From an uncultured Victivallaceae bacterium (GTDB lineage Bacteria; Verrucomicrobiota; Lentisphaeria; Victivallales; Victivallaceae), in the NCBI GenBank assembly GCA_944392655.1, contig CALXXL010000020.1, forward strand, positions 1 through 36,583: a stretch of 36,583 nucleotides of DNA. The letters run 5' to 3'. Position 1 is the stretch's first letter. Each line of letters begins with the position of its first letter. The notes below the pieces were generated by a model that was not told the origin of the DNA, searched no databases, and saw only the letters and a program-made list of their open reading frames with translations. Shown here piece after piece: positions 1-36,583 of the stretch. The translations under genes were made by a program, and so were the position numbers.

Positions 1-72
1 AACCCGTGTCGGGTTGCCGGTAATATCGCCTTGAAGGCGTGGTGCATACCACCGGCTTAGCCGGTGGTTTTG
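1..72. repeat. REP/IS200-like triple-hairpin repeat at left window edge
   Basis: Three short hairpins follow one another: AACCCG/CGGGTT (1-15), CGCC/GGCG (27-39) and a perfect 9-bp stem ACCACCGGC/GCCGGTGGT with a TTA loop (48-68) that runs into TTTT on the + strand. Segment 22-71 resembles the reverse complement of the last 64 bases of the window: both have TATCGCCTT, then CATACC, then a CCGGC/GCCGG hairpin, then a T run. Such hairpin units are typical of REP sequences or IS200/IS605 ends. No transposase is in the window, so the mobile-element link is inference. Confidence 0.55.
48..71 (+). terminator. Hairpin plus T-run, probable intrinsic terminator
   Basis: A perfect 9-bp GC-rich stem with a 3-base loop is followed by TTTT on the + strand. 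It lies just past the stop codon of the minus-strand gene ending at 74. The U-run favours termination of + strand transcription arriving from outside the window. On the minus strand the stem is present but lacks a good U-run. Confidence 0.5.
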
Positions 73-73
73 A

Positions 74-1786
74 TTATCGGTTGAGTTTATAAACAGAGAA
101 CCGCGGCCGGACAACTTCAAAGAAGTAGTTGATCCGGTAGCCGGGGCGGCTGAGCGGAATCAAATTTATGAGTTCAGGTTCTGCTTCAAATTCAGCTATG
201 AGCTGATGATTTTCCGTTGGCGGCGGCCGGTGAGCGGCAAAACAGCGCTGAGCAAGCGGTACCTGATCCCACTCAAATGAGCAGTCGATGTAATAGTCGG
301 CGTTCAGAGTCGCATCTCTGCCGTTCTCCAGTTCATTGCGCAAATCGTATTTCTCCGGATTGAGCATTACTGATCGGTAACTTACCGGATAACGGCGCAT
401 TCCGATGCTTGCTCCGGCCGGGATATTATCGTTTATCCACGTTGCTGCGGCAATACGGGTATCGGTTCCGGCGGCAATTTGATCATATGCTGCACTCCAG
501 AAAAAGAGCGATGCAATTACCGCAATTCCAGCGGCGGCAAGATATTTATTGCGCACCGCGGTCACGCCGAAAATCACACCCCACGCCGCCAGTGCCGGCA
601 AAAGATAGCTCTCTGAATTCGGCTGCCCCTGGGCGGTGACGATAAACAGTAAAATGATGAAATACGGCAGCGTCTTTATCGCATCCGGATAGTTTTGGAT
701 TTGTCTGATACTGCTCCACAACACCGCAAACAGTGCCGGAACCGCAAAGAAGAAGGCGAGAATCCAGCCGGAGTTGACAATCGCGTCAAATGAATACTGC
801 AATACCGCATCGCCCAGCAGCAGATACCATGGCTCGCTGCGCCCGACGCCGCTGCGCAGTCCCTGAAGGTCAAACCACCACAGGTTGAAGTCCAGGAAGA
901 GTGCCGGAGTGAGAATAAGAAAGGTAACGATCGCCGCAACTCCGGCGGAAAAAAGTTTCTTCCACGGCCGGAACCGGTCGGTTATCACCCATACAATCGG
1001 GATAACCGCCACCAGAACTCCGGTATATTTGGTCGCCGCCGCACAGCCAATGGCTATTCCGGTAAGAATATAGTCCCGCCATTTGCCGCGTTCAATCATA
1101 TTGATGGAAAAGCAGATTGCCAGCGTGCTCCAGAAGGCGACCGGCATATCCACTTTTACCGTTTTTCCCGCCAGTACTGTTATCGGGGCGAGGGCGAAGA
1201 AGAGTCCGGCAAAAATTCCCGCGGTTCTGCCCGACAATCTTGCCGCGGCAAAATATACGAGCAGTGCAGTTGCCGCGGTGTACAGAACCACCCACCACCG
1301 TCCTGCCAGATAAAATGGAGCGAACTCATCCGGATTGAGCAGATAATACTCCGGCTGTTGCGGATTGAGCGCTCCCAGCATATAGCCGATGCCCAGAGGC
1401 GGCGCCATCTGGTAGAAGTAGAAGTTGCCGTAGGCGTAAGAGCCGGGCAGAATCGTGCGGTCGCGATACATGCGGGCGAGTACTTTAAAGGTATGAAACT
1501 CGTCCGGGTTATACGACCGCACCATATCGAGATAAGGCGAATATCTGGCCAGTTCACCGAAATTATCCAGCGTGTCCCGTTCCAGGAATTCGGATCGTTC
1601 TCCGCCGCCTTTGGCGATGAATCCGGCCAGCTCCTGAGATTTCTCTTCCAGTTCCGCACGGTTGGGGAAGATACTCTCCAACCGTTGCGATGAAGGCAGC
1701 CCGAGTGTTATTCCCCATCCGGTTACCGCAATCGATACGATGGCGACCAGTAGAGGCGGCAGAATTACACGGAATGCTCCCTTCAT
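74..1786 (-). CDS. GT39/PMT-like integral membrane glycosyltransferase
   Basis: A 570-residue multi-pass membrane protein of the GT-C (ArnT/PMT, glycosyltransferase 39) type. These enzymes move a sugar from a polyprenyl-phosphate donor onto lipid or protein acceptors on the outer face of the inner membrane. The N-terminal hydrophobic helix (about 7-30) is followed by a large first loop with an acidic pair in YNPDE (92-96), where GT-C enzymes keep catalytic acidic residues. A second acidic site, KVDMP (211-215), follows. About ten hydrophobic segments lie between 160 and 440, and a soluble C-terminal part follows. It starts 10 bases after the GH20 gene stop, so the two are probably co-transcribed. 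The acceptor cannot be told from sequence. Confidence 0.72.
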   Translation of the reverse strand: MKGAFRVILPPLLVAIVSIAVTGWGITLGLPSSQRLESIFPNRAELEEKSQELAGFIAKGGGERSEFLERDTLDNFGELARYSPYLDMVRSYNPDEFHTFKVLARMYRDRTILPGSYAYGNFYFYQMAPPLGIGYMLGALNPQQPEYYLLNPDEFAPFYLAGRWWVVLYTAATALLVYFAAARLSGRTAGIFAGLFFALAPITVLAGKTVKVDMPVAFWSTLAICFSINMIERGKWRDYILTGIAIGCAAATKYTGVLVAVIPIVWVITDRFRPWKKLFSAGVAAIVTFLILTPALFLDFNLWWFDLQGLRSGVGRSEPWYLLLGDAVLQYSFDAIVNSGWILAFFFAVPALFAVLWSSIRQIQNYPDAIKTLPYFIILLFIVTAQGQPNSESYLLPALAAWGVIFGVTAVRNKYLAAAGIAVIASLFFWSAAYDQIAAGTDTRIAAATWINDNIPAGASIGMRRYPVSYRSVMLNPEKYDLRNELENGRDATLNADYYIDCSFEWDQVPLAQRCFAAHRPPPTENHQLIAEFEAEPELINLIPLSRPGYRINYFFEVVRPRFSVYKLNR

Positions 1787-1796
1787 AACAATATAA

Positions 1797-4526
1797 CTAC
1801 TCTTCCATGCTTAAGCCGAACCAGTAGATCGGCAGATTGCTTTCGTTGCCTTTCAGCTCAATGGTGGCGATCTCTTTTTCCGGATGCGGATTTTCCCAGG
1901 TGAGGTACCACATGCGGAAGATATTGCCGTCATTTTCCCATTCATATGCGCGGAGGGGAGCGACGTCGAAGTTGATTTCGCCATTGAGCGCATTGATATT
2001 CCGGCCGTAGATGATCGGAGCTTCCGCCTTTTCGCCGTCGCTGTAGGTGATAATATAGCTTCCGACCGGCGTATCCGGCTTCAGCATACCGTTGATGGTG
2101 GTATGCAGGAAGTGGAGTTTTTCCGCTTTCAAGTTGAACGGAATGGCGACTTCAGCCGGGAATTCCGGTGCGGTGCGCGATTTTACAGTTATCGCGGCCG
2201 GCCAGCCGTTGCGTTCAGCGATCCTGAACTCCATGCCGCCGGCGGTGAGAACCGGAGTCGGCAGTTCTTCGAGTCCGTAGGTTGTGCCGCTCATAAATAC
2301 ATTTTTCGCCGGGTCAATTATCACATTGGCAAACGGGGCGAGGTTGATCACCCGTCCGGATGCGGGAGTGAGTTTACGGGTCGGTTCCATCAGGTCGCAA
2401 TAGAGTTCGGCGGAGTTGACTGCGCCGAGCGGAAGATCGCTGTTCCAGGTGGATACAGCCAGCTGAGCGTATGGATGGATCTGCATAAAGTGCTTGCGAA
2501 CCGCCACCGCATTGCCGTTGTAACCGGTCCAGGTAGTGGAGAGCATACCGTGCAGTTTGCCCTTGCCGTATTGGGCCATGTTGACGATATTGGCCAGATC
2601 GTACCAGGTTGCGCCGATAATATTGTGGAATCCCTCGCTGTAAACCTTGTCGATATCGGTGAACGGGAATCCGGAGGAGTAGCGCCAGAAGACGATATAG
2701 ATATCTTTCGGCAGGTCTTTGCGGATCTCCGCCAGATTGCGCGGCGGTCCGCCGACGCCGTTTTCCGGACACTCTTCCTCGGTCACCAGCATATCATGCC
2801 ACATCATCATTTTGAGATTGTTCTTTTTGGCGAAATCGTAGTAGTGCATTACGTCGTCAAAGAAGACCTTTTTGGCGCCGCGTTCCTTGTTTTCCGGCTG
2901 GAACGGCCATTCGGTGGCGGCGTTGAATACTTCATCGTGTCCGATATGCAGATAGGTGGGATTAAATACGTCGATAATCTCTTCCAGCACGCTGTCCATC
3001 AAGGGATAAACGTCCGGATGATAGGGATTGTAGGCGAAGAGATGGTCGGGATTTTCCGAAAGTTCAACATTCTGTCCGTTGGCGAAGAGCCATTCGCAGT
3101 GTCCCAGAGTCTGGAACAGCGGAGTGAACTCCATAAAGTTGTCTTCGGCGATTTTGCGCAATTCGGCCACCTGTTCTTTGTTCATGGCCCACTGCTGGTG
3201 GAGTGGTTTGGTTGCGTCCCATTTCACATACTGGCACTCTACCACCAGGTTGTTGATCTTCAACGGGGCGAAAAGGTTTTCGATCATCGCGCCGGAGACC
3301 TCCACGGAATCCTTGTCCAGCAGCAGGTGGATACCGCGGTATTCGTAGTCGGGATAGTCTACTACTTCAACCGGTTCAATTATGCCGTCATCCGCCATCA
3401 TGCGCAGGGTATGCAGAGCGTAGAATGCGCCGCGGGCGGTATGGGATTTTATGGTGATTTCCGCATTATTTACAGTGATGGAGTATGCGTCCTCCGCTTC
3501 AGGGAGATTGTTGTCTTTGCCGATTTCAACATTGATTACCGGGTTGCGTCCGGCGGGAGTGGATGCGGTTATATCGATCTGTTCGAACTTTCCGCCCAGA
3601 ATCCGTTCCGCCGCACGTGACAGCCGGTCAAAATCGGCTGACTTGGCGTCGAGTCCGTTAAGCACCACATTGATTGCCGGGCCGCAGACAAAAGAAGCGC
3701 CTGGCAGAGTTTTCACTTCGCGCGGAGCCGGAACCTTGGAGTAATCCGCCTTGGGTGGAACAAAGAGGTTGCGGACCTGAATCGTCTCGAGCTGAGCGTT
3801 TTCGACCGGTGCAACCGGAGTAATGCGTTCAAATTCCCGTTCATCAAAGACGACTTCAATAGTGCATTTTACCGGGGCATCCACAGTGGCCGGCCAGCGG
3901 GCGCCGATTTCAAATCCGCATATTGGATTGTAGGGGCTGTTGGCGCGGCGGTCAATCAGGGTGAGGGCGGGACCTTCGACTGATTTCACCGTAAGTTTGC
4001 CGTAATATGAGGTAAATGTGATCGATTTAAACTCTTTGCACAGGTCGATAACTTCACCGGCTTTTTCAAGTTTTTCCGAAATTTTACTCTTTACAGTTTT
4101 GCCGTCTGCCATCACCGCCTCATATTCCGCTCCGGCGAGCAGATAATCCGGGATCATCAGCGCCTGGAAGAACATATTGGTGGGCAGATCCTGTTTAAGA
4201 ACTGCATCAATATTGATTACCGCGGTATTGCCGCTGGTGGTGCATGAGAACTCTTTCAGTTCAAATTCGTCGATGCTGTTGCCGCCGGTCTGACGCGAGA
4301 GAACCTTATTTCCTTCGCGGATCACCTCTATCGGCTGTTTCTTATTAAAGCGCTCACCGCGCCACGGCGGAATAACCGCCACCAGTTCCGACATTACTGA
4401 AACATCGACATTTTCACCTTTGATAGACATACTGTTGGTCTGAGGGGAAATATCGCTTTTCAGCTCTCCGGCGTAAAGCGATGCTCCTGCCATTGCCGCA
4501 AACAGGCAGAATAACGTTTTTCGCAT
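1797..4526 (-). CDS. Secreted GH20-like beta-N-acetylhexosaminidase
   Basis: A 909-residue exported protein. Residues 1-19 form a signal peptide ending in SLYA, so it acts in the periplasm or outside the cell. Residues 20-270 are an extra domain I do not recognise. Residues 275-390 look like the GH20 accessory alpha/beta domain. The TIM-barrel region is about 395-700 and contains HIGHDEV (527-533), with the Asp531-Glu532 pair that serves as assisting residue and acid/base in retaining GH20 enzymes acting through the substrate N-acetyl group. The tail (740-909) appears to be a beta-rich domain. It is much longer than simple bacterial hexosaminidases. Shine-Dalgarno AAGGAG precedes the ATG. Removal of terminal GlcNAc or GalNAc is the likely activity. 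Linkage specificity is unknown. Confidence 0.8.
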   Translation of the reverse strand: MRKTLFCLFAAMAGASLYAGELKSDISPQTNSMSIKGENVDVSVMSELVAVIPPWRGERFNKKQPIEVIREGNKVLSRQTGGNSIDEFELKEFSCTTSGNTAVINIDAVLKQDLPTNMFFQALMIPDYLLAGAEYEAVMADGKTVKSKISEKLEKAGEVIDLCKEFKSITFTSYYGKLTVKSVEGPALTLIDRRANSPYNPICGFEIGARWPATVDAPVKCTIEVVFDEREFERITPVAPVENAQLETIQVRNLFVPPKADYSKVPAPREVKTLPGASFVCGPAINVVLNGLDAKSADFDRLSRAAERILGGKFEQIDITASTPAGRNPVINVEIGKDNNLPEAEDAYSITVNNAEITIKSHTARGAFYALHTLRMMADDGIIEPVEVVDYPDYEYRGIHLLLDKDSVEVSGAMIENLFAPLKINNLVVECQYVKWDATKPLHQQWAMNKEQVAELRKIAEDNFMEFTPLFQTLGHCEWLFANGQNVELSENPDHLFAYNPYHPDVYPLMDSVLEEIIDVFNPTYLHIGHDEVFNAATEWPFQPENKERGAKKVFFDDVMHYYDFAKKNNLKMMMWHDMLVTEEECPENGVGGPPRNLAEIRKDLPKDIYIVFWRYSSGFPFTDIDKVYSEGFHNIIGATWYDLANIVNMAQYGKGKLHGMLSTTWTGYNGNAVAVRKHFMQIHPYAQLAVSTWNSDLPLGAVNSAELYCDLMEPTRKLTPASGRVINLAPFANVIIDPAKNVFMSGTTYGLEELPTPVLTAGGMEFRIAERNGWPAAITVKSRTAPEFPAEVAIPFNLKAEKLHFLHTTINGMLKPDTPVGSYIITYSDGEKAEAPIIYGRNINALNGEINFDVAPLRAYEWENDGNIFRMWYLTWENPHPEKEIATIELKGNESNLPIYWFGLSMEE

Positions 4527-4578
4527 AATACGTCTCCTTTTTATATTATTAATTGATTAAGCGAATACATTCACACCT

Positions 4579-4606
4579 ATAATAATCATGAATAGTTTTT
4601 TTTCAA
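4579..4606 (-). promoter_or_regulatory. Promoter for the GH20 gene
   Basis: On the minus strand, -35 TTGAAA (4606-4601) and -10 TATTAT (4584-4579) are 16 bases apart, about 55 bases upstream of the GH20 start. The -35 lies in one arm of an inverted repeat whose other arm holds the -35 of the divergent promoter. Confidence 0.5.
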
Positions 4607-4623
4607 GCCTGATTGAAAAAAAA
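4595..4623. repeat. Inverted repeat at centre of divergent promoters
   Basis: Eight T then CAA, a GCCTGA spacer, then TTG and eight A: a perfect 11-bp inverted repeat. It carries a TTGAAA hexamer facing outward on each side. It could be a shared operator or just back-to-back -35 elements with A-tracts. Confidence 0.5.
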
Positions 4624-4640
4624 GCTATCTCAACTATCTT
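4613..4640 (+). promoter_or_regulatory. Promoter for the glycan operon
   Basis: -35 TTGAAA (4613-4618) and -10 TATCTT (4635-4640) with a 16-base spacer, about 30 bases upstream of the ATG at 4673. It mirrors the minus-strand promoter on the other arm of the inverted repeat. Confidence 0.45.
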
Positions 4641-4672
4641 AAAATTAAAACCTGATATTACAGGGAGCAGTA

Positions 4673-5425
4673 ATGAATTTTTTGCATAATTTTAAAACCG
4701 GTTTTTGCTGTGCGCTTAGAGGGGTGGCGGAGTTCTACCGCCGTCCGGAATATCTGGTCTACATGATTGTGCCTTTAATTCTGCTGTTGGCGCTTTACGG
4801 AATTGCGGTATGGGGGGCGCGTGAACTCTACTTATGGAGCAGCGGATTTCTGCCTGAGCCGCAGGATTGGTATGATGGGTGGCGCTGGCTTGCGGTACTC
4901 ATCCGGTGGATCTGGGGTATAACAATTTTCATAACGTCGGCGGTTTTGATGGGGATTTGCGCCAATTCGCTTTTTGAGGCGTTTGGAGCGGTATTATTCG
5001 ACTCGATGGTGGCAAAATTTGAATTGGAAAAATACGGCCGTCCGGCGGAAAGGGGCAATTTTTCCACAGAGTTCGAACTTGCTTGCGTGGCGGCGGGGTT
5101 TGCGTTGGTTACTCTTGCAATCGGATTTTTTGCCTGGCTGATCGGTCTTTTCATTCCGTTTTGCGGGTGGTTGCTGCCGAGTGTAGCGACCTGCCGCAGA
5201 ATAGGCTGTTCCTACTTATGGAGTTCGGTGCTCACCCATAATGCGCTTGACCGGCGGGATGAGCTTTTTGAGGCGGACAATTGGCTGGTTGCGGGTTTCG
5301 GCATGGCGTGCGTAATAATGCTCGCTATTCCGGTTCTGGCGATTATTTTTATCCCCGGCATGGTTTTGGGCGGCGCCATTGTTTACAATGAACACCTTGA
5401 TACTGTACTGGAGGATGTCGGGTGA
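4673..5425 (+). CDS. EI24/CysZ-like integral membrane protein
   Basis: A 250-residue membrane protein with hydrophobic segments near 28-48, 72-98, 135-165 and 207-235. The stretch around 155-195 (IPFCGWLLPSVATCRR, then SYLWSS...ALDRRDE) matches the EI24 (etoposide-induced 2.4) family, which includes the CysZ sulfate permease. In that family a pore-lining loop is followed by an ALDRRG-like sequence. It heads a run of glycan genes and overlaps the next gene by 4 bases, so it is translationally coupled to it. Shine-Dalgarno GGGAG sits 8 bases before the ATG. Sulfate or other anion transport is possible, but nothing nearby points to sulfur metabolism, so the substrate is left open. Confidence 0.65.
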   Translation: MNFLHNFKTGFCCALRGVAEFYRRPEYLVYMIVPLILLLALYGIAVWGARELYLWSSGFLPEPQDWYDGWRWLAVLIRWIWGITIFITSAVLMGICANSLFEAFGAVLFDSMVAKFELEKYGRPAERGNFSTEFELACVAAGFALVTLAIGFFAWLIGLFIPFCGWLLPSVATCRRIGCSYLWSSVLTHNALDRRDELFEADNWLVAGFGMACVIMLAIPVLAIIFIPGMVLGGAIVYNEHLDTVLEDVG

Positions 5426-6318
5426 AATACGCTCCTATGGTTTTATTTGCCTATAAACGGCCTGATCATATCAGGCGGTGTGTGGAGTCGCTTTTGCGTA
5501 ATCCGGAGGCCGCGGAGTGCAGACTTACCGTCTATTCGGATGCTCCGGCGGCAGAGGCGGATATTCCTCTGGTTTCGGAGGTGCGGAAATATCTGCACAC
5601 GATTTCCGGTTTTGCCTGTGTGGATATTGTTGAACAGGAATATCACCGCGGTCTGGCAGGTTCGGTAATCTGTGGAATTGACCGGGCATTGGCGGAGAGC
5701 GACCGGGTGGTGGTGCTGGAGGATGATCTTGAAGTATCGCCGTATTTTCTGCGTTATATGTTTGAAGCGTTGGAACTCTATCAGGATGATCCGCAGGTTA
5801 TGGAGATACACGGATTCACGCCGGTTGACGGTACGGTTTGCGGGGAGACAATGTTTCTGCGCGGAGCGGATTGCTGGGGGTGGGGAACATGGCGCCGTGC
5901 CTGGCATAATTTTGAACCGGACAGCTTGAAACTGCTCGCCCGTTTCAACCGCCGCAGCCGCCGTGAGTTTGATCTTGACGGTGCATTTCCGTATTACCGG
6001 ATGCTGGAAAATCAGGCGTTGGGGAGGATCGACTCCTGGGCGGTGCGGTGGCACGCTTCGGCGTTTCTGGCCGGGGGGCTGACGCTCTATCCGGCCAGAT
6101 CCCTGGTGCGCAACACCGGATTTGACGGTACGGGCACCCACCGCGGTTCGAACTGGGAGGGCAGGGCGGATCTTGCGGCGGAACCGGTTGAGGTTGTCCG
6201 GATTCCCATTGCGGAGTCGGAGTGCTTTAAAAATCTGATGATAAAATATTATCGCCGCAAGCGCGGCAATATGGCATTGCGATTGATGCGGCGGATTTTT
6301 CATATTTTATTTGGCTGA
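5422..6318 (+). CDS. GT-A fold glycosyltransferase (GNT-I/GT2-like)
   Basis: A 298-residue soluble transferase with an N-terminal nucleotide-sugar domain (PMVLFAYKRPDHIRRCVESL, 5-24). VVVLEDDLEVSPYF (96-109) holds the E/D-D-D metal and nucleotide site. GWGTWRRAW (153-161) is a motif seen in GNT-I-like bacterial transferases. It starts with GTG at 5422, overlapping the previous stop as GTGA, with GGAGG 7 bases upstream. It probably adds a sugar during assembly of a surface polysaccharide or lipopolysaccharide, judging by the transferases and aminotransferase that follow. Donor and acceptor cannot be read from sequence. Confidence 0.75.
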   Translation: MKYAPMVLFAYKRPDHIRRCVESLLRNPEAAECRLTVYSDAPAAEADIPLVSEVRKYLHTISGFACVDIVEQEYHRGLAGSVICGIDRALAESDRVVVLEDDLEVSPYFLRYMFEALELYQDDPQVMEIHGFTPVDGTVCGETMFLRGADCWGWGTWRRAWHNFEPDSLKLLARFNRRSRREFDLDGAFPYYRMLENQALGRIDSWAVRWHASAFLAGGLTLYPARSLVRNTGFDGTGTHRGSNWEGRADLAAEPVEVVRIPIAESECFKNLMIKYYRRKRGNMALRLMRRIFHILFG

Positions 6319-6366
6319 GCAGAATAGCGGTGTATATTAGATGAAAACATTTTGAGGAGTGCTATT

Positions 6367-7473
6367 TTGATCGTTAAACAGTGTTCGCCTCTGGCGGGTT
6401 ATTTGGAACTGAAATCCGGGATCGATTCGGCGGTTATGCGGGTACTTTCCGGCGGCGCTTATATTCTCGGACGCGAGGTGGCGGCTTTTGAAGAGGAGTT
6501 TGCCGCGTGGAATGGCAGCGGTTTTGCGGTTGGCTGTGCGTCGGGTACCGATGCGCTGGAACTGATTCTGCGTGCGCTGCATCTGCCGGAAAAATCGCTG
6601 GTGCTGACTTCTGCCAATACGGCGGCGGCGACGGCAGCGGCGGTGATGCGTGCCGGATGCCGGGTATGTTTTGCGGAGGTGGACGGCCGTTCAATGAATC
6701 TTACACCGGAGAGTGTGCGTGAGGCGCTGAGCCGTGCCGGCGGCCGGGTGAAAGCGGTTATTGCGGTGCATCTGTTCGGTAATCCGGCTCCGGCGGATGA
6801 GCTGGCGGAGGTGTGTGCCGGATTCGGCGTTCCGCTGATCGAGGATTGTGCGCAGGCGACCGGGGCGCGGCTCGGGGGAAGAAAGGTTGGCAACTTCGGG
6901 ATTGCCGGAGCGTTCAGTTTTTACCCGACCAAGAATCTCGGGGCATTTGGCGATGGCGGACTGGTGACGGTAAATGATCCGGCTTTAGCGGAGGAGTTGA
7001 AGCTCATGCGGCAGTACGGCTGGAAGGTGCGCTACGAGAGCAGTTGCAACGGTATCAACTCCCGGCTGGATGAGCTTCAGGCGGCGATACTGCGGGTGAA
7101 GCTGCCACATCTGGATGCGGCCAATCTGCGCCGGATTGAACTTGCCGGGCGGTATTATGAAAAATTGAGCGGCTGTTCCGGAATAGTCCTGCCATGTAAA
7201 GCTGATAATGCGGAACATGTCTATCATCAGTTTGTAATTCAGTGTGCCGGGCGGGATGAGAAGGTGGCTTGCCTGGCGGAGAGTGGAATTGCCACCATGG
7301 TGCATTATCCGGTGCCGCTGCACCGTCAGAAGGCATATATTTCGGCGCCGCGTCTGACCTCGCTTGAAATTACGGAAAAGGTGACGGCGGAAATTATCAG
7401 TCTGCCAATCTACCCGGAACTGCCGCCTGAAGCGGTTGACTATGTGTCGGAAACGTTGTCGAAGCTGTTATGA
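6367..7473 (+). CDS. DegT/DnrJ/EryC1/StrS sugar aminotransferase
   Basis: A PLP-dependent aminotransferase of the DegT family, about 368 residues. It converts a keto-sugar nucleotide to an amino sugar, usually with glutamate as amino donor. Visible sites are GCASGTDALEL (56-66, cofactor phosphate), EDCAQATGA (159-167, Asp contacting the pyridine nitrogen) and FSFYPTKNLGAFGDGG (183-198), where Lys189 forms the PLP aldimine. I chose the TTG at 6367 because GAGGAG (6354-6359) sits 7 bases before it. The TTG at 6352 would have no ribosome site and would add five residues. It overlaps the next gene by 4 bases. An amino sugar such as QuiNAc, FucNAc or Qui3N is therefore likely in the glycan made here. 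Confidence 0.85.
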   Translation: MIVKQCSPLAGYLELKSGIDSAVMRVLSGGAYILGREVAAFEEEFAAWNGSGFAVGCASGTDALELILRALHLPEKSLVLTSANTAAATAAAVMRAGCRVCFAEVDGRSMNLTPESVREALSRAGGRVKAVIAVHLFGNPAPADELAEVCAGFGVPLIEDCAQATGARLGGRKVGNFGIAGAFSFYPTKNLGAFGDGGLVTVNDPALAEELKLMRQYGWKVRYESSCNGINSRLDELQAAILRVKLPHLDAANLRRIELAGRYYEKLSGCSGIVLPCKADNAEHVYHQFVIQCAGRDEKVACLAESGIATMVHYPVPLHRQKAYISAPRLTSLEITEKVTAEIISLPIYPELPPEAVDYVSETLSKLL

Positions 7474-8420
7474 AGTACCATTTTTTCAGCTGTTTTGACC
7501 GTAATTACGCCGTGACCGGACTTACCCTGTACCGGTCGTTGAAGGCGTTGCAGCTTGACTTTGAATTTTACGTCTGCGCACTGGATAGAGAGTGTTACGA
7601 TATTATTGCCTGCCTGGCGGAGCGCGGGGAGCGGCTGATTCCGGTTGACTTGGCGGAGGTGGAGCGATTTGACCCGGAGTTTGCCGGCTGTCGTGCCGGT
7701 CGTTCGCGGGCAGAGTATATTTTTACACTGAGTCCGGTGCTGCCGGGCTATCTCTTTCACGCCTTTCCCGGGGTGGATATGTTCACTTATCTGGATGCGG
7801 ATCTCTTCTTTTACCGTGATCCGGAGGAGATCTTCCGGGAGTTTGAAGCGGCGCATGGAAATGCGTTGATAGTTGAACACGGATTTCCTGAGCGTTTGAA
7901 ATGGCGGGAAAGACTGTTCGGCCGATTCAATGTGGAATTTCAAATTTACCGGCGCGGCGGAGCGGAGGCGATTTTAGCCGACTGGCGCAGCAAATGTCTT
8001 GAGTGGTGTTTCGACCGGGCGGACAATGGCCGTTTTGCCGACCAGAAATATCTTGATGCCTGGCCGGAAGAGTTTACCGGCGTTGTAATTACCGGTAACT
8101 CCGGAGCCGGAGTTGCGCCGTGGAACTGGCCGGAGCGTGATTTGAATAAGATGATATTTTTCCACTTTCAGGGATTTAACTTTCTGTCATCGCACTGGGC
8201 GTCTACCAACTGTGGCAGTTACGGCAACCGGCACAATAAGGCGATAGCGCAGCTCTACCGTGGTTATGCCGGAGAGTTGAAAGAGAGTGCCGGATGGCTG
8301 AAATCGCTTCTGCCGGGCGGACAATTCTCAGCCGTCAAGCGCGAGCCCCGCATCAACAGCGGAAAAATACGGAAGATAATCTCTGCGGCAGTGCACCATA
8401 ATTTGCTTTACATACCATGA
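7470..8420 (+). CDS. GT8-like nucleotide-sugar transferase
   Basis: A 316-residue soluble protein with a GT-A nucleotide-diphospho-sugar fold. The N-terminus (HFFSCFDRNYAVTGLTLYRS, 4-23) resembles family 8 transferases, where a strand leads to a loop that binds the nucleotide. TYLDADLFFY (106-115) carries the DXD metal site (109-111), also as in GT8. The later region has conserved-looking HFQGFNF and SHWAS. ATGA overlap with the aminotransferase upstream and with the GT2 gene downstream indicates coupled translation. It acts in the same glycan pathway. The sugar transferred is unknown. Confidence 0.65.
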   Translation: MKYHFFSCFDRNYAVTGLTLYRSLKALQLDFEFYVCALDRECYDIIACLAERGERLIPVDLAEVERFDPEFAGCRAGRSRAEYIFTLSPVLPGYLFHAFPGVDMFTYLDADLFFYRDPEEIFREFEAAHGNALIVEHGFPERLKWRERLFGRFNVEFQIYRRGGAEAILADWRSKCLEWCFDRADNGRFADQKYLDAWPEEFTGVVITGNSGAGVAPWNWPERDLNKMIFFHFQGFNFLSSHWASTNCGSYGNRHNKAIAQLYRGYAGELKESAGWLKSLLPGGQFSAVKREPRINSGKIRKIISAAVHHNLLYIP

Positions 8421-9151
8421 AAATATCGATTATAACTCCGGTTCTGAATCAGGCCGCCACGATTGAGCGGACGATAAAAAGCGTACTCGGCGAAAGGCCG
8501 TGTGGCGCAGATATTGAGTATATAATTATCGACGGCGGCTCCAACGACGGAACCAGAGAGATTATCTCCGGATACGCTTCAGAGCTGGCCTACTGGCAGA
8601 GCCGGCCGGACGGTGGTCTGTATGATGCGATGAATCAGGGGATTGCTAGGGCGACGGGAGAGATTATCGGTATTATAAACGGTGATGACTACTATCTTCC
8701 CGGCGCCTTCAGCAAGGTAACTGCCGCATTGACGCCTTATTTTACCGGCGAGATGATTCTGTGGGGAGACGTGATTTACGAAAAACAGGGTCGGGTGAAA
8801 GGATTCCGGTCGGGCAACCGTTATATCGGTGCCTTTGCACCGCATCCATCCATGTTTGCAACGGCCGGCGTCTACCGGAAGATTGGCGGCTACGATACAA
8901 AATTCCGTTATCTTGCCGACTATGATTTCATGTACCGTGCAGTCAATGCTTTTATGATTCCGCATATCTATCTGGCTGAGCCGCTGGCCTTTTTCTCGGA
9001 GGGCGGACTGGCGGACAGTCATATAAGAGAGTGCCTGTACGACGAATTGATGATCAAGCTGAAATACGGACAACCATGGCTGGCAGCCTATCTTCTCTAC
9101 CGGCTGAAGCTGTTGAAAAACCGCCGCCGTATCCGTTCGGCGCAAAAATAA
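8417..9151 (+). CDS. GT2 family glycosyltransferase (WcaE-like)
   Basis: A 244-residue family 2 transferase. SIITPVLNQAATIERTIKSV (4-23) is the first nucleotide-binding strand and helix. IIDGGSNDGT (37-46) carries the acidic base site. SRPDGGLYDAMNQG (62-75) and INGDDYY (87-93) are characteristic of the WcaE-like subgroup of GT2, with the DD pair binding the metal-nucleotide complex. It is the last gene of the coupled operon and ends in an A-rich stretch immediately before the 9154-9181 hairpin. Its role is probably addition of one sugar to a lipid-linked repeat unit or LPS core. No polymerase or flippase is in the window, so completing genes must lie elsewhere. Confidence 0.82.
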   Translation: MKISIITPVLNQAATIERTIKSVLGERPCGADIEYIIIDGGSNDGTREIISGYASELAYWQSRPDGGLYDAMNQGIARATGEIIGIINGDDYYLPGAFSKVTAALTPYFTGEMILWGDVIYEKQGRVKGFRSGNRYIGAFAPHPSMFATAGVYRKIGGYDTKFRYLADYDFMYRAVNAFMIPHIYLAEPLAFFSEGGLADSHIRECLYDELMIKLKYGQPWLAAYLLYRLKLLKNRRRIRSAQK

Positions 9152-9153
9152 AA

Positions 9154-9181
9154 GCTCTTTCCGGAAGACACCGGAAAGAGC
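9154..9181 (-). terminator. Intrinsic terminator of the M20D gene
   Basis: Perfect 11-bp stem GCTCTTTCCGG/CCGGAAAGAGC with a 6-base loop. On the minus strand it is followed by TTTATTTTT, so it ends the ROK-nagA-M20D operon. The same stem would help stop the convergent glycan operon, although the + strand side lacks a U-run. Confidence 0.8.
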
Positions 9182-9201
9182 GCAAAACATGGTTGATTAA
9201 A

Positions 9202-10374
9202 TCAGCCGCGGAACTCTTTTTGGATCTTATTCCGCAGATTCTGATCTGACAGCACTTTAGCCGCGGTCAGCGCCACTGCTGCACCGGCGCGCATGGCCTG
9301 ATTATAGGCGAATTCAAGAGCGGCGCGTTGTTTGAACTCTTCGGAGTGGAGCGGAATTTCGCTGCCGTCGCCGATTACGTCAAACATGAAATTGACACCG
9401 GGGCATATAAGAGTCACATCAGCGAAGTCGGTGGATATTTTCTGAGTAATTGTCCTGAGTTCAAATCCGGCCTGAGTCATCGACTCCCGTGCGGTATCTT
9501 CCAGTGCCGGAACCGCCTTGTTGGCGGAGTAACTGTTCGGATATTTACGCAGTTCGACTTCGCAGTCGGTCATCATGGCCGCGCCGCGTGCTATGCGCTG
9601 AAAGCGTTCTTCCAGAGCCTTCTGCATATCGTTATCGGTACTTCTTACGTAGAAGAAGCTCGAGGTGTAATCCGGAATAATATTCGGCATTGCGCCGCCG
9701 TTGGTGATCACCCCGTGTACTCTGGCGGTACCCGGCAGCTGCTGTCTCCAGAAAGATATTCCGTTAAAGAGCAGATTCTGCGCGTCGAGTGCATTGATGC
9801 CCTTTTCCGGCGCTACTGAAGCGTGGGCGGCGCGTCCGTGATAGATCACGTCGTAACGACCCACCGCCAGATTGCCCGGGTCGGTATTGGTAGCGAAATA
9901 GGGGTGTGTGATCAGTGCGAAATCAAGATCATTCAGCACTCCGGCGCGAAGCAGGTCGATTTTTCCGCCCAGCGCCTCTTCTGCCGGAGAACCGATAAGC
10001 GCCACGGTTCCGGGCAGATTAAACTCTTTCATTGCCGCGGTGATTCCGGTAAACGCCGAGAGGGCGCTCAGCGTTATCAGGTGATGTCCGCATGCGTGTC
10101 CGATCTGCGGCAGGGCGTCATATTCGCTGAATATCCCGATAACCGGACCGTTGCCGCCATTGCTGAAATCGGCGCGGAAGGCGGTTTCCCGTCCGCCGAA
10201 GTTGCGCGTTACGTCCAACCCCATGCCCGACAGATATTCGCACTGTACTCTGGCTGAGTTGAACTCCTTTAAACCGACTTCCGGATTATCATAGATCTCT
10301 TTTGCCACCGCCGCCAGCGCATCTTTCTTTGCCGCGATTGCATTCTCTATTGCCGGAAGCATCTCTCTGGCCAT
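9202..10374 (-). CDS. M20D-family amidohydrolase (AbgB-like metallopeptidase)
   Basis: A 390-residue cytosolic zinc or manganese amidohydrolase. SEYDALPQIGHACGHH (83-98) has the Cys and His metal ligands of the M20D branch, which includes p-aminobenzoyl-glutamate hydrolase subunit B and Xaa-Arg dipeptidase. PAEEALGGK (130-138) holds the catalytic base glutamate and a ligand. YHGRAAHAS (about 178-186) is the dimerisation/lid domain signature. It hydrolyses an amide bond, typically an N-acyl or dipeptide link. It is the third gene of the ROK-nagA-M20D unit, separated from nagA by a 58-base gap with a hairpin. The context suggests an N-acylated amino-sugar or peptidoglycan-derived substrate, which is inference. 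Shine-Dalgarno AGGAGA precedes the ATG. Confidence 0.82.
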   Translation of the reverse strand: MAREMLPAIENAIAAKKDALAAVAKEIYDNPEVGLKEFNSARVQCEYLSGMGLDVTRNFGGRETAFRADFSNGGNGPVIGIFSEYDALPQIGHACGHHLITLSALSAFTGITAAMKEFNLPGTVALIGSPAEEALGGKIDLLRAGVLNDLDFALITHPYFATNTDPGNLAVGRYDVIYHGRAAHASVAPEKGINALDAQNLLFNGISFWRQQLPGTARVHGVITNGGAMPNIIPDYTSSFFYVRSTDNDMQKALEERFQRIARGAAMMTDCEVELRKYPNSYSANKAVPALEDTARESMTQAGFELRTITQKISTDFADVTLICPGVNFMFDVIGDGSEIPLHSEEFKQRAALEFAYNQAMRAGAAVALTAAKVLSDQNLRNKIQKEFRG

Positions 10375-10405
10375 GATAAATTTTTCTCCTGATTATATAT
10401 TTTCC

Positions 10406-10426
10406 TGTCCGGTATTCTGCCGGACA
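10406..10426 (-). promoter_or_regulatory. Intercistronic hairpin between nagA and the M20D gene
   Basis: Perfect 7-bp stem TGTCCGG/CCGGACA with a 7-base loop, about 30 bases before the M20D start codon. On the minus strand it lacks a U-run, so it more probably affects mRNA stability or relative expression than terminates. On the + strand a T-rich stretch follows. Confidence 0.4.
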
Positions 10427-10432
10427 ACTGTT

Positions 10433-11341
10433 TTATTTTTTTATTCCAATTACCGCCAGCGGGTTGCGGTAACCCACCGTTATTAATTCATCTTCAGTTA
10501 AAAGTTCGAGATCCCGGAGGTAATCCATGCACCTTTTCATGGTGAATGCTGAACCGACCAGACACTGTTTTACCGGATTATGCAGTTTTCCCTCCGGTTC
10601 CAGGATTGCGTCATTGCCAAGTACATTGTAACGTCCCGGCGGCAGTCCTGCTGCTGGAGAGCCGTCACTTATAACAATAATATTATCTGCTCCTTTGCAG
10701 CGGATAAAGCATTTGATCACTTCAGGCGGCAGGTGAAAACCGTCGGTAATTATCATCGCCTTCAGCCGGTCTTCCGCCAGAGCGTTGAAAATGACATTTT
10801 TGTGGCGCGGAAGCTGATTCGGAACGCCGTTGCCCAAATGGGTAAAAAGTTCTGCTCCGGCTTCTGCGGCATGAGCCAGCTCCTCCGGTTCCGCCGGACA
10901 GTGCCCGATGGATACGGTTACTCCGCGGGACTTAATATAGGGTATAAGTTTTCTGGCGGAAGCGGCAACGGTAATCAGTTTAAGTCTGCCGCGGCACAGG
11001 TCGAATAGTTCGTCAAACATCCCGTTTTCCGGCGGCAGCATCCACTCCGGATTATGACATCCGGAATACCCCGGAGCCTGATTAAGGAATGGCCCTTCCA
11101 GGTGAATACCGGGAATCTGCCCGGTCAGGCCGTGTTTTTCTATGGTTTCCGCGATGAGCGGCAGATTACGCCGGTATAGCTCCATAGAGCTGGTGATTAC
11201 CGTGGGCAGAAAAACAGCGGTTCCGGAGTTGAGAACGGCCTCGGCCGCGCGCATAAAATCATCGGCAGTCAACGTTGCGGAGGAGAAATCCACCCCGATT
11301 TGTCCATTTACCTGCAAATCCACCCATCCCGGAATAGTCAT
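10433..11341 (-). CDS. nagA: Short NagA-type N-acetylglucosamine-6-phosphate deacetylase
   Basis: Removes the acetyl group from GlcNAc-6-phosphate, feeding GlcN-6-P to glycolysis or cell-wall synthesis. It is recognised by PGWVDLQVNG (4-13), HLEGPF (80-85, metal-ligand Glu82), SIGHC (144-148, His147), FTHLGN (166-171, His168) and VISDGSPAAG (223-232, likely catalytic Asp226). At 302 residues it is about 80 short of E. coli NagA. It begins directly at the barrel sequence and lacks the N-terminal part of the small beta-sandwich. This is not a wrong start, because the ATG overlaps the stop of the upstream ROK gene (ATGA) and no in-frame extension is free of that gene. The usual HLFNAM is HLGNGV here, so specificity may differ. 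Confidence 0.78.
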   Translation of the reverse strand: MTIPGWVDLQVNGQIGVDFSSATLTADDFMRAAEAVLNSGTAVFLPTVITSSMELYRRNLPLIAETIEKHGLTGQIPGIHLEGPFLNQAPGYSGCHNPEWMLPPENGMFDELFDLCRGRLKLITVAASARKLIPYIKSRGVTVSIGHCPAEPEELAHAAEAGAELFTHLGNGVPNQLPRHKNVIFNALAEDRLKAMIITDGFHLPPEVIKCFIRCKGADNIIVISDGSPAAGLPPGRYNVLGNDAILEPEGKLHNPVKQCLVGSAFTMKRCMDYLRDLELLTEDELITVGYRNPLAVIGIKK

Positions 11342-12429
11342 ATTTCTACCTCCTGCGGATTGAAGAATTTATAATTCCACAGATCAGCCGGTTTCAGGGA
11401 ATAGAGTTCGCTCTGCATTACTTTCAACGCGGCTCCTCCGGCTGAGCCGATAGAATCCGGTTTACCGTAACGTATTTCCGGCATTCTGGTTCTGCCCTGC
11501 ATGGTTGAGTTTACTCCACTGGAGAGCAGGTTGAGGAAATCGCGGCCCAGCCGTTTGAAGTTGCCGTCCAGAATTATTCTTTCCGGATCGATAAATGAGG
11601 CAATGTTGCATAACAAATGCACGCATGGTTCAAGATAACGGCGGAAGCACTCTTCGCGGTCCGATGCTCCTGTTTCGGCGAAAATTTTCTGCATAGCCTT
11701 TTCCATCGGCATATATACGCCGTCTACCGGCACCGGCAGTTCGCGTACTTCACCTGCGGCAAAATTTACGCCGTTGAACTCCCCGCCCGGATAATGGATC
11801 ACCGAACCGATACCGTATTGAAAGTTGAGATAGAAAGAACAACCGTCTTCGCTCTCTTTAACGCCGTGCCACTCTGCTGCCGCCGCTGCGCGCACCCGGT
11901 TGTAAAATTTTACCGGCAGTCCGCATTCGCGGCTGAGCTGTTCGGCCAGATTCCGGCCGGCGATATCGAAATTAGCGGAGTACACTACTTCGTTGCTGCG
12001 GGTATCGACAATACCTGATATTGCGGCGCCGATGCCGCGGATATTGTGCATGGGGAAGCGCCTGCGCAGTTCAGCGGTGCTCTCCATGGCGGCGGCGGCG
12101 ATTGAGGAGATATTGTTATTGAATCTTTTATCCAGCTGAGCGATAATTCTGGCATTGCCGTTCAGAAGGACGCTGCGCATAGTATTTTCCGCACCGATGG
12201 TCAGGCCTATGGCGCAAAGGCTTTTTTCGGTAAATTCGAGCATGGTAGGCGGTTTGCCACCGGAAGATTTGGCGACTCCGGCCTCCTGGAGGAATCCGCG
12301 TGAAATGAGTTTATCGACCGCGGTGGATATAGCGGGGCGGCTGCGGTGCAGTTTCTGCGCCAAAGCTGCGCGTGAGTGTCTTCCGTTCTCCAGAAGTTCA
12401 ATTAAAATACTCTTTGCACTGTCTGCCAT
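11338..12429 (-). CDS. ROK-family transcriptional regulator (NagC/XylR type)
   Basis: A 363-residue regulator. The N-terminal winged helix-turn-helix (about 18-62, SRAALAQKLHRSRPAISTAVDKL then a wing with GGKPP) is fused to a ROK sugar-kinase fold. Members such as NagC and Mlc bind a sugar or sugar phosphate and release DNA. The ROK zinc motif (CGxxGCxE), expected shortly after GE in the central domain, is absent. In its place is AGEVRELPVPVDGVYMPME. It is cotranscribed with nagA (4-base overlap), so control of amino-sugar use with GlcNAc-6-P as inducer is plausible. There is no clear Shine-Dalgarno. A promoter and inverted repeat lie just upstream. Confidence 0.82.
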   Translation of the reverse strand: MADSAKSILIELLENGRHSRAALAQKLHRSRPAISTAVDKLISRGFLQEAGVAKSSGGKPPTMLEFTEKSLCAIGLTIGAENTMRSVLLNGNARIIAQLDKRFNNNISSIAAAAMESTAELRRRFPMHNIRGIGAAISGIVDTRSNEVVYSANFDIAGRNLAEQLSRECGLPVKFYNRVRAAAAAEWHGVKESEDGCSFYLNFQYGIGSVIHYPGGEFNGVNFAAGEVRELPVPVDGVYMPMEKAMQKIFAETGASDREECFRRYLEPCVHLLCNIASFIDPERIILDGNFKRLGRDFLNLLSSGVNSTMQGRTRMPEIRYGKPDSIGSAGGAALKVMQSELYSLKPADLWNYKFFNPQEVEI

Positions 12430-12474
12430 AATCGCGGTTTCAGCCTCTGTTTTGTTTTTTTTGTTTACAAAGAT

Positions 12475-12503
12475 AAGATACTTGTGTTTCTTCAGGAATA
12501 CAA
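12475..12503 (-). promoter_or_regulatory. Promoter of the ROK-nagA-M20D operon
   Basis: Minus-strand -35 TTGTAT (12503-12498) and -10 TATCTT (12480-12475) with a 17-base spacer, 45 bases upstream of the ROK start. Confidence 0.5.
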
Positions 12504-12504
12504 G
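12481..12504. promoter_or_regulatory. Imperfect inverted repeat, candidate ROK operator
   Basis: CTTGTGTTTC and GGAATACAAG match as an inverted repeat at 8 of 10 positions with a 4-base spacer. It covers the -35 and the spacer of the operon promoter, a suitable place for an autorepressor. Operator function is inference. Confidence 0.35.
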
Positions 12505-12546
12505 CTGAAAATCATGAAAAAAGCTCCGGCTGTTTCATAATGGCGC

Positions 12547-12576
12547 TTGTCTTGTTCCGACACAAAGGTGTATATT
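12547..12576 (+). promoter_or_regulatory. Possible promoter of the rdgC-like gene
   Basis: TTGTCT (12547-12552) and TATATT (12571-12576) with an 18-base spacer, 57 bases before the ATG. Other A/T hexamers nearby (12573-12590) could also serve as the -10, so the exact site is uncertain. Confidence 0.35.
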
Positions 12577-12633
12577 ATAAGATATAATTAATTTATCATG
12601 ATTTCATAACTGTTGCAAGTATAAGGAGAAGAA

Positions 12634-13728
12634 ATGTCATTTGAGCGAGGCACATTTGCCGTGACGATTTTTGAGCTGCCGGACAAGCTGCCGGATGATT
12701 ATATAGAGCGTTTTGCGGCGCGCAAGGCGGGAACGCTGGACAGTGTTACTGACGAGTTGCAGGTTGGCTGGGTATCCGGCCGTCATCTGTTGGAGAACAA
12801 TATTACCGAAGAGACGATATCAGCCGGAATCGGCTGCCGGGTTACGCTGCGGAAAGCGGTGCGTAAGATACCGGCTTCGCTTTTGAATGCGATGTGCAGC
12901 CGTGAAGAGTTGATCTGGATGCGGGCGAATGAATCGGATTTTGTGCCGTCACGGGTGAAAAAGGAGCTGAAAGAGGAGATACTGGAAAAGAATCTGCAGA
13001 AGTTCCCTCCTGCGGTAAGCGGAATTCCGGCGGTGATAGATATGGCGACAGACACTCTGTATATCTGTACTGGTTCGACGGCTCAGCTGGATGAATTTCT
13101 GATGGAGTTCAATGAGACTCTGCATCTTGATCCGGTGCCTTTTGCTCCGGCAGGCATGACGGAAGAACTGGCTGGCTGTTCAGTTGGCGACATTCCGTCT
13201 CTGGAGCTGGTCAAAGGAGCGCTGGATGAGCCGAATGTAAACCGTGATTTTCTTACCGCCCTGTGGTATTTTAATGAAACGGGCAGAACCGCGAAGCATC
13301 CTGAGTTTGGTGAATTTGAAATTGCGGTTGACGGGCCACTGGTATTTGCCAACGACGAGGACGGTTGCAACGGTGCGGCGGAGATTTCGGTAAAGAACGG
13401 GGAGAATCCGTTGCGCAGTGCAGAGGCCAAGGCCGCGTTAAGTGTGGGCAAAAAACTCCGTAAGGCGAAGATTTCGCTGGTGCGCGGCGACGAGGTGTGG
13501 AGCTGTGTATTTGATGCTGACAAGTTCAACTTTTCCGGCATGAAGCTGCCGGAGGGAGAAAAACTTGATCAGGACAGTGTCTTTGGTGAACGTCTTTTAA
13601 GTTGTTATATATTCAAATCCGGTATAGCCGCATTCTTCCGGCTTTATGCTGAGATGATGCTGGGAGTCAACCGGGAAAAAGAGGTTGCCGCCATTCAACG
13701 CTGGGCGGCGGAACATGATGGGGTGTAA
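12634..13728 (+). CDS. rdgC: RdgC-like recombination-associated DNA-binding protein
   Basis: A 364-residue protein with the layout of RdgC, a ring-shaped dimer that binds duplex DNA and restrains RecA. Matching landmarks are VGWVSG (44-49) near the start, VTLRKAVRKIPASLLN (69-84), a Lys/Glu-rich helix with LKEEILEKNLQKFPP, then AVIDMATDTLYICTGSTAQLDEFL, and a V-P-F junction. E. coli RdgC has MGWVPP, KKEEKILPS, LKDEVLHSLLPRAF, MWIDTVNGLIMVDCAS and VVPL in the same order. It is about 60 residues longer than the proteobacterial protein. Shine-Dalgarno AAGGAG sits 5 bases before the ATG. The next gene begins 2 bases after the stop. No recA or mobile element is nearby. Confidence 0.68.
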   Translation: MSFERGTFAVTIFELPDKLPDDYIERFAARKAGTLDSVTDELQVGWVSGRHLLENNITEETISAGIGCRVTLRKAVRKIPASLLNAMCSREELIWMRANESDFVPSRVKKELKEEILEKNLQKFPPAVSGIPAVIDMATDTLYICTGSTAQLDEFLMEFNETLHLDPVPFAPAGMTEELAGCSVGDIPSLELVKGALDEPNVNRDFLTALWYFNETGRTAKHPEFGEFEIAVDGPLVFANDEDGCNGAAEISVKNGENPLRSAEAKAALSVGKKLRKAKISLVRGDEVWSCVFDADKFNFSGMKLPEGEKLDQDSVFGERLLSCYIFKSGIAAFFRLYAEMMLGVNREKEVAAIQRWAAEHDGV

Positions 13729-13730
13729 TT

Positions 13731-14099
13731 ATGTGGAGCTGGTTATTTTCTCCAATTACCAGAACGGTGGGACTGCTGATCCTCTCGAATGTATTCATGA
13801 CCTTTGCATGGTATGCGCACTTGAAGAATCTCAGCAATAAACCGTGGTTTATTGCGGCGCTGATCAGCTGGGGAATTGCGTTTTTTGAATATATGCTTCA
13901 AGTTCCGGCGAACCGTATCGGGCATCAGCCCGGGGTGTTGACGCTGCCTCAGCTGAAGATTATTCAGGAGGTGATTTCGCTCAGTGTATTTGTGCCGTTT
14001 GTGCTGTTTTACATGCACGAGCCGCTGCGTTGGAATCACATTGCTGCGGGGATCTGCCTGGTAATGGCGGTAGTATTTATTTTTGTATTCAAGAGCTGA
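13731..14099 (+). CDS. DUF486 small membrane protein, DMT-like
   Basis: A 122-residue protein with four hydrophobic helices (about 10-30, 38-56, 75-92 and 98-119). NVFMTFAWYAHLK (20-32), FFEYMLQVPANRIG (51-64) and LKIIQEVISLSVFVPF are hallmarks of the DUF486 family, related to the drug/metabolite transporter superfamily. It lies in the inner membrane. The transported compound is not known for the family. It starts 2 bases after the rdgC-like stop and is followed by a terminator, so the two form a short operon. Confidence 0.82.
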   Translation: MWSWLFSPITRTVGLLILSNVFMTFAWYAHLKNLSNKPWFIAALISWGIAFFEYMLQVPANRIGHQPGVLTLPQLKIIQEVISLSVFVPFVLFYMHEPLRWNHIAAGICLVMAVVFIFVFKS

Positions 14100-14103
14100 G
14101 TTT

Positions 14104-14156
14104 TTCCGCACCGTCCAATCCCCCCGGTGACGACCGGGCGTTGCGGAAGTTTTTTT
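14104..14156 (+). terminator. Branched intrinsic terminator
   Basis: Outer stem TTCCGCA (14104-14110) with TGCGGAA (14142-14148) and inner stem CCCGG (14123-14127) with CCGGG (14134-14138), followed by seven T. It ends the rdgC-like/DUF486 transcript just before the FKBP gene. Confidence 0.7.
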
Positions 14157-14182
14157 AATCAGTCACCGGAGGAATAAAGAAA

Positions 14183-14806
14183 ATGGAATTTAAAAACGAT
14201 GTAGAAAAGGTGAGTTATGCTTTGGGGTTGAATGTTGCGGAATATTTCCGCAGTCTGCCTTATGATGTGGATTTTGCTTTTGCGGCGCAGGCTTTGAGTG
14301 ATGCGGCGGCTGGCAAACCTGCTATTACGCAGGATGAATATCATGCCACAATGCAGAAGTTCCAGAAGCTGATGCAGGAAGCCGCGGAAAAGCACATGGC
14401 GGAAATGGCGAAGAAGAACAAACTTGAAGGCGATAAATTCCTGGCTGAAAATGCCAAGAAAGAGGGAGTGAAGAGTACGCCGAGCGGTCTTCAGTACATT
14501 GTAATTACTGAAGGCGAGGGGGATACTCCGACTTCTACAGACATAGTAAAAGTACACTATACCGGCACATTGATAGACGGCCGTGTATTTGACAGTTCAG
14601 TATCCCGCGGGGTTCCGGCGCAGTTCGGTGTAAATCAGGTTATTCCCGGCTGGACAGAAGCGTTGCAGATGATGAAAGTTGGCAGCAAATACAAACTTTT
14701 CCTGCCTTCCGACATTGCTTATGGTGAACGTGGAGCAGGCGAAATGATCCAGCCGAATTCGACGCTGATCTTTGAAGTTGAACTGCTTGACATCATTAAG
14801 AAGTAA
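14183..14806 (+). CDS. FKBP-type peptidyl-prolyl isomerase (FklB/Mip type)
   Basis: A 207-residue prolyl cis-trans isomerase, the same length as E. coli FklB. Residues 5-95 form the helical FKBP N-terminal dimerisation region (KVSYALGLNVAEYF... then a long Lys/Glu/Ala-rich helix). Residues 110-205 form the FKBP fold: VHYTGTLIDGRVFDSS (about 129-144), VIPGWTEALQMMKVGSK and the closing YGERGAG plus FEVELLDI. It has no signal peptide, so it should work in the cytoplasm, unlike secreted Mip or FkpA. Shine-Dalgarno GGAGG lies 10 bases before the ATG. Terminators stand on both sides, so it is monocistronic. Confidence 0.88.
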   Translation: MEFKNDVEKVSYALGLNVAEYFRSLPYDVDFAFAAQALSDAAAGKPAITQDEYHATMQKFQKLMQEAAEKHMAEMAKKNKLEGDKFLAENAKKEGVKSTPSGLQYIVITEGEGDTPTSTDIVKVHYTGTLIDGRVFDSSVSRGVPAQFGVNQVIPGWTEALQMMKVGSKYKLFLPSDIAYGERGAGEMIQPNSTLIFEVELLDIIKK

Positions 14807-14824
14807 TAAACTATTGGGATTGAG

Positions 14825-14848
14825 GCCGGAGTTTTCTCCGGCTTTTTT
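14825..14848 (+). terminator. Intrinsic terminator of the FKBP gene
   Basis: Perfect 7-bp stem GCCGGAG/CTCCGGC with a TTTT loop, followed by six T. It starts 18 bases after the FKBP stop. Confidence 0.85.
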
Positions 14849-14913
14849 GCTTTTGCAGTTGCGTGCGGCGGAATATCATGATATATTCTTTTCACAAACG
14901 GGAGACGATGATT

Positions 14914-17277
14914 ATGCGATATTTGCTTATATTTATGACTGTGTTTGCGGCGTTTTTCTGCCGTGCGCAGGAGGAGGCTGATTCCGCTGCGGCCGACTTG
15001 AGTGAACTCATGGCAGGTGATATAGAGAAGCAGAATAACATCACCCAGCTTGAAGATTGGAGTTTTGTGCTTGCCCGTCTTGAATCGCAGATAACCCGGG
15101 CCGAGCAGGTGATGGACGGTTATCGCAGTAATTATCTGAAATACGGCCGTGACTTTATTCAATTCAGCCGTTACGTTGAGCAGCAGGCAGACGAATTGAG
15201 ATTTCTGCTATCCATAAGTCCTCCGGGAGATGTTTTTGAGATAACGCTGCACTGCCAGCAGATAGATGAGTTATACGGAGCGTTTCAGAAGCGTTACCGG
15301 GTTCTGCTGTCTATTCGTGATGCGGCTGAGATGCTGATAGCGCGTACTGCCAACATCGAGCGTGAGTTGAATGCGATGCGCAGCGATCCGCAGTATGTGA
15401 AATATGCTGATCAGCTGAAATTGTGTGCGGACAAATACAGCAGTTTTCAGTCTCGTGCCCGTGAAGTTATAAAGACGGTGGACAGTTTTATTGATTCAGA
15501 TCTGGTAAAGAGTCTGGATTCTTTAGCGGAGCAGGCGGCGGCGGAGCGTACCGAGATAATCGACAATGTATTTTTCAGCCGCCGTGAGAGTTATTCTGAA
15601 CTTCTGCCGAATCAGAAAGAGATATTTGTCTACTGGTTTTATACTTATATGGACATGAAAGAGGTTGCCCGCAATCTTCCCTCCGGTAATACTCTTATCT
15701 GGTTTACCGCTATTTTCGGAGTGTTGTTTGGTATATTTCTGTTTATCGGTCCGAAATGGATTTATCCGTGGCTTCTGCGTTATGCGATGTTTCCGGACAA
15801 ATACCGTAAATCCAGGTTGTTTTTCGGTGCCGGATTACTGATAACTCTGGCGCTGACGTTTTATCTTTTTCAATACCGTGCGGCGTTAAGCAGTTCGTCG
15901 CAGCTGCATCAGTTCAGTCAGACTCTTGGTGCATGTGCGTTGCTGATGCTGGCGTTGGCCTTCCGGATGGAGCGGGATATGATGCGGCGCTGTCTGCGTT
16001 TTTATTTTCCGTTTTTCATCCAGAATCTTCTGGCCAGTTTAATGTTTATATGGGTGATGTCGTATCAGCTTCTGATGCTGTTTACGGTGCCGCTTAATAT
16101 AATAATTCTGTTGTGGGCGCTCTGGCTTATGCGCAAGGGGCCTTATCCGGTATTTGACCGTGTAGTCGGTTGGATTGCCATTGTTGCGGTTGCGTTGGAA
16201 ACGCTGATTGCGGCATCAGGATTTCTGTATATTGGATTTACGATGATGCTGTCCGGATTTGTGGTTTTAGGATTGTTTCAGGCGGCGGTGGCGATCTCCC
16301 GGATCATCCTTTCCAAGATTGATCAGGAGCCGCAGAAGCTGGTTACAAATATGATGCTTTATCATCTGGTATTGCCGCTTCTGTGGCTGGCCGGAGCCGG
16401 AGTGATCGTCAGCAATATATCGATAACCTATCATCTCAAAGGCTGGCTGGAGCACTGGGTGGATAAAGACATAAAGATCCACAATTTGCTGTCGTTCAGT
16501 ATGAATGATGTATTGACAATAGTTATTGTGCTTCTGGTTTTGATATTTTTAATTTCGCTGGCCAAGCTGATAATCTTCAATATCTACAAAAACTCCAAAG
16601 ATCTTGGAATGGTATCGTCATTTGTCACGCTGGGGACTTATATTGCGTGGACCTTGTTTGTCATATTTGTCCTGCTGATCTGTCAGGTGCAGTATTCAAG
16701 TTTACTGGTTATACTTGGCGGATTCAGCGTAGGTATAGGTTTTGCGTTGAAGGAGGTGTTGGAGAACTTCATCTCCGGCATTATTCTTCTTATCGGTCAG
16801 CAGGTGCGTCCGGGTGACGAGATTGAGTTTGACGGCATTTACGCCAGGGTGAACACGGTGAGTTTCCGGGCCACGGTTATCGAGACGTTTGACGGTTCGA
16901 TTATCACTCTGCCCAACACCAATGTTCTTTCGAAGGACTTCCGGAACTGGACGCGCAAAGGTTGGCGGATGCGTCGGGACTTCCATGTCGGAGTATCTTA
17001 TGATGCGGATCTGAAACTGGTGCGCCGTACGATGCTTGATGCGGCGGCGGCAACTCCGGCGGTTTTCACCTCGCCTGAGCCGGAAGTTTACTGTACTGAG
17101 CTGAATGACAGTTCGATAGACTTTGTACTCCGCTTCTGGCTCCGTGCCGGCGAGCAGACCAGTGTAATGTCGCAATTGCGGGAGAACGTGGTCATGCTGT
17201 TCCGTGAACGCGGGATAGAGATTCCGTTCAATCAGCTGGATGTAACGGTATCGTCCGACAATCCTGGAAAAGAGTAA
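14914..17277 (+). CDS. Large MscS-family mechanosensitive channel
   Basis: About 787 residues. A signal peptide (1-18, ending FFCRA before QEEAD) leads to a periplasmic, helix-rich domain (about 20-240) with coiled-coil character. Several transmembrane segments (about 250-590) follow. The MscS pore helix and beta domain come next: GGFSVGIGFALKEVLENFISG (around 602-622), then RPGDEIEFDG and TLPNTNVLSKDFRNW, and the C-terminal alpha/beta domain. This layout matches the MscK/MscM (YjeP) type, which opens under membrane tension to release ions and solutes. GGGAG (14900-14904) sits 9 bases before this ATG. ATG at 14908 or GTG at 14863 are alternatives, but they fit the ribosome site or the signal peptide less well. 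Confidence 0.8.
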   Translation: MRYLLIFMTVFAAFFCRAQEEADSAAADLSELMAGDIEKQNNITQLEDWSFVLARLESQITRAEQVMDGYRSNYLKYGRDFIQFSRYVEQQADELRFLLSISPPGDVFEITLHCQQIDELYGAFQKRYRVLLSIRDAAEMLIARTANIERELNAMRSDPQYVKYADQLKLCADKYSSFQSRAREVIKTVDSFIDSDLVKSLDSLAEQAAAERTEIIDNVFFSRRESYSELLPNQKEIFVYWFYTYMDMKEVARNLPSGNTLIWFTAIFGVLFGIFLFIGPKWIYPWLLRYAMFPDKYRKSRLFFGAGLLITLALTFYLFQYRAALSSSSQLHQFSQTLGACALLMLALAFRMERDMMRRCLRFYFPFFIQNLLASLMFIWVMSYQLLMLFTVPLNIIILLWALWLMRKGPYPVFDRVVGWIAIVAVALETLIAASGFLYIGFTMMLSGFVVLGLFQAAVAISRIILSKIDQEPQKLVTNMMLYHLVLPLLWLAGAGVIVSNISITYHLKGWLEHWVDKDIKIHNLLSFSMNDVLTIVIVLLVLIFLISLAKLIIFNIYKNSKDLGMVSSFVTLGTYIAWTLFVIFVLLICQVQYSSLLVILGGFSVGIGFALKEVLENFISGIILLIGQQVRPGDEIEFDGIYARVNTVSFRATVIETFDGSIITLPNTNVLSKDFRNWTRKGWRMRRDFHVGVSYDADLKLVRRTMLDAAAATPAVFTSPEPEVYCTELNDSSIDFVLRFWLRAGEQTSVMSQLRENVVMLFRERGIEIPFNQLDVTVSSDNPGKE

Positions 17278-17281
17278 AAAA

Positions 17282-17312
17282 AAGAACCGCACCAATAAAA
17301 AGTGCGGTTCTT
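17282..17312. terminator. Bidirectional intrinsic terminator
   Basis: Perfect 11-bp stem AAGAACCGCAC/GTGCGGTTCTT with a 9-base loop between two convergent genes. On the minus strand eight T follow, so it strongly ends the thioredoxin-like gene. On the + strand the tail is CTTCTG-like and weaker. Confidence 0.8.
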
Positions 17313-17327
17313 CTGTTGAGAATCAGG

Positions 17328-17918
17328 TTATTTCAACGCCTTTTCCAGGTGGGCGATATATTTTTCCACACCACCTTCCTCATAACCGGTACGGAATATC
17401 TCCTTACCGGAGGCGTCAGCTATTATTACAGTTGGATAACCTTCAATCTTAAATAGTTGCGCCAGAATCTGGTTTTGGGTTTTTAGATTTTCCTCCTGCT
17501 TGATATTGTTGGGGAAATCCAGACTTACCAGGATAAGATTATTTTTTGCCCAGTCGAGGAACTCTTTTTTGCTCAGAACCTCTTCATCGAGCTTGATACA
17601 CCAGTAGCACCAGTCCGAGCCGTGGAAGAGCAGGAACATCTTTTTATTTTCCTCTTTTGCCTTCTTCTGCGCGGCGGTATAATTGGTATACCAGACGATC
17701 TCTTCTTCCGGTGCGGCATCGGAAGCAACGCCGGTTTTTCCGGCCTGGGTTGCAGTTGTTGCTGTGTCTTTGGCCGCTGTATTATCTTCAGCGGCCTGCG
17801 CTGCTGCCGTGATATTTTTTTGCACAGCTGCTTCGTTTGGCCGGATCCATAATGCGGCGAAGAAGATTATGACCACCACAATCACCACTCCGCCGAACCA
17901 TTTTCTCTTTTCGCTCAT
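17328..17918 (-). CDS. Membrane-anchored thioredoxin-like protein
   Basis: A 196-residue protein. A basic N-terminus and one membrane helix (8-24) anchor it with the bulk in the periplasm. Residues 27-70 are a low-complexity Ala/Thr linker. The thioredoxin-like domain (75-196) has the redox motif WCYWC (103-107, Cys104 and Cys107) and cis-proline at GYPT (Pro162), as in the thioredoxin_7/DUF255-like families. It probably reduces or repairs disulfides in envelope proteins. The start at 17918 is fixed by GGAGG 7 bases upstream; a longer in-frame stretch upstream has no support. A consensus-like promoter precedes it, so it can be expressed apart from the UPF0489 gene. Confidence 0.8.
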   Translation of the reverse strand: MSEKRKWFGGVVIVVVIIFFAALWIRPNEAAVQKNITAAAQAAEDNTAAKDTATTATQAGKTGVASDAAPEEEIVWYTNYTAAQKKAKEENKKMFLLFHGSDWCYWCIKLDEEVLSKKEFLDWAKNNLILVSLDFPNNIKQEENLKTQNQILAQLFKIEGYPTVIIADASGKEIFRTGYEEGGVEKYIAHLEKALK

Positions 17919-17973
17919 AGTTCTACCTCCTGAATAGTTTTTTTGAGGTTGTTGTTTATAACTTTTATTTATT

Positions 17974-18002
17974 ATTATATTACAAAAATACCTGTTATTC
18001 AA
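17974..18002 (-). promoter_or_regulatory. Strong promoter of the thioredoxin-like gene
   Basis: Minus-strand -35 TTGAAT (18002-17997) and perfect -10 TATAAT (17979-17974) with a 17-base spacer, leaving a 5-prime leader of about 50 bases before the ATG. Confidence 0.65.
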
Positions 18003-18031
18003 GTTATATATAAAATAAGTGATGATATTTA

Positions 18032-18673
18032 TCACGCTATCATGTTCATAAGCTGTTGGAGGATATATTCACTGTTCATCCGGTCTTCCGGACGGCTGAG
18101 AATTTTCACCCATTCCCGTTCCATGGAGAAGGTTATAAATTCTGCGTGTTGCATGAGTCCGGCAAAAAACTCCGGTCTTTCCGGATGCAGTGAACGTTTG
18201 GTGATAAAATAATCCAGATCGATATCGAGAATATACGGCTTATCCGGTATTGCCTGAAGTTTGGTTGAAAGGAATTCGCTCTCCAGCATTTTATCCGCGC
18301 GCCGGAAGAATTCTTCGTCCAGCAGATTTACATCCTGTTCTTGCAAATTCCGCACCTCATCGGGTACATATATGGTCAATCCTTCCGGTACCGATGCAGT
18401 AAAATCGAAGTGGCTGATCAGGGTAATGGAGTTGACGATTCCGCTTTTAAGCGCATAATCAAAATGTTCATCGTGGCGGAGATACTTCAGATTTTCCACA
18501 ACTTTTTCCGGATTTGCGCTGAATTCAGGAGGAGTGCCGCCTTTTTGAATAAAGCGGAGAAAGGCCGGCAGAGTATCGGTATGGAAATCGAGCGATACAA
18601 CCTCCATAGCCGGAGACGCTGCCCAGAACGGCAACACTTCATGGTGCTGTTCAACAACGGCGAAATTCTTCAC
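18032..18673 (-). CDS. UPF0489 family protein
   Basis: A 213-residue protein of the UPF0489 family (related to human C5orf22), of unknown function. Conserved polar motifs resemble an arginase/deacetylase-type metal site: EQHHEVLPFW (8-17), SLDFHTD (27-33), RHDEHFDYA (66-74) and ILDIDLDYF (148-156). A hydrolase role is therefore possible but unproven. The start is GTG at 18673, which overlaps the comF stop as GTGA with an AAGAGGTG ribosome site inside comF. A longer reading from 18739 would lie wholly inside comF. The two genes are translationally coupled, which is the main clue to a shared process. Confidence 0.75.
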   Translation of the reverse strand: MKNFAVVEQHHEVLPFWAASPAMEVVSLDFHTDTLPAFLRFIQKGGTPPEFSANPEKVVENLKYLRHDEHFDYALKSGIVNSITLISHFDFTASVPEGLTIYVPDEVRNLQEQDVNLLDEEFFRRADKMLESEFLSTKLQAIPDKPYILDIDLDYFITKRSLHPERPEFFAGLMQHAEFITFSMEREWVKILSRPEDRMNSEYILQQLMNMIA

Positions 18674-19395
18674 ATTACACCTCTTCTTGCTATGGTAAAA
18701 ACCCCGATTGACGCGGGATTTCCGGTTTGCAGCGCACATGCGGCGGCATTCAGAGTTGCCCCGGTGGTGAATACGTCGTCCAGCAGCAGAATATGCTTTG
18801 AGTTGACATATTCAATATTTTTCTGCGGCAGACTAAAGGTGTTTTTCAGTGTTTTGAGTCGTCTCTGGCGGTTCTGACGTGATTGCGGTGCAGTATATTT
18901 AGATCGCCGGAGCAGATTGCGGTATGGTATGCCGGTTATCGCGGAGAGTTCTCTGGAAATAATTTCGCTCTGATTGTATCCCCGTTTCATCTGGCGCAGA
19001 AAATGCAGCGGCACAGGTACAATCAAATCGTATTTCATCAAAAATTCTCCTGCGTTTCCTGCGGCCATCTGAGCCAGCATAATTCCGTTTTCCGGACGGT
19101 GTTGGAATTTGAGCTGTACAATCATTTCGCGGATTGTGCCGTTATAATCAAATGCCGCATAAGCATCATCCCACGGGCGTGTTCCGGCTTCGAGACATTG
19201 GCTGCACTCAGCAAATATTCCATCGCTTTTTCCGCCGCAACCCGGGCAGTGTGGAGGTTCTATGGGGTGGATTTTCTGCCGGCACTCCCGGCACAGGCCG
19301 TTATTTTCTGTGGTTTTGCCGCAGCCCGGGCATGAAAAAGCGAGCAGATTTTCCATGCTCCAAATCAGCAGATTTTTTACTCTATTTCCCGGCAT
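18670..19395 (-). CDS. comF: ComF-family phosphoribosyltransferase-like protein
   Basis: A 241-residue protein. Four CxxC pairs (CPGC 22-25, CREC 35-38, CPGC 50-53, CSQC 64-67) form the N-terminal zinc-binding part. The type I phosphoribosyltransferase domain follows with PVPLH (127-131), RGYNQS (138-143), the RxNRxxR region and the PRPP loop ILLLDDVFTTGAT (202-214). ComF/GntX proteins are linked to DNA uptake or nucleotide salvage. The true catalytic role is unsettled. The ATG lies only 10 bases past a terminator stem and has no clear Shine-Dalgarno, so expression may depend on read-through or the start may lie slightly inside. Coupled to UPF0489 downstream. Confidence 0.83.
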   Translation of the reverse strand: MPGNRVKNLLIWSMENLLAFSCPGCGKTTENNGLCRECRQKIHPIEPPHCPGCGGKSDGIFAECSQCLEAGTRPWDDAYAAFDYNGTIREMIVQLKFQHRPENGIMLAQMAAGNAGEFLMKYDLIVPVPLHFLRQMKRGYNQSEIISRELSAITGIPYRNLLRRSKYTAPQSRQNRQRRLKTLKNTFSLPQKNIEYVNSKHILLLDDVFTTGATLNAAACALQTGNPASIGVFTIARRGVM

Positions 19396-19404
19396 AAACA
19401 GAAA

Positions 19405-19429
19405 AAGCCGGGGTTTCTTTCCCCGGCTT
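19405..19429 (-). terminator. Terminator or attenuator between the 35-residue gene and comF
   Basis: Perfect 9-bp stem AAGCCGGGG/CCCCGGCTT with a 7-base loop. On the minus strand the stem runs into TTTTTC. It follows the small basic gene by about 10 bases and precedes the comF ATG by about 10, so comF may be expressed by partial read-through. Confidence 0.75.
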
Positions 19430-19439
19430 CATCGGAAAA

Positions 19440-19547
19440 TTATTTCTTTTTTCCTGCCGCGATCGCGGCGCGAACTTTTTCTTTCTGGCGTTCCAGATAG
19501 GCCTTGCGGCGGGAACGCTTTTCGAATTTAGAGTGTTGTTTGCTCAT
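19440..19547 (-). CDS. 35-residue highly basic protein
   Basis: Reading from ATG 19547 on the minus strand gives MSKQHSKFEKRSRRKAYLER and then 15 more residues ending AAGKKK. More than a third of the residues are Lys or Arg, predicted to form one long helix. AGGAG lies 7 bases before the ATG, a plausible promoter lies upstream and a strong terminator follows. This is complete gene architecture around a very short frame. The composition suggests RNA or ribosome binding, as for bacterial small basic or ribosomal-type proteins. I do not recognise a named family with confidence. Confidence 0.72.
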   Translation of the reverse strand: MSKQHSKFEKRSRRKAYLERQKEKVRAAIAAGKKK

Positions 19548-19591
19548 TCTTCAGCTCCTGTATATTTAAACTGTGAATCTCAAGCCCGTAT

Positions 19592-19619
19592 AATCTACTC
19601 CTGATTGAATTTTTTGCAA
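19592..19619 (-). promoter_or_regulatory. Possible promoter of the 35-residue gene
   Basis: Minus-strand -35 TTGCAA (19619-19614) and -10 TAGATT (19597-19592), spacer 16, about 45 bases upstream of the ATG. Confidence 0.4.
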
Positions 19620-19662
19620 CCCCTGAGTCTATAAAAATCTCCATAAATCCGTGGTGATAAAT

Positions 19663-19691
19663 TTGAAATTTGGAGCATACAATGATATTTT
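19663..19691 (+). promoter_or_regulatory. Promoter of the epimerase-lyase-TetR operon
   Basis: -35 TTGAAA (19663-19668) and -10 TATTTT (19686-19691) with a 17-base spacer, giving a leader of about 55 bases before the ATG at 19755. Confidence 0.5.
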
Positions 19692-19754
19692 ATGCTAATT
19701 AAAACAACCGGTTGGATTTTTTTTACAGCTGTAACCTATAAGGAGAGACAAAGT

Positions 19755-20789
19755 ATGGATATGCCGGAAAAGATTTTGAATGAGACAGAGCTGGAGAATT
19801 TTCTTGCGGTTCCCGCTCCCGGCCTCATTGAGATGATGAAGCGTCTGGACGGGGATATAATGATACTTGGCGTAGCCGGTAAAATGGGCGTTACGATGGC
19901 GTTTCAGGCGGTGGAGGCGATTAAAGCCGCCGGAGTATCGAAAACGGTTTATGGTGTAGCGCGTTTTTCGAATCCGGAAGAACAGAGCAAGCTGGAAGCG
20001 CATGGAGTAAAGACGATCAAGTGTGATCTGTTGAATGAAGATGCGATAGCGTCTCTGCCGGAGGTAAAGAATATTGTCTTCATGGCGGGGCGCAAGTTTG
20101 GTACCGGCGGGAGTGAAGCGCAAACCTGGGAGATGAATGTTCTTGCACCACATTATGTGGTAAAACGTTTCCGCAACAGCCGTGTGGTGGTATTTTCAAC
20201 AGGCTGTGTTTATCCGCTGGTTGGTCCGGCGACAGGTGGCTGTACGGAAGAGGTGGTTCCTGAACCGATAGGTGAATATTCACAGAGCTGTCTGGGGCGT
20301 GAGCGGATATTGGAGGCAGATGCGGCGCGTTATGGGACCAAACTTCTGCTTTTCCGGCTTAATTATGCGATTGATCTGCGTTATGGGGTGCTGCATGACA
20401 TAGCCAGTCTGGTGTGGCAGGGCAAACCGGTATCGCGTGGGGTCAGTCATTTTAACGTTGTGTGGCAGGGGGATGCGAATGCTTATGCATTGATGGCGCT
20501 TGAACTGGCGGATAATCCTCCGGCTTATTTGAATGTCACTGGTCCAGAGACGATAAGTGTGGAATATATAGCTGAGGCCTTTGGGCGTGCATTTGGCAAA
20601 GAGGTAGTTTTTGAAGGCGAACCCAGCAATCACTGCTATTTGAATAATGCCGGTAAATGTTTTAAACTTCTGGGCTATCCGCGTGTGCCATTGTTGTGGA
20701 TGATCGAGCGTCAGGCGGAATGGTTTTTAGCTGGCGGGCGCTCGTTGAACAAGCCGACTCACTTTGAAGTTAACAATGGTAAATTCTAA
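19755..20789 (+). CDS. NAD(P)-binding epimerase/dehydratase-like protein
   Basis: A 344-residue short-chain dehydrogenase of the extended (epimerase) type. The dinucleotide loop is GVAGKMG (39-45). FSTGCVYP (147-154) matches the catalytic Ser/Thr strand. EYSQSCLGRE (174-183) sits where the YxxxK site belongs, with Tyr175 kept but Lys replaced by Cys179. Redox or epimerase chemistry may therefore be altered or lost. The ATG at 19755 has AGGAGAG upstream; an earlier in-frame ATG at 19692 has none. It is the first gene of an operon with a DapA-family lyase and a TetR regulator, suggesting a pathway for a sugar acid or similar hydroxy-keto compound. The substrate is unknown. Confidence 0.75.
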   Translation: MDMPEKILNETELENFLAVPAPGLIEMMKRLDGDIMILGVAGKMGVTMAFQAVEAIKAAGVSKTVYGVARFSNPEEQSKLEAHGVKTIKCDLLNEDAIASLPEVKNIVFMAGRKFGTGGSEAQTWEMNVLAPHYVVKRFRNSRVVVFSTGCVYPLVGPATGGCTEEVVPEPIGEYSQSCLGRERILEADAARYGTKLLLFRLNYAIDLRYGVLHDIASLVWQGKPVSRGVSHFNVVWQGDANAYALMALELADNPPAYLNVTGPETISVEYIAEAFGRAFGKEVVFEGEPSNHCYLNNAGKCFKLLGYPRVPLLWMIERQAEWFLAGGRSLNKPTHFEVNNGKF

Positions 20790-20804
20790 AGAGGGATTGA
20801 TAAA

Positions 20805-21887
20805 ATGAAACGAATCAGCGACATAGATCCCCTGGTGCTGGCGAATTTCCGTCGTGGCTGTGTAATTCCTGCGCAGCCTCTGGCGTTGGACTCGAACCGT
20901 AAATTTGCGCCGCGTTATCAGCGTGCGTTGACCCGTTATTACATAGATGCCGGGGTTGGCGGTATAGCAGTTGGTGTGCACTCGACGCAGTTTGAGATCC
21001 GCAAACCGGAGATTGGGCTGTTTGAGCCGGTTCTGCGTGAGACAAGCGCATTTATAGATGAGTGGTGTGCCAAGCGTGGTCATAAGATATTAAAAGTAGC
21101 CGGGGTTTGCGGCAAGCGGGATCAGGCGGTATACGAAGCTGAATTTGCGGCGTCTGTCGGCTATGATGCGGTGTTGCTGAGTATGGCGGCATTTGCCGGC
21201 GACACGGTGGAAGCGATGGTGGAACACTGTCGTACGATAGCCGGAATCATTCCTGTAATCGGTTTTTATCTTCAGCCGAGTGTTGGTGGTCGGATACTGC
21301 CTTACAGTTTCTGGCGTGAATTGGCGGAGATAGAAAATGTTCTTGGCATAAAGATGGCTCCGTTCAACCGTTATCAGACATTTGATGTTGTGCGGGCGGT
21401 GGCAGATTCGTCGCGGGCGGATGAGGTTACGCTTTACACCGGCAATGACGATAACATTCTGATAGATCTGCTTTCGCCTTATCAGATAGTCACATCTTCC
21501 GGGGTGAAGAATATGTCTATTCGCGGAGGTCTTCTTGGCCACTGGTGTGTATGGACGCGTAAAGCGGTTGAACTGCTTGAAGAGGTGCAGAAGCTTCGTG
21601 AATCCGGCAGCAGTTCCATTCCCTGGGAGTTATTGCAGCGCAATGTTAAGATAACCGATTCTAACGCGGCTTTTTTTGATCCGTCGCATGGTTTTGCCGG
21701 TTGTATTCCCGGTATACATGAAGTTCTGCGTCGGCAGGGGTTGCTGTTGGGTACCTGGTGTCTGAATCCGGCTGAAGTTCTCTCTCCCGGCCAGAGCGAA
21801 GAGATTGACCGGGTTTACGCAGCATATCCGGAGTTGAATGACGATGCTTTTGTTGCTGCAAATTTAGAGGATTGGCTAAATGGCTAG
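20805..21887 (+). CDS. DapA/NanA-family aldolase or lyase
   Basis: A 360-residue TIM-barrel protein of the dihydrodipicolinate synthase/N-acetylneuraminate lyase family, which makes or breaks C-C bonds through a Schiff base. PVIGFYLQPSVGGR (150-163) holds the catalytic Tyr155. NVLGIKMAPF (178-187) holds the Schiff-base Lys183. It is about 60 residues longer than classic DapA (about 290-300) because of a C-terminal extension. Together with the epimerase-like gene 15 bases upstream and a TetR gene overlapping by 8 bases, it is more likely catabolic, acting on a sugar acid or 2-keto acid, than a lysine-synthesis DapA. GAGGG upstream is a weak ribosome site. Confidence 0.8.
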   Translation: MKRISDIDPLVLANFRRGCVIPAQPLALDSNRKFAPRYQRALTRYYIDAGVGGIAVGVHSTQFEIRKPEIGLFEPVLRETSAFIDEWCAKRGHKILKVAGVCGKRDQAVYEAEFAASVGYDAVLLSMAAFAGDTVEAMVEHCRTIAGIIPVIGFYLQPSVGGRILPYSFWRELAEIENVLGIKMAPFNRYQTFDVVRAVADSSRADEVTLYTGNDDNILIDLLSPYQIVTSSGVKNMSIRGGLLGHWCVWTRKAVELLEEVQKLRESGSSSIPWELLQRNVKITDSNAAFFDPSHGFAGCIPGIHEVLRRQGLLLGTWCLNPAEVLSPGQSEEIDRVYAAYPELNDDAFVAANLEDWLNG

Positions 21888-22479
21888 GAAGCTCCAGCAG
21901 CGTGCGATCGAGACGCGCAAGCGTATTTTAACCGCGGCGCGGGAGCTTTTTGCGGAGCGTGGTTATTCCGGTGCCACGGTTGATGAGATTGCGTTGCGTG
22001 CCAAGGCCAACAAGCAGCGTATCTACGCCTATTTCGGCAATAAGCAGCAGTTATTTGAGACGGTGGTGCTGCAATTGTTTCAGGAGGTTGATCTTTTTGC
22101 GCAGACGGACATGCAGGATTGCCAGCCTGCTGACCTTTCGCGCCGGGTTATAGCCGGTTTTTTCAAGGTGCATTCCGAGCATCCGGAATTCTGGCGGCTG
22201 TTAACCTGGATAAATCTGGATGAGGCGATACATGTTGAGCGGTTGATAGGTGCCCGTTCTCATGAAAATGCAGCGATTCGCGAAGTGTTTGACCGCGGCA
22301 TAAAAGAAGGCGTGATCAAACCTATGCTGTTCCGGGATTACCTGTATACATTGCTTGCGGCGAGCTGGTTTTATTTTTCCAACCGCCGGACGCTGCCCTT
22401 AACACTGTCGCCGGATCTGTATTCGGCGGGTGGGCGTCAATTGCTGATAGATGAGGTTGCCGGACTGTTCAATCTTTGA
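21880..22479 (+). CDS. TetR-family transcriptional regulator
   Basis: A 199-residue regulator. The N-terminal DNA-binding domain (8-58) shows the TetR pattern: TRKRILTAARELFAERGYSGATVDEIA, then KQRIYAYFGNKQQLF. The C-terminal helical domain (60-199) would bind a ligand and dimerise. It overlaps the DapA-family gene by 8 bases, so it is made with the enzymes and most likely controls their operon, with a pathway metabolite as inducer. No clear operator is visible near 19663-19691. Confidence 0.9.
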   Translation: MARKLQQRAIETRKRILTAARELFAERGYSGATVDEIALRAKANKQRIYAYFGNKQQLFETVVLQLFQEVDLFAQTDMQDCQPADLSRRVIAGFFKVHSEHPEFWRLLTWINLDEAIHVERLIGARSHENAAIREVFDRGIKEGVIKPMLFRDYLYTLLAASWFYFSNRRTLPLTLSPDLYSAGGRQLLIDEVAGLFNL

Positions 22480-22488
22480 AGAAGAGGG

Positions 22489-22540
22489 TTGACGATATAA
22501 AAAAACACCGGATTAACCGGTGTTTTTTTTATATCGTCAA
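22489..22540. terminator. Very long bidirectional terminator
   Basis: TTGACGATAT, seven A, CACCGG, then an ATTAA loop, then CCGGTG, eight T and ATATCGTCAA. The arms are 23 and 24 bases and match throughout except for one extra T. T-tracts on both strands flank a CACCGG core, so it ends both the TetR operon and the convergent ygiQ gene. Confidence 0.85.
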
Positions 22541-22544
22541 AAGG

Positions 22545-24290
22545 TTATTTTCTGCTGTTTTTGTCCTGTGATTTGAGAAATCTGCTGCCGGGGCGCTTAC
22601 GTTTCAATACCTGAATCTGTCCTCGGCGTTCTTTCAATCCGCGGTTGACGGTAATGGGATTACCGTCCGGATCTTTTCCGGTATAATACATAGCCGCGCC
22701 CATGGTCATGGGCAGGGGGATATAATCCTGAACCTGCTGAGGACTCCAGTTGTTCTGATTCAGGAAATCGTCTACTACCTTCATCTCTTTTTCGCCGCAT
22801 CCGGGGAAGTTGGAGATAAACAGGGGGATAACATATTGTTTTTTTCCGCATTTTGCGCTCTCTTCGTAAAAGCGTCTAACCACTTCAAAAAACTCCTCAG
22901 CCGAGCTTTTGCGCATATATTTGAGCACGGTCGGGTGCAGATGTTCCGGAGCGAGCTTCATATGCCCGGAGACGTGATGCTGAATCAGTTCGCGGAAGAG
23001 CTCCTCCTGACGCAGAACCAGATCCAGCCGGATACCGGAGTTGATATAGAGGTGTTTAACCTGCGGCATGGAGCGCACTTCCCGCAGGAGTTTAATCAAA
23101 TCCAGCCCGTCGCACTTGTAATTGTCGCATATTTTCGGGAAAAGACAGCTTGATCTGCGGCATTTTGCGCAGCGGTTTTTGTCTTTAACTTCGCTCATAT
23201 ATATATTTCCTGCGGCGCCGCCGATATCAGAAATGGTGCCGCGGAAATCTTTGCGTTTGGAAATTCTTTCGACGTCGCTTTTGATTGACTCATGGGAACG
23301 GCTGGTCACATAACGTCCCTGATGTGAAACCAGTCCGCAGAAGGCGCATCCGCCCGGGCAGCCGCGAATAGCGGGTATAGAGTGTTTTATTGTCTCAAAA
23401 GCGGGAATTCTTCCCTTGTATGCCGGGTGCGGACCGCCATAATACGGGAGGTCGTGTACTGCGTCGAGTTCTTCTGTGGTAAGCGGTTCCGGAGGTGGTT
23501 CCACTACCAGTATCCGGTCGCCGTAGCGTTGGAAGAGTCCGGTCTGGCTGAATGCGCCCATGGTTGTTTCCACGAGTTTGGTTGCCTGCATAATAGCGTC
23601 GCGGTTCTGATTGAACTCCTCCCAGCTAGGGAGTTCGCGGTATTTATCCTGCGGGTCGAATTTCATTGCGGCATTTTTGCCGAGCAGAACGGCGGTGCCT
23701 TTTATGCCGCCGAGTTCTTCTCCGTCGCGCATTCTGCGGAATATTTCCGTAACCGAACGTTCTCCCTGTCCGAAAGAGAGGATATCGGCCTTTGAATCCA
23801 CCAGCATACTTGGGCGCAGTTTATCCTGCCAGTAGTCGTAATGGGCTATCCGGCGCAGGCTGGCCTCCAGTCCTCCGATCATCACCGGCAGTCCGGGAAA
23901 GGCCCGTTTGACCAACTGGGTATATACGACGAGGGCGTGCGGCGGGCGGTGACCTGTCTCGCCGTTTTCGCTGTATGCGTCTTCGCGGCGTAACCGTCGT
24001 CCGGCGGTATAGATATTGACCATGGAGTCCATATTTCCGCTGGAGACTCCGGCGCCGATGCGTGGGCGTCCGAGTTTTTTCATGCAGTCCGGGTCGCGCC
24101 AGTCGGGTTGAGCGATGATGCCGACGCGGTAATTCTGAGCGAGCAGCATACGCCCGATAAGCGACACGCCGTATGATGGGTGATCGACATAACAATCGCC
24201 GGTCACCAGGAGGATGTCGAGTTCATCCCAGCCGAGTTTATCCATCTCGGCGCGTGTCATTGGCATGTAGGGGATATTTTTTGTATTCAT
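22545..24290 (-). CDS. YgiQ-family radical SAM protein
   Basis: A 581-residue UPF0313/YgiQ protein. The N-terminus (PYMPMTRAEMDKLGWDELD, then VTGDCYVDHPSYG, 29-41) and the SAM-binding cluster CPGGCAFC (311-318, CxxxCxxC for a 4Fe-4S cluster) are family hallmarks. A second Cys group (374, 377, 382, 388, 393) is also family-typical. The reaction is unknown for the family. The start at ATG 24290 aligns with E. coli YgiQ. A GTG at 24350 would add 20 unmatched residues. There is no Shine-Dalgarno, and a -10-like TATATT ends 7 bases upstream, so the mRNA may be leaderless. Confidence 0.88.
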   Translation of the reverse strand: MNTKNIPYMPMTRAEMDKLGWDELDILLVTGDCYVDHPSYGVSLIGRMLLAQNYRVGIIAQPDWRDPDCMKKLGRPRIGAGVSSGNMDSMVNIYTAGRRLRREDAYSENGETGHRPPHALVVYTQLVKRAFPGLPVMIGGLEASLRRIAHYDYWQDKLRPSMLVDSKADILSFGQGERSVTEIFRRMRDGEELGGIKGTAVLLGKNAAMKFDPQDKYRELPSWEEFNQNRDAIMQATKLVETTMGAFSQTGLFQRYGDRILVVEPPPEPLTTEELDAVHDLPYYGGPHPAYKGRIPAFETIKHSIPAIRGCPGGCAFCGLVSHQGRYVTSRSHESIKSDVERISKRKDFRGTISDIGGAAGNIYMSEVKDKNRCAKCRRSSCLFPKICDNYKCDGLDLIKLLREVRSMPQVKHLYINSGIRLDLVLRQEELFRELIQHHVSGHMKLAPEHLHPTVLKYMRKSSAEEFFEVVRRFYEESAKCGKKQYVIPLFISNFPGCGEKEMKVVDDFLNQNNWSPQQVQDYIPLPMTMGAAMYYTGKDPDGNPITVNRGLKERRGQIQVLKRKRPGSRFLKSQDKNSRK

Positions 24291-24297
24291 ATAAAAT

Positions 24298-24325
24298 AAT
24301 ATATCTTCTTTAGTGAATAAAACAA
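24298..24325 (-). promoter_or_regulatory. Promoter of ygiQ placing +1 at the start codon
   Basis: Minus-strand -35 TTGTTT (24325-24320) and -10 TATATT (24303-24298) with a 16-base spacer. The start codon begins 8 bases after the -10, where transcription would start. Confidence 0.4.
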
Positions 24326-24361
24326 GTTTTACGACTGGAAAAAAAGGCACCGGGTGCTACA

Positions 24362-24389
24362 TTACACTGGATATAGTTAAAAATATGAT
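24362..24389 (+). promoter_or_regulatory. Possible promoter of the AsmA-like gene
   Basis: -35 TTACAC (24362-24367) and -10 TATGAT (24384-24389), spacer 16, about 20 bases before the ATG at 24411. Confidence 0.4.
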
Positions 24390-24410
24390 TAACCCGTTAT
24401 GAGGTGTAAT

Positions 24411-25295
24411 ATGGAAAAGCAGAAGAAAAAACTGAGTAAAGTCAAAAGAATAATTCTCTGGGTATTGGTGGTTCTTATAGCAGTTCTGGCGATAGCGCTT
24501 ATTTCGTTTATGGCGTTTCTTGATGGTATTGTAGCGACAGCCATCCGTCAGGTTGGGCCGGCGTTGACTGGAACTGAGGTCAAGGTATCTGATGTTACTA
24601 TTTCGCTTATGGACGGCCGTGCCCGGATCAGTGGTTTTGTGGTAGGGAACCCCGAGGGGTATTCGACGCCGGAGGCGATGAAGTTTGATGAATTTTTTGT
24701 GGATATAAATTTGACGAGCATGCTTGGCGGCGAAGAGTTGATTATCAATGAGATCTATATAAAATCACCGCGTATAAGCCTGGAAACGAGTATTTACGGC
24801 GGCAGTAACCTTGGAGATATACAGGAGCACCTGGAACAGGTTACTGCGGCGGAGGAAAGCGGCGAGGCAGAAGCGCAGCCGCAGGAAACTCCGGAACAGG
24901 CTGAAGCAGGCAAAAAGGTGGTTATCAGCAAGCTGGTCATCGAAGATGCCACGGTGGTTCTGGCCAACAAGGAGCTGGGGACGGACATTCCCTTGACGCT
25001 GCCGACTTTGACCTTGACCGATATTGGTCGTGATAATGCCGTATCAATTGCGGAAGCGATTGATTACATATATTCTGAATTGATACTTGGAATCACCCAG
25101 GCGATCAAGGATGCTAATCTGGGCAAAGAGCTTGAGAATATGGCAGGTCAGATTACGACGGATGTCTCCGGAGCGGCCTCCAGCGCGGGGGATGAGCTTA
25201 AGAAAGCTGGCGAACAGCTTGGCAAGGATCTTGAGAATGCCGGCAAATCCATAGGGGACGGGCTTAAGAGCTTTGGCGAAAGCATTGGATTGTAA
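24411..25295 (+). CDS. AsmA-like membrane-anchored protein with 11-mer repeat tail
   Basis: A 294-residue protein. A Lys-rich N-terminus and one membrane helix (about 13-36) are followed by a periplasmic domain. VKVSDVTISLMDGRARISGFVVGNPEGY resembles the AsmA/DUF748 group, which are envelope proteins linked to lipid transport or outer-membrane assembly. A Glu/Gln/Ala-rich insert (about 135-165) follows, then KLVIEDATVVLAN. The tail (260-292) is three 11-residue units of the form GxxLxx[AF]Gxx[LI], predicted to be an amphipathic helix. ATG 24411 has GAGG 6 bases upstream, which is preferred over the ATG at 24399. The family link is moderate and the function unproven. Confidence 0.6.
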   Translation: MEKQKKKLSKVKRIILWVLVVLIAVLAIALISFMAFLDGIVATAIRQVGPALTGTEVKVSDVTISLMDGRARISGFVVGNPEGYSTPEAMKFDEFFVDINLTSMLGGEELIINEIYIKSPRISLETSIYGGSNLGDIQEHLEQVTAAEESGEAEAQPQETPEQAEAGKKVVISKLVIEDATVVLANKELGTDIPLTLPTLTLTDIGRDNAVSIAEAIDYIYSELILGITQAIKDANLGKELENMAGQITTDVSGAASSAGDELKKAGEQLGKDLENAGKSIGDGLKSFGESIGL

Positions 25296-25313
25296 ATTGC
25301 GCTGTGATTGAGG

Positions 25314-25345
25314 AACGGAAACTTTTCTGAAGTTTCCGTTTTTTT
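25314..25345 (+). terminator. Intrinsic terminator of the AsmA-like gene
   Basis: 11-bp stem AACGGAAACTT/AAGTTTCCGTT with a 5-base loop and a run of seven T. Confidence 0.85.
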
Positions 25346-25380
25346 ATGATCATATCCGGCGGATGTTGATGAGGTGGATT

Positions 25381-26520
25381 ATGGTTATGAATAAAATATT
25401 TTTAAAGTTGCTGCTTTGTGGTGCGGCATGTTCTGCGGTTTTTGGTGGCGAGGCCCGTTTTGCGGAATTTTTCCGTGACAATATGGTATTGCAGAGTGGA
25501 GTAAAGGTTCCGGTATGGGGGTATGGTGAGCCTGGCAGCAAGGTGGAATTATCGCTGTTAACCGCGATTTTTGATGAAAACGGCATGTCGCTATTGAATA
25601 TGCCGCCCTATATTGGCAAGGTGGATGACAGCGGGCGTTGGCAGATCAACATAAATCCGAGTGCTCCCGGTGGTCAATCGGTGCTGATGCTCCGGGTTGA
25701 CGACAGTGAAAATTCCAAGATAGAACATGTGGTATTCGGGGACGTATTTCTATTTATTGGCGGAGCTGAGCTGGAACGCAGGACGGTTGCTTCGGCGGAT
25801 ACAGTTAAGCTGTTGCGTGAATCGAGGATTGCCGATCTCCGTTTGTTGAAAATCGGCGATGATTGGGCGGCTGAACCTCAGATGGTGCTGCCGGGTGAGT
25901 GGAAACGCTCAGATCCGCGCAATGCGGCGGTATTTTCCAACATTGCCTATACTTGTGGGGTTGATCTATGCCGCCGGTTAAAATATCCGGTCGGGATAAT
26001 TGCGGCGGATTTTCCCGGTATTCCGGTCAGTGCGTGGTTGAGTGAAGAGAGTTTTACCGGTACGGCGCAGGAGTATATAAGCCGTTATAAGAGTGAATCG
26101 GTTGAACTTGGCAAGTTGAAAGCCGAGTTCGGGAGTGAATCGGAAGTGAAATCGGCAGATGAGCCGCCATTTTCGCCGCATGATCCGGCGGTTATTTTCA
26201 ATGCGATGATTGCTCCGGTTACTCCTGCGGCGTTGAAGGCGGTGATCTGGTATCCTGAAAGTGTTCCGGACAAGTGGTACTCCACGCCTCCGGAACAGGT
26301 GGAACAGATGATCAAGAGCATCCGCAGCGCCTTTAAGAATTCAGAACTGCCGGTATTTATTATTTTGTCGGCGGATGAAGCGTTGGCGTCGGCTCAGCGT
26401 TCGGCGGCGGAAAAGCATCAGAATATTTTCATTGTTGAATGTGCCGGGCCGGATGCGGTTGGTAAAGCTGCGGCGGATATAATTATGGAAAAGTTGTATA
26501 ACGGAGATAATGAGCAGTGA
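25381..26520 (+). CDS. Sialate O-acetylesterase-like protein, probably catalytically dead
   Basis: A 379-residue exported protein: signal peptide 1-23 (KIFLKLLLCGAACSAVFGG), then the N-terminal beta domain typical of sialate 9-O-acetylesterases (FFRDNMVLQSGVKVPVWGYGEPG, about 30-52). The SGNH-like esterase part is degenerate. Where GQSN/GQSE carries the nucleophile Ser, this protein has GGAE (127-130). Where WYQGE is expected it has WYPES (290-294). No closing DxHP-type Asp-His is seen. The WLSEES region and overall order are still recognisable. It may bind glycans instead of cleaving esters. GAGGTGG lies just upstream of ATG 25381; ATG 25387 is also possible. It overlaps the U32 gene by 4 bases. 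Confidence 0.65.
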   Translation: MVMNKIFLKLLLCGAACSAVFGGEARFAEFFRDNMVLQSGVKVPVWGYGEPGSKVELSLLTAIFDENGMSLLNMPPYIGKVDDSGRWQININPSAPGGQSVLMLRVDDSENSKIEHVVFGDVFLFIGGAELERRTVASADTVKLLRESRIADLRLLKIGDDWAAEPQMVLPGEWKRSDPRNAAVFSNIAYTCGVDLCRRLKYPVGIIAADFPGIPVSAWLSEESFTGTAQEYISRYKSESVELGKLKAEFGSESEVKSADEPPFSPHDPAVIFNAMIAPVTPAALKAVIWYPESVPDKWYSTPPEQVEQMIKSIRSAFKNSELPVFIILSADEALASAQRSAAEKHQNIFIVECAGPDAVGKAAADIIMEKLYNGDNEQ

Positions 26521-27776
26521 TAAAACCGGTAATTATGGCTCCGGCGGGTTCGTTTGAATCGCTGTCGGCGGCATTGCGTTCGGGTGCGGACGCGGTATAT
26601 TTCGGGGTTGGCACGCTCAATATGCGCTCGGGTGCGGCGGTCAACTTTACGGAGTCGGATCTCACAAAGGTGATGCGTCTCTGCCGTGCTGCCGGGGTCA
26701 AAGCGTATCTGACGCTGAATATAATAATTTACGATAATGAGCTTGAGCGGGTGGAGTCACTGCTGGATGCGGCGGCGTCAGCCGGGGTGGATGCGGTAAT
26801 CGCTTCGGATCTGGCGGTTATACTGGCGGCGCGCCGGCGCGGTATTCCGGTGCATCTGTCGGTTCAGGCGAATGTCAGCAATCTTGAGAGTCTGCGTTTT
26901 TACGCGCAGTATTGTGATGTGGTGGTTCCGGCGCGTGAGCTTTCGCTGTCGGCGATAAAGCATTTTATCAATTCGATAGCGGCAGAGAAGATTAACGGTC
27001 CCGGCGGTGAACCGGTAAAGATCGAGTTATTTGCACACGGGGCGTTGTGTGTGGCGGTCTCCGGCAAATGTTATATGAGTCTTACAAAATACAACGCTTC
27101 GGCCAATCGCGGGGCATGTCTGCAAAACTGTCGCCGCCGCTACCGTGTTATCGATCTTGATGACGGCAACGCCATGGATTTGGAGAACGGTTATGTAATG
27201 AGTCCGGCTGATCTGTGCATGATCCGGTTCATACCGGAATTAATGTCGGCCGGTGTATCGGTGCTGAAGCTGGAGGGCAGGGGGCGTTCGGCCGACTATG
27301 TGGCGGTGGTTACACAGGCATACCGCCGGGCGGTGGATGCGGTAGCGTCCGGTACTTTTACTCCTGAACTTGCGGGGCAGCTGGAGGCGCAGTTGAATAC
27401 GGTTTTCAACCGTGGTTTCTGGCACGGGGGATATTATCTTAGTGAAGAGTTTGGCGAATGGAGCGGAGCCGGAGGAAATCACTCACCGGTGCAGAAGATC
27501 CATGCCGGCAAAGTCACCCGTTATTTCAGCCGGGCAGGGATTGCGGAGCTTACGCTTGAGGCACAGGGGGTGAAAGTTGGCGACCGTCTGTTGATTACCG
27601 GTCCTACCACCGGAGCATTGGAAGTAACGGTAGAGAGCATGCGTTTTAACGATGCTGAGGCCGCCAGTGCACCGAAAGGCGGAATAATAACCATTCCGGT
27701 TGACCGTAAAGTGCGGATAAACGATAAGGTATTTCTGGTAACCGAACGTCGTTTTGGCGAGCCTTTGCGGAATTGA
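26517..27776 (+). CDS. U32 family protein (YegQ/TrhP-like)
   Basis: A 419-residue U32 protein. An N-terminal TIM-barrel-like part (4-155) begins KPVIMAPAGSFESLSAALRSGADAVYFG. The U32 core follows with IELFAHGALCVAVSGKCYMS (169-188) and SANRGACLQNCRRRY (195-209), whose cysteines (178, 185, 201, 205) would bind an iron-sulfur cluster. The C-terminal beta domain is about 325-410. This arrangement fits E. coli YegQ/TrhP, needed for prephenate-dependent hydroxylation of wobble uridine in tRNA, better than the UbiU/UbiV pair. The start is GTG 26517, overlapping the previous stop (GTGA), with GGAG 10 bases upstream. Classic protease activity is doubtful. Confidence 0.85.
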   Translation: MIKPVIMAPAGSFESLSAALRSGADAVYFGVGTLNMRSGAAVNFTESDLTKVMRLCRAAGVKAYLTLNIIIYDNELERVESLLDAAASAGVDAVIASDLAVILAARRRGIPVHLSVQANVSNLESLRFYAQYCDVVVPARELSLSAIKHFINSIAAEKINGPGGEPVKIELFAHGALCVAVSGKCYMSLTKYNASANRGACLQNCRRRYRVIDLDDGNAMDLENGYVMSPADLCMIRFIPELMSAGVSVLKLEGRGRSADYVAVVTQAYRRAVDAVASGTFTPELAGQLEAQLNTVFNRGFWHGGYYLSEEFGEWSGAGGNHSPVQKIHAGKVTRYFSRAGIAELTLEAQGVKVGDRLLITGPTTGALEVTVESMRFNDAEAASAPKGGIITIPVDRKVRINDKVFLVTERRFGEPLRN

Positions 27777-27777
27777 A

Positions 27778-28944
27778 CTACCGTTTCAGGAAATCGCTAA
27801 GATTCTTTTGCGCCTGGGCGAATTCGGAGATGGAGTTATTGGTTTTGCGGTGTTTCAGTTGTTTGAAGATCAATGCTTTGCGCAACAGGTCAACTCCGTA
27901 GAAAAACGGTATGGCCAGCTGATGCTTGATACGGTAACGGGTTACGAGTTCGCTTTTGGGCGCGAAGAGATGTTTTATAATGAACGCGGTTTTTCCTTTG
28001 GCATTCATTCCGTTGAAATCGCGTGAGAGCAGAAGTTCATGACTTTCATTTTTTGCCGGCGGAGGCAGCAGAACCAGCCGGCGCAGTGCGTCTGCGGCTT
28101 TCTGGTCGACATTCAGCGGCTGACATTTTTCCGGATAAAAGTCGTTGAATGCACAAAACAGCAGTTCCACTTCCCTGTCCAATCCAGTTTCTGCGGCGAG
28201 CCGGCGGATTTTAGCGATATCCGCACCGGCGCCGATAAGCAGTCCGGTATCCAATAAAAGTTTTATTCCGTTGAATTGGAAATTGTCGCGCAGAGCCGAG
28301 TCGATCAGATAGATGAACACCGCCTCAAAAGGCAGTTGATAAAGGTGTCCTGATTTAACCGTGCTCCAGCTCCACAAATCAGCATTATCCGGAGCGTGTT
28401 CCTGTTTGCGGAAGATATTGAAATGCAGTTCAAGAATGATATTGGTTTTAGGTGAAATTAATGGAGCGATATGTAGTGTATGCTGCCGTCCGTTTTCCGG
28501 GTCGAGCCATCCGTCGTTGCGGAACAGCTGCCATGCGCGCTGCAGATCTTTTTCGCGCAGGAGGAGATCGACGTCGGCACGCACTCTGAGGGTTGAGGCT
28601 GGATAAACGCTGTATGCGAGGAAGTTTCCTTTCAACGGGATATAATCGATTCCGGCATTTTCCAGTTTCCGGCATATAAGTTTAAAATCTGCATCCCGGC
28701 GCATATCCACGCCGAGCGCCACCTGATATCCGCGGGCGCAATATTGTTCATACTCTTCCGGAAGTATATTTTTGCCGTGGAGGAAATATCCGAACCAGTG
28801 CGTCAGATGCAATTGTCTGGCATATTCGCACAGTTCAATGATTTCCGGCTGAGAGATGCTGCGCAGGAATCCGGTTCCGTCGTTTTTTTCTATAATCCAG
28901 CAGCGCAGCAGCTGAAGCAAAGCATTTTGTGGCGAAAGAGTCAT
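27778..28944 (-). CDS. Uncharacterised nucleotidyltransferase (NTP_transf_5)
   Basis: A 388-residue protein of the PF14907-type nucleotidyltransferase fold. IPLKGNFLAYSVYP (about 109-122) and RVRADVDLLLREKDL (about 127-141) carry the DxD-like metal site on the strand after the GxxS-like loop. LELHFNIF follows. Homologues often sit in polysaccharide loci, but activity has not been shown. I chose ATG 28944; a TTG at 28956 is in frame, and neither has a good ribosome site. The stop lies one base from the U32 stop, tail to tail, with no terminator between. The upstream gap to ilvC contains a nested hairpin. Confidence 0.7.
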   Translation of the reverse strand: MTLSPQNALLQLLRCWIIEKNDGTGFLRSISQPEIIELCEYARQLHLTHWFGYFLHGKNILPEEYEQYCARGYQVALGVDMRRDADFKLICRKLENAGIDYIPLKGNFLAYSVYPASTLRVRADVDLLLREKDLQRAWQLFRNDGWLDPENGRQHTLHIAPLISPKTNIILELHFNIFRKQEHAPDNADLWSWSTVKSGHLYQLPFEAVFIYLIDSALRDNFQFNGIKLLLDTGLLIGAGADIAKIRRLAAETGLDREVELLFCAFNDFYPEKCQPLNVDQKAADALRRLVLLPPPAKNESHELLLSRDFNGMNAKGKTAFIIKHLFAPKSELVTRYRIKHQLAIPFFYGVDLLRKALIFKQLKHRKTNNSISEFAQAQKNLSDFLKR

Positions 28945-28985
28945 CAAATCGGTCAAAGAATTGTGTTATTACATTTAAAACAAAT

Positions 28986-29046
28986 AAACCGGATTCGTTT
29001 TCCCATGCACATATTTTATTCCGCATGGTATTCCCGAACCCGGTTT
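28986..29046 (-). other. Nested hairpin between ilvC and the nucleotidyltransferase gene
   Basis: Outer arms AAACCGGATTCG (28986-28997) and CGAACCCGGTTT (29035-29046) pair with one mismatch. Inner arms CCATGC (29003-29008) and GCATGG (29023-29028) pair perfectly. It lies in the leader of the nucleotidyltransferase gene on the minus strand. It may be an mRNA control structure, a small RNA or a degenerate repeat. No known riboswitch class is recognised. Confidence 0.45.
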
Positions 29047-29054
29047 GGTCAAAT

Positions 29055-29087
29055 ACTGAAAACTGCGGTTTTACCGCGGTTATCAGT
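29055..29087 (-). terminator. Probable terminator of ilvC
   Basis: Arms ACTGAaAACTGCGG and CCGCGGTTaTCAGT form a 14-position stem with an A-A and a C-A mismatch and a 5-base loop, beginning 17 bases past the ilvC stop. The minus-strand tail is only moderately T-rich, so termination may be partial. Confidence 0.5.
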
Positions 29088-29103
29088 TATCCAGCGCGAA
29101 AGA

Positions 29104-30090
29104 TTACTTCTTTTCGAACATCTTGCGGATGCGGGCGCCGACGATTTCCGCCGGGTGCTGGCCCAGAGCTTCGCGTTTGGCTTTCAAGTTCTTGGCGCCG
29201 CTGCGGGCTTCCGCCATCCATTCCTTGGCGAAACCGCCGTCTTCGATGAATTTCAAGGATTTCTTCATACGTTCCTTGACTTCGATCGGCAGAATGCGCG
29301 GACCGTTGATGTATTCGCCCCATTCAGCGGTATTGGAGATAACCTGATTCATCTTCTGGATACCGCCTTCGTAGATGAGGTCGACGATGAGTTTCAGTTC
29401 ATGGATACATTCGAAGTATGCCATTTCGGGCGGATATCCCGCTTCGGTAAGAACTTCGAAGCCATATTTCATCAAATCGACGCAACCGCCGCAGAGAACG
29501 TTCTGTTCGCCGAAAAGGTCTTCATAAGTTTCCTGTTCCATGGTGCATTCGAGAACGCCGGCGCGGGTCAGACCTTCGGCCTTGGCGATAGCCAGAGCGG
29601 TTTCGCGTGCTTTGCCGGTGTAATCCTGTTTTACAGCGATAAGACCGGGAACGCCGAAACCTTCAACGAAGCGTTTGCGTTCTTCAGTACCCGGGCTCTT
29701 GGGAGCGACCATGATAACGTCGACATCTTTTGGCGGAACGATTTCGCCGAAGACGAAGTTGAATCCGTGCGAGCAGCTGAGAGTTTTGCCGGCGGTCAGA
29801 TACGGAGCGATTTCAGCTTTGTATACGGGGCCGTGGGTTTCGTCGGGAAGCAGGATGTGAATAATATCAGCTTCCTTGGAGGCATCAGCAACGCTGAGGG
29901 TTTTGAAACCGTCTTCAACTGCGGCGTCAAAGCTCGGGCCCTTGCGAACGCCGATGATGACGTTGAGACCGGAATCCCGGAGGCACAACGCCTGGGCGCG
30001 GCCCTGGCTGCCGTAACCGATAACGGCGATTACTTTTCCTGACAGAACGCTGAGATCAACCGCGTTGTCGTGAATGATTGGCATATCCAT
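29104..30090 (-). CDS. ilvC: Ketol-acid reductoisomerase, class I
   Basis: Converts acetolactate and acetohydroxybutyrate to dihydroxy acids in branched-chain amino-acid synthesis, using NAD(P)H and Mg. At 328 residues it is the short class I form. The Rossmann loop is VIGYGSQGRAQA (23-34). The cofactor loop after beta-2 (GVRKGPSFDAA) is one residue shorter than the common RPGSKSW type. The knotted helical domain has CTMEQETYEDLFGEQNVLCGG with Glu/Asp metal ligands and ends HPAEIVGARIRKMF. Shine-Dalgarno AAGGAG precedes the ATG. Other ilv genes are not in the window, so it stands alone with its own promoter. Confidence 0.95.
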   Translation of the reverse strand: MDMPIIHDNAVDLSVLSGKVIAVIGYGSQGRAQALCLRDSGLNVIIGVRKGPSFDAAVEDGFKTLSVADASKEADIIHILLPDETHGPVYKAEIAPYLTAGKTLSCSHGFNFVFGEIVPPKDVDVIMVAPKSPGTEERKRFVEGFGVPGLIAVKQDYTGKARETALAIAKAEGLTRAGVLECTMEQETYEDLFGEQNVLCGGCVDLMKYGFEVLTEAGYPPEMAYFECIHELKLIVDLIYEGGIQKMNQVISNTAEWGEYINGPRILPIEVKERMKKSLKFIEDGGFAKEWMAEARSGAKNLKAKREALGQHPAEIVGARIRKMFEKK

Positions 30091-30152
30091 TTTCTGTACT
30101 CCTTAAAGTTTAGCCGGTGACTGCCGGCATATTTTTCAAGAATATTGTAAAT

Positions 30153-30180
30153 AATATATCAGCCCGTGAACAATTTACAA
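30153..30180 (-). promoter_or_regulatory. Promoter of ilvC
   Basis: Minus-strand -35 TTGTAA (30180-30175) and -10 TATATT (30158-30153), spacer 16, about 60 bases upstream of the start. No leader peptide or T-box is evident in the short leader. Confidence 0.45.
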
Positions 30181-30261
30181 GCAGATTTTGATAAAAGTTG
30201 AATATAATAATCGTATCTGGCTTTTCTTAGTAAATATTAACATTTTTTATGTTATCTTGAC

Positions 30262-30290
30262 TTGCCAATTTGTCATTTGGGGTATAAAAT
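30262..30290 (+). promoter_or_regulatory. Promoter of the heptosyltransferase-apbE operon
   Basis: -35 TTGCCA (30262-30267) and -10 TAAAAT (30285-30290) with a 17-base spacer. An overlapping TTGACT (30257) offers a second -35. The leader is about 55 bases. Confidence 0.45.
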
Positions 30291-30294
30291 ACCC
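30280..30294. promoter_or_regulatory. Palindrome over the -10 region, candidate operator
   Basis: GGGTAT-AAA-ATACCC, a perfect 6-bp inverted repeat that encloses the -10 of the + strand promoter. A repressor bound here would block transcription. No regulator is assigned. Confidence 0.35.
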
Positions 30295-30352
30295 GGAAAC
30301 GTTTTTTTTGAAAATGATATAATAATGAATATATAAAGGGACTGAAATTCAG

Positions 30353-31789
30353 ATGAATGCAAAAGACATTTCAATCAACGTAAGCAATCCGGTTGCCGGA
30401 CAGAACAATAACCGTACAATGGCAATAAATCCCGCGCCTGCTCCGCAGACGTCCGGGGCGGTTCCGGCGGCTCAGCCGCAGGCTCCGAATCAGCAGTCGT
30501 CGCAGGACAAGGAGCAGACGCAGATTTACGGAAACATTCCGGAGCGTCCGGTATATGATGCAGTTGAAGGGATAAAGTTTGACTTCAATGATGGTATTCG
30601 TGTGGCAATTCCGCCGAATGGCAAAGAGTACCGTGTGGCGTTTTCGGATATGGATACAGGCGTATATCTTTATAATGCGGTGGTTCCCGCCGGTGGAATG
30701 GTTACCAGTGTGAAGAAGTTCTTCATCCGTTTCAAGCTGGAGATTTACCGTCGCAATGAAAGCGAACCGATATTTGTGCATGAATATGATCCGACCGGCA
30801 AACTGGTAATGATTCAGCTGCCGGTATCGACGCTTGGAGACCCGCTGGGTTGGTTCCCGTATGTGGACAAATTCCAGCAGAAATACGGCTGTGAAGTTGT
30901 AGCGGTGCTGAACGAGCCGTTGATTCCGGTATTTGAGAAGTGCTATCCGAACATCAAGCTGATAACCTCCAAGGAGACGTTGAATTACAAGCCTTACGCC
31001 TGTTATTATCTCGGGCTGTTCTTCCGTGGCAACACGACGAATCAGCCGTCGGACTTCCGTTATGTCGGTCTTCACCGCACGGCGGGTTATATTCTTGGAG
31101 TGGATCCGGAGGAGGTGCCGCCAAAGTTTGATCTTTCAGCACCGCGCCAGATCAAGGAGCCTTACGTATGTATAGCGGTACAGAGTTCGAACCAGGCGAA
31201 ATACTGGAACAATCCGACCGGCTGGCGTGAGGTGATAGCATTTCTGAAGGCTGCCGGCTACCGTGTCCTGTGCATGGACCGTGATCCGGTTTACGGCTGG
31301 GGTACCAACTTCAACCACATTCCGCACGGGTGCGAGGATTTCACGGGCAATCATCCGTTGCAGGAACGTATTGACATTATCAAGGATGCTGACTTTTTTG
31401 TTGGTCTGTCGAGTGGTTTGAGCTGGCTGGCGTGGGGTTGCCGTGTGCCGGTGGTGATGATCTCAGGATTAACGCATCCTCTGAATGAATTCAATACGCC
31501 GTACCGTGTGATCAACTATCACACCTGCAACAGCTGCTGGAACGACATGCGGGTAGATTTTGACCATTATGATTTTCTGTGGTGTCCGCGTCACAAAGGA
31601 ACGGAGCGTCACTTTGAATGTACCAAAATGATCAGTCCCTTCCAGGTGATTGAGACGATCAAGCGTATTCCTCAGTATCAGGCTCAGGCGGCCAGACACA
31701 AAGCGGAACAGGAAGCGGCCGAAAGTGGTAAATCATCCGGCGGTGCGGCGGCAAAAACATCCGGTAAAGGGGCAAAAAAAGGGAAATAA
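30353..31789 (+). CDS. TibC/Aah-type O-heptosyltransferase (BAHT family)
   Basis: A 478-residue cytosolic transferase resembling the bacterial autotransporter heptosyltransferases, which put ADP-heptose on Ser residues of strand-loop-strand passenger repeats. After a Pro/Gln-rich tail (1-60), the N-terminal domain has VRVAFSDMDTGVYLYN-like strands (about 93-108). The GT-B part holds VCIAVQSSNQAKYWNNPTGWREV (272-294) and DADFFVGLSSGLSWLAWGCRVPVVMISG (345-372), the nucleotide-binding end. A metal finger follows with CNSC (392-395), Cys411 and Cys423, matching the iron finger of TibC. The Lys/Ala-rich tail (445-478) is an addition. ApbE follows 3 bases later. No autotransporter substrate is encoded in the window. 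Confidence 0.8.
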   Translation: MNAKDISINVSNPVAGQNNNRTMAINPAPAPQTSGAVPAAQPQAPNQQSSQDKEQTQIYGNIPERPVYDAVEGIKFDFNDGIRVAIPPNGKEYRVAFSDMDTGVYLYNAVVPAGGMVTSVKKFFIRFKLEIYRRNESEPIFVHEYDPTGKLVMIQLPVSTLGDPLGWFPYVDKFQQKYGCEVVAVLNEPLIPVFEKCYPNIKLITSKETLNYKPYACYYLGLFFRGNTTNQPSDFRYVGLHRTAGYILGVDPEEVPPKFDLSAPRQIKEPYVCIAVQSSNQAKYWNNPTGWREVIAFLKAAGYRVLCMDRDPVYGWGTNFNHIPHGCEDFTGNHPLQERIDIIKDADFFVGLSSGLSWLAWGCRVPVVMISGLTHPLNEFNTPYRVINYHTCNSCWNDMRVDFDHYDFLWCPRHKGTERHFECTKMISPFQVIETIKRIPQYQAQAARHKAEQEAAESGKSSGGAAAKTSGKGAKKGK

Positions 31790-31792
31790 TTT

Positions 31793-32833
31793 ATGCCTAA
31801 ATGGTTAAGCGCTGCGCTTATAATTGCTGCCGCGGTGTTGTTGACGGCAGGGGTGATTTTCTACGCTGTCGGCCGTCATCACTTTGGCCGCGATGTGATG
31901 GTTGCGGATATAGAGGTGATGAGTACAGTTGCTGAGATTACGCTGCCGGCAGGTAAGAATACCGGTGAAGACATTCTTGCGGCGGCGGAAGCTCTGGCTT
32001 CGGTGCAGAGTTATTGTAATATTTTTGATGAAGAAAGTGAATTGTCCGAGCTCAACCGTACAGCTCACGAACAGCCGTTTGTCTGTTCGGAAGAGCTGTA
32101 CGCGGTGTTGTCTGAAGCGCGGAGAGCCTATAGTGTTTCGGAGGGGCGTTTTGATATAAGTTGTCTGCCGCTGATGCGGATCTGGGGTTTTTATGCCGGG
32201 GATGATGATGAAGAACTGACCCGTCCGGACTCGGAAGAGCTGTTGTCAGCGCTGGCGATGACCGGATTGGACAAGGTTGTGTTTGATGATGCTGCCCGGT
32301 CGGTCTATTTTCCGGTTAAAGGAATGTGCCTGGATCTTGGCGGCATAGCCAAGGGGTATGCGGTTGACCGTGCGGTGGATGTCCTGTCTGCGCGTAAATG
32401 CCGTTCCGGGGTGGTTAATCTTGGCGGCAATCTCCGGGTTCTGCCGGATGGACTGCGTCGCGGCGGCAAATACGGCATTGGCATAAAGAATCCGTTGAAT
32501 CCGGCATCGGTCTGTTATTCGATCAATGTCAAAGGCGGTTATGCTGTGGCCACGAGCGGCAGTTATGAGCGTTTTGTAGAGATAGACGGGATCTATTACA
32601 GTCATATTATCGATCCGTCGAGTGGCGAGCCGGCGGTGAGCAGTGTGCTGTCGGCCACAGTAGTTGCTCCGACTGCGATTCAGGCGGACTGGCTGTCAAC
32701 TGCGGTTTTCATCGGCGGGGAGGAATTTGCCCGTCGTATGGTGAAACTGGATCCACAGCTCCGGATAATCCTGTGCATTGCCTCTGACAACGAATGTGGT
32801 TTTACGATAGTTGATCTTCCTGAAGCCGGTTAA
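31793..32833 (+). CDS. apbE: FAD:protein FMN transferase, ApbE family
   Basis: Attaches FMN from FAD to Thr/Ser of envelope flavoproteins such as NqrB, NqrC or RnfG. In 346 residues, one N-terminal membrane helix (about 5-26) without a lipobox anchors it facing the periplasm. Conserved sites are MSTVAEI (43-49), CLDLGGIAKGYAVDRA (179-194), NLGGNL (209-214), HIIDPSSGEP (271-280) and AIQADWLSTAVF (295-306, Mg and FAD site). It follows the heptosyltransferase by 3 bases. No Nqr, Rnf or FMN-binding target is nearby. Its stop overlaps that of the convergent zinc-ribbon gene in a shared TTAA. Confidence 0.93.
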   Translation: MPKWLSAALIIAAAVLLTAGVIFYAVGRHHFGRDVMVADIEVMSTVAEITLPAGKNTGEDILAAAEALASVQSYCNIFDEESELSELNRTAHEQPFVCSEELYAVLSEARRAYSVSEGRFDISCLPLMRIWGFYAGDDDEELTRPDSEELLSALAMTGLDKVVFDDAARSVYFPVKGMCLDLGGIAKGYAVDRAVDVLSARKCRSGVVNLGGNLRVLPDGLRRGGKYGIGIKNPLNPASVCYSINVKGGYAVATSGSYERFVEIDGIYYSHIIDPSSGEPAVSSVLSATVVAPTAIQADWLSTAVFIGGEEFARRMVKLDPQLRIILCIASDNECGFTIVDLPEAG

Positions 32834-33192
32834 TGGTTGTATTTTTCCGGCAGGACGGCGATGATTTTTCTGCCGCACTTTGGGCATACCAGGATCTGGT
32901 TTAAAGATCCGAAGTCCAGTTCGAGTTTCTGGGCGCAGAATCCGCAGCGTATTTTTAGCTCAAACGCCTCGCATCTCAGGGGCGTTGATCCTTGAATTGA
33001 AGGCATACCTTCGCGTATGAGGCGTGGTTTCACCTGTTTTTCGGTAATCTCAGTATTTATTGTCTGCTGCGGTGATGGATTTTTCTTCCGGCATTTAGGG
33101 CAGAAATCCTGCACGTTCCGGTCAGGCGGAACATTTTCTACAAGAGAACCGCACTGCGGACATAAAGAAGAAGGGTAGCGTTGATCCATCAT
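32830..33192 (-). CDS. Small double zinc-ribbon protein
   Basis: A 120-residue soluble protein with two zinc ribbons. The first is CPQCG (11-15) with CPKCR (31-35); the second is CGFC (about 83-86) with CPKCG (about 103-107) near the C-terminus. A polar linker joins them. There is no catalytic domain. Such proteins usually bind nucleic acid or serve as structural adaptors; function is unknown here. ATG 33192 is fixed by GGAGG 5 bases upstream; a frame start at 33249 has no ribosome site. It is divergent from the phosphoesterase gene across a 20-bp palindrome and converges on apbE. Confidence 0.72.
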   Translation of the reverse strand: MMDQRYPSSLCPQCGSLVENVPPDRNVQDFCPKCRKKNPSPQQTINTEITEKQVKPRLIREGMPSIQGSTPLRCEAFELKIRCGFCAQKLELDFGSLNQILVCPKCGRKIIAVLPEKYNH

Positions 33193-33221
33193 ATAATCCT
33201 CCAGAAATTGAATTACGGAGA

Positions 33222-33249
33222 AATATATCCCTGGTAACGTACAATGCAA
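33222..33249 (-). promoter_or_regulatory. Promoter of the zinc-ribbon gene
   Basis: Minus-strand -35 TTGCAT (33249-33244) and -10 TATATT (33227-33222), spacer 16. The -35 is one base from the palindrome at 33251. Confidence 0.45.
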
Positions 33250-33250
33250 T

Positions 33251-33270
33251 ATATTTTTCCGGAAAAATAT
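33251..33270. promoter_or_regulatory. Perfect 20-bp palindrome between divergent promoters
   Basis: ATATTTTTCC directly followed by its exact reverse complement GGAAAAATAT. The -35 boxes of both divergent promoters touch its ends. A shared operator is likely by position. The regulator is unknown. Confidence 0.55.
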
Positions 33271-33298
33271 TTGCTTTTTTCTGTATTAGGTATAAAAT
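33271..33298 (+). promoter_or_regulatory. Promoter of the phosphoesterase gene
   Basis: -35 TTGCTT (33271-33276) and -10 TAAAAT (33293-33298), spacer 16, about 28 bases before the ATG. The -35 begins at the base after the palindrome. Confidence 0.45.
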
Positions 33299-33326
33299 TA
33301 TAGCAGGGAAAAGAGATGGCGGCACA

Positions 33327-34460
33327 ATGGAGCTGAAAAACAGAGAAACTTCGGGGTTTAATCCCGATGAGACCAAGACGGTGTCCTGGACGCCGTCGGA
33401 AGATTCCTATACTGCCATCCGGGCCCGTTATCCCCGTCCAGTCCAGTTGGAAGTGTTCAATATTCCGCTGGAGAAATTCTCCTTTTATCCTCTTTCACAG
33501 CTGGCCCGTGCCACTTTGCGTTACGAATCAGAGGTATATGCGATGTTGGAAAAGTGCGCGTCAGCCGGTACAGTTCCAGATATGGCGTTTGTCTCCGGTG
33601 GCAACCGGGTGCTGATAGCGGATACGGTGCCGGAAAATCTGTGGTTTATCGGCGATGTGCATGGTGATTTGCTGGCGTTGCTTGCTGCGGTGGATTACAT
33701 AGACAATTATCCGGCGGAGACTGCGCCTGTGATCGTTTTTCTTGGAGATGCCTGCGACCGGGTGAATTGGGGTTACGAGACACTGCTGACAATTTTTCAT
33801 TATATTATTACGCGTCCGGGGCGTGTGCTGTTTCTGGCGGGCAATCATGACATTGAGCTTTTCTATAACAAGCGGTATGATGTTTTCTATCCCGGGGTGA
33901 TACCGGCGGACTTCTGTGAATGGCTGAATCTGAATATCGGGAAGAAGCCGGAGTTATCATATTTCGGGCAATGGCTTATCGGGGTTATGGCGCGTATGCC
34001 GCATGTGCTGTTTCTGCCGGATGGTACATTTGCGGCGCATGGTGGAGTGCCGCACATTGATTTGCAGCGAACGATTCATTCGGTTATGGATTTGGACACG
34101 ATCAATGCGCGTCAGGATTTCACCTGGGCCCGTTTTTCTCCGGATGAAGCGCATTGCGATCCTAACCGCAGACATAAGGATATAGCGTTGGGCTACCGTG
34201 ATTTTGATGCGTTCTGCGAACTGGCGGAAGAGATCCTTGAGCAGCCGGTTTTACGGATGATACATGGTCATGAGCATCCGGTGCGCCAGTGGTATGATTA
34301 TCCGCGATACCGGGAGCATCCGATAGTGACGATCAACTCGCACCGTATGGTTATTCCGGGTGCCGAACTTACCGACATAGCGGTTGCCCGTCACCGTGCT
34401 GGGGGGGCGCCGGAGATACATGTGCTGGATTTAACGGTTCCGGCGTCGTATGTGAACTGA
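33327..34460 (+). CDS. PPP-like Ser/Thr metallophosphoesterase
   Basis: A 377-residue enzyme with the full PPP-type motif series: GDVHGD (109-114), GDACDR (140-145), GNHD (172-175), HGG (238-240) and HGHEH (313-317), which bind two metals. PPP protein phosphatases normally have GDxVDRG and GNHE; GDACDR and GNHD make this a divergent member. The substrate could be a phosphoprotein, diadenosine polyphosphate or another phosphoester. An N-terminal extension of about 100 residues has no recognised domain. The ATG has no strong ribosome site, and an out-of-frame ATG lies 11 bases before it. It appears monocistronic. Confidence 0.8.
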   Translation: MELKNRETSGFNPDETKTVSWTPSEDSYTAIRARYPRPVQLEVFNIPLEKFSFYPLSQLARATLRYESEVYAMLEKCASAGTVPDMAFVSGGNRVLIADTVPENLWFIGDVHGDLLALLAAVDYIDNYPAETAPVIVFLGDACDRVNWGYETLLTIFHYIITRPGRVLFLAGNHDIELFYNKRYDVFYPGVIPADFCEWLNLNIGKKPELSYFGQWLIGVMARMPHVLFLPDGTFAAHGGVPHIDLQRTIHSVMDLDTINARQDFTWARFSPDEAHCDPNRRHKDIALGYRDFDAFCELAEEILEQPVLRMIHGHEHPVRQWYDYPRYREHPIVTINSHRMVIPGAELTDIAVARHRAGGAPEIHVLDLTVPASYVN

Positions 34461-34489
34461 TTTTTTAGTTCAAATATGTTAAGAAAATA

Positions 34490-34517
34490 TTGATTTAAAG
34501 TAAAAATATGCTATTTT
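34490..34517 (+). promoter_or_regulatory. Promoter of the Na/Pi cotransporter gene
   Basis: -35 TTGATT (34490-34495) and -10 TATTTT (34512-34517), spacer 16, in an A/T-rich gap, leader of about 40 bases. No clear Pho box is seen. Confidence 0.45.
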
Positions 34518-34566
34518 ATAAGCGTTTTTTCCACATTTAAACGCAATCATAACAACGCAGGACTCT

Positions 34567-36264
34567 ATGAATCTACAAGACTTGTTGGAACTGTTCGGCA
34601 TGGTCATAGGCGGCCTTGGTCTTTTTCTTTACGGTATGAGTACCTTATCCCAGAGTTTGCAAACGCTGGGTTCCTCGGTAATCAAGCAGGCGATCAACTA
34701 CATTACGGCGAACCGTATTTTTGCCTGTATTGTGGGTATAGTGGTTACATTTCTGGTGCAGTCGAGCTCGGTATCAACGGTGATGATGTCGAGCTTTGTT
34801 AATTCCGGGCTGATGACATTGACGCAGGGTGTGGGCTTTATATTTGGTGCCAATATTGGGACGACCTCCACTGCGTGGCTTATTTCGCTGAAGGTCGGAG
34901 ATTACGGGCTTCTGATGGTGGGTATTGGTGTAATACCCTTATTGTTCATCAAGCGTCCGCGTTGGAAACTGGTTGGGCGTCTGCTGTTTGCGGTGGGGCT
35001 GATATTTTTCGGATTGAATTCGATGAGTGCCGGATTTGTCCCGTTGCGTGACAGTCAGGGCTTCCGTGATTTCATGACAATTTTCCATGGTGGTTCGATA
35101 TTCAGCATTATGGGCGGTATGCTGGTTGGCTGTATAGCGACCATGGTGGTACAGGCGAGTGCGGCGACTCTGGCGATAACGATATCGCTTGCGTCGATAG
35201 GGGCGATAACTTATGATACTGCGGTAGCGCTTGTACTTGGGGAAAACATTGGTACTACGATTACGTTGTGGCTGGCGTCGCTTTCCGGTGGCCGTTTAAC
35301 CAAGCAGGTGGCGTTGGCGCATACGATGTTCAACGTTACTGGGTGTATAATAGTATTGTTCATATTCCGCTGGTACATAGAGTTCATCAATTTTCTGGTG
35401 GTATCTGGGGATGCGCGTTCGTTTATTGAGACGCCGGAAGGGCGTTTTTATCCGCATGTGGGTGTACACATAGCGATGGCGCATACGATGTTCAACATCT
35501 GCATGACGATTCTGGCGTTGCCGCTGTTGAATTATCTGGTGCGTTTTGTGCGTTGGGTGATACCGGATGCGAAGAAGGAGAATCCGGAGCAGACGCTGCA
35601 ATTTTTTGCCAATCTGCCGAATTTCTCGGCGGTGCTGGTGATCAAGCAGGCGCAGTTGGTGCTGGCGCACATGCAGGAGCTGGTGGTTGAGTCGGTGCGT
35701 CTGGCGGGTGATGTATTGACGAGCAAGGAGATTGAGCTCAAGAAAATGGAGCGGATTGTAAAGATAGAGAATATCTGCGATCAGATCCAGAAAGAGATCA
35801 TGATCTACCTGGACAAAGTCATGCAGCAGGAGATCAGCGAAGCTGACACCCGCTCATTAAAGATGTTTATAGTATGCAGTGATGAGCTTGAATCTATCAG
35901 CGACTATGCGGCGAACATAGTAAAATACCGTATGCGTCTGGATGAAAACAACATAAAATTGAAGCGCGAATCGCGTGAATTGCTTGCCGGCATAGTAACG
36001 CAGATTATCGAGTTTACGCAACAGACCAGTTCCTGGCTGGAGGAATCGACCAAATTGGAACTGGAGCCGATTATTACGCAGTACCGTAAACTTACCGCGA
36101 TGGCGAATGATGTGCGGGACCAGCATCTTGAGATGGTGCAGAAGAAGCAGTATCCGCCGTTGTTTGCGTTGACTTTCAGTGACATAATGGTATCACTGCG
36201 CCGGATCAAGAATCACACGATGAACATAGCCGAGGCAATTTCCGGCGGTGTAGCTAATTTCTAG
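34567..36264 (+). CDS. Na/Pi cotransporter family protein with PhoU-like tail
   Basis: A 565-residue inner-membrane protein. The inverted-repeat transport core (about 10-340) has the two signature repeats: VQSSSVST (64-71) with FGANIGTT (93-100), and VQASAAT (195-201) with GENIGTT (225-231). Ser is reduced to VQASA in the second. Two near-identical AHTMFN segments follow, as in NptA/YjbB-type carriers that move phosphate with sodium. The C-terminal cytosolic part (about 355-565) is helical and PhoU-like (KMERIVKIENICDQIQKE, then SDELESISDYAANIVKY), probably regulatory. AGGA lies 4 bases before the ATG. Direction of phosphate flow is not clear from sequence. Confidence 0.88.
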   Translation: MNLQDLLELFGMVIGGLGLFLYGMSTLSQSLQTLGSSVIKQAINYITANRIFACIVGIVVTFLVQSSSVSTVMMSSFVNSGLMTLTQGVGFIFGANIGTTSTAWLISLKVGDYGLLMVGIGVIPLLFIKRPRWKLVGRLLFAVGLIFFGLNSMSAGFVPLRDSQGFRDFMTIFHGGSIFSIMGGMLVGCIATMVVQASAATLAITISLASIGAITYDTAVALVLGENIGTTITLWLASLSGGRLTKQVALAHTMFNVTGCIIVLFIFRWYIEFINFLVVSGDARSFIETPEGRFYPHVGVHIAMAHTMFNICMTILALPLLNYLVRFVRWVIPDAKKENPEQTLQFFANLPNFSAVLVIKQAQLVLAHMQELVVESVRLAGDVLTSKEIELKKMERIVKIENICDQIQKEIMIYLDKVMQQEISEADTRSLKMFIVCSDELESISDYAANIVKYRMRLDENNIKLKRESRELLAGIVTQIIEFTQQTSSWLEESTKLELEPIITQYRKLTAMANDVRDQHLEMVQKKQYPPLFALTFSDIMVSLRRIKNHTMNIAEAISGGVANF

Positions 36265-36470
36265 GAGTTAACCTGCTGATTAAAGCAGGATTTGGCAAGA
36301 TATGATTAATTCAGATTTGGGAAAGTTCTGTATTGTATCAAGCTTCGGCTGTGTCAAGCGATGAGACATTGTCCGGGGCGTAGATATAGATAAGCAAAAA
36401 ATTCTTTTCATCGGCATTGGCTTGGAGTGGCAATACTCTGAGCTTGCAATGCATATTATTTTTACTGCTG
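36265..36470. other. Non-coding gap after the cotransporter gene
   Basis: About 200 bases without a supported gene. A weak 6-bp hairpin CCTGCT/AGCAGG lies at 36272-36289. An 81-codon minus-strand frame crosses the area but has no ribosome site and runs through the terminator. Nothing else is recognised. Confidence 0.5.
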
Positions 36471-36505
36471 AAAAACCGTGGACGAAGTTTCGTTCGCGGT
36501 TTTTT
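36471..36505 (+). terminator. Strong intrinsic terminator
   Basis: Stem AAAAACCG (36471-36478) with CGGTTTTT (36497-36504), continued by wobble pairs and ACGAA/TTCGT, followed by T. It is the end signal for the cotransporter transcript, about 200 bases past its stop. Flanking A and T tracts make it potentially bidirectional. Confidence 0.75.
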
Positions 36506-36519
36506 GTTATATAGCTTAA

Positions 36520-36583
36520 GCGCAAAAAAACTACCGGCTGCGCCGGTATGTAGCCGAATAGCTTCAGCTTAAAGGCGATATAA
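36520..36583. repeat. REP/IS200-like hairpin repeat at right window edge, inverted
   Basis: A perfect 7-bp stem TACCGGC/GCCGGTA with a TGC loop (36532-36548) is followed on the minus strand by a run of T (36530-36524). Read from 36583 on the minus strand, the segment gives TTATATCGCCTTTAAG, then ACATACCGGC and the hairpin. This parallels the left edge read on the + strand. The two copies are thus inverted relative to each other. Confidence 0.55.

Follow-up and report, generated by a model that had tools for sequence, protein, structure and literature searches.

The window, that is, the whole 36,583-nucleotide stretch of DNA that was analysed, makes up contig C20 in full, one of the 37 contigs in a 2.34-Mb MAG that is 95% complete, and it encodes a TibC/Aah-type O-heptosyltransferase (BAHT). 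The reviews PMC8498110 and PMC8151025 describe the clients of BAHTs as type V autotransporters. The original prediction was that the window holds no autotransporter, and this was borne out: TIGR04415, the model for the strand-loop-strand (SLS) repeat, gave no match on C20 at E ≤ 1, and no PF03797 barrel was found anywhere in the genome at E ≤ 1. The locus raises the question of which proteins such an enzyme would modify, and how these would leave the cell. The features of the locus are as follows (below, G, C and L numbers denote genomes, contigs of the window's genome unless a genome is given, and loci).

29104..30090, minus strand: ketol-acid reductoisomerase (IlvC), the divergent upstream neighbour of BAHT, named by profile match
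30353..31789, plus strand: BAHT (TibC/Aah-type O-heptosyltransferase), 478 aa, ATG start; TIGR04414, 553 bits
30353..30541, plus strand: Pro/Gln/Ala N-terminal tether, residues 1-63, beginning MNAKDISIN, with one clear motif copy
30839..30841, plus strand: codon of Asp163, the equivalent of the TibC catalytic base Asp110 by alignment with TibC (role from PMC4358343)
31151..31483, plus strand: GT-B C-lobe, Glyco_transf_9 match, residues 267-377 (Ser279, Lys283, Arg339, Ser353, Trp358), from Pfam and the TibC alignment
31526..31621, plus strand: iron finger Cys392-Cys395-Cys411-Cys423, with spacing identical to TibC Cys339/342/358/370
31673..31786, plus strand: Lys/Ala-rich C-terminal tail, residues 441-478; such tails occur in only some relatives
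31793..32833, plus strand: ApbE-family FMN transferase (PF02424, 234 bits), starting 3 nt after the BAHT stop

By sequence, the open reading frame 30353-31789 is a true BAHT. The TIGR04414 (hepto_Aah_TibC) model covered residues 64-439 with a score well over its cut-off of 200 bits, and this was the single TIGR04414 match in the genome. The Pfam domains TibC_1st (PF21129, 65 bits) and Glyco_transf_9 (PF01075, 40 bits) were both above their cut-offs, and a search of the PDB returned TibC (4rb4/4rap) at an E value of about 1e-133, with residues 62-440 aligned. In PMC4358343, the TibC iron finger is given as Cys339/342/358/370 and the catalytic base as Asp110. The four cysteines of the window protein align column for column with those of TibC, and TibC Asp110, Lys230, Arg286 and Trp305 correspond to Asp163, Lys283, Arg339 and Trp358; all eight residues are invariant in a 27-row alignment. 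The metal finger and GT-B signature of an autotransporter heptosyltransferase, as originally predicted, were thus confirmed by the TIGR04414 match, the TibC match and the invariant residues. TibC Thr226 is replaced by Ser279 and TibC Pro300 by Ser353. PMC4358343 describes AAH as having Ser where TibC has Pro300 and as taking both ADP-heptose epimers, and so Ser353 suggests, by analogy with AAH, that the window BAHT may accept both epimers.

The gene that follows, ApbE, had been named as the partner of the BAHT. The adjacency itself is real, and ApbE is perhaps co-transcribed with BAHT. The nearest relative found, G135, belongs to the same genus and has the same gene order, IlvC-BAHT-ApbE (the IlvC neighbour in G135 is what we take it to be from recognition of its sequence), with orthologues 73% identical for BAHT and 48% for ApbE; G135 also holds two further BAHTs. 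Among the loci examined, ApbE stands beside BAHT in this genus only, apart from one 35% match at a locus edge (L264). Because the adjacency is limited to one lineage, we rejected ApbE as a functional partner and take its position as incidental; its function is probably unrelated to that of BAHT. The contig ends 4.8 kb downstream of BAHT, and so a further neighbour beyond the end is possible. Elsewhere in the window, at 4673-9151, a gene cluster encodes a CysZ/EI24-like protein, two GT2 glycosyltransferases and a DegT aminotransferase; it may be an operon for a surface glycan.

Both tails of the enzyme, the Pro/Gln-rich one and the Lys/Ala-rich one, had been called unusual. They are present, but the N-terminal tail is not peculiar to this protein: by sequence it is a lineage-conserved feature with a DFTIN-like motif. 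Its layout in the lineage is [DNKE][FILVY][ST][IVF]x once or twice, a Pro/Ala linker, and then typically IYG. At least one motif copy was found in 39 of 52 tails from Lentisphaeria and Desulfovibrionaceae (shuffle mean 1.2), and at least two copies in 14 of the 52 (shuffle mean 0.035); these tails came from 52 of the 53 loci L220-L272, with start codons picked by a simple rule, and the loci partly overlap the first set of 27 rows from which the pattern was chosen. In that first set, which is for this reason not independent, 18 of the 27 rows had at least one copy and 11 had at least two. Among close viral rows the motif occurred in 7 of 19 (shuffle mean 0.3), and distant viral rows showed no enrichment (2 of 60, with 2.6 expected). 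Four rows were motif-positive in the group L273-L299, and by their printed tails these are of Lentisphaeria or prophage type. The tails printed for many of the loci L159-L219 resemble each other. Probably this tail serves as a flexible tether through whose DFTIN-like motif the BAHT docks on a client or some other partner; docking and self-modification are both guesses at what the motif does.

The donor sugar appears to be within reach of the cell. HldD (365 bits, cut-off 275) and a GmhB-type phosphatase (141 bits with TIGR01656, a broader HisB/GmhB-type model, cut-off 84) scored above their cut-offs, and three further candidates scored below theirs: HldA at 334.5 bits, just under 345, HldC at 162 bits against 181.5, and a GmhA-like protein at 83 bits in the genome search and 115 bits as a whole protein, against 209. 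The genome search for ADP-heptose synthesis that had been proposed thus yielded sequence candidates for all five steps. The HldA gene adjoins putative Kds and Lpt genes, recognised by reading. HldC- and GmhA-type matches were found in 24 of 24 BAHT genomes of the phylum. Two genomes that lack BAHT (G055 and G070) had no convincing form of any of the five enzymes, and a third (G002), also without BAHT, has HldA.

Candidate clients were sought with the SLS repeat model. TIGR04415 matched 28 places in the genome at E ≤ 1, on contigs C1, C2, C14, C18 and C19, and 8 of the 28, located on C1, C14 and C18 and in two genes of C2, exceeded the family cut-off, alone or with neighbouring matches; at E ≤ 1 the model also gives matches in 6 of 14 control genomes, above the cut-off in one. 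The five complete SLS genes encode proteins of 1,205 aa (C1a), 1,592 aa (C1b), 2,988 aa (C2a), 2,016 aa (C2b) and 1,363 aa (C14b), and all begin close to the repeat region, with no evident signal peptide by reading. One more SLS frame, on C18, is cut by the contig edge, and another lies at the edge of C19. Judged by sequence, at least five SLS proteins are encoded outside the window contig, which agrees with the earlier expectation that strand-loop-strand substrates would be encoded elsewhere: the genome search found them on C1, C2, C14 and C18. The ADP-heptose pathway and the autotransporter-like proteins, on whose presence in the genome the original prediction depends, are represented by the pathway candidates and by these SLS proteins, respectively. 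In large part, the earlier idea is supported.

C1a has only sub-cut-off TIGR04415 matches and is 68% identical to its neighbour C1b, which has one match above the cut-off when neighbouring matches are included. In an AF2 model of C1a, mean pLDDT per block of 10 residues is 73-93 across residues 241-510; the model is poor outside this region, with a whole-chain mean of 57. Foldseek with this model gave eight matches at E ≤ 0.001, namely six Ag43 chains, 4kh3 and the TibC-glycosylated TibA fragment 4q1q, with low TM-scores (0.52 of the target for 4q1q and at most 0.31 for the Ag43 chains). PMC4358343 gives SGG as the context of a mapped TibA glycosylation site. SGG was more frequent than in any of 500 shuffles in C1a, C1b and C2b, but not in C2a, C14a or C14b. 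TIGR04415 did not match C14a (939 aa), which has a non-RTX C-terminal module in common with C2a and C2b. A profile of this module, iterated on its own matches, also found it in two G135 proteins, of which one is encoded 2.4 kb away from the BAHT orthologue.

Three observations concern SLS genes more generally. On contig C1 of G000, the gene of a radical SAM/SPASM protein (L054:11662-12690; nearest family ScmE, with 194 bits against a cut-off of 400) is flanked on either side by an SLS gene, and the C-terminal halves of these flanking genes are nearly identical. SLS open frames of 8,107 and 8,205 aa were found at G120:C16:126272-136486 and G100:C12:18556-30243. In G016, the gene that separates BAHT from an FG-GAP/Chlam_PMP-repeat protein (L089:6938-9466) encodes a GT2+GT1 glycosyltransferase, which might extend the heptose.

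The association of BAHT with SLS proteins was evaluated in a sample of 145 genomes of the phylum, with BAHT called at E ≤ 1e-40 and SLS at E ≤ 1e-5. BAHT was found in 24 of the 145 genomes (23 of them above the TIGR04414 cut-off) and SLS likewise in 24, with both in 21. SLS proteins were present in 21 of 24 BAHT genomes, compared to 3 of 121 others (Fisher p = 4e-19), and within the window's own family (f1) in 13 of 16 BAHT genomes, compared to 2 of 10 others (p = 0.004); kinship is ignored in both tests, and so both p values overstate the association. SLS without BAHT was seen in G019, G025 and G070. BAHT without SLS was seen in G022, G031 and G064, which have only a divergent BAHT subfamily (about 400 bits) and lack the main type. 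The members of this subfamily (L042, L043, L044, L049, L050 and L051) are 37-40% identical to the window protein. An SLS frame flanks BAHT in 20 of the 53 loci L220-L272; the genome relatives of BAHT are the best 80 of at least 522.

We then asked whether the SLS proteins of the lineage look like autotransporters, the kind of BAHT client described so far, and they do not: they appear mostly signal-less and barrel-less. The SLS set comprised 47 frames, taken from Lentisphaeria loci and from a small number of Desulfovibrionaceae loci, with frames identical in their last 60 residues counted once, and the background was 488 called proteins of more than 150 aa from the same loci, in which SLS proteins remain and genes of overlapping loci occur more than once; genes in the loci were called with a codon-usage caller, and some calls are shadow ORFs. 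Within residues 1-70, a hydrophobic 10-mer (mean hydropathy ≥ 2.0) was found in 2 of 46 complete SLS N-termini compared to 174 of 488 in the background (p = 2e-6), and lowering the threshold to 1.7 flagged 10 of the 46. Conversely, 19 of 32 complete SLS C-termini end in [LIVMF]A, compared to 30 of 488 in the background (p = 1e-13); the C2a and C2b proteins of the window's own genome do not end in a hydrophobic residue followed by Ala. The hydrophobicity test is crude: limited to the part ahead of the first SLS repeat, it fails to flag one of seven autotransporter-type clients (L290, a PF03797 protein), and applied in the same way it places L228, L244 and L261 on the Lentisphaeria side above the threshold. 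N-termini below the threshold were also found in clients of several Alphaproteobacteria and one Thermomicrobiota MAG, and an acidobacterial client (L293) falls just above it, with a signal absent by eye.

Some further features of these proteins would fit a type I route. RTX repeats were found in 5 of 12 Pfam-scanned SLS or beta-helix proteins (L121, L126, L223, L255 and L261); of these, L126 comes from G070, which has neither BAHT nor the ADP-heptose pathway, and L121 from G076, the BAHT genome with a PF03797 barrel. Among the other scanned proteins, some carried an FG-GAP or a PPC domain and one carried a type IX sorting domain. No RTX was seen in the clients of the window's own genome, by Pfam in C14b and C2b, by motif count in C1b, C14b and C2b, and by reading in C1a, C2a and C14a. 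This genome encodes an HlyB-like ABC protein (640 bits, below the cut-off of 726) beside an HlyD (286 bits, above the cut-off of 209). HlyD was found in 22 of 24 BAHT genomes compared to 20 of 121 others. As a specific correlate of BAHT it was rejected, since the association is phylum-wide only and is lost within family f1 (16 of 16 genomes with BAHT and 9 of 10 without). The SLS clients are most likely type I secretion substrates and not autotransporters, type I export being the best reading of the client features and not a proof.

Taken together, these results make the following reading a likely one: the BAHT, supplied with the cell's own ADP-heptose, heptosylates SLS proteins encoded on other contigs, which are exported through an HlyB/HlyD-type I system, with the N-terminal tail serving in docking. 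The BAHT, active-looking by sequence, would work in the cytoplasm with ADP-heptose from the cell's own LPS-type pathway as the donor and would place heptose on Ser in the loops of strand-loop-strand beta-helices. The large SLS proteins of the other contigs would be its clients, receiving their heptose in the cytoplasm before they leave through the HlyB/HlyD-type I system of the genome. Catalysis, client identity, export route and the role of the motif are what we infer here from the family, the catalytic residues, the pathway candidates, the SLS features, the exporter genes and the co-occurrence, all of them read from sequence.

The BAHT may act as proposed on SLS proteins that leave by a type IX, two-partner or unknown system, which we consider unlikely. 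The type IX sorting domain mentioned above (Por_Secre_tail) is in a BAHT-adjacent SLS protein (L228), the C-terminal module common to C2a, C2b and C14a is non-RTX, and the failure of HlyD to track BAHT within family f1 also fits such a route; on the other hand, the N-termini of the SLS proteins disfavour Sec-dependent routes, and the RTX repeats in 5 of the 12 scanned proteins and the HlyB/HlyD pair of the genome argue for type I.

A rather improbable explanation is that this is an ordinary BAHT whose autotransporter partner is encoded elsewhere, with a barrel missed by the model, or in a gap of the MAG. PMC8151025 states that a BAHT may lie away from its target, and there is room for a partner in a MAG that is 95% complete in 37 contigs, given that C20 ends where it does and that SLS frames lie at the edges of C18 (cut) and C19. 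PF03797 was the type V model used, and it fails on likely Burkholderiaceae autotransporters. A hydrophobic leader is present in most of the BAHT-adjacent clients of Burkholderiaceae and Oxalobacter, and the six complete C-termini among them (L273, L277, L288, L290, L297 and L298) all end in Phe, but L290, which itself fails the hydrophobicity test, is the only one that PF03797 matched. Because L273, L277 and L297, with a signal peptide and a terminal Phe, are also without a match, we rejected the absence of PF03797 as proof that there is no autotransporter. A home-made barrel HMM built from 10 sequences matched a barrel in L290 only and was discarded. Against an ordinary partner are the absence of PF03797 (E ≤ 0.001) from 23 of 24 BAHT genomes, with G076 as the exception, the absence of a hydrophobic N-terminus from 44 of 46 SLS frames at the threshold used, and the C-termini: among the 32 complete SLS C-termini only that of C2b, a protein without a Pfam match, ends in Phe, compared to 6 of 6 in the complete autotransporter-type clients. 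Finally, that the BAHT mainly modifies its own tail or another protein, or is inactive, is very improbable, since the Ser/Thr within the conserved tail motif and the three genomes with a divergent BAHT and no SLS detected are outweighed by the conserved catalytic and iron-finger residues, the strong BAHT-SLS co-occurrence with frequent adjacency in relatives, and the lack of the main BAHT type in those same three genomes.

The pairing of BAHT with an SLS protein extends to phages. IMG/VR holds 426 BAHT-encoding stretches, of which the best 80 were examined, and in 9 of these 80 (L140-L142, L144-L148 and L150) an SLS frame adjoins BAHT, the SLS/AIDA-repeat frames beside viral BAHTs being about 435-750 aa in length. 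In L144, L147 and L148, the BAHT+SLS pair is within a run of tail-like genes, and AIDA repeats were found in both of the clients tested from these three. A PHROGs search with proteins of L144 and L147 gave one tape-measure and one minor-tail match, both weak, and three proteins of L144, L147 and L148, including the L148 protein tested, gave no PHROGs match. The same run of genes with a BAHT+SLS pair is present on a bacterial contig (L099; G011:C35:3590-4831, minus strand), where the PHROGs matches of the neighbours were weak tail matches and one family of unknown function only. Clear tail tube and sheath genes were found in L157, and clear terminase and portal genes in L161, in which the BAHT-type domain is fused behind a GT group 1 domain; an SLS frame was not found in either locus. 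INPHARED contained four records with distant BAHT relatives, including Microcystis phage Mel-JY01 (37% identity).

A quick tree was built from 117 rows, with SH-aLRT supports only, 12 loci that duplicate phylum-set contigs omitted and 8 of the 60 loci of L159-L219 used. In it, the window protein pairs with its G135 orthologue (support 100), and this pair adjoins gut Desulfovibrionaceae (95). These lie within a mostly Lentisphaeria group of 58 rows (90) that includes the viral rows L143 and L149, and a phage group of L140-L142, L144-L148, L099 and three MAG rows adjoins the Lentisphaeria group (83). Five loci from goat-gut Desulfovibrionaceae MAGs (L253, L254, L257, L267 and L268) have a BAHT of the Lentisphaeria type, with an SLS frame in three of the five, and given their place beside the window protein, transfer between phyla is probable.

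If signal-less clients do receive heptose and then leave by type I secretion, heptosylation would be uncoupled from Sec/autotransporter export. PMC8151025 asks whether every beta-helix can be a BAHT substrate and by what means glycosylated domains are freed and unfolded when they are exported; signal-less type I clients, if real, would bear on both questions. The phage pairs raise the possibility that phages sugar-coat tail proteins using host ADP-heptose. In its widest form, which we put forward tentatively, BAHTs would be a general O-heptosylation module for SLS beta-solenoids, be they autotransporters, signal-less proteins of the type I kind (in Lentisphaeria, gut Desulfovibrionaceae and probably other phyla) or phage tail proteins, and the one tethered BAHT of this genome would serve many clients genome-wide, as the earlier idea of a general O-heptosylation system would have it. 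What these results add is a set of clients that appear to lack a signal and probably use type I export, a tether conserved in the lineage, and BAHT+SLS pairs in phages; in the open-access PMC literature we found nothing on a Lentisphaeria BAHT, on signal-less BAHT clients or on a phage BAHT.

The system can be compared with four known ones. With TibC and Aah, the window BAHT shares homology over the whole domain, the catalytic base, the sugar-binding residues save for the Thr to Ser change, and the four-Cys finger with identical spacing; it differs from TibC in having Ser353 instead of Pro300, as in AAH, and from both in its conserved N-terminal tether with a DFTIN-like motif, its Lys/Ala tail, and the lack of a PF03797 autotransporter either beside it or in its genome. 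The passengers of TibA, AIDA-I and Ag43 (TIGR04415, PF16168) resemble the SLS proteins of the lineage in their repeats, and the C1a model best matches Ag43 and TibA 4q1q. Unlike them, the lineage proteins are mostly without a hydrophobic N-terminus and without a PF03797 barrel, and part of them have RTX, FG-GAP or PPC domains and C-termini of a hydrophobic residue followed by Ala.

RTX proteins exported by HlyB/HlyD are similar in their signal-less N-terminus, in the RTX repeats of 5 of the 12 scanned proteins (none seen in the clients of the window's own genome), and in the HlyB/HlyD-type pair of the genome, whereas the lineage proteins carry AIDA/SLS repeats and co-occur with BAHT, and their link to the exporter is a proposed one. 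The phage tail-module BAHT+SLS pairs of IMG/VR have an enzyme of the same family beside an AIDA-repeat protein and, in 7 of 19 close viral rows, the N-terminal tail motif; they differ from the window BAHT in belonging mostly to a separate clade and in having a putative tail protein as the client.
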